A program made the translations under genes and the position numbers. Shown here piece after piece: positions 1-64,000 of a stretch of 64,000 nucleotides of DNA. The DNA is from Ensifer adhaerens (GTDB lineage Bacteria > Pseudomonadota > Alphaproteobacteria > Rhizobiales > Rhizobiaceae), in NCBI RefSeq assembly GCF_002940685.1, contig NZ_PNFP01000015.1, positions 124,001 through 188,000 of the forward strand, written 5' to 3'. The notes beneath the pieces were generated by a model that worked only from the letters and a program-made list of their open reading frames with translations, made no database searches and had not been told where the DNA came from. The stretch's first letter is position 1. Each line of letters begins with the position of its first letter.

Positions 1-149
1 GGCTTGCGAGCAGCAGCACGATCGATCCGGCCGACGCCGATCTCTGGTTCTGCGGCCCGCCACCCCTCAGGGAAGCGATTCTCAAGGGCCTGAAAGATCT
101 TGGCAAACGGCCGAAGCGGGTTGAGTTCGAACAGTTTCAGTTTCGATAG
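1..149 (+). CDS. C-terminal end of an FAD/NAD(P)-binding oxidoreductase (ferric-reductase-like), 5' truncated by window
   Basis: Only the last 48 codons are present, read from base 3 to the TAG at 147-149. The peptide contains DLWFCGPPPLREAILKGL and ends in EQFQFR. A W-F-C-G-P block followed by a short helix and an E..F..R end is how ferredoxin-NADP-reductase-type domains of ferric-reductase/NADPH-oxidase-like membrane proteins finish; the CGP segment lies in the NAD(P)-binding fold. The stop is 47 bp upstream of the multihaem cytochrome gene on the same strand, with no terminator hairpin between, so it may be the first gene of that operon and an electron donor to it. Family assignment from so short a tail is an inference; the membrane portion is outside the window. 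Confidence 0.55.
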   Translation, partial: LASSSTIDPADADLWFCGPPPLREAILKGLKDLGKRPKRVEFEQFQFR

Positions 150-196
150 AGCAGCTTATTTCAGTAGCGATTCTATTGTTTTAGGGAGTAGATTTC

Positions 197-3100
197 ATGC
201 GCGGTCTGCAGAGAAAGCGAGAAGGCGCCTCGTTATTGTCCGGCCTTGGCCGCGGATCCTTGGCCGTTTCATTGACGGCGCTGATCGCCATCTCGCTCTG
301 TCCCTCTGCCGCTTCGGCGCGTGATGCTTTTGCCGAGGATGCCTTCTCCACCTACAAGGCGAATGTCGACAACGGCAAATACATGTTCAACGCTGCGGGC
401 TGCGGCGCCTGCCACGGATCCGGCGACAATACAGAACTGCTCTCCGGCGGCATGCAGATGAACACGGCGATCGGCACCTTCTATGCGCCGAACATTTCGC
501 CGCACGCCAATGGCATCGGCGGCTGGACCAATGCGCAGTTTCTGAACGCCGTGCTGGTCGGTCTCGACCGGGAGGGTAACAACCTCTACCCGGTGATGCC
601 CTACACCTCCTATGGCGGGATGAAGCCGGAGGATGCGCTCGACATCAAGGCCTATATCGAGACGCTGCCGCAGGCGGACGCGGCATCGAAGGAGCATGAG
701 ATCGCTTTCCCCTTCAGCCGGCAGACGACGATTACGCTGTGGAAGCGCAGCCATTTCACGGTCCCGGCCTATCAGCCGCGCAAGGAGACGCAGGCCGAGC
801 GCGGTCGTTATCTGGTGGAGAATGTCGGCGGCTGCGGCGATTGTCACACGCCGCGCACGACCACCTACGGGGTGGACCTGGAGCGTTCCTATGAGGGCGA
901 GAAGGATCTGACCGGTGCGGTCGCGCCTGACATCAGCAAGACGAAGATTGCCGCTCTTGCGTCGCCCGAGGTCTTTACCAGGGGTCTTATCGAGGAGGGT
1001 AAGAAGCTTTCAGGCGCGCCGATCAGCGATCCTGTGATGCGGCGTATCGCCAAGGGGCTAAATGTTCTCTCGGACGACGATCGCCGCGCGATCTATGCCT
1101 TCCTCGCCGATCGCGAGGTGAAGGCGCCGGCGCCGGTGGCGCAGTCGGTCACCGCCGTCTGCAAGGAGAATACCGCGACCGAAGCGCTGGGTGGCGGCAA
1201 TGCGGCGCTGGCGCAGCAGGCCGACGCCTTCATCGGCAGATATTGCCGTAACTGTCACGGGCCGGGTGAAAGCTCGCAAGGAAGCTATCCGGCCGGTGAC
1301 CTCGCATCGATTGCAGCCGACGCCAATTTTGTCGTTCCCGGGGACGCCGCGAAATCCCGCCTCTACACGACCGTCGTCAGCGGTCGCATGCCGCTCGGCA
1401 AGCGTCCGTCCGCCGACGAGATCAAGGTGTTGGAGGATTGGATCACGGCGCTGAACGAAGAGAGCCTGCCGCAAACGGCCGCTGCCAAACCGGACCGGGC
1501 ACGGCCGATACTGACCTATGACCAGTTCGTCGCGGCGGCGCTCAAGGACATAGGGACGGTCAGCGCACTCGACCGGCCGTTCATGCGCTACTTCTCCTAT
1601 CGCGACCAGTACAACGGCATGATGGGCTGCGAGGATGACCAGACCTTCATGAAACGCATGGACGTGCTTGCCGGCGGCTTCAAGAAGCTTCTGAATTCGC
1701 TGTCCTACGGGCCAGAACTGGTCCTGCCGACGGAGGTCGACGGCACCAACGGCTTGCTGGTACGGGTCGATCTGCGCGAATTGCAATGGGACGCGGCGGA
1801 CTACGATTTCCTGATCAGGCGCTATTTCTATGGCGCCGATCCCGAGAGCGACGCGTCGCTTTCCGCACTCTCGAAGGAAACAGCGACGCAGTTGCCGATC
1901 ATGCGGGTCGACTGGTTCATGAGCAACGGTGCACGACCGGAGATCTACAACCGGCTGATGCGGCTACCAACCGAGATCGGCGAACTGGAAAGGCGCTTCA
2001 ACATCGACGTGGCCGACAACATACGCCGCCGCAACGTGCTGCGCGCCGGTTTCGCCGACGGCTCCTCCGGTGTTTCCGATCACAACCGCATGCTGGAGCG
2101 GCATGACATGCCCTTCGGCGGATACTACTGGAAGTCCTATGATTTCGGCGGCGACGTCGGCAAGCAGGTGCTGAAGCGCTTCCCGCACGGACCCAAGGAG
2201 CTGGCCCCGCTCGCCGCAGGACTTATGCCTTTCGAACACGACGGCGGCGAGATGATCTTCTCGCTGCCGAACGGCCTGCAGGGCTATTACCTCTCGACAT
2301 CCGCTGGCAAGCAGCTTGATGTCGGGCCGACGACGATCGTGTCGTTCCGCAAGCGTCCGATCGGCAAGGGGGTCGAGATCATCAATGCGCGTTCCTGCGT
2401 CGACTGCCACGCCGACGGCATCCTTTCGAAGCGCGACCAGTTGCGCGAGCAGATCGAGACATCGACGCTGTTCAGCAAGGACCAGCAGGACGTGCTGCTC
2501 GCCATGTATGTGAAGCAGGAGGAGCTGGACGAAGCCTATCGCAAGGACCGCGAGCGCTTCGTCAACGCGCTGGACGCGCTCGGGGTGACAGAGCCGACGC
2601 CTGATGGCGGCCTGCAGAGCAGGCACGCGCCGGGCGAGGCGGAGATCATCACCTATTTTGCCGACAAATACGAAGACGAGCTCGATTTCGACGCCCTGGC
2701 GGCCGAGTTCGACATGACGCCGAAGCAGTTTTCGGAAGCGATCAGGCGGGTGACGGACAGCGATGTCCTGCGCCTCGGGCTCGACTGGGTAACGACGCTG
2801 GAGGCGGGGGGAACCATTCCGCGCAACGAGGTCGAGCAGCAATATGCATTGCTGCTGGAGCCGCTCAGCCAACGCCGTCCGCTCGATACGGCGGCGCTGA
2901 TCGTCGCCGGTGCCGAGCCGGACGACGCAAAGCCGCAGTCGATCGCAGCTGCTGTTCCCGACTATCGCAAGCAGGATGCAGATTCTGGCAGCAAGCTCGC
3001 GCTGGTGCTGAACGTGAAGTCGACGACGGCAAAGGTCGGCGACGAGCTTTCCTTCGAACTCAGCGCCAACCAGGCCTGCGAGCTGCAGATCCTCTATATC

Positions 3101-3421
3101 GAGGAGAACGGCAACGTCGAGGTCATTCCGGATGTGATGATCGGCAACACGACATTGCAGCCGGGCGAACATCGTATGATCCCGCAGCCGGGGACGGGCA
3201 CGCTTGCCTTCGATACACCGGCGCCGGCCGAAACCATGCTGGCCTTCTGCCGGGCCGGCGGACTTGGCGATCAGAAGCTCACGGTGGAGAAGGCACGTGA
3301 ATATGTCGCGAAGTCGCGGTTGCCGCCGACACGGGGGCTGGCGATCAATCTGGCCAAGCGGGCGCAAGGCGATGGCGGCGCCAGCAGCGTTCAGATGGTG
3401 ACGTTCGAGATCACGGAATGA
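197..3421 (+). CDS. Exported multihaem c-type cytochrome with DUF4384-like C-terminal domain
   Basis: The 1074-residue protein starts with a Sec signal peptide (charged MRGLQRKR, hydrophobic stretch, probable cut near residue 42 after AASA). Four CxxCH haem-binding motifs are visible: C69-GA-C72-H73, C213-GD-C216-H217, C350-RN-C353-H354 and C734-VD-C737-H738. The first three fit ordinary cytochrome c domains. The fourth is embedded in a long domain (about 450-860) that I cannot name; it contains GGYYWKSYDF and FSLPNGLQGYYL and ends in the ARSCVDCHADG haem site. Residues 930-1030 resemble DUF4384, a domain often attached to bacterial caspases. A GGGAG-type ribosome site lies at about 182-187. 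The OmpA-like and caspase genes follow immediately, so it is likely the redox component of a periplasmic complex. Substrate and partners are unknown. Confidence 0.85.
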   Translation: MRGLQRKREGASLLSGLGRGSLAVSLTALIAISLCPSAASARDAFAEDAFSTYKANVDNGKYMFNAAGCGACHGSGDNTELLSGGMQMNTAIGTFYAPNISPHANGIGGWTNAQFLNAVLVGLDREGNNLYPVMPYTSYGGMKPEDALDIKAYIETLPQADAASKEHEIAFPFSRQTTITLWKRSHFTVPAYQPRKETQAERGRYLVENVGGCGDCHTPRTTTYGVDLERSYEGEKDLTGAVAPDISKTKIAALASPEVFTRGLIEEGKKLSGAPISDPVMRRIAKGLNVLSDDDRRAIYAFLADREVKAPAPVAQSVTAVCKENTATEALGGGNAALAQQADAFIGRYCRNCHGPGESSQGSYPAGDLASIAADANFVVPGDAAKSRLYTTVVSGRMPLGKRPSADEIKVLEDWITALNEESLPQTAAAKPDRARPILTYDQFVAAALKDIGTVSALDRPFMRYFSYRDQYNGMMGCEDDQTFMKRMDVLAGGFKKLLNSLSYGPELVLPTEVDGTNGLLVRVDLRELQWDAADYDFLIRRYFYGADPESDASLSALSKETATQLPIMRVDWFMSNGARPEIYNRLMRLPTEIGELERRFNIDVADNIRRRNVLRAGFADGSSGVSDHNRMLERHDMPFGGYYWKSYDFGGDVGKQVLKRFPHGPKELAPLAAGLMPFEHDGGEMIFSLPNGLQGYYLSTSAGKQLDVGPTTIVSFRKRPIGKGVEIINARSCVDCHADGILSKRDQLREQIETSTLFSKDQQDVLLAMYVKQEELDEAYRKDRERFVNALDALGVTEPTPDGGLQSRHAPGEAEIITYFADKYEDELDFDALAAEFDMTPKQFSEAIRRVTDSDVLRLGLDWVTTLEAGGTIPRNEVEQQYALLLEPLSQRRPLDTAALIVAGAEPDDAKPQSIAAAVPDYRKQDADSGSKLALVLNVKSTTAKVGDELSFELSANQACELQILYIEENGNVEVIPDVMIGNTTLQPGEHRMIPQPGTGTLAFDTPAPAETMLAFCRAGGLGDQKLTVEKAREYVAKSRLPPTRGLAINLAKRAQGDGGASSVQMVTFEITE

Positions 3422-3431
3422 TGGGCAAGCC

Positions 3432-4334
3432 ATGGCAACGGTGATGAAGCCCCTCATACTCGCCTCGCTGTTGGCGCTCCCTGTGGCCCTGCCGGCGACG
3501 GCCTGCGACGCCGTTCGCCAGGCGTCCGAAGCGCTGAACAGCGGCGACAAAACGACGGCGCGCGCGGCGGCCGGTCCCGACCGGACGGCTGGGTGCTCCG
3601 CTGCCGAAATCGCGCTGACCCGTCGCGTCGCGGCGCTTGCGACCTTCAACCGCGTGGTGGCGGCCGTGGGGCAGGGCGCCAAGCTTGAGAGCTTCGAAAC
3701 AGAACTCACGTCTGCCAGCCGCGATGCCGGCGGCCCCTGGCAGATCCTCGATGCGCTCGGCGACATCAACCGCGAGCGCAAGGACTATGATGCGGCAGGG
3801 ACCTTTTATCAGCAGGCACTGGAGGATGCGGCCAACGAAGAGCTGACGCCCGATTGGATGGCGCCGGATAGGGCGTATATCGAGCGGCTGGACCGGTTGG
3901 CTTCGGAAATGCGGCTCGCTGCGAGCAAGCCCGTCAAGCTTGCCACACGCGGTGCCTGCAGGTTCTCCTATCGCGGTGTTGCGATCCGGAAGAAGGCGAC
4001 GCCGGTGCGTTACGTCTTCGGCACCGCCGAGTTTACGCCCGAAGGCCTAGAGTCGGCCAAGGATCTGTTCGAGTGCCTGAAATCGGCAAAGCCGGCGGCG
4101 ATTACGCTGATCGGCCATACGGACCCGGTCGGCACCCCTGAGGCAAACATGGCGCTCTCCGTCGCCCGCGCAGAGGCCTTGGCGCAGTATCTCGTCGATG
4201 CCGGCTACCCCGGCAGCTGGAGCGTGGTTGGCAAGGGCGAGGAGGAGCCGTTCAAACCGGATGACCCGAGCGCCTATAGCGAGGAGATGCTGCACCAGCT
4301 CGACCGGCGCGTGGAAGTGGACGTGGGGAAATGA
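3432..4334 (+). CDS. OmpA-family peptidoglycan-associated protein with TPR-like N-terminal part
   Basis: This 300-residue exported protein has a short signal peptide (MKPLILASLLALPVALPATA within the first 25 residues; the ATG at 3444 would give a tidier start). A TPR-like helix pair (DYDAAGTFYQQALEDA, about 115-135) is followed by an OmpA C-terminal domain at about 175-300. The GHTDPVG loop carries D231 and the ALSVARAEAL helix carries R246, the Asp/Arg pair that binds diaminopimelate of peptidoglycan in this family. It begins 10 bp after the cytochrome gene and its stop overlaps the first caspase start (ATGA), so it is probably translationally coupled and may anchor the complex to the cell wall. 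The N-terminal Cys after TATA is not a good lipobox. Confidence 0.85.
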   Translation: MATVMKPLILASLLALPVALPATACDAVRQASEALNSGDKTTARAAAGPDRTAGCSAAEIALTRRVAALATFNRVVAAVGQGAKLESFETELTSASRDAGGPWQILDALGDINRERKDYDAAGTFYQQALEDAANEELTPDWMAPDRAYIERLDRLASEMRLAASKPVKLATRGACRFSYRGVAIRKKATPVRYVFGTAEFTPEGLESAKDLFECLKSAKPAAITLIGHTDPVGTPEANMALSVARAEALAQYLVDAGYPGSWSVVGKGEEEPFKPDDPSAYSEEMLHQLDRRVEVDVGK

Positions 4335-5884
4335 CGGTCACGCGCAAGATCCTTCTGGCCACAGCCTTGCTGGCCTTGCCCGCAGCCTCGGCAATGGCTG
4401 CGACCTCGGCGCTGGTCGTCGGCGTCGATACCTATCCGCATGAAGTAAGCCTCGATGGCGCCGTCCGCGACGCGCGCGACGTCACGCAGGCGCTGAAGGC
4501 GGCTGATGTCGGCCCGATCCGCCAGTTCATCAATGACCAGGCGACCAAGGAGGCGATCCGCACGGCCTGGGTGGAACTCGTGACGGCTGCAGCTCGCGGC
4601 GACACGATCCTCTTCACCTATGCCGGCCATGGCGCGCAGATGCCGGAACTGGTCGCCGGCAGCGAGGAGGACGGGCTTGACGAATTCCTGGAACTGCCGG
4701 GCTTCGACCGGGCTCGCCTGGAGCAGACGGCAGGCGAAGTCATCATCGACAACGAACTCAGCGCCTGGTTTGCCGAAGCCGAGGCCAAGGGCATTCATGT
4801 GCTGTTTGTCTCCGACAGTTGCTATTCCGGCGGTATGAACCGATCCATATCCGGAAAGACGCGGCTGGCGCCGATGGTTCGCGCCAAGGTGCCGCCGCCG
4901 TCCAAGGAGGCGCTTTCCGGCGCCAAGGTGAGGGATGTGGAGCTGTCGCAGGTGACGATCCTCGCGGCGTCGCTCGAAAGCCAGCCGACGCCTGAGGTGG
5001 TAATCGGCGGCGAGCCGCGTGGCGCACTGAGTTGGAGTTTTGCCCGCGCGCTTGAAGGCGCAGCCGATCTGGATGGCGACGGGCGGATTTCCCGGGTCGA
5101 ACTCGAGGATTACGTTTTCTCCAACGTCAAACTGCAGTCGGAAGCCTTGCAGATACCGAACTTCACGCCGCAACTGCCGCGATCCGACAAAGAGATCGTG
5201 CTGTCCCTGCCGCGCAGCGCCAAGGTCGGCAGCGCGGGAACGGCGGGCGCGACGATGTCCGGACTGACGTCGCCGCGCGATCTCGGATGGACGGGCAAAC
5301 TGCCGTTGAGCGTCGTCGGTGAAAGGCCTGATCTTGCCAATGTCGGTGGCGATGGCGTGCCATACCGGTGGGAGGAGGCGTCCGGTGTATTCTATACGCC
5401 GAACGGTGATGTCGCCGGCGAGCACGTTGCGCCGGATATGGTGCAGCGCGTCGTCGACAAGTTCATCCTCGTCGATTTCCTGAAGGCGATGGCAGCACAG
5501 AGCCCCGGAACGGTTTCGCTGAAGCCTTTCAAGGATATCTACCTTGCCGGCGATCGGCTGACATTCGAGGCCGATCAGGGCCGCTACGCAAACATGCTGG
5601 TTTTCAACCTGGCAAACACCGGCGAGGCGCAGCTTCTCGACGTGCAGACTGCCGGAAGCGACAGCCACACCTTCAGGCTTCAGGGGCTGGAGGTGGTGAA
5701 GCCATTCGGCGCCGATCACCTCGTGGTGATATCGACCGACGCGCCGATCGATGCGATCGCCGCTGCCTTCTCCAACTCCAGCCTCGATTCAGCATCGCTG
5801 CTGCGGCTGCTGGAAACCCGGTTGGAGGGCAGCGAAAGTACGATCGCGATCCAGCCACTGTACACGAGGGATCAGGGTCAATGA
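4331..5884 (+). CDS. Exported caspase-family (peptidase C14) protein with intact His/Cys dyad and EF-hand loop
   Basis: 517 residues. A signal peptide (cut near residue 23, SAMAA) precedes a caspase-like fold starting at TSALVVGVDTYP. The catalytic pair is present: H100 in FTYAGHGAQ and C164 in VSDSCYSGG, with the Asp two residues before Cys typical of metacaspase-like enzymes that cut after basic residues. Residues D246-E257 (DLDGDGRISRVE) match the 12-residue EF-hand calcium loop exactly, with Ile at position 8 and Glu at 12. The C-terminal part (about 395-490, GDRLTFEADQGRYANMLVFN) resembles DUF4384. It overlaps both neighbours by ATGA. Substrate is unknown; the next gene, a dyad-defective paralogue, is an obvious partner. 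A periplasmic location follows from the signal peptide and is inferred. Confidence 0.88.
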   Translation: MTVTRKILLATALLALPAASAMAATSALVVGVDTYPHEVSLDGAVRDARDVTQALKAADVGPIRQFINDQATKEAIRTAWVELVTAAARGDTILFTYAGHGAQMPELVAGSEEDGLDEFLELPGFDRARLEQTAGEVIIDNELSAWFAEAEAKGIHVLFVSDSCYSGGMNRSISGKTRLAPMVRAKVPPPSKEALSGAKVRDVELSQVTILAASLESQPTPEVVIGGEPRGALSWSFARALEGAADLDGDGRISRVELEDYVFSNVKLQSEALQIPNFTPQLPRSDKEIVLSLPRSAKVGSAGTAGATMSGLTSPRDLGWTGKLPLSVVGERPDLANVGGDGVPYRWEEASGVFYTPNGDVAGEHVAPDMVQRVVDKFILVDFLKAMAAQSPGTVSLKPFKDIYLAGDRLTFEADQGRYANMLVFNLANTGEAQLLDVQTAGSDSHTFRLQGLEVVKPFGADHLVVISTDAPIDAIAAAFSNSSLDSASLLRLLETRLEGSESTIAIQPLYTRDQGQ

Positions 5885-7404
5885 CCAGGTGCTGCGACAG
5901 GTGGATTTCGGGGCTGATCGCGCTTGTCTGCGTGATGACGCTTGCCGCTCCGGTCTTGGCGGCTGACCGGGCGCTGCTCATCGGGATCGGGCGCTTCGAG
6001 AACTTGCCGGCAAGGTTCGCGCTGAATGGTCCACCGAATGATCTTCGGGCAATGCAGGCGCTCCTGACGGAGCGGTTCGGTTTCGATGCCTCGTCGATCC
6101 GCGTCTTGCAGGATGAACAGGCGACGCGCGCGGAGATACTTGCATCGATGAACACCTGGCTCGTCGATGAGACCGAGCCGGGCGATCGCGTCTATCTCTA
6201 TTTCTCGGGCCGTGGCCTGCAAGTGAAAGATGCGGACGGCGACGAGGAGGACGGACTGGACGAGGCGTTGGCGCCGTTCGATATCGGTGAAGGCGAAAGC
6301 GAGTGGCAAGGAGCGATCCTCGACGACGAAATCGACCGGACACTCGAGCGCCTGAAGGGGCGGGCCGTTACGGTGGTGATCGATGCCTGCCATTCCGATA
6401 CGATCTCGCACCCGCGCGCCGGAGATAGCGCAGCGGGCGCCGAAGGCGCGCGTTTCCTGCCGCGCCCCGGCGCCAAGCCGGTCGAGCGAACCCTGACCCG
6501 TGGCCTTAGAATTGACCTTGCGGTCATCGACAAGCCGCAGCTGCTGGACACCGGAGTGACCGCCTGGAGTGCGGCCGCGCCCCAACAGGTGGCCTGGGAC
6601 GACATGCGGCATCCCGCGCCCGAGCGGCATGGCGTGTTCACGTCCGCTTTCATTGCCGGTCAGATGGACAGTGTTGCGGACGGCAACGGCAACGGGCTGA
6701 CGAGCAACGCCGAACTGCTCGAGTTCGTGAAGGCGCAATCGAACGCATACTGCGCGTCGCAGCAGACGTGCGGCAACCTCGATCCTCAACTGGAGACCAA
6801 GGCGCAAACGCTGGGCGACAGCGTCGTGGCGCCGGACGGGGCCGGCGGCAACGGGCCGGGCACCTACCAGCAGGCGAACGGCGAAAGCGTGGCCCACCCG
6901 GTCTATCAGGATGCCAATGCGGTCTACGCCGTCAGCGACATCGTCGGCAAGGCCGAGACCGGCGACGTCGACATTGCCCTTGATCGTCCGACGACGATGA
7001 GGGCCGGTGACGTTTTCAAGCTGACCGTCATCAGCCGAACCGGGGGCGACCTGCTGCTTTTCGATGTCGACGCCAAAGGAAAGGCGACGCAGATTTTTCC
7101 GAACGAATTCGCGCGGACGATTACGCCCCTTGCACCGGACGTGCCGCTGACGCTGCCGGACGACTATTACGGTTTCGATTTCGAGGCTTCGGGCGAGGGG
7201 GAAAACGTCTTCGTCGCGCTTGTCGTCAGTGACGCCGTCGATCTGAACGAGGTTGCGCCACGGGAGCGCGGGCTCAAGGTCGAGCTGAACGCGCGGGAAA
7301 CCCTGGGCGAGGTCGTGGCGCGGCTGCAGAAAACCTGGGCGGATGATCTCGACCGGCGCGGCATCCGCTGGTCCGTTGGCACGTTGCGCTACCGTGTGGA
7401 GTAG
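5881..7404 (+). CDS. Exported caspase-like protein with catalytic His replaced by Arg (probable pseudoprotease)
   Basis: 507 residues. A signal peptide (to about residue 28, APVLAA) is followed by a caspase fold beginning DRALLIGIGRFENLP. At the expected YFSGHG site the protein reads YFSGRGLQ: R111 is encoded by CGT at 6211-6213, one base from the His codon CAT. The Cys is kept (C170 in VVIDACHSDT), but the usual Gly after CHS is Asp173. The DADGDEEDGLDEAL stretch, typical of bacterial caspases, is present. A degenerate EF-hand-like loop (DGNGNGLTSNAE) spans 267-278, and the C-terminus (about 360-460) looks DUF4384-like. It overlaps the active paralogue by ATGA and is the last gene before the terminator. 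A regulatory or scaffolding role is inferred; the alternative is a non-canonical dyad. Confidence 0.85.
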   Translation: MTRCCDRWISGLIALVCVMTLAAPVLAADRALLIGIGRFENLPARFALNGPPNDLRAMQALLTERFGFDASSIRVLQDEQATRAEILASMNTWLVDETEPGDRVYLYFSGRGLQVKDADGDEEDGLDEALAPFDIGEGESEWQGAILDDEIDRTLERLKGRAVTVVIDACHSDTISHPRAGDSAAGAEGARFLPRPGAKPVERTLTRGLRIDLAVIDKPQLLDTGVTAWSAAAPQQVAWDDMRHPAPERHGVFTSAFIAGQMDSVADGNGNGLTSNAELLEFVKAQSNAYCASQQTCGNLDPQLETKAQTLGDSVVAPDGAGGNGPGTYQQANGESVAHPVYQDANAVYAVSDIVGKAETGDVDIALDRPTTMRAGDVFKLTVISRTGGDLLLFDVDAKGKATQIFPNEFARTITPLAPDVPLTLPDDYYGFDFEASGEGENVFVALVVSDAVDLNEVAPRERGLKVELNARETLGEVVARLQKTWADDLDRRGIRWSVGTLRYRVE

Positions 7405-7430
7405 GGTGGGCGTGCGATCTCCCAACTGAA

Positions 7431-7456
7431 AAAGCCCGCCTGGATGGGCGGGCTTT
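7431..7456. terminator. Bidirectional rho-independent terminator between caspase operon and aapP
   Basis: A perfect 10-bp stem (AAAGCCCGCC / GGCGGGCTTT) with a 6-base loop is flanked by an A-run on the left and T-rich sequence on the right. It lies 26 bp after the second caspase stop and 21 bp after the leftward aapP stop, so it can end both convergent operons. Confidence 0.85.
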
Positions 7457-7477
7457 CTTGTGAGGCTCTTGCCGATC

Positions 7478-8254
<777 letters not shown>

Positions 8255-8271
8255 GCGATCCTCCCCTCATT

Positions 8272-9429
8272 TTATCGTTTATGGGCCGTGTCGAGCACGC
8301 GTTCCATGAAACCTGAATAGCGCGACATACCAAAGCAGAAAAGCCAGAATATGAAGCCAGCGAAAATTAGGCCGGAGATCGGCGTGACCGAAGAGGCCCA
8401 GTTGGCGTCGGTGAAGTTGAAGCGGACGATGCCGAGCAGGTCGAACATGCCGATGATCGACACCAGCGACGTGTCCTTGAAGAGACCGATGAAGGTGTTG
8501 ACGATGCCGGGGATCACCAGCTTCAGCGCCTGCGGCAGCACGATGAGGTTCATCTTCTGCCAGAAGCTGAGACCGAGCGAATCCGCGCCTTCATACTGCC
8601 CCTTCGGGATCGCCTGCAGGCCGCCGCGCACCACTTCCGCCATATAGGCGGAGGCAAAGAGCGAGACGCCGATCAGTGCGCGCAGGAATTTGTCGAAGGT
8701 GACGCCCTGCGGCAGGAACAGGGGCAACATGACGCTCGCCATGAAGAGCACGGTGATCAGCGGGATGCCGCGCACCAGTTCGATGAAGGCGGTGCAGAGC
8801 ATCTTGATCACAGGCATGTGCGATCGCCGCCCCAGGGCCAGAAGGATGCCGAGCGGCAAGGACACGGCGATGCCGACGAACGAGAGGATGAGCGTCACCA
8901 TCAGGCCGCCCCAGAGCGGCGTTTCGACGAAGGTCAGCCCGAACCAGCCGCCGGGAAGCAGGATCAGGGAGATGATCGGCAGCACGGCGAAAAGCAGGAT
9001 GGCGTTGATGCCCTTGAATGGCGCCTTCGGGATCAACATCGGAACGAGGAAAAGCACGAAGAGGATACCGACCAGCGTCGGCCTCCAGCGCTCGTCGAGC
9101 GGGTAACGCCCGTAGGCGAACTGGTCGAGTTTTGCGTTGACGAAGGCCCAGCACGCACCGCTCCAGCCATCCGGCTGCGAGCCTCCCTGCGCAACCGTGG
9201 CGCAAACGCCGCGGCCGCCGCCGGTCCAGGCGGCGTCGATGAAGAGCCATTGGATCGCCGGGGGCACGAACCACGCAAGCGCAAGCAGGCTGACGATGGT
9301 AAGCACCGCATCCTTTGGCGTCGCGAACAGGTTTTCGCGCAGCCAATGGACGACGCCACCCTCCGCGACCGGCGGGGCGGACCCCTCGATCATCGAGGCA
9401 CGAACGAAAGTTCCCTGGTGTGTGTTCAT
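8272..9429 (-). CDS. aapM: General L-amino acid ABC transporter, permease AapM
   Basis: The 385-residue inner-membrane permease of the His/Glu/Gln/Arg/opine family has several hydrophobic segments. The permease EAA-type loop falls in the region reading [24 protein letters not shown] near the C-terminus. I start it at MNTHQGTFV; an in-frame start 33 bp upstream exists but would overlap aapQ. The N-terminal membrane segments are separated from the permease core by a long periplasmic insert containing several Trp and Cys residues, as in other Aap/BztC-type permeases. It starts 4 bp after the aapQ stop and pairs with AapQ to form the translocation channel. Confidence 0.94.
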
Positions 9430-9433
9430 TGTC

Positions 9434-10627
9434 TTATCTCTCCACCAGGGCCATGCGGGCATTGAACCAGTTCATGAACAGCGATGTCGTCAGGCTCAGC
9501 GACAGGTAGACGATGATCCAGATCGTGACGATTTCGATCGACTGCCCCGTCTGGTTGAGGATCGTTCCGCCCACAGCCACGAGATCGGCGTAGCCGATGG
9601 CGACGGCGAGCGAGGAGTTCTTGGTGAGGTTCAGATACTGGCTTGTGAGCGGCGGAATGATGATCCGGAGCGCTTGCGGAACCACCACCAGCCGCGTCGT
9701 GAGGCCCGGGCGGACACCGAGCGCGTGCGCGGCTTCCGTCTGCCCCTTGGATACGCCGCGGATGCCGGCGCGCACGATTTCTGCGATGAAGGCGGCCGTG
9801 TAGAACGAAAGCGCCAGGAACAGCGACAGGAATTCCGGGCCGATGACCGAGCCGCCGGTGAGGTTGAACTTGCCGGCGACGGGGACGTCGAACGTGATCG
9901 GCGATCCCGTGGCAAGGAAGACCAGCAAGGGCAGGCCGATTATCAGGCCGACTGACGACCAAAGAACCGGGAAACGCTGTCCGGTAGCCTCCTGCTTCTT
10001 GCGCGCATAGCGTGCCAGGAGGAAGCTGGCGACGATCGCGAGGACAAGGGCAAGAACCGTGTACAGCGAGCCGTCGCCAAAGATCGGTTTGGGAAAGGCA
10101 AGGCCGCGGTTGTTGAGGAACATGTTGAACGGCAGGGCTGCCGATTCACGCGGCTGCGGCAAAATAGCCAGGACGCCGCTGTACCAGAAGAAGATGACCA
10201 GCAGCGGCGGGATGTTGCGGAAAATCTCGACATAGGCGAGCGACAGCTTGGCGATCAGCCAGTTGTGCGACAGGCGGCCGATACCGACTGCAAAGCCGAT
10301 GATGGTGGCGGTGAAAATACCGCAGACGGCGACCAGCAATGTGTTGAGCAGGCCGACGACAAGCGCGCGCTGATAGGTGGAATCGCTGGTATAGGCGATC
10401 AGCGACTGCCCGACGTCAAAGCCGGCGCGTCCATTCAGGAAGCCGTAGCCGGAAGCGATATTCGCCCGTTTGAGATTCTCGATCGTGTTGTCGGCCACCC
10501 AATAGACGAAGGCCCCGAGTAGGACGACGGTGATGACCTGATAAAAGATGCCGCGGACCTGCGGGTCGTTGATGATCGACCCGGACGGTTTCGATTTCTC
10601 AGGCGTAGTTGTGACGCCAATCGCCAT
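9434..10627 (-). CDS. aapQ: General L-amino acid ABC transporter, permease AapQ
   Basis: The 397-residue polytopic permease is the partner of AapM. The EAA-like loop reads [18 protein letters not shown] and is followed by the conserved [14 protein letters not shown] segment. The start at [11 protein letters not shown] is preceded by an AAAGAGG ribosome site at good spacing; an upstream GTG in frame (10651) is less likely because it would use the ribosome site as coding sequence. It is separated from aapJ by 93 bp containing two strong hairpins, which probably set a lower expression of the permease than of the binding protein. Confidence 0.94.
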
Positions 10628-10648
10628 GCAATGCCTCTTTCCCCTTTT

Positions 10649-10702
10649 CACCCTTATGGGTGTTTTTATCGTTGGGATGGGGAAGCGGTTGTCCGCTTCC
10701 CC
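10649..10702 (-). promoter_or_regulatory. Two intercistronic hairpins between aapJ and aapQ
   Basis: A perfect 10-bp inverted repeat (GGGGAAGCGG at 10679-10688, CCGCTTCCCC at 10693-10702, 4-base loop) and a second perfect 5-bp repeat (CACCC at 10649-10653, GGGTG at 10658-10662) sit in the 93-bp gap. In aap transcript sense neither is followed by a clear T-run, so a 3' stabiliser or partial processing/attenuation site after aapJ is more likely than a full terminator. High binding-protein to permease ratio through such hairpins is known for other ABC operons; here it is inferred. Confidence 0.6.
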
Positions 10703-10720
10703 TGGTCGTGTCGGCTCGCC

Positions 10721-11746
10721 TTAGCGGACCGGCGGAGCGTACTGGATGCCGCCCTTGTTCCACAGCGCGTTGAGGCCGCGCTCGATCTTGAGCGGGCTGC
10801 CGGCGCCGATGTTGCGATCGAAGACTTCGCCGTAGTTGCCGACGGCCTTGATCACGTTCACGGCCCACTCGTTGGTGAGGCCAAGGTCGGTGCCGATCTT
10901 GGTGTCGGCCTCGACGCCGAGGAAGCGCTGAACGTCCGGGTTGGTGGACTTCTTCATTTCTTCGACGTTGGCCTGGGTGATGCCGAATTCTTCAGCCTGG
11001 ATCAGGGCGTAGTGGGTCCAGCTGACGATATCGAACCACTGGTCGTCGCCCTGGCGCACGGCCGGGCCGAGCGGCTCCTTCGAGATGATTTCCGGAAGGA
11101 TCATGTGATCGTCCGGCTTCGACAGCGTCAGACGCAGCGAATAGAGGCCGGACTGGTCGGTCGTGTAAACGTCGCAACGGCCGGCGTCATAGGCGGCGTT
11201 GACTTCTTCAAGCTTCTCGAAGACGACCGGATTGTACTGCAGGTTGTTCGACTTGAAGTAGTCGGCGAGGTTGAGTTCGGTGGTGGTGCCCGTCTGCACG
11301 CAGACAGCCGCGCCCGAAAGCTCCAGCGCCGATTTCACGTTCAGGCTCTTGCGAACCATGAAGCCCTGGCCGTCATAATAGTTGACCGGGCGGAAGTTGA
11401 AGCCGAGCGCGGTGTCGCGGTTGATCGTCCAGGTGGTGTTACGGGCAAGTACGTCGACTTCGCCCGACTGCAGCGCCGGGAAGCGTTCCTTGGCGGAGGT
11501 CGGCGTGTACTTCACCTTGCTGCCATCCGCGAAGATCGCGGCGGCGATTGCCTTGCAGTAGTCTACGTCGAAGCCGCTCCAGTTGCCCGAAGCGTCGGGC
11601 GCTGCAAAGCCGGCGAGGCCGGTGTTCACGCCGCACTGGACGAAGCCCTTTGCCTTGACGTCATCAAGAGTAGCGCCCGAAGCCGCCTGTGTGCCAATCC
11701 CCATGACAGCGGCGCCAACGAGAGCTGTCAGAATTCTTTTTGCCAT
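10721..11746 (-). CDS. aapJ: General L-amino acid ABC transporter, periplasmic binding protein AapJ
   Basis: The 341-residue solute-binding protein has a signal peptide (MAKRILTALVGAAVMGIG, probable cut after ASG/ATL near residue 25). The body starts TLDDVKAKGFVQCGVNTG, and the family-3 binding-protein signature lies in GFDVDYCKAIAAAIF. Paired Cys residues (for example in CGVNTG and DYCKAIA) could form disulfides. It heads the aapJQMP operon and faces metC divergently across 340 bp. Periplasmic amino-acid capture for AapQMP is the established role. Confidence 0.95.
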   Translation of the reverse strand: MAKRILTALVGAAVMGIGTQAASGATLDDVKAKGFVQCGVNTGLAGFAAPDASGNWSGFDVDYCKAIAAAIFADGSKVKYTPTSAKERFPALQSGEVDVLARNTTWTINRDTALGFNFRPVNYYDGQGFMVRKSLNVKSALELSGAAVCVQTGTTTELNLADYFKSNNLQYNPVVFEKLEEVNAAYDAGRCDVYTTDQSGLYSLRLTLSKPDDHMILPEIISKEPLGPAVRQGDDQWFDIVSWTHYALIQAEEFGITQANVEEMKKSTNPDVQRFLGVEADTKIGTDLGLTNEWAVNVIKAVGNYGEVFDRNIGAGSPLKIERGLNALWNKGGIQYAPPVR

Positions 11747-12086
11747 TTTTAGAACCTTTTTCTGTTGTCGTTAGTTCCAGTCTGCACCGGCGCGTCTCCC
11801 AGCGCGGTGAGCCTCCGCCACCCTCCTGGCGCGAGTGTCGGCTATCTCATGCTCAAATTCCATGAGGGTCAAGAGAGGCCGCCGATTTTCTGGTTTTGCA
11901 TGTGAAAAACTCGAAACAAGCCAGAAAGTTAGGCAGATTTTGGGGGTGAAAGGCACGCTCTGGCGGAAAAATCGTCAGAAGGCGCCTGGCAACGGCCAAA
12001 ACGACGCTTCTTGATTTTTGCCACTTGACCGCGATTGAGGCTCGTTCGAAGAGTTTCGCATTCGAAATCTACAAGCGGAATGAGCA
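11747..12086. other. Divergent intergenic region between aapJ and metC
   Basis: 340 bp without a supported gene. It holds the aapJ leader and the candidate aapJ promoter (11844-11872), then AT-richer sequence around 11880-12020. Close to metC there is a TTGACC hexamer at 12025-12030 and a TTCGCATTCGAA imperfect palindrome at about 12054-12065, either of which could belong to a metC promoter or operator. No Rfam-like riboswitch fold is evident to me. Confidence 0.6.
11844..11872 (-). promoter_or_regulatory. Candidate sigma-70-type promoter of the aap operon
   Basis: Read on the minus strand, TTGACC (11872-11867) is followed 17 bases later by TGAGAT (11849-11844). The -35 is a five-of-six match and the -10 is weak. 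It lies about 100 bp upstream of the aapJ start. No start-site data are visible. Confidence 0.35.
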
Positions 12087-13277
12087 ATGGCAGACAGTGG
12101 CAATGTGAACGACAAGGCAGGTATCAACACGCGTCTCGCCCACAGCGGTAACAATCCCTCCGACTATTTCGGCTTCGTCAACCCGCCGGTGGTACACGCC
12201 TCCACGGTGCTGTTCCCGAACGCCAGGACCATGGAGACGCGGGCGCAGAAATACACCTACGGCACGCGCGGAACGCCGACGACCGATGCGCTCTGCGATG
12301 CCATCAACGAGCTCGAAGGTTCCGCCGGAACGATCCTCGTTCCCTCGGGGCTGGCTGCCGTCACGGTGCCGTTCCTTGCCTATCTCTCGGCCGGCGACCA
12401 CGCCCTGATCGTCGATTCGGTTTATTTCCCGACGCGCCACTTCTGCGACACAATGCTGAAGCGTCTCGGGGTCACGGTCGAATACTACGATCCGATGATC
12501 GGTGCCGCGATCGAGAGCCTGATCCGCCCGAACACGCGTCTGGTGCATACCGAGGCGCCGGGCTCGAACACGTTCGAAATGCAGGACATTCGGGCCATCG
12601 CCGACGCCGCCCATCGTCACGGCTGCATCGTCACGATGGACAATACCTGGGCGACCCCCGTCTATTTCAAGCCGCTCGATCACGGCGTCGACGTGTCCAT
12701 CCATGCGGCGACCAAATATCCGTCCGGTCATTCGGACGTGCTCTTCGGCACCGTTTCGGCCAACGCCGAGCACTGGCCGGCCCTGACCGAGGCGATGGTG
12801 ACGCTCGGCGTCTGCGTTTCGCCCGATGACAGCTATCAGATCCTGCGCGGCCTGCGCACCATGGGCATCCGCCTCGAACGGCACCAGGAGAGCGCGCTTG
12901 CCCTTGCGAGATGGCTGGAAACGCGCGACGAGGTCGCCCGCGTCCTGCATCCGGCCCTGCCGAGTTTCCCGGGGCACGAGCTCTGGAAGCGCGACTTCAC
13001 CGGCGCAAGCGGCATCTTCTCCTTCGTCCTGAAGGCGCAGAGCCCCGACCGCTTCAAGGCCAAGGCGCATGCGTTCCTTGATGCGCTGAAATTGTTCGGG
13101 CTCGGTTATTCCTGGGGCGGCTTCGAAAGCCTGGCCGTCCATGTCGGTCTCGGTGACCGCAAGGTGGCGCTGGCCCCGACCGAGGGACCGGTCCTGCGCC
13201 TGCAGATCGGCCTTGAGGATGTGCCGGACATCCGCCGCGACATAGAAGCGGGCCTGGCGGCGGCGAACGCCGTTTGA
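12087..13277 (+). CDS. metC: Cystathionine beta-lyase MetC (PLP-dependent)
   Basis: This 396-residue Cys/Met-metabolism PLP enzyme cleaves cystathionine to homocysteine, pyruvate and ammonia. The Schiff-base lysine is K210 in HAATKYPSGHSD. The phosphate-binding YGTRGTPTTDAL segment and VTMDNTWATP aspartate segment are typical of this family, and the length matches. It is divergent from the aap operon, an arrangement I recall from rhizobia. Distinguishing beta-lyase from gamma-synthase-type relatives rests on the overall pattern (NTWATP, SGHSD), so the exact substrate is slightly less certain than the fold. Confidence 0.9.
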   Translation: MADSGNVNDKAGINTRLAHSGNNPSDYFGFVNPPVVHASTVLFPNARTMETRAQKYTYGTRGTPTTDALCDAINELEGSAGTILVPSGLAAVTVPFLAYLSAGDHALIVDSVYFPTRHFCDTMLKRLGVTVEYYDPMIGAAIESLIRPNTRLVHTEAPGSNTFEMQDIRAIADAAHRHGCIVTMDNTWATPVYFKPLDHGVDVSIHAATKYPSGHSDVLFGTVSANAEHWPALTEAMVTLGVCVSPDDSYQILRGLRTMGIRLERHQESALALARWLETRDEVARVLHPALPSFPGHELWKRDFTGASGIFSFVLKAQSPDRFKAKAHAFLDALKLFGLGYSWGGFESLAVHVGLGDRKVALAPTEGPVLRLQIGLEDVPDIRRDIEAGLAAANAV

Positions 13278-13293
13278 CGAAGGCAATGACGGG

Positions 13294-13323
13294 CGCCGCG
13301 GTCATCCGCGGCGTCTCGCTTTT
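13294..13323 (+). terminator. Terminator downstream of metC
   Basis: An 8-bp perfect stem (CGCCGCGG / CCGCGGCG, loop TCAT) is followed by TCTCGCTTTT. It lies 16 bp after the metC stop and before the convergent monooxygenase gene. Confidence 0.65.
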
Positions 13324-13377
13324 CGGGGCCAGGTCTTGGAGCTTGGTGGGGCAATCGCGGCGGATGCCGGCGGCTTC

Positions 13378-14544
13378 TCAGCGCAACGGCGCCCCATAGC
13401 CATAAAGCCAGTCGAGGTCGGCCGCGAGCGCGTCGGGACCTTTCAGTTTCAGCACCATGTCGCGGCCGATACGGACCGGGCCGCGGGCGTGATAGGCAAA
13501 ATGGTTGAACGCCGCGCGGCGGCGGACGCGCGCGATGCGAGGGCGGCGTTCCGCTTCGAATTTCTGCAGCGCATCCGCGACGCTGACGTTTTCGGACAGG
13601 CTGGCCGCAAGCGCAAACGCATCCTCGATGGCCATGGCCGCACCCTGCGCCGCAAAGGGCGTCATCGCATGGGCCGCGTCACCGATCAGCACGGTCTTCG
13701 TTCCATCCTGCCACGCGCCGTCGTCGACGGTGCAGAGCGGCCAATAGGTGGGCGCCGCAGCCTTTTTAAGAAGCGAGCGAATGCCGGCGTTCCAGTCCGC
13801 GAAGGCGTTCAGGCAATCCTGGCGCCGCTCGTCGGAATCCTTTCCGACCCACACCGCGTCGGTCTCCTTGCCCTCGATAATGGCGACGAGATTGAAACCG
13901 CCGGCGTCCCGCAAGGGGTAGGCGACGAGATGGGCGCGAGGCCCGAGGAAGGCGGTGACCTGCTCGCTGTTGAGAACGCCTGCGGCCATGTCGCTCGCAA
14001 GCGTCATGCGCCAGGCGATGTTGCCGGAAAAGCGGATACGCCCGGCGCCGGGCACGGCCTCGCGCAGCCGCGACCAGATGCCGTCGGCGCCGATGATGAT
14101 GTGCGGCAGGTGTCCCGTCACCGCAGCGATCGTCTGTTCGTCGGGCTTGCCGATTTCGCGTCCGAGGTGGAGGCGGCAACGCGGTTCAGATTGAACGGCG
14201 GCCAGCAGGATTCTCTGAAGGCTGGCCCGGTGCAGGACGGCATAGGGCGCATGCCAGCGGCGGCGTGCGAAGGCGCCTGCCGACACGCTGGCAAGCGCAC
14301 GCAAGGAGCGGCCGTCAACGAGCCCGATGCGCTCGGGTTCCGTCCATACGCCTTCAAGCTGCGAAAGCAGGCCGAGTTCGATGAGGATGCGGGAGGCGTT
14401 GGGAGAGAGCTGAAGGCCGGCGCCGACCTCGGTCAGCGCCGTCGCCCGCTCGATGATGTCGACTTCGAAGCCGCGTCGGGCAAGGCACAAGGCAGCCGTA
14501 AGCCCGGCGATGCCGGCGCCGATGATCGCGACCGGGCGCGACAT
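13378..14544 (-). CDS. FAD-dependent monooxygenase (salicylate hydroxylase/UbiH-like)
   Basis: A 388-residue class A flavoprotein hydroxylase. The dinucleotide-binding GAGIAG (residues 9-14) is followed by the FAD ribose Glu in DIIERA. The NAD(P)H/FAD DG motif is in IIGADGIWSRLREAV, and the second FAD motif GD is in VLIGDAAHAMTPFAAQG with the following AIEDAFALA helix. Such enzymes hydroxylate aromatic or quinone-type substrates; the substrate cannot be read from sequence. It starts 9 bp after the stop of the small zinc protein gene and is likely cotranscribed with it. It converges on metC. Confidence 0.85.
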   Translation of the reverse strand: MSRPVAIIGAGIAGLTAALCLARRGFEVDIIERATALTEVGAGLQLSPNASRILIELGLLSQLEGVWTEPERIGLVDGRSLRALASVSAGAFARRRWHAPYAVLHRASLQRILLAAVQSEPRCRLHLGREIGKPDEQTIAAVTGHLPHIIIGADGIWSRLREAVPGAGRIRFSGNIAWRMTLASDMAAGVLNSEQVTAFLGPRAHLVAYPLRDAGGFNLVAIIEGKETDAVWVGKDSDERRQDCLNAFADWNAGIRSLLKKAAAPTYWPLCTVDDGAWQDGTKTVLIGDAAHAMTPFAAQGAAMAIEDAFALAASLSENVSVADALQKFEAERRPRIARVRRRAAFNHFAYHARGPVRIGRDMVLKLKGPDALAADLDWLYGYGAPLR

Positions 14545-14553
14545 CGAGGCTTG

Positions 14554-14799
14554 TCAGGCGGCTTTGTGGGCGAACAGGCAGCCGGGGGGATTGGTTTCGG
14601 TCGCCTTCAGCTTCGGATTGTAGCGGTAGAGCGTCGAGCAGTAGGAGCAGACCTTCTCGTTGTCGTCACCCATGTCGATGAAGATATGCGGGTGATCGTA
14701 GGGAACGGATGCGCCGGTGCACATGAATTCCTTGACGCCGATTTCGACTGCCTGATGTCCGCCGTCATTCTGGAAGTGGGGGATGCTGTGGCCGGCCAT
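14554..14799 (-). CDS. Small zinc-finger protein of the CHCC/NDUFS6 type
   Basis: An 81-residue protein with four probable zinc ligands: C27, H36, C51 and C54 (C-x8-H-x14-C-x2-C, with VCSYCS at the end). Mitochondrial complex I subunit NDUFS6 has the same ligand order and near-identical spacing, and alphaproteobacterial homologues are considered complex I accessory or assembly subunits. The surrounding EFMCTGAS and HIFIDMGDDNEKV segments fit that family. It is not near nuo genes but upstream of an FAD monooxygenase in the same orientation. The start at 14799 gives a complete family-length protein. Confidence 0.85.
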   Translation of the reverse strand: MAGHSIPHFQNDGGHQAVEIGVKEFMCTGASVPYDHPHIFIDMGDDNEKVCSYCSTLYRYNPKLKATETNPPGCLFAHKAA

Positions 14800-14973
14800 G
14801 TCATGCTCCGATGAATGCAAGTCTGAGAGGTCAAATTTGGCGGCACCATAGTCAGCTTTGCCGGAAATGTGTAGCGGCAAAGCTGCCGCAGCTGTGGTTT
14901 TTGCCGGTGCGGGGTTTCGCCCGCCAAAGCGACGAACTAGGTTGCGCCGGATCGATATGCCGAGGATGAATAG

Positions 14974-15759
14974 ATGGATCTCAACCCGCCGCCGTTTTCC
15001 CGCTTCAATCATGACGGTCTGGAGATCGCCTTTTTCGATGAGGGCGACCCGTCCGGTGCGCCCATCCTGCTCATCCACGGTTTTGCCTCCAGCGCCAACG
15101 TCAACTGGGTGTTTCCGGGCTGGTTGAAGACCTTGGGCGATGCCGGCTATCGCGTCATCGCCCTCGACAATCGCGGCCATGGCAAGAGCAGCAAGCCCTA
15201 CGATCCGGAGCTCTATCATCCGCAGCAGATGGCGGGCGACGCAGTCGCGCTGCTCGACCATCTCGGCATCGCCGAGGCCCATGTGATGGGCTATTCGATG
15301 GGCGCGCGCATCTCCGCCTTCATGGCGCTCGCGCATCCGCATCGCGTGCGTTCCCTCATCTTCGGCGGTCTCGGTATCGGCATGGTGACGGGAGTGGGGG
15401 ACTGGGACCCGATCGCCGACGCGCTGGTGGCGCCGTCGCTCGATGACGTGAGCCATGCCCGCGGCCGCATGTTCCGCGCCTTTGCCGACCAGACCAAGAG
15501 CGATCGGCAGGCACTTGCGGCCTGTATCTCGACCTCGCGGGATCTGCTGACGCCGCAGGATATGGCGCGCATCGAACAGCCGACGCTGATCGGCGTCGGG
15601 ACGACCGACGACATCGCCGGATCGGCGGAGGAACTGGCGGCGCTGATGCCGGATGCGCGTGCGCTCGACATTCCCGGCCGGGACCACATGCTTGCCGTCG
15701 GCGACCGGGTTTTCAAGAAAGCGGCGCTCGAATTTCTGGCAGAAATCGATCGCGCCTAG
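14974..15759 (+). CDS. Alpha/beta-fold hydrolase
   Basis: 261 residues. The oxyanion segment is LLIHGFASS, the nucleophile elbow is GYSMG with S108, and the candidate catalytic His is in IPGRDHMLAVGD near the end. NRGHGKSSKP is typical of epoxide-hydrolase/esterase-like members. The substrate is unknown. It is transcribed divergently from the zinc-protein/monooxygenase pair across about 175 bp, so a shared regulatory region is possible. Confidence 0.85.
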   Translation: MDLNPPPFSRFNHDGLEIAFFDEGDPSGAPILLIHGFASSANVNWVFPGWLKTLGDAGYRVIALDNRGHGKSSKPYDPELYHPQQMAGDAVALLDHLGIAEAHVMGYSMGARISAFMALAHPHRVRSLIFGGLGIGMVTGVGDWDPIADALVAPSLDDVSHARGRMFRAFADQTKSDRQALAACISTSRDLLTPQDMARIEQPTLIGVGTTDDIAGSAEELAALMPDARALDIPGRDHMLAVGDRVFKKAALEFLAEIDRA

Positions 15760-15847
15760 CGGATCGTCATTGCCGGCAGACGCCATTTAAGTCACGCCTG
15801 ATTTCCCCTATAGTGATGGCAGGCACGGACAAGGAAGGAGAGCGACG

Positions 15848-16675
15848 ATGGTCGCCAAGACCGAACTTCGCCAGGCAGAAGCGCTGCAGGTGATGGACCC
15901 GATCTGGAATAGCCTGCGCGAAGAAGCCCGCGTGGCCGCCGAGCAGGATCCCATGCTTGCGGCCTTCCTCTATTCCACCGTGGTCAACCAGCATTCCCTC
16001 GAAGAAAGCGTGATCTACCGCATCTGCGAAAGGCTGGATCACCCCGATCTCCAGGCAAACCTGTTGCGCCAGACCTTCTGCGAGATGCTTGAGGACTGGT
16101 CGGAATGGGGCACTATTCTGCGCGTCGATATCCAGGCCGTTTACGACCGCGACCCCGCCTGCACCCGCTTCATCGAACCCGTGCTCTATTTCAAGGGCTT
16201 CCATGCGATCCAGACCCATCGCCTGGCGCACTGGCTGTTGAAGCGCGGCCGCAAGGATTTCGCCTTCTATCTGCAGAGCCGCGCGTCGAGCGTCTTCCAG
16301 ACGGACATCAACCCCGCCGCCCGCATCGGGCGGGGCATCTTCCTTGATCACGCCACCGGCCTTGTCGTCGGCGAGACGGCCGTCATCGGCGACAACGTCT
16401 CGATCCTGCATGGCGTGACGCTCGGCGGCACGGGCAAGGAAGGCAGCGACCGCCATCCGAAGATCGCTGATGGCGTGCTCATCGGTGCCGGCGCCAAGAT
16501 CCTCGGCAACATTCACATCGGGCACTGCTCGCGCGTCGCTGCCGGTTCGGTCGTGCTGAAACCGGTGCCGCCGAAGTCGACGGTCGCCGGAGTCCCGGCA
16601 AAGGTCGTGGGCGAAGCCGGCTGTTCCGAGCCGTCGCGCCAGATGGACCAGATCCTTGCCAGCTTCGACATCTGA
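15848..16675 (+). CDS. cysE: Serine O-acetyltransferase CysE
   Basis: A 275-residue enzyme that makes O-acetylserine from serine and acetyl-CoA, the first committed step of cysteine synthesis. The all-helical SAT N-terminal domain (residues 1-150, including WNSLREEAR) is followed by left-handed beta-helix repeats, with the family block LHGVTLGGTGKEGSDRHPKI and the VAAGSVVLKPVPPKSTVAGVPA end. An AAGGAGAG ribosome site is 5-10 bp upstream of the ATG. The C-terminal tail ending in DI matches the type that docks in cysteine synthase. Confidence 0.95.
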   Translation: MVAKTELRQAEALQVMDPIWNSLREEARVAAEQDPMLAAFLYSTVVNQHSLEESVIYRICERLDHPDLQANLLRQTFCEMLEDWSEWGTILRVDIQAVYDRDPACTRFIEPVLYFKGFHAIQTHRLAHWLLKRGRKDFAFYLQSRASSVFQTDINPAARIGRGIFLDHATGLVVGETAVIGDNVSILHGVTLGGTGKEGSDRHPKIADGVLIGAGAKILGNIHIGHCSRVAAGSVVLKPVPPKSTVAGVPAKVVGEAGCSEPSRQMDQILASFDI

Positions 16676-16773
16676 CATGCGGGAACCGGTGCGTAGCCTC
16701 TTTCGAGGGGTTTACACCCGCCGATGCAGCATGCGAGAAGCGCCGCACAGTTAAACGGCTACGGAGACGTGTT

Positions 16774-16977
16774 TTGAAGCCCGAAGAAATCCGCAAGCTT
16801 GAAGCCTATTTCAAGCGCACCTTCAATCAGCAGATGGTCGTCAAGGCTCGCCCGAAGAAGGACGAGTCCGCTGAAGTCTATCTCGGTGACGAGTTCCTCG
16901 GAGTTGTCTTCCGCGATGAGGAAGATGGCGAGCTTTCCTACAATTTCTCCATGGCGATCCTCGACATCGACCTCTAA
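16774..16977 (+). CDS. DUF3126-family small protein
   Basis: A 67-residue acidic/basic protein (EEIRKLEAYFKRTFN, then KKDESAEVYLGDEFLGV and DEEDGELSYNFSMAILDIDL). It matches the alphaproteobacterial DUF3126 family as I remember it; no function is established. The only plausible start is TTG at 16774, preceded by GGAG at 16763-16766. It is a single-gene unit ending at a strong terminator. Confidence 0.8.
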   Translation: MKPEEIRKLEAYFKRTFNQQMVVKARPKKDESAEVYLGDEFLGVVFRDEEDGELSYNFSMAILDIDL

Positions 16978-17003
16978 GGTCCGGCGCCGGAAGCCTTCAA
17001 TAT

Positions 17004-17036
17004 AAACCCCGAAAATCCCTAGGATTTTCGGGGTTT
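17004..17036. terminator. Strong terminator after the DUF3126 gene
   Basis: A 15-bp perfect stem (left arm 17004-17018, right arm 17022-17036; AAACCCCGAAAATCC with its complement) and a 3-base loop are followed by ATTGTTTTGGG. The A/T-rich flanks would let it work in both directions. Confidence 0.85.
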
Positions 17037-17189
17037 ATTGTTTTGGGTGAAATGTTGTTGTCTTGCTGGGCAATTGCTCGTCATCGCTCATCTTCTGGCT
17101 GCGGGGACGCGACAAGAATTTTTGCGTCGACCGGCGATATTTCATCAAGTTGTTGCATCTGTTGTATTTTATTGCGTCGCACACTTGTC

Positions 17190-17217
17190 TTGACTTTTTG
17201 TGCAGTGCACATAAACT
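17190..17217 (+). promoter_or_regulatory. Candidate promoter of the phasin gene
   Basis: TTGACT (17190-17195) is followed after 16 bases by TAAACT (17212-17217), about 40 bp upstream of the phasin ATG. A palindrome lies between the two hexamers (next entry). The region 17040-17190 upstream has no gene and is AT-richer than its surroundings, with several TTGC/GCA-type elements. Confidence 0.5.
17199..17211. promoter_or_regulatory. Perfect palindrome in the phasin promoter, candidate PhaR/AniA operator
   Basis: TGTGCA-G-TGCACA is a 6+1+6 perfect inverted repeat placed between the -35 and -10 hexamers, where a repressor would block RNA polymerase. PhaR repressors of polyhydroxybutyrate bacteria bind TGC...GCA-type palindromes at phasin promoters (from memory). 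A looser TTGCGTCGCA element lies about 20 bases upstream. Confidence 0.5.
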
Positions 17218-17255
17218 GAAGCCTTCAGATCAGGCCGTCACCAAGGAGACACCGG

Positions 17256-17612
17256 ATGTTCAACTTCGATGATGCAAACAAGAAGAGCAAGGAAGCCATT
17301 GACGTGGCTGTAAAGAGCTATTCCGCTTGGACCAAGGGTCTCCAGGCTATCGCGACCGAAGCCGCCGACTATTCCAAGAAGTCCTTCGAAGAAGGCGTGG
17401 CGCATGTCGAAAAGCTGACCAGCGTCAAGAGCGTTGAGGCTGCTTTCGAACTGCAGACCAACTTCGTGAAGTCGAGCTACGAAGGCTTCGTCGCCGAAGC
17501 GACCAAGCTCGGCGAAATGTATGCCGACCTCGCCAAGGATGCTTACAAGCCCTACGAGGCGCCGGTTGCCAAGGCAACGGCAGCAGTCAAGGCCGCCGCT
17601 GCAGCAGCCTGA
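17256..17612 (+). CDS. phaP: Phasin family protein (polyhydroxyalkanoate granule-associated)
   Basis: A 118-residue amphipathic helical protein with no membrane segment or signal peptide. It has the phasin pattern: SYSAWTKGLQAIATEAADYSKKSFEEG, then VEKLTSVKSVEAAFELQ and FVKSSYEGFVAEATKLGEMYADLAKDAYKP, ending in an Ala-rich tail. Phasins coat polyhydroxybutyrate granules and control their size. An AGGAGA ribosome site precedes the ATG. It is flanked by terminators on both sides, so it is monocistronic, and a promoter-overlapping palindrome suggests repression when granules are absent. Confidence 0.93.
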   Translation: MFNFDDANKKSKEAIDVAVKSYSAWTKGLQAIATEAADYSKKSFEEGVAHVEKLTSVKSVEAAFELQTNFVKSSYEGFVAEATKLGEMYADLAKDAYKPYEAPVAKATAAVKAAAAAA

Positions 17613-17640
17613 TCCCCGGCTAAAACAAACTCCGAATAAA

Positions 17641-17680
17641 AAGGCCGGTCGCAGCGCTTGCGACCGGCCTTTTTGTTTTT
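17641..17680 (+). terminator. Terminator after the phasin gene
   Basis: A 12-bp perfect stem (AAGGCCGGTCGC 17641-17652, GCGACCGGCCTT 17660-17671) with a 7-base loop is preceded by an A-run and followed by TTTGTTTTT. Confidence 0.92.
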
Positions 17681-17852
17681 CGCATAAGCTGTGCGCAGCC
17701 CAAAGAAAGTTGATCAATCTTGCGAGCCAACGTGCGATTATGATTGCAGTGTGTTGGTTCGGTCTTAAAATCTGAAAACGAACCATTAGATAAAGGGCAA
17801 GCAGGCTGCGGCCGCGTTCGATGGGTCGCTGCTGTACAAGGAACTGACAAGA

Positions 17853-18206
17853 ATGATCGCCATGCCGGTCCGGATGCAGCAAGGTAGCGACGATGAGGGG
17901 AACGGCAACAACCGCAGCACGTCCGTCATCACGCGTACCAAGCCGAAGACCAAAAAGCCGAGTTTGTATCGTGTTCTGCTTTTGAATGACGATTACACGC
18001 CGATGGAATTTGTCATCCATATTCTGGAGCGCTTCTTTCAAAAGAACCCGGAAGAGGCGACCCGCATCATGCTCCACGTCCACAATCATGGCGTGGGAGA
18101 GTGCGGCGTCTTCACCTATGAGGTCGCCGAAACCAAGGTGACGCAGGTGATGGATTTCGCCCGGCAGCATCAGCATCCGTTGCAATGCGTCATGGAAAAG
18201 AAATGA
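17853..18206 (+). CDS. clpS: ATP-dependent Clp protease adaptor ClpS
   Basis: 117 residues. A flexible, polar N-terminal tail (1-35) precedes the ClpS core: [20 protein letters not shown] (N-degron pocket region) and the [27 protein letters not shown] block. ClpS delivers N-end-rule substrates to ClpA. It sits 9 bp upstream of clpA, the usual arrangement. AAGGA at about 17838 serves as ribosome site. Confidence 0.96.
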
Positions 18207-18215
18207 GGAACTAAC

Positions 18216-20732
18216 GTGCCAACATTTTCGCCCAGCCTCGAAAAGGCGCTGCACCAGGCACTGACTTTTGCCAACGAGCGCCACCATGAATACGCCACGC
18301 TCGAGCATCTGCTTTTGGCATTGATCGACGATGCCGACGCGGCGGCCGTGATGGGCGCCTGCAACGTCAATCTTGAGACGCTGCGCAAGACCGTGACCGA
18401 CTACGTCGACAATGAACTGTCGAACCTCGTGACCGGCTACGACGAAGATTCCAAGCCGACGGCCGGGTTCCAGCGCGTGATCCAGCGGGCAGTCATCCAT
18501 GTGCAATCGTCCGGCCGCGAGGAAGTGACGGGTGCCAACGTGCTGGTCGCGATCTTTGCCGAGCGCGAAAGCCATGCGGCCTATTTCCTGCAGGAACAGG
18601 AAATGACCCGCTACGACGCGGTCAATTTCATCTCCCACGGCATCGGCAAGCGGCCAGGCAGTTCCGAGTCCCGTCCGGTGCGCGGCGCGGACGATCATGA
18701 GAGCGAGCAGAAGCCTGCGCGCGACAACGAAGAAACCGGCGCCAAGAAGCAGCAGGACGCGCTGACCGCCTATTGCGTCAACCTCAACGAAAAGGCGAAG
18801 TCCGGCAAGATCGACCCGCTGATCGGGCGTCACGCCGAGGTGAACCGCACCATCCAGGTGCTCTGCCGCCGTTCCAAGAACAATCCGCTCTATGTCGGTG
18901 ACCCCGGCGTCGGCAAGACGGCGATCGCCGAAGGTCTGGCCAAGCGCATCGTTGAAAAGAAGGTTCCCGAAGCGTTGCAGGATGCAACGATCTTCTCGCT
19001 CGACATGGGTACGCTTCTCGCCGGCACGCGTTATCGCGGCGATTTCGAAGAGCGGCTGAAGCAGGTTGTCAAGGAACTCGAGGACTATCCGGGCGCCGTG
19101 CTCTTCATCGACGAGATCCATACGGTCATCGGCGCCGGAGCTACGTCCGGCGGCGCGATGGATGCGTCCAACCTTTTGAAGCCGGCGCTTTCCTCCGGCG
19201 CGATCCGTTGCATCGGTTCGACCACCTACAAGGAATACCGCCAGTTCTTCGAGAAGGATCGGGCGCTGGTCCGCCGTTTCCAGAAGATCGACGTGAACGA
19301 GCCGACGATTGCCGACGCGATCGAGATCATGAAGGGGCTGAAGCCTTATTACGAGGAATATCACCACCTGAAATACTCGAACGAGGCGATCAAGGCCGCG
19401 GTCGAGCTTTCGGCGCGCTACATCAACGACCGCAAGCTGCCGGACAAGGCGATCGACGTGATCGATGAATCCGGTGCCGCACAGATGCTGCTGCCCGCCA
19501 GCAAGCGCCGTAAACTGATCACCGAGAAGGAGATCGAGGCGACGATCGCGACGATGGCGCGCATCCCGCCGAAGACCGTCTCCAAGGACGACGAGGCCGT
19601 GCTTGCCAATCTCGAGAGAGAGCTGCGCTCGGTCGTCTACGGCCAGGACCTGGCGATCGAGGCGCTCGCTTCGTCGATCAAGCTGGCGCGTGCCGGCCTG
19701 CGCGAACCGAACAAGCCGATCGGCTGCTACGTCTTCTCCGGCCCGACCGGCGTCGGCAAGACGGAAGTCGCCAAGCAGCTTGCGACCTCGCTCGGCGTCG
19801 AGCTCCTGCGCTTCGACATGTCGGAATACATGGAGCGGCACACGGTTTCCCGCCTGCTCGGTGCACCTCCCGGCTATGTCGGCTTCGACCAGGGCGGCCT
19901 CCTGACCGATGGCGTCGACCAGCATCCGCATTGCGTGCTGCTGCTCGACGAAATCGAGAAGGCGCATCCGGATCTGTTCAACATCCTGCTGCAGGTCATG
20001 GACCACGGCTCGCTGACCGATCACAACGGCAAGAAGATCGACTTCCGCAACGTCATCCTGATCATGACGACCAATGCCGGCGCATCGGAAATGGCCCGGG
20101 CCGCCATCGGCTTCGGTTCTTCCAAGCGCACGGGTGAAGACGAAGAGGCGCTGAACCGCCTGTTCACGCCGGAGTTCCGCAACCGTCTGGACGCGGTCAT
20201 TCCCTTCGCCTCGCTGCCGACCCCGGTCATCCACCAGGTGGTACAGAAGTTCGTCATGCAGCTCGAAACCCAGCTTGCCGAGCGCAACGTCACCTTCGAC
20301 CTCGCGGCCGAGGCGATCGCCTGGCTCGCCGAGAAGGGCTACGACGAAAAGATGGGTGCACGGCCACTGGCTCGCGTCATTCAGGAAAACATCAAGAAGC
20401 CGCTCGCCGATGAAATTCTCTTCGGCAAGCTGAAGAAGGGCGGCGTCGTCAAGGTGACGATCGGCACGAAGGCCGACGGCACCAAGGGTCTGCTGCTCGA
20501 TGCGGTTCCGGAGACGACGCCGATCAAGCCGAAGGCGGAAGTTTCCCGCCCGGCGATGAAGGCGGCAAAGCCGAAGAAGGCCGAGGACAAGGAAGAGGTG
20601 GCCGCCGAGCCCGCGCCGAAGTCGAAGCCGAAGAAGGCGGCTGCCAAGGCGTCTGCCGATGGCGAAGCCGGGGCGGGCGACGCGGCTCCGAGAAAGGGCC
20701 GCACGGTGCCGAAGGTGCCGCGCAAGAAGTAG
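18216..20732 (+). CDS. clpA: ATP-dependent Clp protease ATP-binding subunit ClpA
   Basis: An 838-residue AAA+ unfoldase that feeds ClpP. The N-domain has two Clp repeats (about 1-145); Walker A of D1 is GDPGVGKT near 228-235 and of D2 GPTGVGKT near 509-516. Walker B (VLLLDEIEKAHPD) and the C-terminal ARPLARVIQENIKKPLADEIL segment are present. The last 60 or so residues form a Lys/Ala/Pro-rich extension (AAKPKKAEDKEEVAAEPAP and on) absent from E. coli ClpA. It follows clpS by 9 bp and ends at a terminator. Confidence 0.97.
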   Translation: MPTFSPSLEKALHQALTFANERHHEYATLEHLLLALIDDADAAAVMGACNVNLETLRKTVTDYVDNELSNLVTGYDEDSKPTAGFQRVIQRAVIHVQSSGREEVTGANVLVAIFAERESHAAYFLQEQEMTRYDAVNFISHGIGKRPGSSESRPVRGADDHESEQKPARDNEETGAKKQQDALTAYCVNLNEKAKSGKIDPLIGRHAEVNRTIQVLCRRSKNNPLYVGDPGVGKTAIAEGLAKRIVEKKVPEALQDATIFSLDMGTLLAGTRYRGDFEERLKQVVKELEDYPGAVLFIDEIHTVIGAGATSGGAMDASNLLKPALSSGAIRCIGSTTYKEYRQFFEKDRALVRRFQKIDVNEPTIADAIEIMKGLKPYYEEYHHLKYSNEAIKAAVELSARYINDRKLPDKAIDVIDESGAAQMLLPASKRRKLITEKEIEATIATMARIPPKTVSKDDEAVLANLERELRSVVYGQDLAIEALASSIKLARAGLREPNKPIGCYVFSGPTGVGKTEVAKQLATSLGVELLRFDMSEYMERHTVSRLLGAPPGYVGFDQGGLLTDGVDQHPHCVLLLDEIEKAHPDLFNILLQVMDHGSLTDHNGKKIDFRNVILIMTTNAGASEMARAAIGFGSSKRTGEDEEALNRLFTPEFRNRLDAVIPFASLPTPVIHQVVQKFVMQLETQLAERNVTFDLAAEAIAWLAEKGYDEKMGARPLARVIQENIKKPLADEILFGKLKKGGVVKVTIGTKADGTKGLLLDAVPETTPIKPKAEVSRPAMKAAKPKKAEDKEEVAAEPAPKSKPKKAAAKASADGEAGAGDAAPRKGRTVPKVPRKK

Positions 20733-20756
20733 GCTGCTATTGCAGGAAATGTTCGA

Positions 20757-20790
20757 CGGTGCCGGATGCAAACCATCCGGCACCGTTTTT
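20757..20790 (+). terminator. Terminator after clpA
   Basis: A 12-bp perfect stem (CGGTGCCGGATG 20757-20768, CATCCGGCACCG 20774-20785), a 5-base loop and a following T5 run lie 24 bp after the clpA stop. Confidence 0.93.
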
Positions 20791-20926
20791 CTGTGGGGCC
20801 AAATGGGCAAACCCTGCGCGATTTTTCGCCCACGTCCCGGTCTGATAACCTATGTTCGGGCCCGATGATCCCGGGTGATTCGATCCGAGGTCGTCGGGAT
20901 CGATAGTCAACAATCCGGAATTGCCG

Positions 20927-21664
20927 ATGAAGAGGGAAGAAGACGGGCAATCTTCGCTCGCCTGGTTCGGGAAAGGCATGCGCGGCATATTCAGCTTGCC
21001 GGCCTTCATCCTCATGCTGTCGTTTGTCGGCTTCTGTTCGCTGACGGCCCAGGCCGGTATCCCGGTCGAGCAGGCGGTCTTCATGGTCGGCATGGTCTGG
21101 GCGCTTCCGGCCAAGGTCATTCTCGTCAGCTCGATGATGAGCGGGGCCGGGCTCGCAACCGCTTTCCTGGCGGTATCGCTGTCGTCCGTTCGACTGATGC
21201 CGATGGTCGCAGCACTGATCCCGGAGCTGCGCGGGCCGCGCACGCCGACCTGGCTCCTGCTCTTCCTGTCGCATTTCGTCGCGATCACCGCCTGGGTGTT
21301 TGCGATGGAGAAGGTGCCGCAGGTCCCGCGTGAACGGCGCGTCGCCTTCTTCGCCGGCTTCGGCATCACGCTGGTGGCTGCCAATATGCTGCTGGTCGCC
21401 GTCGTCTACCATTTCGTCGCGGACTTCCCGCCAATCGTCGCCGGCTGCCTGTTCTTCCTGACGCCGGTCTATTTCCTCGCCTCGATCTGGCACTCGGCGC
21501 GCCACCCGGTCGTCTACATCGCGCTGCTGTTCGGCCTTGTTGGCGGGCCGCTGTTCTATTGGCTGTTGCCGGAGTTCGACATCCTGCTCGCCGGCCTTGT
21601 CGGCGGCACGCTCGCCTGGTTCGTCGAGCGCCTGTGGCGCCGACGCAAGGAGGTGGGGGCATGA
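20927..21664 (+). CDS. azlC: AzlC-family branched-chain amino acid exporter, large subunit
   Basis: A 245-residue polytopic inner-membrane protein with about five to six hydrophobic segments. The AzlC-like core includes VFMVGMVWALPAKVILVSS and LSSVRLMPMVAALIPELRG, where AzlC/YgaZ proteins carry S..R.M. Together with AzlD it exports branched-chain or related amino acids. I start at ATG 20927 (MKREEDGQ); an upstream TTG is possible. Its stop overlaps the azlD start by ATGA, which fits a two-subunit exporter. The exact substrate is not predictable. Confidence 0.75.
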   Translation: MKREEDGQSSLAWFGKGMRGIFSLPAFILMLSFVGFCSLTAQAGIPVEQAVFMVGMVWALPAKVILVSSMMSGAGLATAFLAVSLSSVRLMPMVAALIPELRGPRTPTWLLLFLSHFVAITAWVFAMEKVPQVPRERRVAFFAGFGITLVAANMLLVAVVYHFVADFPPIVAGCLFFLTPVYFLASIWHSARHPVVYIALLFGLVGGPLFYWLLPEFDILLAGLVGGTLAWFVERLWRRRKEVGA

Positions 21665-22005
21665 CGTGGCACGACGGCTGGTGGGCCTATGCCTTCATCG
21701 CGATTGCCGGCTGGCTGGCGACCGACGTCTGGCGATGGCTGGGCGTGATCGCCGGTAACAAGCTGCGCGATGATTCCGAGGCGCTGAACTGGGTGAGGGC
21801 AGTGGCGACCGCGCTGGTCGCAGCGGTGATCGCAAAGCTCATTCTCTATCCGACGGGCGTGCTCGAACAATCGCCGCTATGGCTGCGCGCAGGGGCGGTT
21901 GCGCTCGGGGCGGCCGCCTTCTTCCTGTTCGGAAGAAAACCGGCGGTCGGGATCGCGTCAGCGATTGCCGCGTTGGCGTTGGGCCTGTGGTGGTTGGGTT
22001 TTTAG
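21661..22005 (+). CDS. azlD: AzlD-family small membrane subunit
   Basis: A 114-residue protein with three to four predicted membrane helices (WWAYAFIAIAGWLATDVW, AVATALVAAVIAKLIL, AGAVALGAAAFFLFGR, IAALALGLWWLGF). Size, position and the ATGA overlap with the AzlC-like gene identify it as the small partner (YgaH/AzlD type). It is Trp-rich at the ends. Sequence identity to the family is weaker than for the large subunit, so context carries part of this call. Confidence 0.72.
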   Translation: MTWHDGWWAYAFIAIAGWLATDVWRWLGVIAGNKLRDDSEALNWVRAVATALVAAVIAKLILYPTGVLEQSPLWLRAGAVALGAAAFFLFGRKPAVGIASAIAALALGLWWLGF

Positions 22006-22041
22006 GCGGGGCGAGGTGCTTTCACCTGACCGTCGGTTAAA

Positions 22042-22062
22042 GAGCCGGCGACGCGCCGGCTC
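22042..22062. terminator. Hairpin between convergent azlD and HIT genes
   Basis: A perfect 9-bp stem (GAGCCGGCG / CGCCGGCTC) has a 3-base loop. In the leftward direction it is followed by TTTAACC, so it probably terminates the HIT operon; in the rightward direction there is no T-run. Confidence 0.55.
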
Positions 22063-22093
22063 CCTGGCTCCTGCGTGGATAGTATGAGCGCGA

Positions 22094-22510
22094 TTACAGC
22101 GCCTGACGGACCTTTTCGGCATTGGCCGCCAGAACGGCGCCGTCTTCCATCGTGCCGGAATGCGGCTTCAGCGGCACGCCTGCTTGCCGCGGAATGACGT
22201 GGAAGTGCAGGTGGAAGACCGATTGTCCGGCCGGTGCTTCGTTGAACTGCATGATCGTCACGCCATCGGCGTCGAAAGCTTCCTTGGCGGCAACGGCCAG
22301 CTTCTGCACGGTGGCAATCAGCGCCGGCAGCGTTGCGGCATCGGCGTCGAGCAGGTTGCGCGAGGGGGATTTCGGCAGGACGAGCAGATGGCCTTCGGCC
22401 TGCGGCATGACATCCATGAACGCGATCGTTGCGTCGTCCTCGTAGACGCGATGCGAGGGGATTTCGCCACGCAGGATCTTGGCGAAGATGTTGTTGTCGT
22501 CGTAGCTCAT
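22094..22510 (-). CDS. hinT: HIT-family nucleotide hydrolase (HinT-like)
   Basis: 138 residues. The histidine triad VFHLHFHVIPR places H100, H102 and H104 in the HxHxHxx motif; H104 is the usual nucleophile position. NIFAKILRGEIPSHRVYEDD is the classic N-terminus. HinT proteins hydrolyse purine nucleotide phosphoramidates. It begins 43 bp after the FemAB-like gene stop and is probably the last gene of the RidA-GDPD-FemAB-HIT run. Confidence 0.93.
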   Translation of the reverse strand: MSYDDNNIFAKILRGEIPSHRVYEDDATIAFMDVMPQAEGHLLVLPKSPSRNLLDADAATLPALIATVQKLAVAAKEAFDADGVTIMQFNEAPAGQSVFHLHFHVIPRQAGVPLKPHSGTMEDGAVLAANAEKVRQAL

Positions 22511-22553
22511 TGTTCTTCCTCGTGTATTGAAGCCGGCCTTCACGGAAAGCGGT

Positions 22554-23741
22554 TCAGTCGTCCTGCCGTTCACCTTTGCGGAAAGGTCCGTGTTCTGCAA
22601 GAATCTCAGCCGTTTCCTCCACATCCCTGCGCTCGCGCTGAAGATAGTCGCCGACGGCGCGGGCAAGCCCCGGATGTGTGATGAAATGGGCGGAATGGGT
22701 GGTGACGGGCATGTAGCCGCGCGCAAGCTTGTGTTCGCCCTGGGCGCCGGCCTCGACCCGTTTCAGCCCCTTGGCGATCGCGAAATCGATCGCCTGGTGA
22801 TAGCAGACTTCGAAGTGCAGGAATGGGTGATCCTCGATGCAGCCCCAGTGGCGACCGTAGAGCGCATCGCCGCCGATGAAGTTGATCGCGCCGGCGATGT
22901 AGCGGCCGTTGCGGCGTGCCATCACCAGCAGAATGTCGTCGGCCATGCGCTCGCCGATCAGCGAATAAAACGCACGCGTCAGATAGGGGCGGCCCCATTT
23001 GCGTCCGCCGGTGTCCATGTAGAAGGCGAAGAACTCGTCCCAGATCGCTTCCGTCAGGTCGCTGCCGGTCAGCCAGTCGATCGAAATGCCGTTTTCGAGC
23101 GCAGCCCTGCGCTCCTTCTTCAGAGCCTTGCGCTTGCGTGAGGCAAGGGTCTCCAGAAAATCGGCGTGGGAGCCATAGCCGTCATTGGTGAAATGGAACT
23201 GCTGGTCTGTGCGGTGCAGGAATCCGGCGCGCTCAAGCGCAGGGATCTCGGCTTCGGGCACGAAAGTCACGTGTGCGGACGAGACATCGTGTCTGCGGGC
23301 AAGCTCTTTCAGGCCCGCGGCAAGCGCATCCTGAACGGCGCTCGTGTTTTCATCCGGTGCTGAAAGCAGCCGTGGTCCGGTCGCAGGCGTGAAGGGGATG
23401 GAACTTTGCAGTTTCGGATAGTAGCGACCGCCGGCGCGCTCGAAGGCGTCTGCCCAGCCATGGTCGAAGACATACTCGCCCTGGCTGTGGTTTTTCAGGT
23501 AGCAGACCAGCCCACCCCGCAGGTGGCCGTCTCCGCCTTCAAGCAACAGATGCTGGCCGAGCCAGCCGGTCTTGGCCGTCGCCGACCCGGACTCCTCGAG
23601 CGCCGAGAGGTAGGCATGCGAGAGGAAGGGATTGTAGACGCCGCCAGGAAACGCCTTCGATGCACCGGACAGCACATTCCAGCGTGCCGCTGGTATATCG
23701 GTGAAGGATTGCGCGATGCGGAGGGTGACGGCGTCTGACAT
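22554..23741 (-). CDS. FemAB-like GNAT-superfamily protein (DUF482/PF04339 type)
   Basis: 395 residues. The pattern AARWNVLSGASKAFPGGVYNPFLSHAYLSALEESG near the N-terminus and YHQAIDFAIAKGLKRVEAGAQGEHKLARGYMP near the C-terminus are the conserved blocks of the FemAB_like family, also annotated as peptidoglycan biosynthesis/recognition or GNAT proteins. The true substrate is unknown. It starts 4 bp after the GDPD stop, so the two are cotranscribed. No signal peptide or membrane segment is seen, so it is cytoplasmic. Confidence 0.8.
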   Translation of the reverse strand: MSDAVTLRIAQSFTDIPAARWNVLSGASKAFPGGVYNPFLSHAYLSALEESGSATAKTGWLGQHLLLEGGDGHLRGGLVCYLKNHSQGEYVFDHGWADAFERAGGRYYPKLQSSIPFTPATGPRLLSAPDENTSAVQDALAAGLKELARRHDVSSAHVTFVPEAEIPALERAGFLHRTDQQFHFTNDGYGSHADFLETLASRKRKALKKERRAALENGISIDWLTGSDLTEAIWDEFFAFYMDTGGRKWGRPYLTRAFYSLIGERMADDILLVMARRNGRYIAGAINFIGGDALYGRHWGCIEDHPFLHFEVCYHQAIDFAIAKGLKRVEAGAQGEHKLARGYMPVTTHSAHFITHPGLARAVGDYLQRERRDVEETAEILAEHGPFRKGERQDD

Positions 23742-23745
23742 TACG

Positions 23746-24471
23746 TTAGGAAACCAGGGCCTCCCGCGGGTCGAAACCCTCGAAGGTCATCTGATCCGCA
23801 TGGGCGAACGTATAAGCCTCGGCCTGCCGGTCGCGCACGGTCCAGGTGATGATCGTCTTGCCGAGCGTCCGTTCCTTGGTGATGAACGAATTGGGCAGGT
23901 GACCGTAGTGGTAGGAGATGAAGTCGAGCCCGAGCTGCATCGCCTCTTCGTGCACGAAGAAGGTCTCGGGATTGGCGCCTTCCGCGGTGAGACCCAGCGG
24001 GTAGGGCGCGTCGAGCGCCTTCAGGTCCTTGAGCAGCCAGTGGTCAAAGCTCATCAGCGCAACGTGACCCTTGTAGCCTTCGAGCGTTTCGAGCACGGCG
24101 GCGGCAAAGCCCTCGTCGTCGTCCTTGCGGCCCTTGAGCTCGATGACGAGCGGCACCTTGCCGGCAACCAGCCGCAGCATCTGCGTCAGCGTCGGCACCT
24201 TGTCCTTCGTCCCGCCTATTGCCATCAGGCCGAGTTCTCCGGCGGTGCGCGACCGCACATCGCCCTTGATGCCGCAAAGGCGCTCCGTGTCATCATCGTG
24301 AAAGACGACCGGAATGCTGTCGGCGGTATACTGCAGATCGCATTCGATCGCGAAACCGGCTTCGACGGCGCGCGAGAACGCCGATAGCGTGTTCTCCCAC
24401 ACTTGCTTGTTCATGTCGTGATAGCCGCGATGGGCGATCGGTTGGGCCTTCAGCCAGGAAATGTCAGTCAT
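23746..24471 (-). CDS. Glycerophosphodiester phosphodiesterase
   Basis: A 241-residue TIM-barrel enzyme. The HRGYHDMNKQVWENTLSAF start contains the catalytic His and the N/E metal site. ECDLQYTADSIPVVFHDDD holds the second acidic pair and catalytic His, and VIELKG the third metal ligand. It hydrolyses glycerophosphodiesters to glycerol-3-phosphate and an alcohol. There is no signal peptide, which indicates the cytoplasmic UgpQ-like type. It starts 13 bp after the RidA stop. The start MTDISWLKAQ was chosen because an earlier frame would run into ridA. Confidence 0.9.
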   Translation of the reverse strand: MTDISWLKAQPIAHRGYHDMNKQVWENTLSAFSRAVEAGFAIECDLQYTADSIPVVFHDDDTERLCGIKGDVRSRTAGELGLMAIGGTKDKVPTLTQMLRLVAGKVPLVIELKGRKDDDEGFAAAVLETLEGYKGHVALMSFDHWLLKDLKALDAPYPLGLTAEGANPETFFVHEEAMQLGLDFISYHYGHLPNSFITKERTLGKTIITWTVRDRQAEAYTFAHADQMTFEGFDPREALVS

Positions 24472-24484
24472 GCCGGGCACTCTG

Positions 24485-24952
24485 TCAGGCGATTTCGATG
24501 ACGGCGTCGATCTCGACGGCGGCGTTGAACGGAAGCGAGGCCATGCCGACGGCGGCACGCGCATGCTTGCCGGCCTCGCCGAGCACGGTGGCGAGCAGGT
24601 TGGACGCGCCGTTGATGACCAGATGCTGCTCGACGAATTCCGGCGTCGAGGCGACGAAGCCGTTGATCTTCACCAGGCGACGGATGCGCCCGAGGTCGCC
24701 GCCGAGCGCGGACTTGGCCTGCGCGAGGATGTTGATCGAGCAGAGTTCGGCGGCGCGCTGGGCCCGGGCAACATCGACGTCCTTGCCGACGATGCCGGTT
24801 ACCGCGACCTTGCCGTCTTCCATCGGAAGCTGCCCGGAGATGTAGAGCATCGAGCCGCTGATGACGTAGGGCACGTAGTTTGCGACCGGGGTCGCAGCCT
24901 GGGGAAGGGTGACGCCGAGGTCCTTGAGACGCGCTTCGATCTCTGCCGACAT
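24485..24952 (-). CDS. RidA-family protein (reactive imine/enamine deaminase type)
   Basis: 155 residues of the YjgF/YER057c/UK114 superfamily, with ISGQLPMEDGKVAVTGIVGKDVD and the C-terminal AAVGMASLPFNAAVEIDAVIEIA, where RidA proteins carry the conserved R/S..V.....L......VEI motif. It lacks the invariant Arg seen in archetypal RidA (here RAAVGMASL in the equivalent block, with an Arg nearby), so the subgroup is uncertain. The start at MSAEIEARLK has GGAG at good spacing; a start 12 bp upstream is possible. It heads the leftward operon and is divergent from eipB. Confidence 0.85.
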   Translation of the reverse strand: MSAEIEARLKDLGVTLPQAATPVANYVPYVISGSMLYISGQLPMEDGKVAVTGIVGKDVDVARAQRAAELCSINILAQAKSALGGDLGRIRRLVKINGFVASTPEFVEQHLVINGASNLLATVLGEAGKHARAAVGMASLPFNAAVEIDAVIEIA

Positions 24953-25097
24953 GGAAAGCTCCATTGTTGTCTTTTGTGTTAAAATCCTGCATTCAGGCCG
25001 GATCGCGGCGGGCGCCGGCTTTTTCCTGCAAGCACCGCCTCGCTTCTGCCGAACGCTTGTTTATAGCATTGCCGGCGAGTCCAACAGGAGGAAACGG

Positions 25098-25925
25098 ATG
25101 TTTCATAAAGGCTTCGGTCTCGTCACCTTGGGCAGCGCCTGTTTCGCCGTCATGACCGTATCGGGCGCCACGGCGTCATACGCAAATGCCCTCGTGCCGC
25201 ACCGTGCCGTCTATGATCTCGAGCTCAAGGATGCATCGGACCGTTCGGGCATAGCCGGGATGTATGGTCGCATGGTCTACGAGTTCAATGGCTCGGCCTG
25301 CGAGGGCTATACCGTCAGCTTCCGTTTCGTCACCCAGGTCGACACCGGCGAGGAAGTTCGCCTCACCGACCAGCAGACGACCACCTACGAGGATCTGAAG
25401 AACGGCAACTTCCGTTTCCTGACGCGCTCCTTCACCGACGAGAAGCTGGACAAGGAGGTGCGCGGCACGGCGCACGAGGAAAAGGCGGGCGTCAAGGTCG
25501 AGCTGACCGCGCCTGACAAGCGCGAGGTCGAACTCGCGGCGAGCCGGTTTCCGACGGCCCACATGATGGAAGTGATCTCGCGGGCGAAAAAGGGCGAGGG
25601 CCTGTTCGAGGCGCGCATCTTCGACGGTTCCGATTCGGGCGACAAGACCTTGATCACCTCGACCTTCGTCGGCAAGTCGCGCAAACCCACGGCGGACGAG
25701 CCGGACGCCGGCAAGGCGGGCAAGTTCGGCAGCGAGAATTACTGGCCGGTGACCATTTCCTATTTCAATGACGACAAGAGCGGCGATGCACTGCCGATCT
25801 ACCGTATGTCGTTCAAGCTTTACGAGAACGGGATTACCCGCGACCTGACGATGGACTACGGCGATTTTGTCTTGAGCGGTAAGCTTGCGGACCTCGAAGT
25901 GTTCAATTCGGAGGACTGCAAATAG
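25098..25925 (+). CDS. eipB: Periplasmic envelope integrity protein EipB (DUF1849)
   Basis: 275 residues with a signal peptide (cut near residue 30, ASYANA). The mature part starts LVPHRAVYDLELKDASDRSGIAG, the hallmark of the DUF1849/EipB family, which maintains cell-envelope integrity in Brucella. Two cysteines, C68 (NGSACEGY) and C274 (SEDCK), sit where the Brucella protein has its stabilising disulfide. AGGAGGA at 25086 is an excellent ribosome site and fixes the start. It is divergent from ridA and upstream of rpsB. Confidence 0.9.
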   Translation: MFHKGFGLVTLGSACFAVMTVSGATASYANALVPHRAVYDLELKDASDRSGIAGMYGRMVYEFNGSACEGYTVSFRFVTQVDTGEEVRLTDQQTTTYEDLKNGNFRFLTRSFTDEKLDKEVRGTAHEEKAGVKVELTAPDKREVELAASRFPTAHMMEVISRAKKGEGLFEARIFDGSDSGDKTLITSTFVGKSRKPTADEPDAGKAGKFGSENYWPVTISYFNDDKSGDALPIYRMSFKLYENGITRDLTMDYGDFVLSGKLADLEVFNSEDCK

Positions 25926-26108
25926 CCGATCGCTGCAAAAAGCGGCGTTTGCGGCTTGATTTCTCGGGCGGTTGCCGTTAAGGGGCTGCCCATTCCACAC
26001 GTGAAGCATGGGATGTTCCGGGAGAAATCCGGACCGTTCCGCCGGTGGGCCGGTCGAAAGACCATGCTCGACGCTTCGCGGAGGTTCAACCGGAAAAGGA
26101 GAAAAGGC

Positions 26109-26876
26109 ATGGCATTGCCTGATTTTAGCATGCGTCAGCTTCTGGAAGCTGGCGTTCACTTCGGCCACCAGACGCACCGCTGGAACCCGAAGATGAAGCC
26201 GTACATTTTCGGCGATCGCAACAACGTCCACATCATCGACCTCGCTCAGACCGTGCCGATGCTGTCGCGCGCCCTGCAGATCGTCAGCGACACCGTTGCC
26301 AACGGCGGCCGCGTTCTGTTCGTCGGCACCAAGCGCCAGGCTTCCGAAATCATCGCTGACGCTGCCAAGCGCTCGGCCCAGTACTATGTCAACGCCCGCT
26401 GGCTCGGCGGCATGATGACCAACTGGAAGACGATTTCGAACTCGATCCAGCGCCTGCGCAAGCTCGACGAAATCCTCGCTTCGGAAGCTTCGGGCTTCAC
26501 CAAGAAGGAACGCCTGAACCTCGAGCGCGAGCGCGAAAAGCTGAACCGTGCTCTCGGCGGTATCCGCGATATGGGCGGCACCCCGGACCTGATGTTCATC
26601 ATCGACACCAACAAGGAATCGATCGCGATCGACGAAGCCAAGCGCCTCGGCATCCCGGTTGTCGCAGTCATCGACTCGAACTGCGACCCGGACCAGATCG
26701 ACTATCCGATCCCGGGCAACGACGACGCTTCGCGCGCCATCGCTCTCTACTGCGACCTCATCGCTCGCGCAGCCATCGACGGCATCGCACGTCAGCAGGG
26801 CGCATCGGGCCGTGACCTCGGCGCCTCCGCCGAAGCTCCGGTCGAGCCGGCGCTCGACGAGGCCTCCGACGCCTGA
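26109..26876 (+). CDS. rpsB: 30S ribosomal protein S2
   Basis: 255 residues. The S2 signature runs from [20 protein letters not shown] through [21 protein letters not shown] and [14 protein letters not shown] to [12 protein letters not shown] and [17 protein letters not shown] short Ala/Glu-rich C-terminal tail follows. AAAAGGAGAAAAGG precedes the ATG. The 180-bp leader upstream may hold the promoter and an autoregulatory site but no clear structure is evident. It heads the translation/envelope gene run. Confidence 0.98.
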
Positions 26877-26885
26877 TCGGGCCTT

Positions 26886-26966
26886 GGCGGCAGGTAATTC
26901 TGCCGCCCCCAATGAAATGTCGGGACAAGGCCGTTTGTGATGAAAGTCAAAACGGCCTTGTTCTTT
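26886..26966 (+). terminator. Two hairpins between rpsB and tsf, the second a terminator/attenuator
   Basis: The first is an 8-bp perfect stem (GGCGGCAG 26886-26893, CTGCCGCC 26900-26907). The second is a 12-bp perfect stem (ACAAGGCCGTTT 26925-26936, AAACGGCCTTGT 26950-26961) followed by TCTTTTCTG. The arrangement would reduce rpsB read-through into tsf. E. coli also uses an rpsB-tsf attenuator, which makes it plausible. Confidence 0.75.
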
Positions 26967-27129
26967 TCTGCCGGGGATGGTGCCGATCGGCTCGGATTGT
27001 TGGTTCCGAGCAAAAGCAGCGTGATTCAGTCATCACGATGTCACATTGAAAAGCCATTCCCTGCCACACCTCCTGGTGCCGCGCCTCCAGCGGGCAGCGC
27101 GCCAGCCAAACACGCAAAGAGGCAATAAG

Positions 27130-28053
27130 ATGAGTGTAACTGCAGCAATGGTGAAGGAACTGCGCGAAAAGACCGGCGCAGGCATGATGGATTGCAAGAA
27201 GGCGCTCGCCGAAACCAATGGCGACATGGAAGCTGCGATCGACTGGCTGCGTGCCAAGGGCATCGCAAAGGCCGACAAGAAGTCGGGCCGCACGGCTGCT
27301 GAAGGCCTCATCGGTATTGTCAGCGGCGGCGTCAAGGCTGTCGTCGTCGAAATCAACTCCGAGACCGATTTCGTTGCCCGCAACGAAGCCTTCCAGGAAC
27401 TCGTCCGTGGCGTTGCCAATGTAGCGCTGACCACCGACGGCTCGGTCGACGCCATCGCGGCTGCAAACTACCCGGCAACCGGCAAGTCGGTCGATGAGAC
27501 CATCAAGGACGCGATCGCCACCATCGGCGAGAACATGACGCTGCGTCGCGCAGCCCTGCTCAAGGTCGAAGACGGCGTCGTTGCCACCTACATCCACAAC
27601 GCTGCCGGCGACGGCATCGGCAAGCTCGGCGTTCTCGTCGCCCTGAAGTCGGTCGGCGACAAGGAAGTCCTGTTCTCGGTCGGTCGTCAGATCGCCATGC
27701 ACATTGCTGCGACCAACCCGCTCGCGATCCGTGCGGACGAAGTCGACGCTGCCGTCGCCGAGCGCGAGCGCAACGTCTTCATCGAGCAGTCGCGCGCTTC
27801 GGGCAAGCCGGACAATATCATCGAAAAGATGGTCGAAGGCCGCATGCGCAAGTTCTTCGAAGAAGTTGCCCTGCTGTCGCAGGCCTTCGTCATGAACCCG
27901 GAAATCACCGTCGGTCAGGCCGTCAAGGACGCTGAAAAGCTCGCTGGCGCACCGATCGAAGTCACCGGCATGGCTCGCCTGCTGCTCGGCGAAGGCGTCG
28001 AGAAGGAAGAGTCCGACTTCGCTGCAGAAGTTGCAGCCGTCGCCAAGGGCTGA
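27130..28053 (+). CDS. tsf: Translation elongation factor Ts
   Basis: 307 residues. The N-terminal [19 protein letters not shown] contains the EF-Tu-contacting segment, and [13 protein letters not shown] is the core signature. The two-subdomain core and C-terminal coiled module ([20 protein letters not shown]) are complete. EF-Ts recycles EF-Tu by exchanging GDP for GTP. It is preceded by an attenuator-like hairpin after rpsB and a long 250-bp gap that probably holds its own promoter. Confidence 0.98.
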
Positions 28054-28245
28054 TTTCTTCACCCATATTGGGAAAACCTTGGGGCATCGCGTGACAACGC
28101 GGTGCCCTTCGTGTATCCGGCTTCGTCAATGCGCTGGACCCGCCGGAAAACACACCGCTGCGGTTGAAACCATGGTGCGCAATGTGTCCTTATGCGCTGT
28201 GCGCCGCCATCGTGCGCACGCGCGCCGATCTGTTCAGGAGCGATG

Positions 28246-28968
28246 ATGCCGGCCGAGCCACTCTACAAACGCGTTCTACTCAAAGCCTCCGGTGAAGCCC
28301 TGATGGGCAGCCAGGGCTTCGGCATCGACGTGGCCGTTGCCGACCGCATTGCCGCGGATATCGCCGAAGCGCGTGCCATGGGCGTCGAAGTCGGCGTGGT
28401 TGTCGGCGGTGGCAACATCTTCCGCGGCGTCGCCGTTGCGTCCAAGGGTGGCGACCGGGTGACGGGCGACCACATGGGCATGCTGGCAACCGTCATCAAC
28501 GCGCTGGCGCTCGCCACCTCCCTGCGCAAGCTCGACATCGATACGGTCGTGCTCTCGGCGATCGCGATGCCCGAGATCTGCGAGAGCTTCTCGCAGCGCG
28601 CGACGCTCTACCATCTTTCCCTCGGCCGCGTGGTGATCTTCGCCGGCGGCACTGGCAACCCCTTCTTCACGACCGATTCGGCGGCGGCCCTTCGCGCCGC
28701 CGAAATGGGCGCGCAGGCGATCTTCAAGGGCACCCAGGTGGACGGCATCTATTCCGCCGACCCGAAGAAGGATCCGACCGCGACCCGCTTCGACCGCCTG
28801 ACGCACAGCGAAGTCCTCGAGAAGGGCCTTGCCGTCATGGATGTTGCCGCCGTCGCGCTTGCACGCGAAAATGCCATTCCGATCGTTGTCTTCTCCATTC
28901 ATGAGAAGGGTGGGTTTGCGGAAATATTGACCGGCGGCGGTCGCGCGACCATCGTTACAGACAACTGA
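28246..28968 (+). CDS. pyrH: Uridylate kinase PyrH
   Basis: 240 residues. The amino-acid kinase fold starts YKRVLLKASGEALMG. GVVVGGGNIFRG binds phosphate, and GGTGNPFFTTDSAAALRAAE is the UMP-kinase signature. Two ATGs are adjacent; the second (28246) has the better distance to the AGGAG at 28236-28240. PyrH converts UMP to UDP for nucleic-acid and envelope sugar-nucleotide synthesis. frr follows 54 bp downstream. Confidence 0.97.
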   Translation: MPAEPLYKRVLLKASGEALMGSQGFGIDVAVADRIAADIAEARAMGVEVGVVVGGGNIFRGVAVASKGGDRVTGDHMGMLATVINALALATSLRKLDIDTVVLSAIAMPEICESFSQRATLYHLSLGRVVIFAGGTGNPFFTTDSAAALRAAEMGAQAIFKGTQVDGIYSADPKKDPTATRFDRLTHSEVLEKGLAVMDVAAVALARENAIPIVVFSIHEKGGFAEILTGGGRATIVTDN

Positions 28969-29022
28969 GAAGCTGCAGAACGGCCCTTGGGGCTGGCGAA
29001 TGATAGAACGGGAGTTTCGACC

Positions 29023-29583
29023 ATGAGTGAAGGTGTTGACCTGAAGGAACTGAAGCGTCGCATGGATGGCGCCATTTCCGCATTCAAGAGCGATATCGCG
29101 TCGCTCCGTACCGGCCGCGCATCGGCGAACGTTCTGGACCCGGTGACCGTGGAAGCCTATGGCTCGCGCGTGCCGCTCAACCAGGTGGCGAACATCACGG
29201 TTCCCGAGCCGCGCATGCTGTCCGTCTCCGTATGGGACAAGCAGATGGTCGGCGCCGTCGATCGTGGCATTCGCGAGTCGAACCTCGGCCTCAATCCGAT
29301 CATCGACGGCCAGAACCTGCGCATCCCGCTGCCCGAACTCAACGAAGAGCGCCGCAAGTCGCTCGTCAAAGTGGCACATGATTACGCGGAAAAGGCGAAG
29401 GTCGCCGTCCGTCACGTTCGCCGCGATGGCATGGACGACCTGAAAAAAGCCGAAAAGGATGGCGACATCGGCCAGGATATCAGCCGTTCTCAGTCCGAGC
29501 GCGTGCAAAAGATGACCGACGAAACGATTTCCGATATCGACCGCTTGCTCGTCGAGAAGGAAAAGGAAATCATGCAGGTCTGA
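29023..29583 (+). CDS. frr: Ribosome recycling factor
   Basis: 186 residues, the normal length. [22 protein letters not shown] and the C-terminal [19 protein letters not shown] are the family blocks of the three-helix bundle domain. It splits post-termination ribosomes with EF-G. The ATG at 29023 has GGGAG upstream; the longer frame upstream lacks family residues. Confidence 0.98.
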
Positions 29584-29620
29584 TCTGCTCGTGATCTGAG
29601 TCTCCTTTCGCGGACGCCTT

Positions 29621-30364
29621 ATGCAAAACCTCACAGCCACGACCGTTCCGGAACATGTTGCCATCATCATGGATGGCAACGGACGTTGGGCAAACGCGCG
29701 CGGATTGCCGCGCACCATGGGGCACCGCAAGGGCGTCGAGACCGTTCGGGCCGCCGTGAAGACGGCGGGCGAACTGGGGATCCGCTATCTCACGCTCTTT
29801 GCGTTTTCCTCGGAAAACTGGAGCAGGCCGGCGGCGGAAGTCAGCGACCTCATGGGGCTGCTCAAGACCTTCATCCGCCGGGATCTTGCCGATCTGCACC
29901 GCGAGAATGTGCGCATCCGCGTCATCGGTGACCGTTCCAACCTCAGGGGCGATATTCTACCCTTGCTGGTGGAGGCGGAGGAAACGACGCGGGCGAATAC
30001 GGGGATTACCCTCGTCATCGCCTTCAATTATGGCGCACGGGACGAGATGACACGGGCCATGCGGCACCTGGCGGCGGAAGTCGCAGAAGGGCGGCTGCGC
30101 CCGGAGGATATCAATCCCCAGCGTATCGCCGCAACGCTCGACACCTCAGGTATTCCGGACCCGGATCTGATCATCCGCACCAGCGGCGAAGAGCGTCTTT
30201 CCAATTTTCTTCTGTGGCAGGGTGCCTATTCGGAACTGATCTTCGTCCCGGAGTTGTGGCCGGACTTCACCCGTGAGACGTTCCTTGCGGCGCTTGAGAA
30301 GTACGCCTGCCGGGAGCGCCGCTTCGGCGGCGTGTCCGAACCCACGCTGGCGGTTGGATCCTGA
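29621..30364 (+). CDS. uppS: Isoprenyl transferase UppS (undecaprenyl diphosphate synthase)
   Basis: 247 residues. [13 protein letters not shown] holds the catalytic Asp18 and is followed by [12 protein letters not shown]. The C-terminal [19 protein letters not shown] block is the cis-prenyltransferase signature. Product is the C55 lipid carrier for peptidoglycan and polysaccharides. It overlaps cdsA (TGATG, stop 30364/start 30364), so the two genes are translationally coupled. Confidence 0.97.
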
Positions 30365-31197
30365 TGCAGACTGAACTCAAGCTTCGTATCGCTTCGGGCG
30401 TGGTGCTCGCGGCGGTGACACTCGCGGCGACCTGGTTCGGCGGTTTGGCGTTTCAGCTCCTGTCGGCGCTGATCGCCCTGCTCGTCTACTACGAATGGTC
30501 GACGATTACCGGTCTCCACGAACGGGATTTCCAGGGCAACGCTCTCGGTTGGCTGGCCCTTGCCGTGATCGCTGGGCTGATCGTCACCGGTTACATCGGC
30601 TACAGCCTGCCCGTGCTGGCGGTCTTCGTCGTGCTCGCCTTGCTTTGGGTGTTTCTGCAGAAGACCAGCTGGTGGCTGCCGGGCGGCATTGCCTATGGCG
30701 GGCTGACCGGCATCTCGCTTGCAGCGCTCCGTGGCGCCGACGATCTTGGCCTGATGGCGACGCTGTTCGTCTTCGCCGTCGTCTGGGCGACCGATATTTT
30801 TGCCTATTTTACCGGTCGCGCGATCGGTGGTCCCAAGCTCGCGCCGCGCATATCGCCCGGCAAGACCTGGTCGGGCGCCATCGGCGGCACAATTTGCGGC
30901 ATCGTTGCCGGCGTTGCCGTCTTTATGGCTTATTTTTCGCTGCAAGATCTCCGGATTCCGATTATCGCGCTGGTGCTTTCCGTCGCCAGCCAGGTGGGAG
31001 ACTTGTTCGAATCTTTCATCAAGCGCCGATTTGGGGTGAAGGATTCCAGCCGCCTCATTCCAGGGCATGGCGGCGTTATGGATCGGGTCGACGGGTTGAT
31101 ATTCGCGTGTGTCGCGGCGTTGATTCTGGTCATGGTTCAGTATTTCGTCAGCGATGGGCGCCAGATCGCTTTCGGATCAGTCCTGTATAGCCTTTAA
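30364..31197 (+). CDS. cdsA: Phosphatidate cytidylyltransferase CdsA
   Basis: 277 residues with about eight hydrophobic segments. The C-terminal signature SFIKRRFGVKDSSRLIPGHG followed by GVMDRVDG is that of the family. PGKTWSGAIGG is also typical. It makes CDP-diacylglycerol from phosphatidate and CTP. Coupled to uppS upstream and 30 bp ahead of rseP; the dxr gene often found between cdsA and rseP elsewhere is absent. Confidence 0.96.
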   Translation: MQTELKLRIASGVVLAAVTLAATWFGGLAFQLLSALIALLVYYEWSTITGLHERDFQGNALGWLALAVIAGLIVTGYIGYSLPVLAVFVVLALLWVFLQKTSWWLPGGIAYGGLTGISLAALRGADDLGLMATLFVFAVVWATDIFAYFTGRAIGGPKLAPRISPGKTWSGAIGGTICGIVAGVAVFMAYFSLQDLRIPIIALVLSVASQVGDLFESFIKRRFGVKDSSRLIPGHGGVMDRVDGLIFACVAALILVMVQYFVSDGRQIAFGSVLYSL

Positions 31198-31227
31198 CCC
31201 AGGCCCGCGGGTGCTTGAGGAACGTTC

Positions 31228-32361
31228 ATGACATATCTGCTTGATGCCCTTCAGATTCTGACCGGCTACGTTGTCCCATTCCTTCTGGTGCTGACGCTTC
31301 TGGTCTTCGTGCACGAGATGGGCCACTACCTCGTCGGCCGCTGGTCGGGCATCCGCATCCTCGCCTTTTCGATCGGCTTTGGACCCGAGCTTGTCGGCTG
31401 GACCGACCGGCACGGAACCCGGTGGAAGCTGGCGGCAATCCCTCTTGGCGGCTACGTCAAGTTCTATGGCGACGAGGATGCGGCAAGCATACCGGATTAC
31501 AAGCGCCTGGAGGCGTTGGCGCCGGAAGAGCGCAGCCGGACCTTCCTCGGCGCCAAGCTGTGGAAGCGGGCGGCAACCGTAGCGGCCGGGCCGATCGCGA
31601 ACTTCATCCTCGCCATCGCCATCTTTGCCGTTCTGTTCTCCGTCTATGGGCGTCAGGTCGCTGACCCCGTCGTTGCGCGGGTGAACGAGAACAGCGCCGC
31701 CGCACAGGCTGGCGTCGTTCCAGGGGATCGCCTGATCTCGATCGACAATACGCCTGTTGTCACCTTCGACGACGTCCGCCGCTATGTCAGCGTTCGTCCC
31801 GAGATGCCGATCTCGATCCGAATCGAACGCAACGGCGCGATGCTCGATCTGTCGATGGTGCCGCAGCGCACCGAGCTCACGGACCAGTTCGGCAACAAGA
31901 TGGAAATCGGCGTCATCGGTATCCTGACCGATCAGGAGGCCGGCAACTTCCGCACGGTCACCTATGGCCCGATCGAGGCCGTCGGACAGGGCGTCCTGCA
32001 AAGCTGGCACGTTGTCACCGGCACGTTCGACTATCTTTCCAATGTCGTGACCGGTCGGATGAAGGCGGACCAGATCGGTGGGCCGATCCGCGTGGCCAAG
32101 GTTTCGGGGCAGATGGCGACGCTTGGAATTCCGTTTTTGCTGAATATTGCTGCGATCCTGTCTGTTTCCATAGGATTGCTTAACCTCATGCCCGTTCCGG
32201 TGCTTGATGGCGGCCACTTGATGTTCTATGCGGTTGAGGCCTTGCGCGGAAGGCCGGTGGGCCCGGCCGCGCAGGATGTCGCCTACCGGATCGGTTTTGC
32301 CATGGTGCTGATGCTCATGGTGTTTGCCACCTGGAACGACATATCGATGTTCTTCGGCTAG
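31228..32361 (+). CDS. rseP: Site-2 zinc metalloprotease RseP
   Basis: 377 residues. H29-E30-M-G-H33 in the first membrane segment is the zinc site; the NLMPVPVLDGGHL motif near 326 supplies the third ligand (D327). One PDZ domain (NSAAAQAGVVPGDRLISIDN) lies between. It cleaves membrane-spanning anti-sigma or other substrates within the membrane. It lies between cdsA and bamA, the normal location for an envelope stress protease. Confidence 0.95.
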   Translation: MTYLLDALQILTGYVVPFLLVLTLLVFVHEMGHYLVGRWSGIRILAFSIGFGPELVGWTDRHGTRWKLAAIPLGGYVKFYGDEDAASIPDYKRLEALAPEERSRTFLGAKLWKRAATVAAGPIANFILAIAIFAVLFSVYGRQVADPVVARVNENSAAAQAGVVPGDRLISIDNTPVVTFDDVRRYVSVRPEMPISIRIERNGAMLDLSMVPQRTELTDQFGNKMEIGVIGILTDQEAGNFRTVTYGPIEAVGQGVLQSWHVVTGTFDYLSNVVTGRMKADQIGGPIRVAKVSGQMATLGIPFLLNIAAILSVSIGLLNLMPVPVLDGGHLMFYAVEALRGRPVGPAAQDVAYRIGFAMVLMLMVFATWNDISMFFG

Positions 32362-32611
32362 CGTTCGGCCGGGGAAACGGCGAGGGGGATTTCGACGGAT
32401 ACTGTGAACGATTGGTTTTCAACGGCTTGCGACGAAAGGTTTTGTTTACGATAAATCGAAGCTGTAGTGGCCGTTAAGCCACGGTTCGAATTGAAGTAAA
32501 CAGAAATTAACGAGCTGGCTTGCTTGTATGGGAAAAGCGGTTAAAACGGCAACCGTGACCGGAGTCGGCACGAAATTGCCGCGCGACGTTTGGAAAAGGT
32601 AAGATTTGAAC

Positions 32612-34945
32612 ATGAAAGCTGGTTCAAGGTTTTTGAACGCGGTGTCGGCGGCTGCGCTGTCAACAAGCATTGTTGTTTCCGGCGCTGGTGTTGGGTTGCT
32701 CGCAGGCACGTCCGTTGCAGAGGCCGCCACCATCAGTCGTGTCGAAGTGCGCGGCGCCACGCGCGTCAGCGCTGAAACGGTTCGCGCAAACATCACGATC
32801 GTTCCGGGCAAGAGCTTCAGCAACGCCGACATCGACGCTTCCGTGAAGCGCCTGTATGCGACCGGTTACTTCTCCGACGTCAGCATCAACGTGTCCGGTG
32901 GGACGCTGGTTGTCAGCGTCAGCGAGAATCAGTTGGTCAACCAGGTCGTCTTCAACGGCAACCGCAAGATCAAGGACGACAAGCTCCAGGGCATCGTGCG
33001 CACACAGCCGCTTGGCCCTTACAGCGAAGCGACCGTCGAGACGGACATCCAGAACATCAAGGATGCCTATGCCGCCATCGGTCGTGGCGACGTCACGGTG
33101 ACGACGCAGGTCGTTCCGGTCGCCGAAGGTCGCGTCAACCTCGCATTCGTCATCAACGAAGGCGAGCGCACCAAGATTTCCCAGATCAACTTCGTCGGCA
33201 ACGAGGCTTACAGCGACGGTCGCCTGCAGTCCGTTATCGCGACGAAGGAATCGGGTATTTTCTCCTTCATTACCCGCAAGGACGTCTACAACCCGGACAA
33301 GCTGCGCGCGGACGAAGAACTGCTGCGTCAGTTCTACTACAACCGCGGTTATGCTGACTTCCAGGTCGTTTCCTCGGATGCCACGCTCAACGAAGCGACC
33401 AACGAGTACACGGTGACGATCACCGTCGAAGAAGGTCCGCGCTATGATTTCGGCTCCGTCAACGTCGAATCGACGGTTGAAGGCGTCAATGCCGAAGAAC
33501 TGAAGGGTCTCGTTCTGAGCCGTGAGGGCTCGGTCTACAAGGCCAAGGACGTTCAGGCGACGATGAGCGAGATTTCCAAGCGTGTCGCTTCGGAGGGCTA
33601 TCCTTTTGCGCGCGTTACGCCGCGCGGCAACCGCGACCTCGCCAATCACACGATCGCCGTCGACTACCTCGTCGACCAGGGCGAACGTGCCTACGTCGAG
33701 CGCATCGAGATCCGTGGCAACACCCGCACGCGCGACTACGTCATCCGTCGCGAGTTCGACATGGGTGAAGGCGACGCCTTCAACCAGGAAATGGTCGCGC
33801 GCGCCAAGCGTCGCCTGGAGGCGCTCGGTTACTTCTCGACCGTCAACATCTCGACCGCACCGGGCAGCGCTGCTGACCGCGTCGTCGTCATCGTCGACGT
33901 TCAGGACCAGTCGACCGGTTCGTTCGGTATCGGTGCAGGTTACTCTGCCGGTAGCGGCGGTGGCTTCCTCGTCGAAGCGTCGATCGAAGAAAAGAACTTC
34001 CTCGGTCGCGGCCAGTATATCCGCGTTGCTGCCGGTCGGGGCGACGAAAGCCGCACGTACAACGTTTCGTTCACGGAGCCGTACTTCCTTGGCTACCGTC
34101 TGGCCGCAGGCTTCGACGTCTTCAAGAACGAAAACGACTTCGATGACGACAACTACAGCTACGAAGATCAGGGCTTCAGCCTGCGCGTAACGGCGCCGAT
34201 CACCGAGAACCTGTCGACGACGCTGCGTTACAACTTCACGCAGTTCGACTATAGCGGCAACGTCGCGAAGCTGTCTTCGCCTTACGTTCGCGCGGTCGAG
34301 GGTGGCAACTGGGTTCGTTCGTCGATCTCGCAGTCGATCACCTACAACACGCTCGACGATGCGCAGCTTCCGCACGACGGTATTCTTGCGACCTTCACGC
34401 ATGAATTCGCCGGCCTCGGTGGTGACTCCGACTTCTACAAGATGACCGGTAAGGCCAAGTGGTACTACACCGTCAACGACGAAGCCGACATCATCGCGTC
34501 GCTCGGCGGTAGCGCCGGCCATATCTTCGAAACCGGCAGCGACCTGCAGGTTTTCGACCAGTTCCAGCTCGGTACCAGCGACATCCGCGGCTTCGAGCGC
34601 AATGGTATTGGTCCACGCGACAAGGCGACGGGCGACTCGCTCGGTGGCACGACCTACTTCACGGCTTCGGCCGAGGCGACGTTCCCGCTTCCGGGTATCC
34701 CGCGTGACAGCGGCTTCCGCGGTGCGGTCTTCGCCGATGCTGGCACGCTCTACAGCAACCAGGTCAAGATGGCTCCGGGCGAAACCGTGCAGGGCAACAA
34801 CTCGTCGCTGCGTGCGTCGGTCGGTATCGGCCTGATCTGGGCTTCGCCGTTCGGTCCGCTGCGTGTCGACTACGCGTGGCCTGTCGCCAAGGAAGATTTC
34901 GACCGGGTGCAGAACCTGAAGTTCGGTATTTCCTCGTCGTTCTGA
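32612..34945 (+). CDS. bamA: Outer membrane protein assembly factor BamA
   Basis: 777 residues. The signal peptide ends near residue 32 (SVAEA/AT). Five POTRA domains follow (about 35-430; [22 protein letters not shown] lies in the last) and then a 16-strand barrel ending in the C-terminal Phe signature (LKFGISSSF). The loop-6 RGF motif is visible as [13 protein letters not shown]. BamA folds outer-membrane proteins. I start at ATG 32612 after an AAAAGG site. The 250-bp gap after rseP suggests its own promoter. Confidence 0.97.
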
Positions 34946-34991
34946 TAAGAAGCAGTCCAGAACTGCCAAAAAAGATCGTTCTGGAGTGTCC

Positions 34992-36059
34992 ATGGAACAG
35001 AACTGGTTTTTTCCACCCCATGATGGGATCCGCCTGGGTGACCTGGCGGATCAGATTGGGGCGGAGTTGGTGGATGTCGCGGTCGCAGACCGCGCCGTCC
35101 GTTCCGTAGCGCCGGTCTATCGGGCGAAGCCCGGTGACGTCTGCTACATGTTGTCTCGCAAGAGCCGCGCCGAACTCGAAACCTGCGAGGCGTCGGCGAT
35201 CATCTGCGACAAGGCGATTGCGTCGCTCGTTCCTTCCCATATCCCAGTCCTTCTGACGGCCCGCCCGCATACCGCCTTTGCGCTTGCCGGCACGCTGTTG
35301 CACGAGATTGCGATGCGCCCGGCACGCAATACGAGCCTGCGCGGCATCGCGCCCGGCGCGTTTGTGGACCCGACGGCAAGGCTTGAAGACGATGTCGAGG
35401 TCGAGCCGATGGCTGTCATTGGTGCCGGCGCCGAGATCGGCCGCGGCACGCGGATTGCAGCCGGCGCGATCATCGGTCCGGGCGTGCGCATCGGTCGCGA
35501 CTGCACGATTGCCGCAGGCGCGAGCGTGCTCTGTGCGCTCGTCGGCAACAGCGTCATCATCCACCCCGGCGCTCGCATCGGGCAGGACGGCTTTGGCTAT
35601 GCGCCGGGTCCGAAGGGCGGGATGATCAAGATCGTCCAGGTCGGGCGCGTGATCATCCAGGATCATGTCGAGATCGGCGCGAATACGACGATTGACCGTG
35701 GCACGATGGATGACACGGTGATCGGCGAGGGCACCAAGATCGACAATCTCGTTCAAGTCGGTCACAACGTGCGCATCGGTCGCTATTGCGGCATCGTCAG
35801 CGGTGTCGGCATCGCCGGTAGCACGAAGATCGGCGACGGCGTCATGATTGGCGGCGGCAGCGGCGTCAATGGCCACATTACCGTCGGCGACGGCGTCCAG
35901 ATCGCTGCCATGAGCGGCGTGGCGGCCGATGTTCCGGCCGGCGAACGTTATGGCGGTATTCCGGCGCGCCCGATGCGTGATTTCCTGCGCGACGTTGCGG
36001 AAATGGCCATGCGGGCAGAGGAAAGACAGAAAAAGAAGAAGGGCGGCGCGAATGAGTGA
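34992..36059 (+). CDS. lpxD: UDP-3-O-(3-hydroxymyristoyl)glucosamine N-acyltransferase LpxD
   Basis: 355 residues. An N-terminal uridine-binding part (1-100) is followed by hexapeptide repeats of a left-handed beta-helix ([20 protein letters not shown] and on) and a short helical end. GGRSG-like and [15 protein letters not shown] contain the catalytic-His region of the family (H in [12 protein letters not shown]). It adds the second fatty chain in lipid A synthesis. The ATG at 34992 has GGAG 5 bp upstream, which rules in favour over GTG 34986. The end overlaps fabZ by 8 bp. Confidence 0.96.
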
Positions 36060-36516
36060 AGCAGCAACGGTTCTCGGTACGGCGGATATTCAGGAAATCC
36101 TGAAACTGCTTCCCCATCGCTACCCATTTCTGCTCGTCGATCGCATCATCGAGATCGACGGCGACAATTCGGCGATCGGCATCAAGAACGTTTCGGCGAA
36201 CGAGCCGCATTTCACCGGCCACTTCCCCGAGCAGCCGATCATGCCTGGCGTCCTGCTCGTCGAGGGCATGGCGCAGACGGCCGGCGCGATCTGTGCCCGC
36301 AAGGTCGGAACCGGCACGAACCTCGTCTATTTCATGACCATCGACAATGCGCGTTTCCGCAAGCCGGTCGTGCCCGGCGATCGCGTCGAGTTCCATGTCG
36401 TCAAGCAGAAGCAGCGTGGCAATATCTGGAAATTTCACTGTGATGCAAAAGTTGACGGGCAACTTGTCGCAGAAGCTGATATCGGCGCGATGATAGTCAG
36501 CAAGGAAGACGCCTGA
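36052..36516 (+). CDS. fabZ: 3-hydroxyacyl-ACP dehydratase FabZ
   Basis: 154 residues. [14 protein letters not shown] begins the hotdog domain; catalytic H57 is in [13 protein letters not shown] and E71 in [11 protein letters not shown]. It dehydrates 3-hydroxyacyl-ACP for fatty-acid elongation, competing with LpxA/LpxD for the same acyl-ACP, so its placement between them balances phospholipid and lipid A. It overlaps lpxD and is 2 bp ahead of lpxA. Confidence 0.97.
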
Positions 36517-36518
36517 AC

Positions 36519-37328
36519 ATGATTGCAGCATCTGCGAAGATCCACCCGTCCTCGATCGTCGAGAGCGGGGCTGTGATCGGCGAGAACGTCAAGATCGGCC
36601 CGTTTTGCTTTATCGGGCCGAAAGTCGTTCTGGGCGACGACGTCGAGCTTCTCAGCCATGTCGTGGTGTCCGGCCGCACGAGCGTCGGCAAGGGCACGAA
36701 GATTTTTCCGAACGCCGTGGTCGGCGGCGATTCGCAAAGCGTTCATCACAGCGCCGTCGATACCGAACTGCTGATCGGCGCCAACTGCACGATCCGCGAA
36801 GGCGTGACGATGAACACGGGGACCGTCGAACATGGCGGCAAGACGATCGTCGGCGACAACAACCTCTTTCTTGCCAATTCGCACGTGGCGCATGATTGCC
36901 GCCTCGGCAACAACATCATCCTGTCCAACAACGTGATGCTGGCCGGCCATGTCACGGTCGAGGACCGCGTCATTCTCGGGGGCGGCTGCGCGGTGCACCA
37001 GTTCACGCGCGTGGGCCGTCAGGCCTTTATCGGCGGTCTGTCGGCCGTCAGCTACGATGTCATTCCTTATGGCATGCTCAACGGCAACCCCGGTCTGCTC
37101 AGCGGGCTGAATGTTGTCGGCATGACCCGGGCCGGCATCGATCGCGCCACGATCCACGTGGTCCGCCGGGCCTACAAGCAGATCTTCGAAGGGCCGGAAT
37201 CGATCCGCGCCAATGCCGCAGCGATCCGCGAAGACTATATTGATTGTGCGCCGGTCATTGAAATTCTCGATTTCATCGGCGCCGAGAGTGATCGGGCGCT
37301 GTCGTCGCCGCAGCGCGGCAAGGCCTGA
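36519..37328 (+). CDS. lpxA: UDP-N-acetylglucosamine acyltransferase LpxA
   Basis: 269 residues. Hexapeptide beta-helix repeats fill the N-terminal two-thirds, with the catalytic pair H122/H125 in [13 protein letters not shown] at the same numbers as in E. coli. [24 protein letters not shown] is the conserved continuation. It starts lipid A synthesis. Two-base gap from fabZ and 5-base gap to lpxI indicate tight coupling. Confidence 0.97.
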
Positions 37329-37333
37329 CCGTG

Positions 37334-38221
37334 ATGTCTTCTGCCGCGAGCCGTGCAGCGACCGGCGGCCGGCTCGCAATCATCGCTGGGGGGGGCGCAC
37401 TGCCCCATCACGTCGCCGAAGCGGTTCGCGCACGCGGCGAGGATCCCTACATCATCGCGCTCTCGCGTGAAGCGGAAGAAGCCGATTGGGTCGGTTTCGA
37501 CCACTCGGTGCTGGCGATCGGCGATTTCGCCAATATCAGCCGCACGTTTCGCGACGAAGGGATCGACCGCGTCGTTTTGTCCGGCTGGGTTCGGCGCCGT
37601 CCGGAATGGCGTGATATCCGCCCGACGCTGCGCACCCTTGCAAAGATACCGTCCGTTCTGAAGACATTGGTCTCGGGCGGGGACGATGCTGTCCTGCGCA
37701 TGGCGATGCAACTGATCGAGGCAAGCGGCGCGCATGTCATCGGCGTGCACGAGGTGGTTCCCAATCTGCTGGCCGAGCCGGGCCCCATAGGGGCTGTAAC
37801 CCCCGACGGCGACGACCGGCGCGATATAGAAGCGGGTATAGCCGCCGCCAATGCGCTCGGTACGCTCGACGTGGGGCAGGGGGCTGTTGCGATTGGCGGG
37901 CGTGTCGTGGCGCTCGAGGGGGCCGAAGGCACGGATGCCATGCTTGAGCGCGTCGCCAGGCTGAAGGCCGAGGGGCGTGTCTCCTCCCGCCGGCGCGGCG
38001 TCCTCGTCAAGCTTTGCAAGCCCGGACAGGATCTGCGCGCCGATCTGCCGTCGATCGGTCCGTCGACCATCGCCCTTGCCGAGCGGGCCGGTCTCGCCGG
38101 CGTTGCCGTCGAGGCCGGGCGGGCGCTCGTGCTTGAACGCGATGAAGTGGTCGAGGTCGCCGATCGCGCGGGGCTGTTCGTCGCCGGGGTCGAGCGCACA
38201 CCTGGAGGCATCGGGAGATGA
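37334..38221 (+). CDS. lpxI: UDP-2,3-diacylglucosamine pyrophosphatase LpxI
   Basis: 295 residues. LAIIAGGGALPHHVAEA at the N-terminus, SGWVRRRPEWRDIRP and GLAGVAVEAGRALVLERDEV near the end match LpxI, the alphaproteobacterial alternative to LpxH, which cleaves UDP-2,3-diacylglucosamine to lipid X and UMP. Its position between lpxA and lpxB is diagnostic. The ATG at 37334 follows a GTG at 37331; either could be used. It overlaps lpxB by ATGA. Confidence 0.95.
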   Translation: MSSAASRAATGGRLAIIAGGGALPHHVAEAVRARGEDPYIIALSREAEEADWVGFDHSVLAIGDFANISRTFRDEGIDRVVLSGWVRRRPEWRDIRPTLRTLAKIPSVLKTLVSGGDDAVLRMAMQLIEASGAHVIGVHEVVPNLLAEPGPIGAVTPDGDDRRDIEAGIAAANALGTLDVGQGAVAIGGRVVALEGAEGTDAMLERVARLKAEGRVSSRRRGVLVKLCKPGQDLRADLPSIGPSTIALAERAGLAGVAVEAGRALVLERDEVVEVADRAGLFVAGVERTPGGIGR

Positions 38222-39399
38222 GCGCGCCGCGCTACAAGCTTGCGGTCATTGCCGGCGAAGTTTCCGGCGATCTTCTCGGCGCCGACCTCGTTCGCGCCCT
38301 TCGGACACAGGGCCGTTCCGAAGTCGAGCTGGTCGGCGTTGGCGGCGAGGCATTGGAGGCCGAAGGTCTTCGCTCGCTCTTCGACTACTCCGAACTGTCG
38401 ATCATGGGCTTCACGCAGGTGCTGGCGCGTCTCCCGAAGCTGATCATGCGCATCCGGCAGACGGCAAAGGCGATCATCGCGGCCCGGCCCGATGCGCTTC
38501 TGATCATCGACAGCCCGGATTTCACCCACCGCGTCGCGCGCAAGGTCCGCGCCGCGCTGCCGGATCTGCCTGTCATCAACTACGTCTGCCCGAGTGTCTG
38601 GGCCTGGAAACCGGAGCGGGCGCCGCGCATGCGCGGTTATGTCGATCACGTGCTCGCGGTCTTGCCGTTCGAGCCGGAAGCGATGGAGCGGCTGCAGGGC
38701 CCGCCGACCACCTATGTCGGCCACCGCCTTGCAAGCGACGCCAACGTGCTTGCCGTGCGTGCCAGCCGACAGCAGCGCCTTGCCGGCGCCAGCGACGGGC
38801 GCATTTCGACGTGCCTTCTCCTGCCGGGCTCACGCTCAAGCGAAGTCGGCCGCTTGCTGCCGATCTTCCGCGCGACGGTCGACGAACTCGCCGCCCGCCA
38901 TCCGGGCATTCGCTTCCTGCTGCCCACCGTGCCGCGCCAGGAGAGATTGGTGCGGGAAATCACCGCATCCTGGGCGATCCAGCCGGAGATTTCCGTCGGT
39001 GCGGCCGACAAATGGGCCGCCTTCGACCGAGCCGACGCGGCGATCGCTGCTTCCGGCACGGTCATTTTGGAACTCGCTCTGGCCGGCGTGCCCGTCGTCT
39101 CGACCTATGCGCCTGACTTTCTGGTGAAGCTCCTGCACAAGCGCATCCGCATCTGGAGTGGAGCGCTGCCCAACCTGATCGCGGATTTCCCGATCGTCAC
39201 GGAATACTTCGGCGAGTCGATCCGTCCCGGTGCATTGACGCGCTGGATGGAGCGGCTTTCGGGTGCAACGGCGCAACGCGCCTCGATGCTGGACGGCTAC
39301 GCGCTCGTGCAACAGCGCATGGCGACCGATCAGCCGCCCGGCGAGATGGCAGCCGGGATCGTTCTTGGCTATCTCAATCGAAACAATCTGAATTCATAG
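38218..39399 (+). CDS. lpxB: Lipid A disaccharide synthase LpxB
   Basis: 393 residues. The N-terminal LAVIAGEVSGDLLGADLVRAL motif, YVCPSVWAWKPERAPRM and LPGSRSSEVGRLLPIF are LpxB signatures of this GT-B-like glycosyltransferase. It joins lipid X and UDP-diacylglucosamine. It ends the lpx run and is followed by a terminator shared with gltA. Confidence 0.96.
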   Translation: MSAPRYKLAVIAGEVSGDLLGADLVRALRTQGRSEVELVGVGGEALEAEGLRSLFDYSELSIMGFTQVLARLPKLIMRIRQTAKAIIAARPDALLIIDSPDFTHRVARKVRAALPDLPVINYVCPSVWAWKPERAPRMRGYVDHVLAVLPFEPEAMERLQGPPTTYVGHRLASDANVLAVRASRQQRLAGASDGRISTCLLLPGSRSSEVGRLLPIFRATVDELAARHPGIRFLLPTVPRQERLVREITASWAIQPEISVGAADKWAAFDRADAAIAASGTVILELALAGVPVVSTYAPDFLVKLLHKRIRIWSGALPNLIADFPIVTEYFGESIRPGALTRWMERLSGATAQRASMLDGYALVQQRMATDQPPGEMAAGIVLGYLNRNNLNS

Positions 39400-39532
39400 C
39401 CCCTTGAGCGGGGCGCCGGCTCCCTCAACACATCGAACCCGCCAGCGTGCGGCACGCCGAAGGCTGCCTGCGGCCGAGATCGTTGCCGGCTTCCATCGAT
39501 CAGCGAAATTCGAACGAAACTCTAGAAAAACA

Positions 39533-39560
39533 AAAGCCCGGTCATTGATGACCGGGCTTT
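39533..39560. terminator. Bidirectional terminator between lpxB and gltA
   Basis: A 13-bp perfect stem (AAAGCCCGGTCAT / ATGACCGGGCTTT) with a 2-base loop is flanked by GAAAAACA on the left and GTTTGTTTG on the right. It lies 26 bp from the leftward gltA stop. The 130 bp between the lpxB stop and the hairpin hold no gene. Confidence 0.92.
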
Positions 39561-39585
39561 GTTTGTTTGTCTTGGCTGATGCCGA

Positions 39586-40875
39586 TTAGCGCTTGGAGAC
39601 CGGCACGTAGTCGCGCTGCGGAGCGCCGACATAGAGCTGGCGCGGACGGCCGATGCGCTGTTCCGGATCTTCGATCATTTCGTTCCACTGCGCGATCCAG
39701 CCGACGGTGCGGGCGAGCGCGAAGAGCACGGTGAACATGGTGGTGGGGAAGCCGAGCGCCTTCAGCGTGATGCCCGAGTAGAAGTCGATGTTCGGGTAGA
39801 GCTTCTTCTCGATGAAGTACTCGTCGGTGAGCGCGATGCGCTCGAGTTCCATCGCCACTTCGAGAAGCGGATCGTCCTTGTGACCGAGTTCGGCGAGCAC
39901 TTCATGCGTGGTCTTCTGCATGATCTTGGCGCGCGGATCGTAGTTCTTGTAGACGCGGTGACCGAAGCCCATCAGGCGGAACGGGTCATTCTTGTCCTTG
40001 GCGCGGGCGATGAATTCCGGGATGCGGTCGGCCGTGCCGATTTCGGCGAGCATGTTGAGCGCCGCTTCGTTGGCGCCGCCGTGGGCCGGGCCCCAGAGGC
40101 AGGCGATGCCGGCCGCGATGCAGGCGAACGGGTTGGCACCCGACGAGCCGGCGAGGCGAACGGTCGAGGTCGACGCATTCTGCTCGTGGTCGGCGTGCAG
40201 GATGAAAATACGATCCATGGCGCGCGACAGAACCGGGTTGACGACATATTCTTCGCACGGAACGGCAAAGCACATGCGCAGGAAGTTCGACGCGTAGTCG
40301 AGATCGTTCTTCGGGTAAACGAAGGGCTGGCCAATGTGGTACTTGTAGGCCATCGCCGCGATCGTCGGCATCTTGGCGATCATGCGCAGCGAAGCGACCA
40401 TGCGCTGGTGCGGATCGGTGATGTCGGTCGAGTCATGGTAGAACGCCGACAGGGCGCCGACGCAACCGCACATGACGGCCATCGGGTGTGCGTCGCGGCG
40501 GAAGCCGGTAAAGAAGCGCGACATCTGCTCGTGCACCATGGTGTGGTGCGTGACACGATAGTCGAAGTCGGCCTTCTGCGCCTTCGTCGGCAGTTCGCCG
40601 TAGAGCAGCAGGTAGCAGACTTCGAGGAAGTCGCCGTGCTCGGCAAGCTGTTCGATCGGATAGCCGCGATGCAGCAGCACGCCTTCGTCGCCGTCGATAT
40701 AGGTGATCTTGGATTCGCACGATGCCGTCGACGTGAAGCCCGGATCGTAGGTGAACATCTTCGTCTGCTTGTAGAGCGAGCCGATGTCTACGACGTCTGG
40801 GCCGATGGACCCAGATCGCACCGGAAGATCCGCCGACTTTCCATCGAGTGTTACAACCGCGGTTTTATCAGTCAT
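39586..40875 (-). CDS. gltA: Citrate synthase GltA
   Basis: A 429-residue type II (hexameric, NADH-regulated class) citrate synthase. [24 protein letters not shown] and [18 protein letters not shown] carry the catalytic His residues; the catalytic Asp region is NIDFYSGI. It condenses acetyl-CoA and oxaloacetate. The start [13 protein letters not shown] has GGAGGG 4 bp upstream, so the longer frame (to 40923) is not the protein. A perfect inverted repeat sits in the leader. Confidence 0.97.
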
Positions 40876-41190
40876 CGGACCCTCCGTCTTATGGCAACGT
40901 GGCACACAGACGTGCCACGACAATGAACGTTGCGAATTTGCTATATGATTTATTTTCGACTGCCAAGCTGTACGAAAGGCAAATTGTGCGATGCGAAAAT
41001 GTGCATATGGCGACGCAATAAGGGCATGTTACGGCAATAAGTCCAAAGAGATCAATAAGCTCGTCCGATGATGGTGCGGTACCATTCTATATAGGTTTGC
41101 CGCTTTTTTCGGCAGATAGCGCCTCGGTTGCAGTTGCGTGACGTTGGTTGCATGATCGGCCGCGAACTTAGGGGCCAAAGTGCGGGCGCA
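40876..41190. other. Divergent intergenic region between gltA and comEC
   Basis: About 315 bp without a supported gene. It contains the gltA ribosome site and inverted repeat (40898-40919), an AT-rich stretch (40935-40965 and 41080-41110) suitable for divergent promoters, and TATATAGG-like sequence near 41090. A TTG at 41128 could extend comEC into this region. Confidence 0.6.
40898..40919. promoter_or_regulatory. Perfect inverted repeat in the gltA leader
   Basis: CGTGGCAC and GTGCCACG form a perfect 8-bp stem around a 6-base centre, ending 22 bp upstream of the gltA ATG and close to its ribosome site. It could be an operator or an RNA hairpin at the 5' end of the transcript. I do not recognise the sequence. 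Confidence 0.5.
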
Positions 41191-43665
41191 ATGAGCGAAA
41201 CGGAAATGCGGCAAGGGTCGCTCGACGTCGAACGCGACAGCTTCAGGCTGCCCGGATCCGATGCCGCCGCCGTCGCCCCAGCCTCGGCCACAAGCGGGCG
41301 CCGGGCCCCGTTTCTCGGGCAGCCATGGCGGGAAATCGCGGCTCGCATGGCGCGCTTGCGGCCCGCCGCGCTGAAGCCGGTGTTCCTCGCGGCGATCGAA
41401 GAGGAGAGGGCATTCGGTCACGGTTTCGTGTTGATCCCGGTGTTCATGATCTTCGGCGTGCTTGCCTGGCTGGCGTTGCCCTTCGACCTCCGGATTGCCA
41501 ATCTTGCAGTGCTGCTTTGCATTTTCGGAATGGCAGCGCTGGCGTGCAGGGGGAGGCTCGGCTCCTTGAGGGGCCCGTTGACCGCGGTGTCTCTGTTCAT
41601 GACAGGCATGCTGCTGGTCGCGGTCGAGACATGGCGCACCGACACGGTTGTTCTTGATGCACCGGTGACGACTGACGTGCGGGGCGTGGTTTTTTCCCGC
41701 GAGCAGGACGACCGTGGCCGATGGCGGTACGGGGTAGACGTCGAGGAAACGAGCAGGCCGAAGCTGCGCCGCCAGCCGCTGAAGGTGACGCTGGTGGCGC
41801 GGAACTCCGGGGATCCGTTCCCGCTCGGCGCCTCGATCGAGGGCAGGGCGCGGCTGTCTCCGCCGTCGGGCCCGGCGCTGCCCGGTCTCAACGATTTCGC
41901 CTTCGACAGCTATTTCAAGGGCGTCGGCGCCGTCGGATTTTTCTACGGTGCGCCCAGGCAATCCGAGAAGGCTGCAACCGGGGATCCCGGCACGACGGGT
42001 TCGCTGCTTTCGGCGGTGGCGACCAGCATGGCCGCAATGCGCGAGACGGTCGGCGAGAGGATCCGCGCGGCGATCGGAGGCGATACCGGCGCGCTGGCAG
42101 CGGCGCTCGTCACCGCCGAGGAGCGGGCAATCAGCCGGCAAACGGTCGAGGTGCTGCGGCAGGCGGGGCTCGCGCATGTGCTGGCGATCTCCGGTCTCAA
42201 CATGGCGCTCGCGGCCGGAACGTTCCTGATCGGCGCACGCACTGTTCTCAGCATGGTTCCCGGGCTGGCGCATCGTGTGCCGATCAAGAAGATCGCTGCG
42301 GCCGGCGCGCTGCTGATGGTCTGCCTCTATATTCTCATCTCCGGCGGGGCCGTGTCGGCGCTTCGCGCCTGGATCATGATTTCGATCATGCTGGTCGCGG
42401 TGTTCTTCGATCGCATGTCGATCAGTCTGCGCAACGTTGCGCTTGCCGCAATCGTCATCGTGGTTCTCATGCCTTCGGCGGTGGCGGGGCCCGGTTTCCA
42501 GATGTCGTTCGCCGCGACCCTGGCGCTCGTAGCCGGTTATGGACGCTGGCGTGAGCGGCGTGCAACGCAGACCGAAGTGGCCGACCGCGGCGCGAAGGGG
42601 CGTCTGCTTGCCGGCATCGCCGCAGGCATCCTCGTCACGTCACTCATCGGCGGCCTGGCAACGTCGGTCTATTCGATCGCCTACTTCCACAGGCTGCCGG
42701 CCTATGGGCTGCTTGCGAACATTCTCACCATGCCGCTGATCAGCATAGTGATCATGCCGTTCGGCCTGTTCGCCATGCTGCTGATGCCGTTCGGGCTCGA
42801 GCAATTGCCTTTGGCGGCGATGGCATGGGGCCTCGACCGGATGCTCGATGTTGCCCGCTTCGTGACCTCGCTCGACGGCGAAGTCGTTACCGGCCGGATC
42901 GGTTCTATCGGCTTCGTGCTGATCGCGATCGGCGGCGTCGTTGTCTGCGTGCTGCGCAGCTGGCTCGCCATCTCTGGCCTGGTGCTGATCTGTGCGGGTT
43001 TGTTCAGCCTGACACTCGAAGATGGCAGCCTGCCCGACATCGTGATCGCCGAAGATGGCCGGCTCGTCGGTCTGGTTACGGATAGCGCCATCGCGACGAA
43101 CCGTCCACGCCCGCCGGACTTCGTGTTTTCACAATGGCAACGGGCGCTCGCCGTGGGAAAACACGCGCCGCCGGCCATGCTTGCCCCTGCGGTCGACGAT
43201 CTTTATCCGGCTATGGACAAGGCGGCCGGAAAGGCGCCGCCGATAGGCGGGGAAAAGGTCGCTGCGATCCGCGCGGATTTTTCATCGGCCATCAATACAA
43301 GCACGGAAGGCAGTTTCGTCTGCCGCGAAAAGCAGTGGTGCGCGGCGCGCAACGGCATTGGCTGGACGATCGTCACCCTCGAAAACCCGCGCCTTTTTCC
43401 CGCGTTGTGCGATCAGGCGGACCTGGTCATCGTTGCCGCCCGGGTCGATGTCGAAGCATGCCGGGCGAGCCGCGCCCGCATCGTGGATGCGCGGATGCTT
43501 CGCCGCACGGGCGCGATCGAAATTCGAGCGGAACCGCGAAAAGGGCAGGGCACGCCTCTCCTGCAGTTCCGGTCGGCCTTCACGACGCTTGCCCGCCCTT
43601 GGGAGCGCCATCGCACCTATGATTGGCGCAGCGGTGCCTTCGTCGAAGAGCAGCCTGCGTTCTGA
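41191..43665 (+). CDS. comEC: ComEC/Rec2-family membrane protein without a recognisable metallo-hydrolase domain
   Basis: About 824 residues from MSETEMRQG (a TTG at 41128 would add 21). An N-terminal DUF4131 part with hydrophobic segments is followed by an OB-like stretch and the ComEC competence domain (LAHVLAISGLNMALAAGTFL, SGGAVSALRAWIM, AVAGPGFQMSFAATLALVAGYG, all typical). The C-terminal 170 residues, where many ComEC proteins carry a metallo-beta-lactamase-like nuclease, have no HxHxDH motif. It would transport single-stranded DNA if functional; whether this lineage is transformable is unknown. It runs divergent to gltA. Confidence 0.85.
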   Translation: MSETEMRQGSLDVERDSFRLPGSDAAAVAPASATSGRRAPFLGQPWREIAARMARLRPAALKPVFLAAIEEERAFGHGFVLIPVFMIFGVLAWLALPFDLRIANLAVLLCIFGMAALACRGRLGSLRGPLTAVSLFMTGMLLVAVETWRTDTVVLDAPVTTDVRGVVFSREQDDRGRWRYGVDVEETSRPKLRRQPLKVTLVARNSGDPFPLGASIEGRARLSPPSGPALPGLNDFAFDSYFKGVGAVGFFYGAPRQSEKAATGDPGTTGSLLSAVATSMAAMRETVGERIRAAIGGDTGALAAALVTAEERAISRQTVEVLRQAGLAHVLAISGLNMALAAGTFLIGARTVLSMVPGLAHRVPIKKIAAAGALLMVCLYILISGGAVSALRAWIMISIMLVAVFFDRMSISLRNVALAAIVIVVLMPSAVAGPGFQMSFAATLALVAGYGRWRERRATQTEVADRGAKGRLLAGIAAGILVTSLIGGLATSVYSIAYFHRLPAYGLLANILTMPLISIVIMPFGLFAMLLMPFGLEQLPLAAMAWGLDRMLDVARFVTSLDGEVVTGRIGSIGFVLIAIGGVVVCVLRSWLAISGLVLICAGLFSLTLEDGSLPDIVIAEDGRLVGLVTDSAIATNRPRPPDFVFSQWQRALAVGKHAPPAMLAPAVDDLYPAMDKAAGKAPPIGGEKVAAIRADFSSAINTSTEGSFVCREKQWCAARNGIGWTIVTLENPRLFPALCDQADLVIVAARVDVEACRASRARIVDARMLRRTGAIEIRAEPRKGQGTPLLQFRSAFTTLARPWERHRTYDWRSGAFVEEQPAF

Positions 43666-43849
43666 AAACGCCGGCGCGATTGCGGCAATGGAAGGTTGCG
43701 AAATTATTCTTGATTGATAAACTCCACAAATCCTTGTCATCCGGTTTTCCTTTGCGTAAAGAGCCCCGGAAGCGCGCAAGGGTAGCGGCGGATGACGGCA
43801 AGACCCTTCGCCACGACATGACGATATCGACCAGTACGTGAGGAACGAG

Positions 43850-44950
43850 ATGCCGAGACGAGCCCGACCGACGATCAATTTGCTGGGAGCCGCGATGTTG
43901 GTCCTGTCCTCGGCCGCTTCGCCGACGGTTGCCTTTGCGCAGGCGACGAGCGAGGCAGCGACGCCGGCACCCGTGGTCAACGGCACACAGGGCGGCGCAG
44001 CCACGCCGACAGCGTCGGCGCCAACCGCATCGGCGCCAGTGGAAGGCCAAGGCACGGTAGAAACCGTTCCGGCGACCGACTCGGCGGCGCAGGCGCAGCC
44101 GGCGCTGCAAGTCGCTCCGGCCGGCTCGGGTGACGCGTCTTCAGCGGCGGGCGCCGCGACCGCGGTGGAAAGCGCGCCGGCAGCTGCCGAAGGCGGGGCA
44201 AGCCCGGTCTTGCCGCACGACCTCTCGCCGATCGGCATGTTCATGGCCGCCGACGTCGTGGTGAAGAGCGTGATGATTGGCCTGGCGCTGGCGTCCGTCG
44301 CCACCTGGGCAATCTTCCTGGTCAAGTTTCTGGAGCTCGTCGGCGCCAAGGCGCGGCTCACGCGGGCGGTACGCCTCCTGTCGGCCGCCAACGGCCTGGC
44401 AGACGTGAAGGCGGCCTTCGACGGGAAGTCGGGACCGGCGGCCGAGATGGTTGCCGCCGCGATCGACGAAATGGCCCGCTCGGAGGCGGTGATCGATCAT
44501 GCGCCGGCAGGCGGGCTGAAGGAACGTGTCACCTCGCTCTTGACCCGCATCGAAGTTCGCGCCGGCAAGCGCATGACGAGCGGCACCGGTATTCTCGCCT
44601 CGATCGGTTCGGTCGGCCCGTTCGTCGGCCTCTTCGGCACGGTCTGGGGGATCATGAATTCCTTCATCGGCATCAGCAAGGCGCAGACGACCAATCTGGC
44701 AATCGTGGCGCCGGGTATCGCCGAGGCGCTGCTGGCGACTGCCATCGGCCTGGTGGCGGCAATCCCCGCCGTCGTCATCTACAACTATTTTGCCCGCTCG
44801 GTCGGCGGCTACAAGGTGGTTCTCGCCGATGCTGCGGCAGCCGTGGAGCGGCTCGTCAGCCGCGACCTCGACCATCGCCTGGCCCGCAAGGCGCAGCCGC
44901 GCCGTCAGGACTTCGGTCATGCGGAGACAACCATCGCAAGGATCGGGTGA
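43850..44950 (+). CDS. exbB: TonB-system proton channel subunit ExbB
   Basis: 366 residues. A signal-like segment (to about residue 30) is followed by an Ala/Pro/Thr-rich linker of about 95 residues and then the MotA/TolQ/ExbB domain: FMAADVVVKSVMIGLALASVATWAIFLVK, GILASIGSVGPFVGLFGTVWGIMNSF and GIAEALLATAIGLVAAIPAVVIYN. The long N-terminal extension marks the alphaproteobacterial ExbB type. With ExbD it converts the proton gradient to TonB work. No TonB gene lies nearby. exbD starts 3 bp after. Confidence 0.93.
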   Translation: MPRRARPTINLLGAAMLVLSSAASPTVAFAQATSEAATPAPVVNGTQGGAATPTASAPTASAPVEGQGTVETVPATDSAAQAQPALQVAPAGSGDASSAAGAATAVESAPAAAEGGASPVLPHDLSPIGMFMAADVVVKSVMIGLALASVATWAIFLVKFLELVGAKARLTRAVRLLSAANGLADVKAAFDGKSGPAAEMVAAAIDEMARSEAVIDHAPAGGLKERVTSLLTRIEVRAGKRMTSGTGILASIGSVGPFVGLFGTVWGIMNSFIGISKAQTTNLAIVAPGIAEALLATAIGLVAAIPAVVIYNYFARSVGGYKVVLADAAAAVERLVSRDLDHRLARKAQPRRQDFGHAETTIARIG

Positions 44951-44953
44951 CCC

Positions 44954-45379
<426 letters not shown>

Positions 45380-45591
45380 TGCCGGGACGGCAGTCGCGTT
45401 GCCCGCGACTTCGCCGTTTGCCGTGCAATTCCCTCCCGTTTTTCCGGCGCATTTTGCCGCTGTCGCTTGAAACCGGCCGGACGCCGATTTATGAGCTTAC
45501 CTCAAAGGCTTTCCGATGGGAGCCAGAAGACGATCGTGCGCGCTTGCCCGAAAGGCGGGCGCCGCGCCTATCCGGACACGAGGGCACTACC

Positions 45592-46257
45592 ATGAATTTC
45601 GAAGCAGCGCGCACCAAGATGGTGGACAACCAGATCCGGACGACGGATGTCACGTCCCACTCGGTCCTGTCCGCGTTCCTCACCGTGCCGCGCGAGGAGT
45701 TCGTGCCTGCCAAGATGAAGGAACTCGCCTACATCGACACCGATATCGCGCTCGACGTGGCCAGTGGTAGCGCGCCGCGCTACCTGATGGAGCCGTCGCC
45801 GCTCGCCAAACTTCTCCAGCTGGCCGAAATCGCCAAGTCCGATGTGGTCCTGGAAATCGGCTGCGGCACCGGCTACGCGTCGGCATTGCTGTCGCAGGTT
45901 GCAGGGTCCGTTGTCGCGCTCGAAAGCGATGAGGGGCTTGCGGCCACCGCGACCGAAACGCTGTCACGCCTCGGCTACGACAATATCGCCGTCGTGACCG
46001 GCGAACTCGAGAAGGGCTATGCCGCCGAGGCGCCCTACGACGTCATCTTCGTTCACGGCTCGGTCGAGGTCCTGCCGGCCGATCTGTTCGCTCAACTGCG
46101 CGACGGCGGCCGACTTGTCGTCGTGGAAGGATTTGGCAACGCTTCTCGCGCTAAACTCTATGTACACGAGCACGGAAAGACCTCCGAGCGACCCGACTTC
46201 AACACCGCGGTCAAGCCGCTTCCCGGCTTCCGCCGTGCACAGGAATTTGTCTTTTGA
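45592..46257 (+). CDS. pcm: Protein-L-isoaspartate O-methyltransferase family protein
   Basis: 221 residues. The SAM-binding motif I is VLEIGCGTGYASALLSQ. MVDNQIRTTDVTSHSVLSAFLTVPREEFVP is the family N-terminus, and YDVIFVHGSVEVLPADLFAQLRDGGRLVVV the post-motif region. The classic Pcm repairs isoaspartyl damage; this subgroup is abbreviated at the C-terminus compared with E. coli Pcm, so activity on isoaspartate is presumed rather than certain. CGAGGG precedes the ATG. It is upstream of tolC with a 289-bp gap. Confidence 0.85.
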   Translation: MNFEAARTKMVDNQIRTTDVTSHSVLSAFLTVPREEFVPAKMKELAYIDTDIALDVASGSAPRYLMEPSPLAKLLQLAEIAKSDVVLEIGCGTGYASALLSQVAGSVVALESDEGLAATATETLSRLGYDNIAVVTGELEKGYAAEAPYDVIFVHGSVEVLPADLFAQLRDGGRLVVVEGFGNASRAKLYVHEHGKTSERPDFNTAVKPLPGFRRAQEFVF

Positions 46258-46546
46258 GGTCCCTCTTGTTGAGGGATATCAACAATTATTTGTGCTGCTA
46301 AAATGACAATGTTGCCAATTCGCAACGGGGTACTTGTTTCTTTTTGAAATGGCTGCGCAGAGTATGGCTCGCCAGTTGTCGGAATCCTGATTCCGGGTTT
46401 CAAAGAGTGCAGTGGTAGTGATTTGCTCACCAGTGGGCGGTGTGAGCGCTTTCATCGCCGTGTCTAGGCGGCGCCGTTCTTCGCAAAGGGAACAGCGCCG
46501 CGGAATTAGAGGGCAGGCTTTGCCGCCCCGATCGGAGAGAGAAGTA
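46258..46546. other. Intergenic region pcm-tolC
   Basis: 289 bp without a supported gene. A 6-bp hairpin (TCCCTC / GAGGGA, 46260-46276) directly after pcm could be a weak terminator. A GTTGC...GCAAC inverted repeat (46311-46326) and AT-rich flanks probably belong to the tolC promoter region. I see nothing else. Confidence 0.5.
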
Positions 46547-47920
46547 ATGGTGTCGATTGTCCGCAAAGCGGCCCTCTTGGCCGCCGTTTCGACGAGTTTG
46601 CTGCTTGCCCCGCAGGCAGTGATGGCCGAAACGATCTTCGGCGCAATGGCCAAAGCCTACGCAAACAACCCGGACCTGAACGCCGCGCGGGCCGGCCTGA
46701 GGGCGACTGACGAAAGCGTGCCGATCGCCAAGTCCGGCTTTCGGCCCCAGGTTGCAGCTTTCGCCTCAGGAACGCTTTCGACCGTCGAACGCGAGAAGAG
46801 CACTTCCGCCGATTTCCACCAGGGACAGGTCGGCATCACCATAAACCAGATGGTCTTTGACGGCTTTCAGACGCTGAACAATGTCCGCGCCGCCGAATCG
46901 AACGTGTTTGCGACGCGCGAATCGCTGCGCGCCAACGAGATATCGATTCTGCTTTCGGCCGCGACCATCTACTCCAACATTGCGCGCGACCAGCAGCTCG
47001 TCTCGATCCGCAAGCAGAACATCGCCTTCCTTCAGGAGCAGGTGAACGCGGCGAAAGCCCGCCTCGACGTGGGTGAGGGCACTCGCACGGACGTCAGCCT
47101 CGCCGAGGCGTCGCTCGCCAACGCCCAGTCGCAGCTCATCGTCGCTGTTGCACAGTTGAAGCAGAGCGAAGCGACCTATGTGCAGATCGTCGGTGACGTG
47201 CCGCGCGGCATCAAGCAGGCTTCGCCGGCCTCAAAGGCCCTGCCGCGTTCGCTCGATCAGGCCGTCGCGACCGGTCTGCGCGAAAGCCCGATCATTCTCT
47301 CGGCCCAGTACTCCGTTGATTCGGCCGGGTATCAGGTCAAGTCGGCGGAAGGCTCCATGCTTCCCGGCGTGACCCTGCAGGGCCAGGTCGGCCGCACCAC
47401 CGGCAATACCGGCACCGATGGCCTCGACAGCAACAGCTCCAGCATCACGGCGCGCCTTGAAGTGCCGATCTACCAGGGCGGCCGCGAATACGGCCAGATC
47501 CGTCAGGCAAAGGAACGTCTCGGCCAGCAACGTATCCTGGTCGATTCCGCCCGCGCTTCGGTGCAGCAGACCATCGTTTCCGCCTATGCCCAGCTCGAAG
47601 CGGCGATCGCCCGCATCTCCGCAAACAAGGCGCAGATCTCCGCCGCCAAGCTGGCGCTCGACGGCGTGATCGAAGAGCGCAAGGTTGGCCAGCGCACGAC
47701 CCTCGACGTGCTCGATTCGCAGCAGGATGTGCTTCAGGCGCAGGAACTTCTCGCGCTGGCGCAGCGCGACGCGGTCGTTGCCAGCTATTCGCTGCTTGCC
47801 GCTTCTGCGCGGCTGACGGTCAGGGATCAGGGGCTACAGGTTGCCGAGTACCGTGCCGAAGAGCACTACGAGGTCGTCAAGGACAAATGGTTCGGTCTGC
47901 GAACCGTCGACGGTCGATAA
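46547..47920 (+). CDS. tolC: Outer membrane efflux channel TolC
   Basis: 457 residues, matching rhizobial TolC. The signal peptide ends near residue 27 (AVMA/ET). Two OEP repeats follow: ETIFGAMAKAYANNPDLNAARAGLRATDE starts the first; EGTRTDVSLAEASLANAQSQ and its second-half counterpart GQRTTLDVLDSQQDVLQAQELL mark the two coiled-coil hairpins. It is the exit duct for type I secretion and multidrug efflux. GGAGAGAGAAG is the ribosome site. A terminator follows. Confidence 0.95.
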   Translation: MVSIVRKAALLAAVSTSLLLAPQAVMAETIFGAMAKAYANNPDLNAARAGLRATDESVPIAKSGFRPQVAAFASGTLSTVEREKSTSADFHQGQVGITINQMVFDGFQTLNNVRAAESNVFATRESLRANEISILLSAATIYSNIARDQQLVSIRKQNIAFLQEQVNAAKARLDVGEGTRTDVSLAEASLANAQSQLIVAVAQLKQSEATYVQIVGDVPRGIKQASPASKALPRSLDQAVATGLRESPIILSAQYSVDSAGYQVKSAEGSMLPGVTLQGQVGRTTGNTGTDGLDSNSSSITARLEVPIYQGGREYGQIRQAKERLGQQRILVDSARASVQQTIVSAYAQLEAAIARISANKAQISAAKLALDGVIEERKVGQRTTLDVLDSQQDVLQAQELLALAQRDAVVASYSLLAASARLTVRDQGLQVAEYRAEEHYEVVKDKWFGLRTVDGR

Positions 47921-47952
47921 GAGCGTCTTCTCGTCTATCTGGACATTGCAGC

Positions 47953-47986
47953 AACGCCCTGGGTATTCCCGGGGCGTTTCTATTTT
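47953..47986 (+). terminator. Terminator after tolC
   Basis: The stem AACGCCC (47953-47959) with GGGCGTT (47972-47978) continues inward through GGG/CCC, and is followed by TCTATTTTTT. It lies 32 bp after the tolC stop. Confidence 0.75.
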
Positions 47987-48129
47987 TTCCCCTGAAAACA
48001 AATCTGTGCAAGAATCTGAGTGGCTGATTCGTGGCGTATGTTTCGTCCGCGAACTCACTTAAGGTTTGTCGGAAATCGGCGCATGTCCAGTTTTGGAACA
48101 CATGTCTGCCGCGTCAAACGAGGATGGAA

Positions 48130-48942
48130 ATGGCACAGCTCAATGTCGCGCGTGAACCGTCGATGGATGAAATCCTGGCATCCATCCGCAAGATCATTGA
48201 GAGCAACGAGCCCGGGCAAGCCGGATTTTCGCCGCAGGAGCAGTTCGAGGACGAGACGAGCGACGAGATCGAGCTGACCATCGACAGCGAGATCGAGACG
48301 ATCGCTTTTGGCCGGCGGGACGAGCGCGACGAGGCGCAGCAGCCGGTCTCTGCCGCGCCGGCCACCGAAAGCTCGGCTGTTTCGTCGGAAGCGTCGTCGG
48401 TGGCACAGCCGCCACTTTCGCTTGCCGATGTCGCGGCACGGGTTCGCGCCGCATCCGAGCGTCACGCGACGGGCTTTACCGGACGCGAGGTCCCGCCCGC
48501 ACCGCAGGTCGTCGCCATTCAGGACAGCCCGGTGGTCACCGCGCGCATGGCGGCGGTTTCCGCGCCGAAAACGCCGTTGATCGAGCCGGTTGTTGCCCCG
48601 CCTGTGCGGGTAGAGCCGGACGTGGCCGCAACGCCGGCGGTCGAAGAGGTCCGCGAAGTCGCAAGCGCTGCACCCCCGGTGGCCGCTGTTTCGCTGGACG
48701 TGCCCGCGCCTGAGAAAGCGCTGGCCGCGATCCTCTCTCCGGAAGTCGGCCGCAAGGTGGCCCAGTCCTTCGGCGATCTCGCCCACGCCGTGGACCAGGG
48801 GTCGCGCCGCTCGTTCGATGAAATTGCCGAGGCGATGCTTCGTCCGATGCTGCAGGAATGGCTGGACGACAATCTGCCGACGCTCGTCGAACGGCTCGTT
48901 CGCGAGGAAATCGAGCGCGTCGCGCGCGGTCCGCGCCGCTAA
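48130..48942 (+). CDS. popZ: Polar organizing protein PopZ (DUF2497)
   Basis: 270 residues. The N-terminal SMDEILASIRKIIES helix and C-terminal EKALAAILSPEVGRKVAQSF...LRPMLQEWLDDNLPTLVERLVREEIERV are the two conserved ends of PopZ. The middle, about 40-195, is Pro/Ala/Val/Glu-rich and disordered. PopZ assembles a polar hub that tethers the chromosome origin and, in Agrobacterium, marks the growth pole. The start at 48130 has GAGG at spacing 6. It lies between tolC and valS and has its own terminator. Confidence 0.93.
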   Translation: MAQLNVAREPSMDEILASIRKIIESNEPGQAGFSPQEQFEDETSDEIELTIDSEIETIAFGRRDERDEAQQPVSAAPATESSAVSSEASSVAQPPLSLADVAARVRAASERHATGFTGREVPPAPQVVAIQDSPVVTARMAAVSAPKTPLIEPVVAPPVRVEPDVAATPAVEEVREVASAAPPVAAVSLDVPAPEKALAAILSPEVGRKVAQSFGDLAHAVDQGSRRSFDEIAEAMLRPMLQEWLDDNLPTLVERLVREEIERVARGPRR

Positions 48943-48964
48943 AACTGCGGAACCGTAATCAAAG

Positions 48965-48992
48965 AAGCCGCGCGATCGTCGCGGCTTTTTGC
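48965..48992 (+). terminator. Terminator after popZ
   Basis: An 8-bp stem (AAGCCGCG 48965-48972, CGCGGCTT 48980-48987), a 7-base loop and T-run follow the popZ stop by 22 bp. Confidence 0.85.
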
Positions 48993-49063
48993 GTTCGTGT
49001 TGACTTGCACCGGCCGTTCCGGTTTACAAGACGTTGACATCAATCTCCTAAATTGGCTCCAAA

Positions 49064-51904
49064 ATGCTTGATAAGACCTACGATTCCGCATCCGTCGACC
49101 CGCGTATCGCTAAGAAGTGGGACGAAGAAAACGCGTTTCGTGCAGGGGCGGGTGCCAAGCCCGGCGCCGACAGTTTCTGCATCGTGATCCCGCCGCCGAA
49201 CGTGACCGGTTCGCTGCACATGGGACACGCGCTCAACAACACGCTGCAGGACGTGCTGGTGCGTTTCGAACGCATGCGCGGCAAGGACGTGTTGTGGCAG
49301 CCGGGCATGGACCATGCGGGCATCGCCACCCAGATGGTCGTCGAGCGCAAGCTGATGGAGAGCCAGCAGCACCGCAGGCAGATGGGCCGCGAAGCCTTCA
49401 TCGAAAAGGTCTGGGAATGGAAGGCCGAATCCGGTGGCCTGATCTTCAACCAGTTGAAGCGGCTCGGCGCCTCCTGCGACTGGTCGCGCGAACGCTTCAC
49501 CATGGACGAAGGGCTGTCCGAGGCCGTTCTGGAGGTCTTCGTTTCGCTCTACAAGGAAGGCCTGATCTACAAGGACAAGCGCTTGGTCAACTGGGATCCC
49601 AAGCTTCTGACCGCAATTTCGGATCTGGAGGTCGAGCAGCACGAGATCAATGGCAACCTCTGGCACTTGCGCTATCCGCTCGAGCCCGGCGTGACCTTCG
49701 ATTATCCGGTTGCCTTCGATGAAGACGGCAAGGCGACCGAGTGGGAGAAGCGCGACTACCTCGTCGTCGCCACCACGCGTCCCGAAACCATGCTCGGAGA
49801 CAGCGGCATCGCCGTCAATCCGGAGGATGAGCGCTACAAGCCGCTGATCGGCAAGCACGTCATCCTGCCGATCGTCGGCCGTCGCATCCCTGTTGTCGCA
49901 GACGACTATGCCGACCCGACCGCCGGCACCGGCGCGGTGAAGATCACGCCTGCGCACGATTTCAACGATTTCGACGTCGGCAAGCGCGCGGGCCTGCGTG
50001 CGATCAACATCATGACGATCGAGGGGCGCATCACCATCAAGGACAACGAGGATTTCCTCGAGGGTCTGGCCGAGCCGGCTTCCCTGCATGGTGCCTGGGA
50101 CGAGCTTGAGGGCAAGGACCGCTTCGAAGCGCGCAGGATCATCGTTCGCATCTTCGAAGAGGCAGGTCTGCTCGACAAGATCGAGCCGCACAAGCACATG
50201 GTTCCCCATGGCGACCGCGGCGGCGTGCCGATCGAGCCGCGCCTGACGGAACAGTGGTACGTCGACGCCAAGACGCTCGCCAAGCCGGCGATCGCTGCGG
50301 TCAAGGAGGGGCGGACCAACTTCGTTCCGAAGAACTGGGAGAAGACCTACTACGAGTGGATGGAGAACATTCAGCCCTGGTGCGTTTCCCGCCAGCTCTG
50401 GTGGGGACATCAGATTCCGGCCTGGTACGGCCCGGACGGCCAGGTCTTCGTCGAGAAGACCGAGGAAGAGGCACTGCACGCGGCGATCCAGCATTATCTG
50501 GCGCATGAAGGCCCGATGAAGGCCTATGTCGAGGACCTGCTTGAAAACTTCAAGCCGGGCGAGATCCTGACGCGCGACGAAGACGTTCTCGACACCTGGT
50601 TCTCCTCGGCGCTCTGGCCGTTCTCCACGCTTGGCTGGCCGAACGAGACGCCGGAACTGGAGAAATACTACCAGACCGACGTGCTGGTCACCGGCTTCGA
50701 CATCATCTTCTTCTGGGTCGCCCGAATGATGATGATGGGCCTGCATTTCATGAAGGATGCGGACGGCACCCCGGTCGAACCCTTCCATACGGTCTACGTC
50801 CACGCGCTCGTTCGCGACAAGAACGGCCAGAAGATGTCGAAGTCGAAGGGCAACGTCATCGATCCGCTCGAGCTGATCGACGAGTATGGCGCCGACGCCT
50901 TGCGCTTCACGCTCGCGATCATGGCGGCTCAGGGACGCGACGTGAAGCTCGACCCGGCCCGCATTGCCGGCTACCGCAACTTCGGTACCAAGCTGTGGAA
51001 CGCGACGCGTTTTGCCCAGATGAACGGTGTGACCAGCAGCGATGGCTTCATTCCGGAAGCTGCGTCGCTGACCATCAACCGCTGGATCCTTACGGAGTTG
51101 TCGCGCACCATCCTCGACGTCACCGAGGCGCTCGATGCCTATCGCTTCAACGACGCGGCTGGCAGCCTCTACCGCTTCGTCTGGAACCAGTTCTGCGACT
51201 GGTACCTCGAACTGCTGAAGCCCGTCTTCGGTGGCGAGGACGAAGCGGCGAAACGCGAATCGCAAGCGTGCGTCGCCTATGTTCTCGACGAGATCTACAA
51301 GCTGCTGCACCCGTTCATGCCGTTCATGACGGAAGAGCTCTGGGCGCAGACGGCAGGCGAAGGACAGGAGCGTCCGACGCTGCTGTGCCACGCGGAATGG
51401 CCGGCGCCGTCCTATGCCGACGACACTGCCGCCGACGAGATCAACTGGCTGATCGATCTCGTATCGGGCATTCGCTCGGTCCGTTCGGAGATGAACGTCC
51501 CGCCGGCAGCAACGGCACCGCTGATCGTCGTCGGCGCCAACAACCTGACGCGGGAGCGCCTGCAGCAGCATGCCCAGGCCATCGGCCGCCTGGCGCGCGT
51601 CGAACACATCGACCATGCCACTGTTGCGCCGCGCGGCAGCGCCCAGATCGTCATTGGCGAGGCGACGGCCTGCCTGCCGCTCGGCAACCTGATCGACCTC
51701 TCCGCCGAAAAGGCGCGGCTTGAGAAGGCCATCGCCAAGGTGGAGGCAGAGCGCGAGCGGATTCTCGGAAAGCTGGCCAATGAAAAGTTCGTGGCCAACG
51801 CAAAGCCGGAACTGGTCGAAGCGGAGCGTGAACGCCTCGTCGAGCTCGACCTTCAGAAGGACTCGCTCGGCGTCGCGCTCACGCGCGTCGCCGAGGCCGG
51901 TTGA
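49064..51904 (+). CDS. valS: Valyl-tRNA synthetase
   Basis: 946 residues, family length. [16 protein letters not shown] holds the HIGH motif (H52-M-G-H55), and KMSKSKGN the second catalytic loop (K590-M-S-K). The editing domain lies in between ([10 protein letters not shown]). The C-terminal coiled coil ([21 protein letters not shown]) that packs on tRNA is complete. An in-frame ATG gives full length. Ligates valine to tRNA(Val). Confidence 0.98.
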
Positions 51905-51963
51905 CACGGGCAATTCAGCCGGGGTGAACAAGCGCCAAGAGAGCGCCCAGCCCCCAAAAGATC

Positions 51964-51999
51964 GAAATCCGCGGCAGAAATGTCGCGGATTTCCTTATT
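51964..51999 (+). terminator. Terminator after valS
   Basis: A perfect 10-bp stem (GAAATCCGCG / CGCGGATTTC) around a 10-base loop is followed by CTTATTTTAG. It lies 59 bp after the valS stop. Confidence 0.85.
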
Positions 52000-52015
52000 T
52001 TAGAAATGCAAAATA

Positions 52016-52399
52016 GTCTTACTCTTCCGAGGCTTGGGATTGATTCGCCCAGCTGAATCCGATGCGGCGGCAAGAAACCGCCCGTGGCTTTTCAGCGGAA
52101 CTTCAACGGAGTTTTTCGCTGTTCTACCGCAAAAAGCGATAATGTTGTCCAAGTGACACAGCTTTCAGATGATTTGGAAATCCATTCTAATTTAGTGGAT
52201 TTCGTGCGCACTTTTAGCAAAATGGTTTCGATTTGGCGCGATTGTGTCTAAATCATGAGAATCTTACGTAAATTTTGCGACCGATCGTGTCGGGCACCTG
52301 CAACATCTCGCATTTGCGATTTCACAGGATCGTGAGAATACTTCCGCCACACGACATGAGGTGGAATGTCGCAGGTTGCAGTGCAGGGGGAGGAGCTGG
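52016..52399 (+). promoter_or_regulatory. Long AT-rich upstream region of the FadL-like gene with a perfect inverted repeat
   Basis: About 380 bp with no supported gene and clearly lower GC than the surroundings. GAAATCCA (52177-52184) and TGGATTTC (52196-52203) form a perfect 8-bp repeat with 11-base spacing. The following 52205-52275 is a run of A/T-rich hexamers that could house promoters. The length suggests several regulatory sites or a structured leader; specific regulators cannot be read. Confidence 0.55.
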
Positions 52400-53623
52400 A
52401 TGGCTCACATGAATTTTAAGCGGGGCGTTCTGTCGGTTGCGGCTGGATTGCTGTTCGCGTCGGCGGCTCATGCGGGCGGTCTTGAGCGCGGTGGTTACAA
52501 CATCGATCTGCTGTTTGATCCGTCGGACTATGCCGCAGAAGCATCGGCGACCTATGTCAATCCGCAGCGCGAACTCAACAACGTTGAAGATATCAATCCG
52601 GCCAACGGCGCGCCTGGCGGTCCGTCTGACGGCGTTCGCGATACCGAGAGCTACTGGGTGCCGCGCGTTGGCATCAAGGCCGCCATTGGCGATAGCTTCG
52701 ACTGTATGGCTGACTATTCGCAGCCCTGGGGCGCGCACTCCAAGCCCGGCGTCAACTGGGCCGGTGCCAATGACAACACCGAAACCAAGGTTGAGAGCGA
52801 CAACTACGCTGCGACCTGCTCCTATAAGTGGGCGGTCGGTCCGGGCCAGTTCCGCGTCATCGGCGGCGTCTTCTACCAGGAAGTCAGCGGCTTCAAGGAG
52901 CGCCTTGTTCGGCCGCCGGTTCCTGCATTTGGAACGAGCGGCATAGGCCGTCTCGATCTCGAAGGGGACGGATGGGGCTGGCGTGCGGGCGTGGCCTACG
53001 AAATTCCGGAATATGCCGTTCGTGCGAGCCTCGTTTACAATAGCGCGGTCGATCTCGACAACCTCTCGGGTTCGATCGATCTGCGAGACGCGCTTCCCGT
53101 CGTCGGGACGAAGTATGGGGTCTCGGGCTTTGCTTCAATGCCCGATTCGCTGGAGTTGAAGGTGCAGTCCGGTATCGCGCCGGATTGGGTGGCCTTCGGT
53201 TCGGTCAAGTGGACCGACTGGAGCCAGCTTCAGGTCCTGAAGTTCTGCCCTGGCCCGGGCGCGAATCCGATTACTCAGCCGTGCACGAGCCTCAACCTGC
53301 TTTACCGTGACGGCTGGACGATTTCGGGCGGTATCGGTCACAAGTTTACCGACAAGCTCAGCGGCGCGGCCAGCATCACCTGGGACCGAGGCACCAGCCA
53401 CGGCTTCGGCACGCAGACCGACACCTGGAGTTTCGGCAGCGGCCTTTCTTATGCGGCGACCGAAAACCTCGAGTTTCGCCTTGCCGGTGCAGTCGGCATC
53501 CTGACGGGCGGCAGCTCGGGTCCGCAAACCTTCAACGGTGAACCGGTCGGCAACGACGTGAAATATGATTTCGACGACGATTTCTTCGCGGCCGTCTCGA
53601 CCTCGATCAAGATCAAGTTCTGA
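52400..53623 (+). CDS. FadL/OmpP1-family outer membrane transport protein
   Basis: 407 residues. The signal peptide (MAHMNFKRGVLSVAAGLLFA, cut after AHA near 26) leads into GGLERGGYNIDLLFDPS, where FadL proteins have their plug domain. The remainder alternates beta-strand patterns and ends in the aromatic KIKF. FadL-type channels take up hydrophobic molecules such as long-chain fatty acids. GGGGGAGGAG precedes the ATG at 52400. The two cysteines in FDCMADY and ATCSYKW may pair. It is monocistronic, with a terminator after. Confidence 0.85.
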   Translation: MAHMNFKRGVLSVAAGLLFASAAHAGGLERGGYNIDLLFDPSDYAAEASATYVNPQRELNNVEDINPANGAPGGPSDGVRDTESYWVPRVGIKAAIGDSFDCMADYSQPWGAHSKPGVNWAGANDNTETKVESDNYAATCSYKWAVGPGQFRVIGGVFYQEVSGFKERLVRPPVPAFGTSGIGRLDLEGDGWGWRAGVAYEIPEYAVRASLVYNSAVDLDNLSGSIDLRDALPVVGTKYGVSGFASMPDSLELKVQSGIAPDWVAFGSVKWTDWSQLQVLKFCPGPGANPITQPCTSLNLLYRDGWTISGGIGHKFTDKLSGAASITWDRGTSHGFGTQTDTWSFGSGLSYAATENLEFRLAGAVGILTGGSSGPQTFNGEPVGNDVKYDFDDDFFAAVSTSIKIKF

Positions 53624-53644
53624 TCTTTCACTTATCTAGCAGTT

Positions 53645-53676
53645 AAGGGCCCGGTTTTTACCGGGCCTTTCTTTTG
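53645..53676 (+). terminator. Terminator after the FadL-like gene
   Basis: An 8-bp stem (GGCCCGGT / ACCGGGCC) with AA/TT extension after one bulged G is followed by TTTCTTTT, 22 bp after the stop. Confidence 0.88.
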
Positions 53677-54092
53677 TGTGGAACCCCTTAACCAAGCGTC
53701 CGCACTGTCTCGCAATGTGACGATTCAGCAACACTTTTAATGCTAGAGTTTGCTAGGATCAGACTCGTCCCGGCTATGTCCATTTCCCGCCACAAACAGG
53801 GAGCAGCGATATAGGGACAAGCCTGCAATGTGAGTGCGATACCTGCAGCGTTTGGGGTGAAATGAAACTTGGACCGACGACCGTCATAAGAGATGTGGCC
53901 TCCGGCACGCCCGTGCAAGTGGTCCATTAAAATGACTGCTTCGGGGACTATGTCGAAGTTTCATTGTGGAAAGGTTGCGCCGACTTTGTCGGCGGAGTTG
54001 GTGCAGTTCCCGGCGGCGGGTCGTCCGGGCTTGTGTGTTTGCAGCGGTGATGGGTTCGGCGTGGCCGGCTGGAACGGAAGAATTAGACTGTG
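53677..54092 (+). promoter_or_regulatory. Upstream region and leader of exoR
   Basis: About 415 bp. I reject a 66-codon open frame at 53893-54093 as coding. A small hairpin GCCGAC / GTCGGC (53979-53993) lies in the probable leader. exoR is autoregulated through ExoS-ChvI in S. meliloti, so ChvI sites are expected here; I cannot pick one with confidence. Confidence 0.5.
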
Positions 54093-54899
54093 ATGCTTGC
54101 GGGTGAACTAAAGTCACTAAAGGTTGCGATACTCGGCGTGTCGCTGGCGGTCTGCGGGACCTTCGCCATGCCGGCCTACGCTTTTGATCCCGGCGCGGGT
54201 GTCACCAAGGAATCAGGTCCTTTTGCGCTCTTCAAGTTCGGATTTTCCGCCTACAAGAACGGCCGCAAGGACGAGGCCGTAGAGGCCTACAAATACGCGG
54301 CCGAGAAGGGCCACACCGGCTCCCGCTGGGCTCTCGCCAACATGTACGCCTATGGCGATGGCGTCGCCGAGAATGACCTCGAAGCCTTCAAGATCTACAG
54401 CGAGATCGCCCAGCAGGGCGTCGAGCCGGGCTCGGAAGACACCGGCTATTTCGTCAACGCGTTGATCTCCCTTGCCGGCTACTACCGCCGCGGCATCCCC
54501 GACAGCCCGATCAAGTCCGATATGGCCCAGGCGCGGCAGCTCTATTTCCAGGCGGCATCGACCTTCGGCGTCTCCGAAGCGCAGTTCCAGCTCGCGCGCA
54601 TGCTTTTGTCGGGCGAGGGCGGCAGCGTCAACGTTCAGCAGGCCAAGAAGTGGCTCAACCGTGCGCGCAAGAGCGGTCACGCAGGTGCCATGGGGGTCTT
54701 TGGCAACGTGATTTTCCAAGAAGGCCAGACCGTTCGTGGTCTCGCGTTCATGACCGCGGCACTCGACCAGTGTTCGCCGAAGGATCGACCCTGGATGCAG
54801 TCGATGCAGGAGCAGGCCTTCTCGCTGGCGAGCGAGGATGATCGGCGCATGGCGATTTCGCTGTCGCAGAACCTGCACATGCAGGGCGACGACGACTGA
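54093..54899 (+). CDS. exoR: Periplasmic exopolysaccharide regulator ExoR
   Basis: 268 residues, starting MLAGELKSLKVAILGVSLAV (ATG 54093; a GTG one codon earlier is possible). The signal peptide ends near residue 30 (PAYA/FD). Sel1-like repeats follow, seen as AYKYAAEKGHTGSRWALANMYAYGDG and QFQLARMLLSGEGGSVNVQQAKKWLNRA. ExoR holds the ExoS sensor kinase inactive in the periplasm; its loss raises succinoglycan and lowers motility in S. meliloti, and proteolysis relieves the block. It is convergent with xthA. This is the most species-informative gene in the window. Confidence 0.97.
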   Translation: MLAGELKSLKVAILGVSLAVCGTFAMPAYAFDPGAGVTKESGPFALFKFGFSAYKNGRKDEAVEAYKYAAEKGHTGSRWALANMYAYGDGVAENDLEAFKIYSEIAQQGVEPGSEDTGYFVNALISLAGYYRRGIPDSPIKSDMAQARQLYFQAASTFGVSEAQFQLARMLLSGEGGSVNVQQAKKWLNRARKSGHAGAMGVFGNVIFQEGQTVRGLAFMTAALDQCSPKDRPWMQSMQEQAFSLASEDDRRMAISLSQNLHMQGDDD

Positions 54900-55029
54900 G
54901 CGACTGGCGCTCCTGTTTTCAGGTGGGAACACTGGAGGCGGAAAGCTGCTCCAGAGAGATGGTCCCTAGACCGGCAGCCGGCTCAGGGACGAAATCCCGG
55001 GCAAAAGAACGGCAAGCGACTGCCGAACT

Positions 55030-55824
55030 TCAAGCGGCGGGCGAAAACGCAAACTTCCCGATAACGGGCACGTGGTCCGAAGGCTTCTCCCAGGCGCGCA
55101 CGTGTTTGTCGATGGAAGTCGACACAAGGCGATCGGCGGCCTCCGGGGACAGCATCAGATGGTCGATGCGGATCCCGAAATTCTTCGGCCAGCAGCCGGC
55201 CTGATAATCCCAGAACGTATAGAGCGGCACAGCGTCCGATGTCGCGCGCACCGCGTCGGTGAAGCCGAGGTTGCGCAACCGGCGAAATGCGGCGCGTGTC
55301 TCGGGCAGGAAGAGGGCGTCGTTCTGCCAGACCTTGATGTCCCAGCAGTCGTGCTCCTCCGGGATGACGTTGTAGTCGCCGGCAAGGATGAACGGCTCCT
55401 CGAGCAACAGGCGCTGCTTCGCATAGGCCTCAAGCCGGCGCATCCAGGCGAGCTTGTAGGGGTATTTCTCGCTATCAACAGGGTTTCCGTTCGGTAGGTA
55501 GAGCGAGCAGACGCGGATCACGCCGCCCTCGACCGAGAAGACACCTTCGATGAAGCGTGACTGCTCGTCCGCCTCGTCGCCGGGCAGGCCGCGATTGACC
55601 TCGTCCGGCCTGAGCTTGGAGAGCAGCGCGACGCCATTGAAGCCTTTCTGGCCGTGCGTTTCGACGTGATAGCCAAGCGCCTCGATCTCGAAGCGCGGAA
55701 AGCCTTCGTCCACCGACTTGATCTCCTGCAGGCAGACGATATCGGGTCCGCCTTCCTTCAGCCAGGCCAGCAGGCTGTCGATTCGCGCCTTGACGCCATT
55801 GATGTTCCAGGTGGCAATCTTCAT
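55030..55824 (-). CDS. xthA: Exodeoxyribonuclease III
   Basis: 264 residues. MKIATWNINGVKARIDSLLAWL and DIVCLQEIK give the catalytic Asn and metal-binding Glu; LAGDYNVIPEEHDCWD the Asp/Asn pair; and SDHVPVIG the terminal His. It cleaves abasic DNA and removes 3' blocks. It is convergent with exoR and divergent from cls. Confidence 0.96.
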   Translation of the reverse strand: MKIATWNINGVKARIDSLLAWLKEGGPDIVCLQEIKSVDEGFPRFEIEALGYHVETHGQKGFNGVALLSKLRPDEVNRGLPGDEADEQSRFIEGVFSVEGGVIRVCSLYLPNGNPVDSEKYPYKLAWMRRLEAYAKQRLLLEEPFILAGDYNVIPEEHDCWDIKVWQNDALFLPETRAAFRRLRNLGFTDAVRATSDAVPLYTFWDYQAGCWPKNFGIRIDHLMLSPEAADRLVSTSIDKHVRAWEKPSDHVPVIGKFAFSPAA

Positions 55825-56031
55825 GGCTCGAAACGCCCTTCCGTGTCGGTTATGTCCTTGGCGGGCTCAGTTCTAGCCGCTCCGGATTCTTTTGACAAAT
55901 CCGTTACCTGCGGGATTTTCAACTGGGCGAATGGCGCCCGCGGGCGGCCCGCCTCGGGAGGTCACGGCCGATACGGTATACGCCACCGGCATCGAATTGA
56001 TTCCGCCCGATGGCCGGCTATAGTCCCGCCC

Positions 56032-57495
56032 ATGATCGATCTCGTGCAGAATTACTGGCCGCATATCCTGGCGCTCTTGTCCTTCGCGCTTGGCATCCCC
56101 GCGGCCATTCATGCCGCGATGACGAAGGACGACGTTCGTGCCGCGGCTGGCTGGGTCGGTATCGTCCTGCTCTCGCCGATCGTCGGCGCGCTGATCTATG
56201 CCGTTGCCGGCATCAACCGTATCCGGCGTTCTTCGATTGGCTCGCAACGCGCCCTGTTGCGCGGGCAGGGGCCGGATCAGTTCGGCCGCTTCGATGTTTC
56301 GGAGACTGACATATCCGGGGAGTTCGGCGAGCGATTTGCAGCGATGAAGATCCTCGGCGACCGCGTTTCGCGCCATAGCATATGCACGGGAAACCGTATT
56401 TCGGTGCTCGCTGGCGGCGATGCCGCCTATGCCGCGATGCTGGACGCGATCGCAGGCGCACGGCGTTCGATCCTTCTGGAAAGCTACATCTTCGATCGCG
56501 ACGTCATCGGACTGCGCTTTGCCGATGCCCTGATCGCCGCGGTGGCGCGCGGCGTCGAGGTGCGCGTGCTGATCGACGCGGTTGGCGCGCGCTACTCGGT
56601 GCCAAGCATTGTCGGTCACCTGGAGGCGGCGGGCGTTCCGACGGCGGTCTTCAACGGCAACATCATCATGGGGTTGCGGCTGCCCTATGCCAATCTGCGC
56701 ACGCACAGAAAGATCCTCGTCGTCGATGGTCAGGTCGCCTTTGCCGGTGGAATGAACATCCGGGCCGGCTTTACCAGCGAGATTGCCGGTCAGGAGCCGG
56801 CGCAGGACACACATTTCCGCATGGTCGGGCCGGTGGTCGCCGATATCTTCCAGGTCTCCGCCGAAGATTGGCAGTTCTCCAGCGGCGAGGTTCTGGCGGG
56901 CGGCGCATGGACGATCGAGGAGGCGCCGCTGCCGGTGGCTGAGCCGTCGGTGCTGATGCGCGCCGTGCCATCAGGACCCGACGCCACCAACGAGACCAAT
57001 CACAAGATGCTCATGGGCGCGTTCTCGGTCGCGCAGAAGAATATCCGCGTGATGTCGCCTTATTTCCTGCCGGACCGCGAACTGATCAGCGCGCTCGTTA
57101 CCGCGGCACGCCGAGGCGTGGAGGTGGACATCATCGTCCCTGCGGTCAACAATCTGCTGCTGGTTGACCGGGCGATGACGGCGCAGTTCGACCAGGTGCT
57201 GAAGGGGCATTGCCGCGTCTGGCGGGCCAAGGGCGCCTTCAACCATTCCAAGCTTTTGACGGTGGACGAGCGTTGGGCCTATGTCGGGTCCACCAATCTC
57301 GACCCGCGTTCATTGCGCCTCAACTTCGAGTTCGACCTTGAGGTTCTCGACCATGGCTTCGCCGAGGCGATCAACGGCACGATCTCCGACATTCTCGCCT
57401 CCGCCGAACCGGTCACCCTTGAGAGGTTGCGCAAGAAGTCCTTCGCCGATCGACTGGCGAACCGCATTCTCTGGCTCGGATCGCCCTATCTCTGA
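56032..57495 (+). CDS. cls: Cardiolipin synthase (phospholipase D family)
   Basis: 487 residues. Two membrane segments at the N-terminus (WPHILALLSFALGIPAAIHA and WVGIVLLSPIVGALIYAVAG) are followed by two HKD motifs: H225-R-K227...D232 (HRKILVVDGQ) and H405-S-K407...D412 (HSKLLTVDE). That is the ClsA-like layout. It joins two phosphatidylglycerols to form cardiolipin. MIDLVQNYW is the best start; the longer open frame runs into xthA on the other strand. It converges on erpA. Confidence 0.92.
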   Translation: MIDLVQNYWPHILALLSFALGIPAAIHAAMTKDDVRAAAGWVGIVLLSPIVGALIYAVAGINRIRRSSIGSQRALLRGQGPDQFGRFDVSETDISGEFGERFAAMKILGDRVSRHSICTGNRISVLAGGDAAYAAMLDAIAGARRSILLESYIFDRDVIGLRFADALIAAVARGVEVRVLIDAVGARYSVPSIVGHLEAAGVPTAVFNGNIIMGLRLPYANLRTHRKILVVDGQVAFAGGMNIRAGFTSEIAGQEPAQDTHFRMVGPVVADIFQVSAEDWQFSSGEVLAGGAWTIEEAPLPVAEPSVLMRAVPSGPDATNETNHKMLMGAFSVAQKNIRVMSPYFLPDRELISALVTAARRGVEVDIIVPAVNNLLLVDRAMTAQFDQVLKGHCRVWRAKGAFNHSKLLTVDERWAYVGSTNLDPRSLRLNFEFDLEVLDHGFAEAINGTISDILASAEPVTLERLRKKSFADRLANRILWLGSPYL

Positions 57496-57503
57496 TGTGA
57501 ACA

Positions 57504-57528
57504 GCTCCGTTCGTCGCTGGAACGGAGC
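57504..57528. terminator. Hairpin between convergent cls and erpA
   Basis: A perfect 9-bp stem (GCTCCGTTC / GAACGGAGC) has a 7-base loop. Neither side has a clean T-run, so it may be a weak bidirectional terminator. Confidence 0.5.
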
Positions 57529-57556
57529 CGGCCAAGAAAACTCCAGGAAACTGGCG

Positions 57557-57889
57557 TCAGATGGAAAAACTCGTTCCGCACCCGCAGCTTGCGACCGCGT
57601 TCGGATTCTTGATCTGAAACGACTGGCCGAGCAGATTGTCGACGAAGTCGATTTCCGAGCCGCCCATATAGACGAGCGACAGGCTGTCGATCAGGACCTT
57701 GGCTTCGTCCTTTTCCAGCACCAGGTCATCGTCATTGCTGCTGTCGACGAGGTCGAATTTGTAGGAGAAGCCCGAGCAGCCGCCGCCTTCGACGGACACT
57801 CGCATGGCGTTGTTGTGGCTGTCGGAGCGCAGGATCGTGGCGATCCGCCTTGCAGCAGCGTCCGAAAGGGTCACGGTTTCATGCGTCAT
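57557..57889 (-). CDS. erpA: A-type iron-sulfur cluster carrier (ErpA/IscA family)
   Basis: 110 residues. The three cluster-binding cysteines are C38 (GGGCSG), C102 and C104 (SCGCGTSFSI). VTLSDAAARRIATIL starts the fold. It delivers Fe-S clusters to apo-proteins. It is isolated from suf/isc genes and divergent from dgt, a placement common in alphaproteobacteria as I recall. The subfamily name is by similarity. Confidence 0.9.
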   Translation of the reverse strand: MTHETVTLSDAAARRIATILRSDSHNNAMRVSVEGGGCSGFSYKFDLVDSSNDDDLVLEKDEAKVLIDSLSLVYMGGSEIDFVDNLLGQSFQIKNPNAVASCGCGTSFSI

Positions 57890-58100
57890 TTCTGCCTCCT
57901 GCCGGGGTCAAGAACCGGAGAGAATTGCCTTGTGTTCAAGCATTCGACCTGGCCGTTTCCGGGGGCTTTTCAAGACCGGCGGCCAAGCCGTTGCTTCCGC
58001 TTGCGGAATCGGTCGATCTTGCGTCACGCGCTTCCGTAGCTTTCACTATAGGTATGAAGGCTTGAATGCCCCGTCAATGGGACGATGAATTAGGTGGAAT

Positions 58101-59318
58101 ATGACATTCGACAAAAATGCGCTCGGCTTCGGTTATGGTGAACATGCGCCCTTTGCGTCGAATCCCTGGATGACGCGCGGCAGGCTCTTTCCTGAAGCGA
58201 CGAGCGCCACACGCTCCGATTTCCAGCGTGACCGCGACCGCATCGTGCACACGACTGCATTTCGCCGGCTGAAGCACAAGACGCAGGTCTTCATCGCCGC
58301 AGACGGCGATCACTATCGCACACGCCTGACGCACACGATCGAGGTGGCGCAGATCGCCCGCGCTCTGGCGCGCGCGCTCAAGCTCGACGAAGATCTCGCC
58401 GAAGGCGTCGCGCTCGTTCATGATTTCGGCCACACGCCCTTTGGCCACACTGGCGAGGATGCGCTTCACGAGATGCTGAAGCCCTATGGCGGCTTCGATC
58501 ACAACGCCCAGTCCCTTCGCATTGTCACCAAGCTCGAGCGGCGCTACGCCGAGTTCGACGGGCTGAACCTGACCTGGGAGAGCCTGGAAGGTCTGGTCAA
58601 GCACAATGGTCCGTTGTTGACCGCGGACGGTGAGGGCACGCGAGGGCCCGTGCCGCAGCCGATCCTCGATTATTGCGCGCTGCACGATCTGGAGCTTGCG
58701 AGTTTTGCAAGCCTTGAGGCGCAGGTCGCCGCCATCGCCGACGATATCGCCTACAACACCCATGATATCGATGACGGTCTGAGGGCTGGCTATCTCACCT
58801 TCGAAATGCTCGAAGACGTGCCGTTTCTCGCGCGCCTGATGCGCGAGGTTCATGATCGCTATCCCGGTCTTGAAAGCAGCCGCTTTACGCATGAGATCAT
58901 GCGTCGCCAGATAACGGCGATGGTGGAGGATGTGATCGGCGTCGCCCAGCAACGGATCGCCGAGATACGCCCGCAAAGCGCTGCCGACGTGCGCCAGGCC
59001 GGTAGGGTGATGGCGACCTTCTCCGAGGAGATGGGCGAGACGGACAAGCAGATCAAGCGCCTGCTGATGACCCGGATCTACCGCCATCCTGAAGTCATGC
59101 GCGTGCGCGAGAATGCCGCCTCGATCGTCTGCGATCTCTACCGTGCCTTCATGAACGATCCGCAGTTGATGCGCGAGCACTATTGGATCGACCAGATTGC
59201 TGGAATGGCCGAGCCGGCGCGGGCGCGGCACGTGGGCGACTACCTCGCCGGGATGACCGACACATTCGCGATCAGCGTGCACAAGCGCTTGTTTGACCAT
59301 ACGCCGGATTTGCGCTAG
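58101..59318 (+). CDS. dgt: dGTPase-like HD-domain triphosphohydrolase
   Basis: 405 residues. The HD metal site comprises H78 ([10 protein letters not shown]), H107-D108 ([12 protein letters not shown]) and the later Asp in [20 protein letters not shown] is the family block before it. It belongs to the class-2 Dgt-like proteins, shorter than E. coli Dgt. It hydrolyses dGTP or other dNTPs. A strong terminator separates it from argS. Confidence 0.93.
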
Positions 59319-59331
59319 GGACGCCCCGCCC

Positions 59332-59368
59332 GGAGGCTTGCGGTTCGGCCGAACCGAGCCTCCTTTTT
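59332..59368 (+). terminator. Terminator after dgt
   Basis: GGAGGCT (59332-59338) pairs with AGCCTCC (59357-59363); an inner palindrome CGGTTCGG/CCGAACCG extends the stem, followed by T5. This terminates dgt 14 bp past its stop. Confidence 0.92.
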
Positions 59369-59414
59369 GAGTTTTGCACCGGTCACGCGTGGCCGGGAAA
59401 AGCGGACGGATCAG

Positions 59415-61175
59415 ATGAATCTCTTCACGGACTTCGAATCAAGAATTAAGGACATTCTCGAAACGCTTGAAAGCGTTCGAGAAAAGCGATCCGAGCTTGA
59501 CTTCGGCCGTGTCAATGTCGAGCCCCCGCGCGATCCGAGCCACGGTGATGTTGCGACCAATGCTGCGATGGTGCTGGCAAAGCCGCTCGGCATGAACCCG
59601 CGCGCGCTTGCCGAACTCATCGTCGAGAAGCTCAAGCAGGATCCGGAAGTCACCGACGTCTCCGTCGCCGGCCCGGGCTTCATCAATGTCCGGCTTTCTG
59701 TCTCCTATTGGCAGAAGCTGCTGTCGGCTATGGTGCGTTCCGGTCTCGACTACGGCCGCAGCGTTGTCGGTGGTGGCCGCAAGGTCAACGTCGAATACGT
59801 ATCGGCCAACCCGACCGGCCCGATGCACGTCGGTCATTGCCGTGGCGCCGTCGTCGGTGACGCGCTCGCCAACCTCTTGGCCTTTTCCGGTTACGAGGTG
59901 ACGAAGGAATACTATATCAACGACGCCGGTTCGCAGATCGACGTCCTCGCACGGTCGGCTTTCCTGCGGTACCGCCAGGCGCTCGGCGAAGAGATCGGCG
60001 AGATCCCGCCGGGTCTTTATCCGGGCGACTATCTCGTGCCGGTGGGCGAGGCGCTGGCCGACGAATTCGGCACCAGCCTCCGGCTGATGCCCGAAGACAA
60101 GTGGATGCCGCTTGTCAAGGACCGGACGATCGACGCGATGATGGCGATGATCCGCGAGGATCTGGCGGCGCTGAACGTCAACCACGACGTCTTCTTCTCC
60201 GAGCGTACGCTGCACGCGAACGGTGCTGCCGCCATCCGCACGGCGATCAACGACCTGACCTTCAAGGGCCACGTCTACAAGGGCACTCTGCCGCCGCCGA
60301 AGGGCCAACTGCCGGAGGATTGGGAAGATCGCGAGCAGACGCTGTTCCGCTCGACCGAAGTCGGCGACGATATCGACCGCCCCCTGATCAAGTCGGACGG
60401 CAGCTACACCTACTTCGCAGCCGACGTCGCCTACTTCAAGGACAAGTTCGACCGCGGCTTCGACGAGATGATCTATGTGCTCGGCGCCGATCACGGCGGC
60501 TACGTCAAGCGCCTGGAAGCGCTGGCACGGGCCGTCTCCGGCGGTTCGTCGAAGCTTACGGTTCTCCTGTGCCAGCTGGTCAAGCTCTTCCGCGACGGCG
60601 AGCCGGTGAAGATGTCGAAGCGTTCGGGCGACTTCGTCACGCTGCGCGACGTCGTCGACGAAGTCGGTCGCGATCCGGTTCGGTTCATGATGATCTACCG
60701 GAAGAACTCGGAACCGCTCGACTTCGACTTTGCTAAAGTAACAGAACAGTCCAAGGATAACCCGGTCTTCTACGTGCAGTATGCGCATGCGCGCTGCCGG
60801 TCGGTGTTCCGTCAGGCGGCGGAAGCATTTCCGGGCCTGAACCTCGAATCGGTCGATCTCGCCGGTGCCGTTGCGGGCCAGATCATGGATCCGGCGGAGC
60901 TCCAGCTCGTCGCCAAGCTCGCAGAATATCCGCGGGTCATCGAGGCCGCGGCACTGGCTCAGGAGCCGCATCGCATAGCGTTTTACCTGTATGATCTTGC
61001 CGCCGCCTTCCACGGACATTGGAACAAAGGTAAAGAGAATCCGGAATTACGTTTTGTTAACGATAAAAATAGAGAATTAAGTACTGCCAGACTCGGGCTG
61101 GTGCATGCTGTCGCTTCGGTATTGAAATCCGGCCTGTCTATTACAGGCACCTCCGCACCGGAGGAAATGCGATAA
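59415..61175 (+). CDS. argS: Arginyl-tRNA synthetase
   Basis: 586 residues. The N-terminal Add-1 domain ([20 protein letters not shown]) is followed by the HVGH motif near H138 ([18 protein letters not shown]) and the KMSKRSG loop; FVQYAHAR-like [14 protein letters not shown] in the anticodon-binding domain is complete. Charges tRNA(Arg). The ATG at 59415 gives the family start; an upstream in-frame start adds 16 nonconserved residues. A SPOR protein follows at 63 bp. Confidence 0.97.
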
Positions 61176-61238
61176 GTATTGTCACCATTTTCCCACAATG
61201 CACTGGCACAGCGATACAGGCAATTGTGAGTGGAGAGC

Positions 61239-64000
61239 ATGGCAGACAAACAATTCGCACGAAGCGGGCCGGCTGAATTCGATGTATTGGCAGACGATGA
61301 TCCGTTGGCCGAACTCGCCCGGATCGTCGGTTACGATGCCCGGCCGGCCGTCCAACAGTTGCAGGAACTGCAGCGACACCAGGAGGCGGTGCGTCAAGAC
61401 CCCGCCTTCGATCTCGAAGACGAGCTTCTTCGCGCCTTCGACAGCTACGACGCGCCGCGGTCCACGCCGCAGCCGGCTCCAATCCAGTCGGCTCCGGTCG
61501 AAGAGCCCCGGTTCGAACCGGTAGCCGAACACGTCGTCGTTAACGAAGAGCCGGCGGCGGAACCCGTCGTCGAGCTTGAAGAGCCGGTGTTCCTCCAGCC
61601 CGAGCGCGTCGAGGCAGCTCCGGCGCCCGTCGTTGACGAGGACTATGCCGAGGTTCACGCCTTCTCCGTGGCGCCGCAGGTTGCCGAAGCCGGCAACGTC
61701 GAGGCCGTCGTTGACGAGCCGGCGTTCGACCTTGAGCGCGAACTCGAGTTGTCGCTTGGCGAAGCCGATCTGTTGTCGGACGACGTTGCCGAGGTTGCAG
61801 CGCACGTCGAGCCGCAGGATATCGATCCGCGTGATCAGTTCGTCGATGCACGGCAGGCGCCGGCCGTCGAAGCTGCTTCGGTCTGGGCCGAGCCGGCTCC
61901 GGAAGCATTTTCGGCCTATGAACAGCCGAGCGTCGATGTCGTGGCCGAAGAGCGCGAAATTGAGCCTTCCTACCAGGAAGACGTGGCCGCAGCTCAGGCA
62001 GTTATCGAGCAGGACGCTGTCCGCGACGATCTCCTGGCCGATATCGAACGGTTCCCGGTTCCTCCGGTCAGCGCGATGGTTGCCGCTGCGGTTTCTTCGC
62101 ATCCGGCCCTCCATGCGGAAACGCATCCTGTCGTGGCACCGGTGGTGACGCCCGTCGCCGCGACGGCTCCGGTCAAGAAGAGCCCTTATCCGTTTACGCC
62201 GACCTTCAGCCGGGCGACGCCGGTCGCATCCGCCTCGGGTGCCAGCCAGCAGCGTGCCTTTGCAGGTCCGTTGGTGTCGTCGGTCGCCCCTGTCGCGGCA
62301 CCGGTTGCCACTGTGGCCGCTGCCCCCGTTCAGGTCGCCGAGCCCGTGGTCGAAGTGGCCGGGCCAGTTGCCCAGCCGGAGCACGAGCCGAGCTTGGACA
62401 TCGAGAATTTCGAAATGGCGCTCTCCGACGAGGCGCTGAAGCTCGACTTCGCCGACATCGCCGCAGATGAGCCGGTTGTCGCCGCGGTCGTACCGCAAGC
62501 GCCGGTACAGCCGGTGGTGCAGGCCGTTGTTCCTCAGCGTGAGCCGGAGCGGTTCGTCGAGCCTTACGTCGCGCCCGCGCCTGTCGAGCGCCAGGAAGTA
62601 CAGCCCGAGAGCACGCTGCCCTTCGACCCGTCGATGATTGCCGAAGCCGAAAACGGCGTCGCGCCGATCGCCGACATGGACGTTCCGCAGTTGCCGGTGA
62701 TCGAAACGGAAAAGCCCGTTGCCTATCCCGCCGACTACGATCTCGATATCGATGCGGAAATGGCGCAGCTCTTCGGGACGCCGGCTCCGGTCAAGGAAGC
62801 CCGCTCGGCTCCCGCCGAGAAGGCAGAGTCTGCTCGTCCGGCGCCGGCCGCAGCCGTTGCTCCGGCCCTTGGCCAGGGTTCGCTCGACGATTTCGACGAG
62901 TTTGAGAAGGCGATGGAAGAAGACTTCCGCCGCTCGATCGTCGAGCGTCCGGCGGTTGCCCGCGACGCCGAACGGCTTTCGGCCGCGCAAAGCCAGCAGG
63001 ATGCCGGCGAGTACCGCGAGTATGGCACCGGCCGGCGTTCGCAGCGCACGATGCTGCTGGCGGCAAGCGTTGCCGGCGTCATCATCCTTGGTGGCGCTGC
63101 CGTCTACGCCTGGATGGGCGGTAGCGGCGCGGTTAGCTCGGCCGAAGGTCCGAAGATCATCCTGGCCGACAAGGCTCCGGTGAAGATCGTTCCCGAGGAG
63201 AAGGGCGGCAAGACCGTCCCGAACCAGGACAAGGCGGTTTATGACCGCGTCGCCGGCGCGCAGGCCGGAGCGCCGCAGCAGGAAGCACTGGTTTCTTCGA
63301 CCGAGGAGCCGATGGATGTCGTCCAGAAGACGCTGACCCCGGAGACCCTGCCGCTCGAGGGCAACGACGAGGCCGAAACCCTGCAGACGGCACTGCCGAC
63401 GGACGAGGACGGCGATCGCTTGCTGCCGGATGGCACCAATGCCGAGACCGCTGCGCAAGATGAAGACAAGACGCCCGCCGTCGCACCGAGGAAGGTGCGC
63501 ACGATGATCGTCAAGCCGGATGGAACGCTCGTCGCTCGCGAAGAGCCGGTTGCCGCACCTGCGACCGACGTCGCCGGCACGACCCAGCCGCTGCCCGCGA
63601 CGCCTTCGAACGACGTCGCCGCGGCTGGCCAGGCTTCGGCCAACACCGACCAGGTAGCGCTTGCCGCAACGGGCAACGCCAACATCGAGCAGGTTCCGGT
63701 CCGTAGCGTAACGACAACGGCTTCTGCCGGTGGCGACAAGGCGCCGACGCCGCAGACCCGGCCGGCGGCAAAGCCGGTCGAAAATGTCCAGCCGGCGCAG
63801 GAACAGGCCGCTCTCCCGGCCGAGACGCAACCGGCCCAGCAGGTTGCCACGGCATCGGTTCCGGCCGGTGGTTACTTCATCCAGGTCGCGTCCCTGCCGT
63901 CCGAGGCCGAAGCACAGAAGTCCTACAACAGCCTTTCCAACAAGTTTGGAAGCGTCATCGGCGGCCGCGGTGTCGATATCCGCAAGGCGGAAATCGCCGG
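61239..64000 (+). CDS. SPOR-domain membrane protein, 3' truncated by window
   Basis: The 920 residues visible run off the end without a stop. A long acidic Pro/Ala/Val/Glu-rich, probably disordered cytoplasmic region (1-600) precedes one membrane helix (about 605-627, MLLAASVAGVIILGGAAVYAW). A second low-complexity periplasmic linker leads to a SPOR domain starting about residue 877 (GGYFIQVASLPSEAEAQKSY). SPOR domains bind denuded septal peptidoglycan. Order argS-SPOR is usual in alphaproteobacteria, with nagZ and scpAB expected next. GGAG lies 6 bp upstream of the ATG. The function of the long cytoplasmic part is unknown. Confidence 0.92.
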   Translation, partial: MADKQFARSGPAEFDVLADDDPLAELARIVGYDARPAVQQLQELQRHQEAVRQDPAFDLEDELLRAFDSYDAPRSTPQPAPIQSAPVEEPRFEPVAEHVVVNEEPAAEPVVELEEPVFLQPERVEAAPAPVVDEDYAEVHAFSVAPQVAEAGNVEAVVDEPAFDLERELELSLGEADLLSDDVAEVAAHVEPQDIDPRDQFVDARQAPAVEAASVWAEPAPEAFSAYEQPSVDVVAEEREIEPSYQEDVAAAQAVIEQDAVRDDLLADIERFPVPPVSAMVAAAVSSHPALHAETHPVVAPVVTPVAATAPVKKSPYPFTPTFSRATPVASASGASQQRAFAGPLVSSVAPVAAPVATVAAAPVQVAEPVVEVAGPVAQPEHEPSLDIENFEMALSDEALKLDFADIAADEPVVAAVVPQAPVQPVVQAVVPQREPERFVEPYVAPAPVERQEVQPESTLPFDPSMIAEAENGVAPIADMDVPQLPVIETEKPVAYPADYDLDIDAEMAQLFGTPAPVKEARSAPAEKAESARPAPAAAVAPALGQGSLDDFDEFEKAMEEDFRRSIVERPAVARDAERLSAAQSQQDAGEYREYGTGRRSQRTMLLAASVAGVIILGGAAVYAWMGGSGAVSSAEGPKIILADKAPVKIVPEEKGGKTVPNQDKAVYDRVAGAQAGAPQQEALVSSTEEPMDVVQKTLTPETLPLEGNDEAETLQTALPTDEDGDRLLPDGTNAETAAQDEDKTPAVAPRKVRTMIVKPDGTLVAREEPVAAPATDVAGTTQPLPATPSNDVAAAGQASANTDQVALAATGNANIEQVPVRSVTTTASAGGDKAPTPQTRPAAKPVENVQPAQEQAALPAETQPAQQVATASVPAGGYFIQVASLPSEAEAQKSYNSLSNKFGSVIGGRGVDIRKAEIA

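Follow-up and report, generated by a model that had tools for sequence, protein, structure and literature searches.

To our knowledge, it has yet to be settled what most caspase homologues of bacteria do, and the same holds for bacterial NOX-family enzymes. In the MsrPQ system, a membrane protein of the ferric reductase superfamily feeds electrons to a periplasmic redox protein. Among NOX-like enzymes, SpNOX from Streptococcus pneumoniae makes superoxide and, according to the available text of the same report, in detergent can also reduce cytochrome c directly in a less efficient manner, direct reduction by FAD remaining possible (PMC5676040); the structure 8qq7 is that of SpNOX F397W (PMC11031084, as far as the available text goes). 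On the caspase side, a 2012 study described 14 metacaspase operons that contain OmpA, as well as a metacaspase operon of Rhizobium of a protease/protease-inhibition type (available part of PMC3501461). Orthocaspases have been described as cleaving after positively charged residues, and pseudo-orthocaspases of Alphaproteobacteria as combining a Gln-Cys dyad, an N-terminal trypsin and a C-terminal DUF4384; the terms "gene neighborhood" and "operon" are absent from the searched text of that article (PMC6426788). The initial annotation of the locus treated here had stated that nothing known combines its features, which has to be qualified in view of the OmpA/metacaspase combination reported in 2012; no report of a NOX/cytochrome form of a caspase cluster was found in the literature searched.

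The locus opens a window of 64,000 nucleotides (the whole stretch of Ensifer adhaerens DNA analysed), and the four open reading frames proposed initially were confirmed, all on the + strand (Table 1), with Pfam matches to cytochrome c for gene 1, to OmpA for gene 2 and to Peptidase_C14 for genes 3 and 4. What had been called a reductase tail does encode a reductase, but it is the C-terminal end of an intact fifth gene (FRE) that starts outside the window, ends at window position 149 and is found whole at L007:10890-12149. The run thus comprises five genes because the reductase gene is complete; a 47 nt gap separates the FRE stop from the cytochrome start. Both caspase starts overlap the preceding stop by 4 nt, as had been noticed, and with mechanically assigned starts this overlap is the commonest single spacing in homologues (22 gene pairs for OmpA to caspase and 31 for caspase to second caspase). 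The N-termini of all four proteins appear signal-like, in line with the early signal-peptide claim, on a simple score that looks for a run of hydrophobic residues and for a site resembling one of signal cleavage (Ala-X-Ala in three proteins, Val-Leu-Ala in the second caspase), the cytochrome showing a modest hydropathy peak. Terminator-like sites, such as the hairpin found after gene 4, number 8 in positions 1-8400 against a mean of 6.7 in shuffles, an about equal frequency that leaves the region not enriched.

Table 1. Positions of the genes, motifs and domains of the locus, numbered along the window.
Feature	Position	Strand	Remark
FRE, SpNOX-like ferric reductase/NADPH-oxidase-family gene, C-terminal end	1..149	+	whole gene 419 aa
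CYT, 1074-aa tetrahaem cytochrome, signal-like N-terminus	197..3421	+	
Haem-binding CXXCH 1 (C69)	401..415	+	
Haem-binding CXXCH 2 (C213)	833..847	+	
Haem-binding CXXCH 3 (C350)	1244..1258	+	invariant in alignment A1
Haem-binding CXXCH 4 (C734), in central module	2396..2410	+	invariant in alignment A1
DUF4384 of CYT, aa 946-1017	3032..3247	+	26.4 bits on whole protein (cut-off 27), 31.2 bits in genome search
OMPA, signal-like N-terminus, C-terminal OmpA domain	3432..4334	+	PF00691 E 3.1e-13
CASP, caspase-family, signal-like N-terminus, His100/Cys164 dyad, DUF4384-like C-terminal domain	4331..5884	+	PF00656 E 2e-10
DUF4384-like domain of CASP, about aa 391-474	5501..5752	+	profile comparison
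Second caspase, Arg111 replacing His, Cys170 kept, signal-like N-terminus, C-terminal DUF4384	5881..7404	+	
DUF4384 of second caspase, aa 374-448	7000..7224	+	Pfam E 1.6e-9
Terminator-like hairpin after gene 4	7434..7453	+	two overlapping matches, consensus match only

FRE carries the PF01794, FAD_binding_8 and NAD_binding_1 domains and the hallmarks of NOX/SpNOX proteins, namely six transmembrane segments (counted by hydropathy alone) with two haem-ligand histidine pairs, plus FAD- and NAD(P)H-binding motifs. The pairs H71-x13-H85 and H144-x12-H157 and the HPFT motif are identical in 84/84 aligned rows, and the NAD-motif positions are 98-99% conserved. phmmer retrieved 8qt6, 8qq7 and 8qta at E 1.1e-41 to 3.3e-41 (2e-41 for 8qq7). 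With these motifs, the enzyme is equipped to carry electrons from NAD(P)H in the cytoplasm through the inner membrane, by way of FAD and two b haems. CYT, in turn, is predicted to be a multihaem c-type cytochrome from its CXXCH motifs and signal-like N-terminus; the count of four motifs claimed initially was found again in the window and in 90/93 full-length homologues. The protein consists of an N-terminal dihaem region, a third haem domain, a central module (aa 430-905) that houses the fourth haem site, and a C-terminal DUF4384. The central module matches no Pfam family, the hits being to cytochrome c domains plus a few weak matches in 1-2 of 18 members, and its match to PDB sequences is limited to the haem domain at the module start. 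Alignment A1 (CYT aa 345-905, 18 sequences) contains 63 invariant columns, and a near-invariant arginine (R92 of A1, CYT aa 436) lies just before the module. A mobile origin was considered and rejected; the central CYT module was found on 1 plasmid record, and relatives of the first caspase (CASP), all below 60% identity, on 93.

The other proteins of the run point to the cell wall and to proteolysis. In OMPA, D231 and R246 are present in 75/75 rows with a letter (2 rows are gapped), and we take them to be the Asp/Arg pair with a peptidoglycan-binding role; together with the OmpA domain, this conserved pair suggests an OmpA-like peptidoglycan anchor. Two cysteines are also conserved (C25 in 73/77 rows, C55 in 74/77). 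CYT and the two caspases have in common a C-terminal DUF4384 or DUF4384-like domain; Pfam detects DUF4384 twice in the whole genome, in CYT and in the second caspase, both at this locus. In the CYT domain region, C961 is kept in 94/94 rows and C1018 in 93/94. The Pfam search of CASP gave no DUF4384 match and its domain was recognized by profile comparison alone: hhalign scored the CASP and second-caspase tails at 91% and the other two pairs at 93% and 26%, the last being the weak CASP-CYT comparison, against at most 1.8% in column-shuffled controls. At loci devoid of CYT, Pfam DUF4384 was found in 7/10 chosen neighbours or members of the OmpA-caspase-caspase trio, and some of these trios adjoin other DUF4384 proteins.

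As read at the outset, the dyad of CASP is intact (H100/C164; YAGHG, DSCYSG) and that of the second caspase defective (R111/C170; SGRG, DACHS). With its C14 p20 domain and His-Cys dyad, CASP would be an orthocaspase, and the nearest solved sequences to its family profile are metacaspases; the NCBIfam EACC1-associated caspase model gave 36 and 44 bits, far below its cut-off of 140. The dyad is His-Cys in 69/69 CASP rows with letters (window included) and in 19/20 of a second set from CYT-less stretches; it is defective in L186 and, by motif, in L195. The second caspase (Peptidase_C14 p20, E 1.2e-21) behaves differently. Of all the sequences compared, the window copy alone has Arg in place of the His, and its nearest relative (L058) is His-Cys. 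A sequencing error of one base would not explain the Arg, being insufficient to turn the CAC codon of L058, L059 and L060 into the CGT seen here, and a decaying pseudogene is not supported in the window since the frame is open and the pairwise dN/dS against L058 is 0.217, although in L084 (Ensifer sesbaniae) the gene is reduced to two 135-aa remnants. The dyad-substituted but retained protein can be classed as a pseudo-orthocaspase, but within a family that is mostly His-Cys (59/70 sequences), with losses scattered and 6 state changes on the tree. The fixed caspase/pseudocaspase pair that had been proposed is thus not supported, and a pseudocaspase as conserved partner was rejected. The dyads were counted in close relatives whose score exceeded a limit and not in the more distant caspases; one CASP fragment and two second-caspase fragments are rows without letters at the dyad. 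Pairs that include a dyad-less copy show dN/dS values of 0.12-0.22, pairwise values that average over the time before the loss. The second caspase does not belong to the class with a Gln-Cys dyad and N-terminal trypsin, as its dyad is Arg-Cys and Pfam gave no trypsin match; the relatives L182 and L184 have the Gln-Cys dyad, L184 with a trypsin fusion. As far as these alignments go, a caspase with a defective dyad need not be an ancient fixed partner; the state can be recent and can arise repeatedly.

Had homologues of these genes never been neighbours elsewhere, a single system would be difficult to defend. The best 80 of 488 loci, as ranked by how close they are to the query, were compared (the named loci). 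The reductase-cytochrome-OmpA-caspase-caspase order was found in 45 of them and 10 others have one close caspase; loci with all five genes in exactly this order cluster in Rhizobiaceae. Flanking genes are also kept in many related loci, e.g., an FNR-like gene in 36/48. A less biased order sample of 32 loci, drawn from at least 33 of 297 genomes with the CYT module and leaving out the window's own, showed an OmpA gene within 6 kb of the cytochrome in 22 and a caspase in 16; in 12 loci both share the strand of the cytochrome. Cytochrome, OmpA and caspases stand in three relative orders, and FRE is near CYT in 5/32. By a strict score, 17/32 cytochromes have no close OmpA or caspase partner; of all 32 loci, 8 are no more than 6 kb away from the end of their segment. 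As background, the 7.5-Mb genome holds 6 caspase genes, 2 of them here, and 8 OmpA genes, 1 of them here, and 235,860 bases of sequence from the far flanks of the loci contain 3 caspases and 2 OmpA genes. Conversely, starting from CASP in 39 genomes (12 with the module on the same contig, 7 left out, 20 CYT-less stretches fetched), the trio occurs without the CYT module in 12 of the 20 CYT-less stretches, four of the genomes that gave these stretches carrying the module elsewhere. Neither half therefore needs the other everywhere, and the cytochrome-OmpA-caspase link is frequent, not obligatory. It recurs in distant relatives (L041, L048, L052, L054-L057, L139, L141, L144, L147, L150) and beyond the taxonomic order as well (L150, Rhodobacteraceae loci). 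Some loci of Hoeflea and Roseibium (L108-L111, L124) have FRE-CYT with no caspase detected within 6 kb. Overall, a conserved unit is well supported.

On balance, the run probably encodes a conserved envelope unit of redox and protease components, in which a wall-anchored caspase pair with a redox arm would be docked by DUF4384. A single system, as initially claimed, is the best reading because the neighbourhood is conserved, the proteins look exported and OMPA keeps its wall-binding residues; the fixed caspase/pseudocaspase pair is the part that found no support. The NOX-like FRE would feed electrons to CYT, the DUF4384 tails would dock CYT and both caspases onto one another, and the OmpA protein would tether the complex to the wall. 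With its nearly always intact dyad, the first caspase would do the proteolysis. The second would serve chiefly as a partner with a structural or regulatory part, its own activity probably being dispensable, since it was lost repeatedly while the gene was usually kept. Most likely, in our view, the redox state of CYT would set caspase activity in the envelope; a redox-triggered protease is a fair but unproven hypothesis. Tentatively, a further step is possible, in which electron flow controls envelope proteolysis: NOX would charge a wall-docked CYT whose redox state, via DUF4384, switches a caspase pair with a second member that repeatedly becomes a regulatory pseudoenzyme.

The same evidence has to be weighed against other readings. 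It is unlikely, yet worth considering, that CYT is the effector and that the caspases service a NOX-fed periplasmic redox enzyme through maturation, turnover or wall attachment (processing or quality control). The 63 invariant columns and the unnamed central part of CYT agree with this, as do the Hoeflea and Roseibium loci, where FRE-CYT without caspase implies that CYT has a function of its own. The arginine at aa 436 might be a target for orthocaspases, described as cutting after positive residues (PMC6426788, in its available text), but it may be purely structural, and the trios without the CYT module imply that servicing CYT is not their sole role. Quite improbable, too, is a chance adjacency in one clade of two functionally unlinked modules, FRE-CYT and the OmpA-caspase pair: each module is found alone, and the five-gene order is concentrated in Rhizobiaceae among loci chosen by closeness to the query, but the link recurs in differing gene orders and distant relatives, and both modules share a domain that Pfam finds nowhere else in the genome.

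FRE might instead be a superoxide-producing NADPH oxidase, with superoxide scavenged or sensed by CYT triggering the caspases in an oxidative-stress or cell-death device. Its near full-length similarity to SpNOX, described as a superoxide maker (PMC5676040, in its available text), is consistent with this, and sequence cannot tell oxygen from cytochrome as acceptor; the adjoining cytochrome gene argues for direct transfer and no death phenotype was found in the literature searched, so that we regard this device as rather doubtful. An anti-phage or abortive-infection caspase system is very improbable. PADLOC matched both caspases with its generic caspase model and found no specific system, the remaining matches being the weak MotB and TPR ones of OMPA, and the signal-like N-termini also argue against it. 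A defence system was rejected on this PADLOC result, on the genus-wide presence of the second-caspase homologue (16/16 genomes, one a fragment) and on the kept neighbours.

The envelope unit favoured here resembles several described systems in parts. The dihaem region of CYT resembles the cytochrome subunits of fructose, aldehyde and alcohol dehydrogenases (7w2j, 8gy3, 8gy2; best E 7.5e-36); unlike them, CYT adds the third haem domain, the unnamed haem-containing module and DUF4384, and no dehydrogenase subunit of that kind was seen beside it at the window's locus. FRE shares with SpNOX the six transmembrane segments, two His pairs and FAD and NAD motifs, with similarity to 8qq7 spanning residues 32-408, and differs in that its gene belongs to the same run as those for a tetrahaem cytochrome and for caspases. 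As in MsrPQ, a ferric-reductase-superfamily membrane protein is paired with a periplasmic redox protein, whereas here caspases and a wall anchor are added and FRE carries its own FAD and NAD domains. CYT is a candidate for the protein that accepts the electrons of a bacterial NOX homologue, and there may be a link, beyond the inner membrane, between electron flow and proteolysis by caspases. The locus ties bacterial caspases and NOX-family enzymes together in Rhizobiaceae; it predicts where the proteins act (in the periplasm, at the wall), which domain docks them (DUF4384) and an asymmetry between the two caspases. The second caspase is like the described pseudo-orthocaspases in having p20 and DUF4384 with the catalytic His lost, and unlike them in its Arg-Cys dyad, the lack of a trypsin domain and its dyad-intact near relatives (compared with the available text of PMC6426788). 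A close counterpart is the cluster on pRL11 of R. johnstonii 3841 (DUF4384-OmpA, caspase, trypsin-caspase-DUF4384, serpin, kinase), presumably the same operon as the Rhizobium protease/inhibitor operon of 2012, going by the available part of PMC3501461. No cytochrome or NOX-like gene was seen in its 13.4-kb stretch; it has an OmpA-domain protein, a His-Cys caspase and a second caspase with a DUF4384 tail in the same order, but its OmpA protein bears DUF4384, its second caspase (Gln-Cys) is fused to a trypsin domain, and a serpin and a kinase are added. Such other partners beside the trio (trypsin fusion and serpin, other DUF4384 proteins) suggest that CYT is a lineage-specific input to a general caspase platform; if so, a family of caspase platforms in the envelope would share DUF4384 as docking domain and differ in their inputs, which could be exchanged: a cytochrome, a trypsin/serpin set or others.

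The reductase tail and the four genes that the initial annotation had placed at 1-7404 are present, and the tail proved to be the end of a complete gene (FRE) of the ferric reductase/NADPH-oxidase family, SpNOX-like, within which the window starts. FRE is followed on the + strand by genes for a tetrahaem cytochrome (CYT), an OmpA-domain protein (OMPA), a first caspase (CASP) and a second caspase, and because the genes after the latter lie on the opposite strand, the run comprises five genes. The four proteins, to which signal peptides had been ascribed, all have N-termini that are signal-like by simple scores. Convergent to the run there are amino-acid-type ABC transporter genes (ATPase and binding protein by Pfam, permeases by eye). 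Upstream, the neighbouring stretch L007 holds genes resembling CysG and sulfite/nitrite reductase (by eye) plus an FNR-like oxidoreductase gene; the sulfite/nitrite reductase-like and FNR-like genes are retained in 36 of 48 related loci.

Coordinates of the gene run, its flanks and features of related loci (window positions unless a locus is named)
Feature	Position	Strand	Remarks
FRE	L007 10890-12149		419 aa, complete; ends 47 nt before CYT
CYT	197-3421	+	ORF
Central CYT module	1484-2911		residues 430-905
OMPA	3432-4334	+	ORF
CASP	4331-5884	+	ORF
Second caspase	5881-7404	+	ORF
ABC transporter genes	7478-11746	-	convergent to the run
CysG-, sulfite/nitrite reductase- and FNR-like genes	L007 2922-8059		upstream
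Second-caspase remnant	L084 13647-14470		Ensifer sesbaniae
Caspase, OmpA, reductase and cytochrome genes	L201 2077-9019		Neorhizobium petrolearium plasmid
OmpA-caspase row	L199 3918-13365		R. johnstonii 3841 pRL11

The sequences show linkage, a common domain, motifs and signals of an export type, and from these we infer a system that most likely works as follows: FRE would carry electrons of NAD(P)H across the membrane and pass them to CYT, the DUF4384 tails would gather CYT with both caspases, OMPA would anchor the group at the wall, and the redox state of CYT would set CASP on or off; all contacts among these proteins, like the redox gating, are predicted ones. FRE carries the Pfam domains Ferric_reduct, FAD_binding_8 and NAD_binding_1 and six hydrophobic segments. 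Its His pairs (H71-x13-H85 and H144-x12-H157) and FAD motif HPFT are identical in 84/84 aligned rows, with conservation of 98-99% at the positions of the NAD motif. Among solved proteins, 8qt6, 8qq7 and 8qta come closest (E 1.1e-41 to 3.3e-41), with similarity spanning residue 32 or 33 to 407-418; 8qq7 is given as SpNOX F397W in PMC11031084.

Four CXXCH motifs are present in CYT and in 90 of 93 full-length homologues. Over residues 43-320, CYT is similar to cytochrome subunits of dehydrogenases acting on fructose, aldehydes and alcohols (7w2j chain C, E 7.5e-36). The central module, to which no Pfam family was matched in the window protein, is well conserved and bears the fourth haem site; among 18 relatives the only recurring Pfam families were cytochrome c, with a few weak others in one or two members. 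The C-terminus is a DUF4384 domain, scoring 26.4 bits (cut-off 27) in the protein and 31.2 bits, above cut-off, in the genome search, and cysteines C961 and C1018 are retained in 94/94 and 93/94 rows, respectively. DUF4384 has two Pfam matches in this 7.5-Mb genome, CYT and the second caspase. In profile comparisons the second-caspase tail scored 93% with that of CYT and 91% with that of CASP, the CASP and CYT tails matching weakly (26%); no column-shuffled control (30 per pair) exceeded 1.8%, and no unrelated profile exceeded 0.4%. The Asp/Arg pair by which OmpA peptidoglycan-binding domains bind the wall peptide is kept by OMPA in 75/75 rows with letters.

The main rival reverses the direction, the caspases servicing CYT, and under the null reading the two modules are neighbours by chance. 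Relatives of CYT residues 345-905 are encoded at 488 places in a pattern scan of species genomes. Among the best 80 named loci of these, a set biased to close kin, FRE on the CYT strand (77/80), an OmpA gene (78/80) and a caspase (72/80) lie within 6 kb, and the exact five-gene order, which includes the four-family order that the initial annotation had proposed to search for, was found in 45 (with fragmented frames in L080, L092 and L122); in 10 further loci a single caspase, not two, is close by. Where FRE-CYT lacks close relatives of CASP, an OmpA gene and a more distant caspase are often present on one side or the other. An example is the N. petrolearium plasmid, with genes for a caspase that has its own peptidoglycan-binding domain, OmpA, reductase and c-type cytochrome, in this order.

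Co-occurrence is partial in the less kin-biased order sample of 297 genomes, at least 33 of which, the window's own included, have the CYT module. In the 32 others fetched, 8 of which have a segment end less than 6 kb away, an OmpA gene lies within 6 kb of CYT in 22, a caspase in 16 and FRE in 5, OmpA and caspase being both on the CYT strand in 12; under a stricter score CYT is alone in 17. The remaining orders by that score are caspase-caspase-CYT-OMPA (5/32), FRE-CYT (3/32), CYT-OMPA-caspase-caspase (2/32) and, at one locus each, FRE-CYT-OMPA-caspase-caspase, FRE-CYT-OMPA-caspase, OMPA-caspase-caspase-CYT, caspase-CYT-OMPA and CYT-OMPA. Caspase-first loci (L052, L056, L057, L139, L141) have a separate dihaem cytochrome gene upstream, like the CYT N-terminus. 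The background is low: the whole genome has 6 genes for caspases and 8 for OmpA proteins, and the far flanks, 235,860 bases in all, have 3 and 2, respectively. A class sample (337 genomes, window's own included) added one genome with the CYT module from outside the order, and there, at L150, FRE, OmpA and caspases adjoin it. Extra, more distant caspases resembling local caspase arrays follow or flank the run at L105, L125, L126, L128 and L150 (Cucumibacter, Rhodobacteraceae-type).

The caspase/pseudocaspase pairing described in the initial annotation is not conserved. CASP has a His-Cys catalytic dyad, kept by first caspases in 69/69 rows with letters (window included) and in 19/20 of a second set (L186 has His-Gly); that of L195 is seemingly defective by motif. 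In the window Arg replaces His in the second caspase, but 59 of 70 second caspases are His-Cys, the remainder being RC (window), QC, HG, LG, ES and QS at the two positions. A quick tree, in which the deep branches are weak and several branches are long, gives six changes of state, and the RC (window), QC (L064) and HG (L065) copies of loci named Ensifer sit on separate tips. In E. sesbaniae (L084) most of the second caspase is lost, leaving two short frames, and the other four genes keep open frames. Pairwise dN/dS between the window and L058 is 0.095 for CYT, 0.189 for OMPA, 0.175 for CASP and 0.217 for the second caspase; the last value, which also averages time before dyad loss, shows that this copy is still under purifying selection. 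Given these scattered losses and this selection, the second caspase seems able to lose its catalytic function but mostly not to be lost itself, and the protein may act as a partner.

CASP relatives (E <= 1e-25) occur in 39/297 genomes of the order sample, and in 12 of 20 fetched stretches lacking the CYT module the genes for OMPA, CASP and the second caspase follow one another on the same strand. DUF4384 was found in 7 of 10 proteins chosen from six such loci, the 7 being those of L172, L173, L179, L181 and L184; these proteins include trypsin-like proteases, fused at L184 to the second caspase. At E <= 1e-50 the CASP-family profile matches 11/349 genomes of a phylum sample and 4/337 of the class sample, the window's own included. 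At seven loci of six genomes from other classes no OMPA-CASP-second caspase trio was seen, and in five of the seven a CASP-family gene stands beside a different caspase-family gene.

R. johnstonii 3841 pRL11 has a row of genes encoding DUF4384-OmpA, a caspase, trypsin-caspase-DUF4384, a serpin and a kinase, the first four proteins signal-like and the kinase not (simple score). With its trypsin, Gln-Cys second caspase and DUF4384, this row matches the trypsin-QC-DUF4384 class described in a section of PMC6426788. This row and the other CYT-less loci are probably in keeping also with two things reported in PMC3501461, a protease/inhibition operon of Rhizobium and part of a set of 14 metacaspase operons that contain OmpA. 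The claim that no characterised system of this sort was known stands in part: OmpA-containing caspase operons and trypsin-caspase relatives are already in print, the kind being uncharacterised as far as seen, but no report of a NOX/tetrahaem-cytochrome form was found among open PubMed Central papers.
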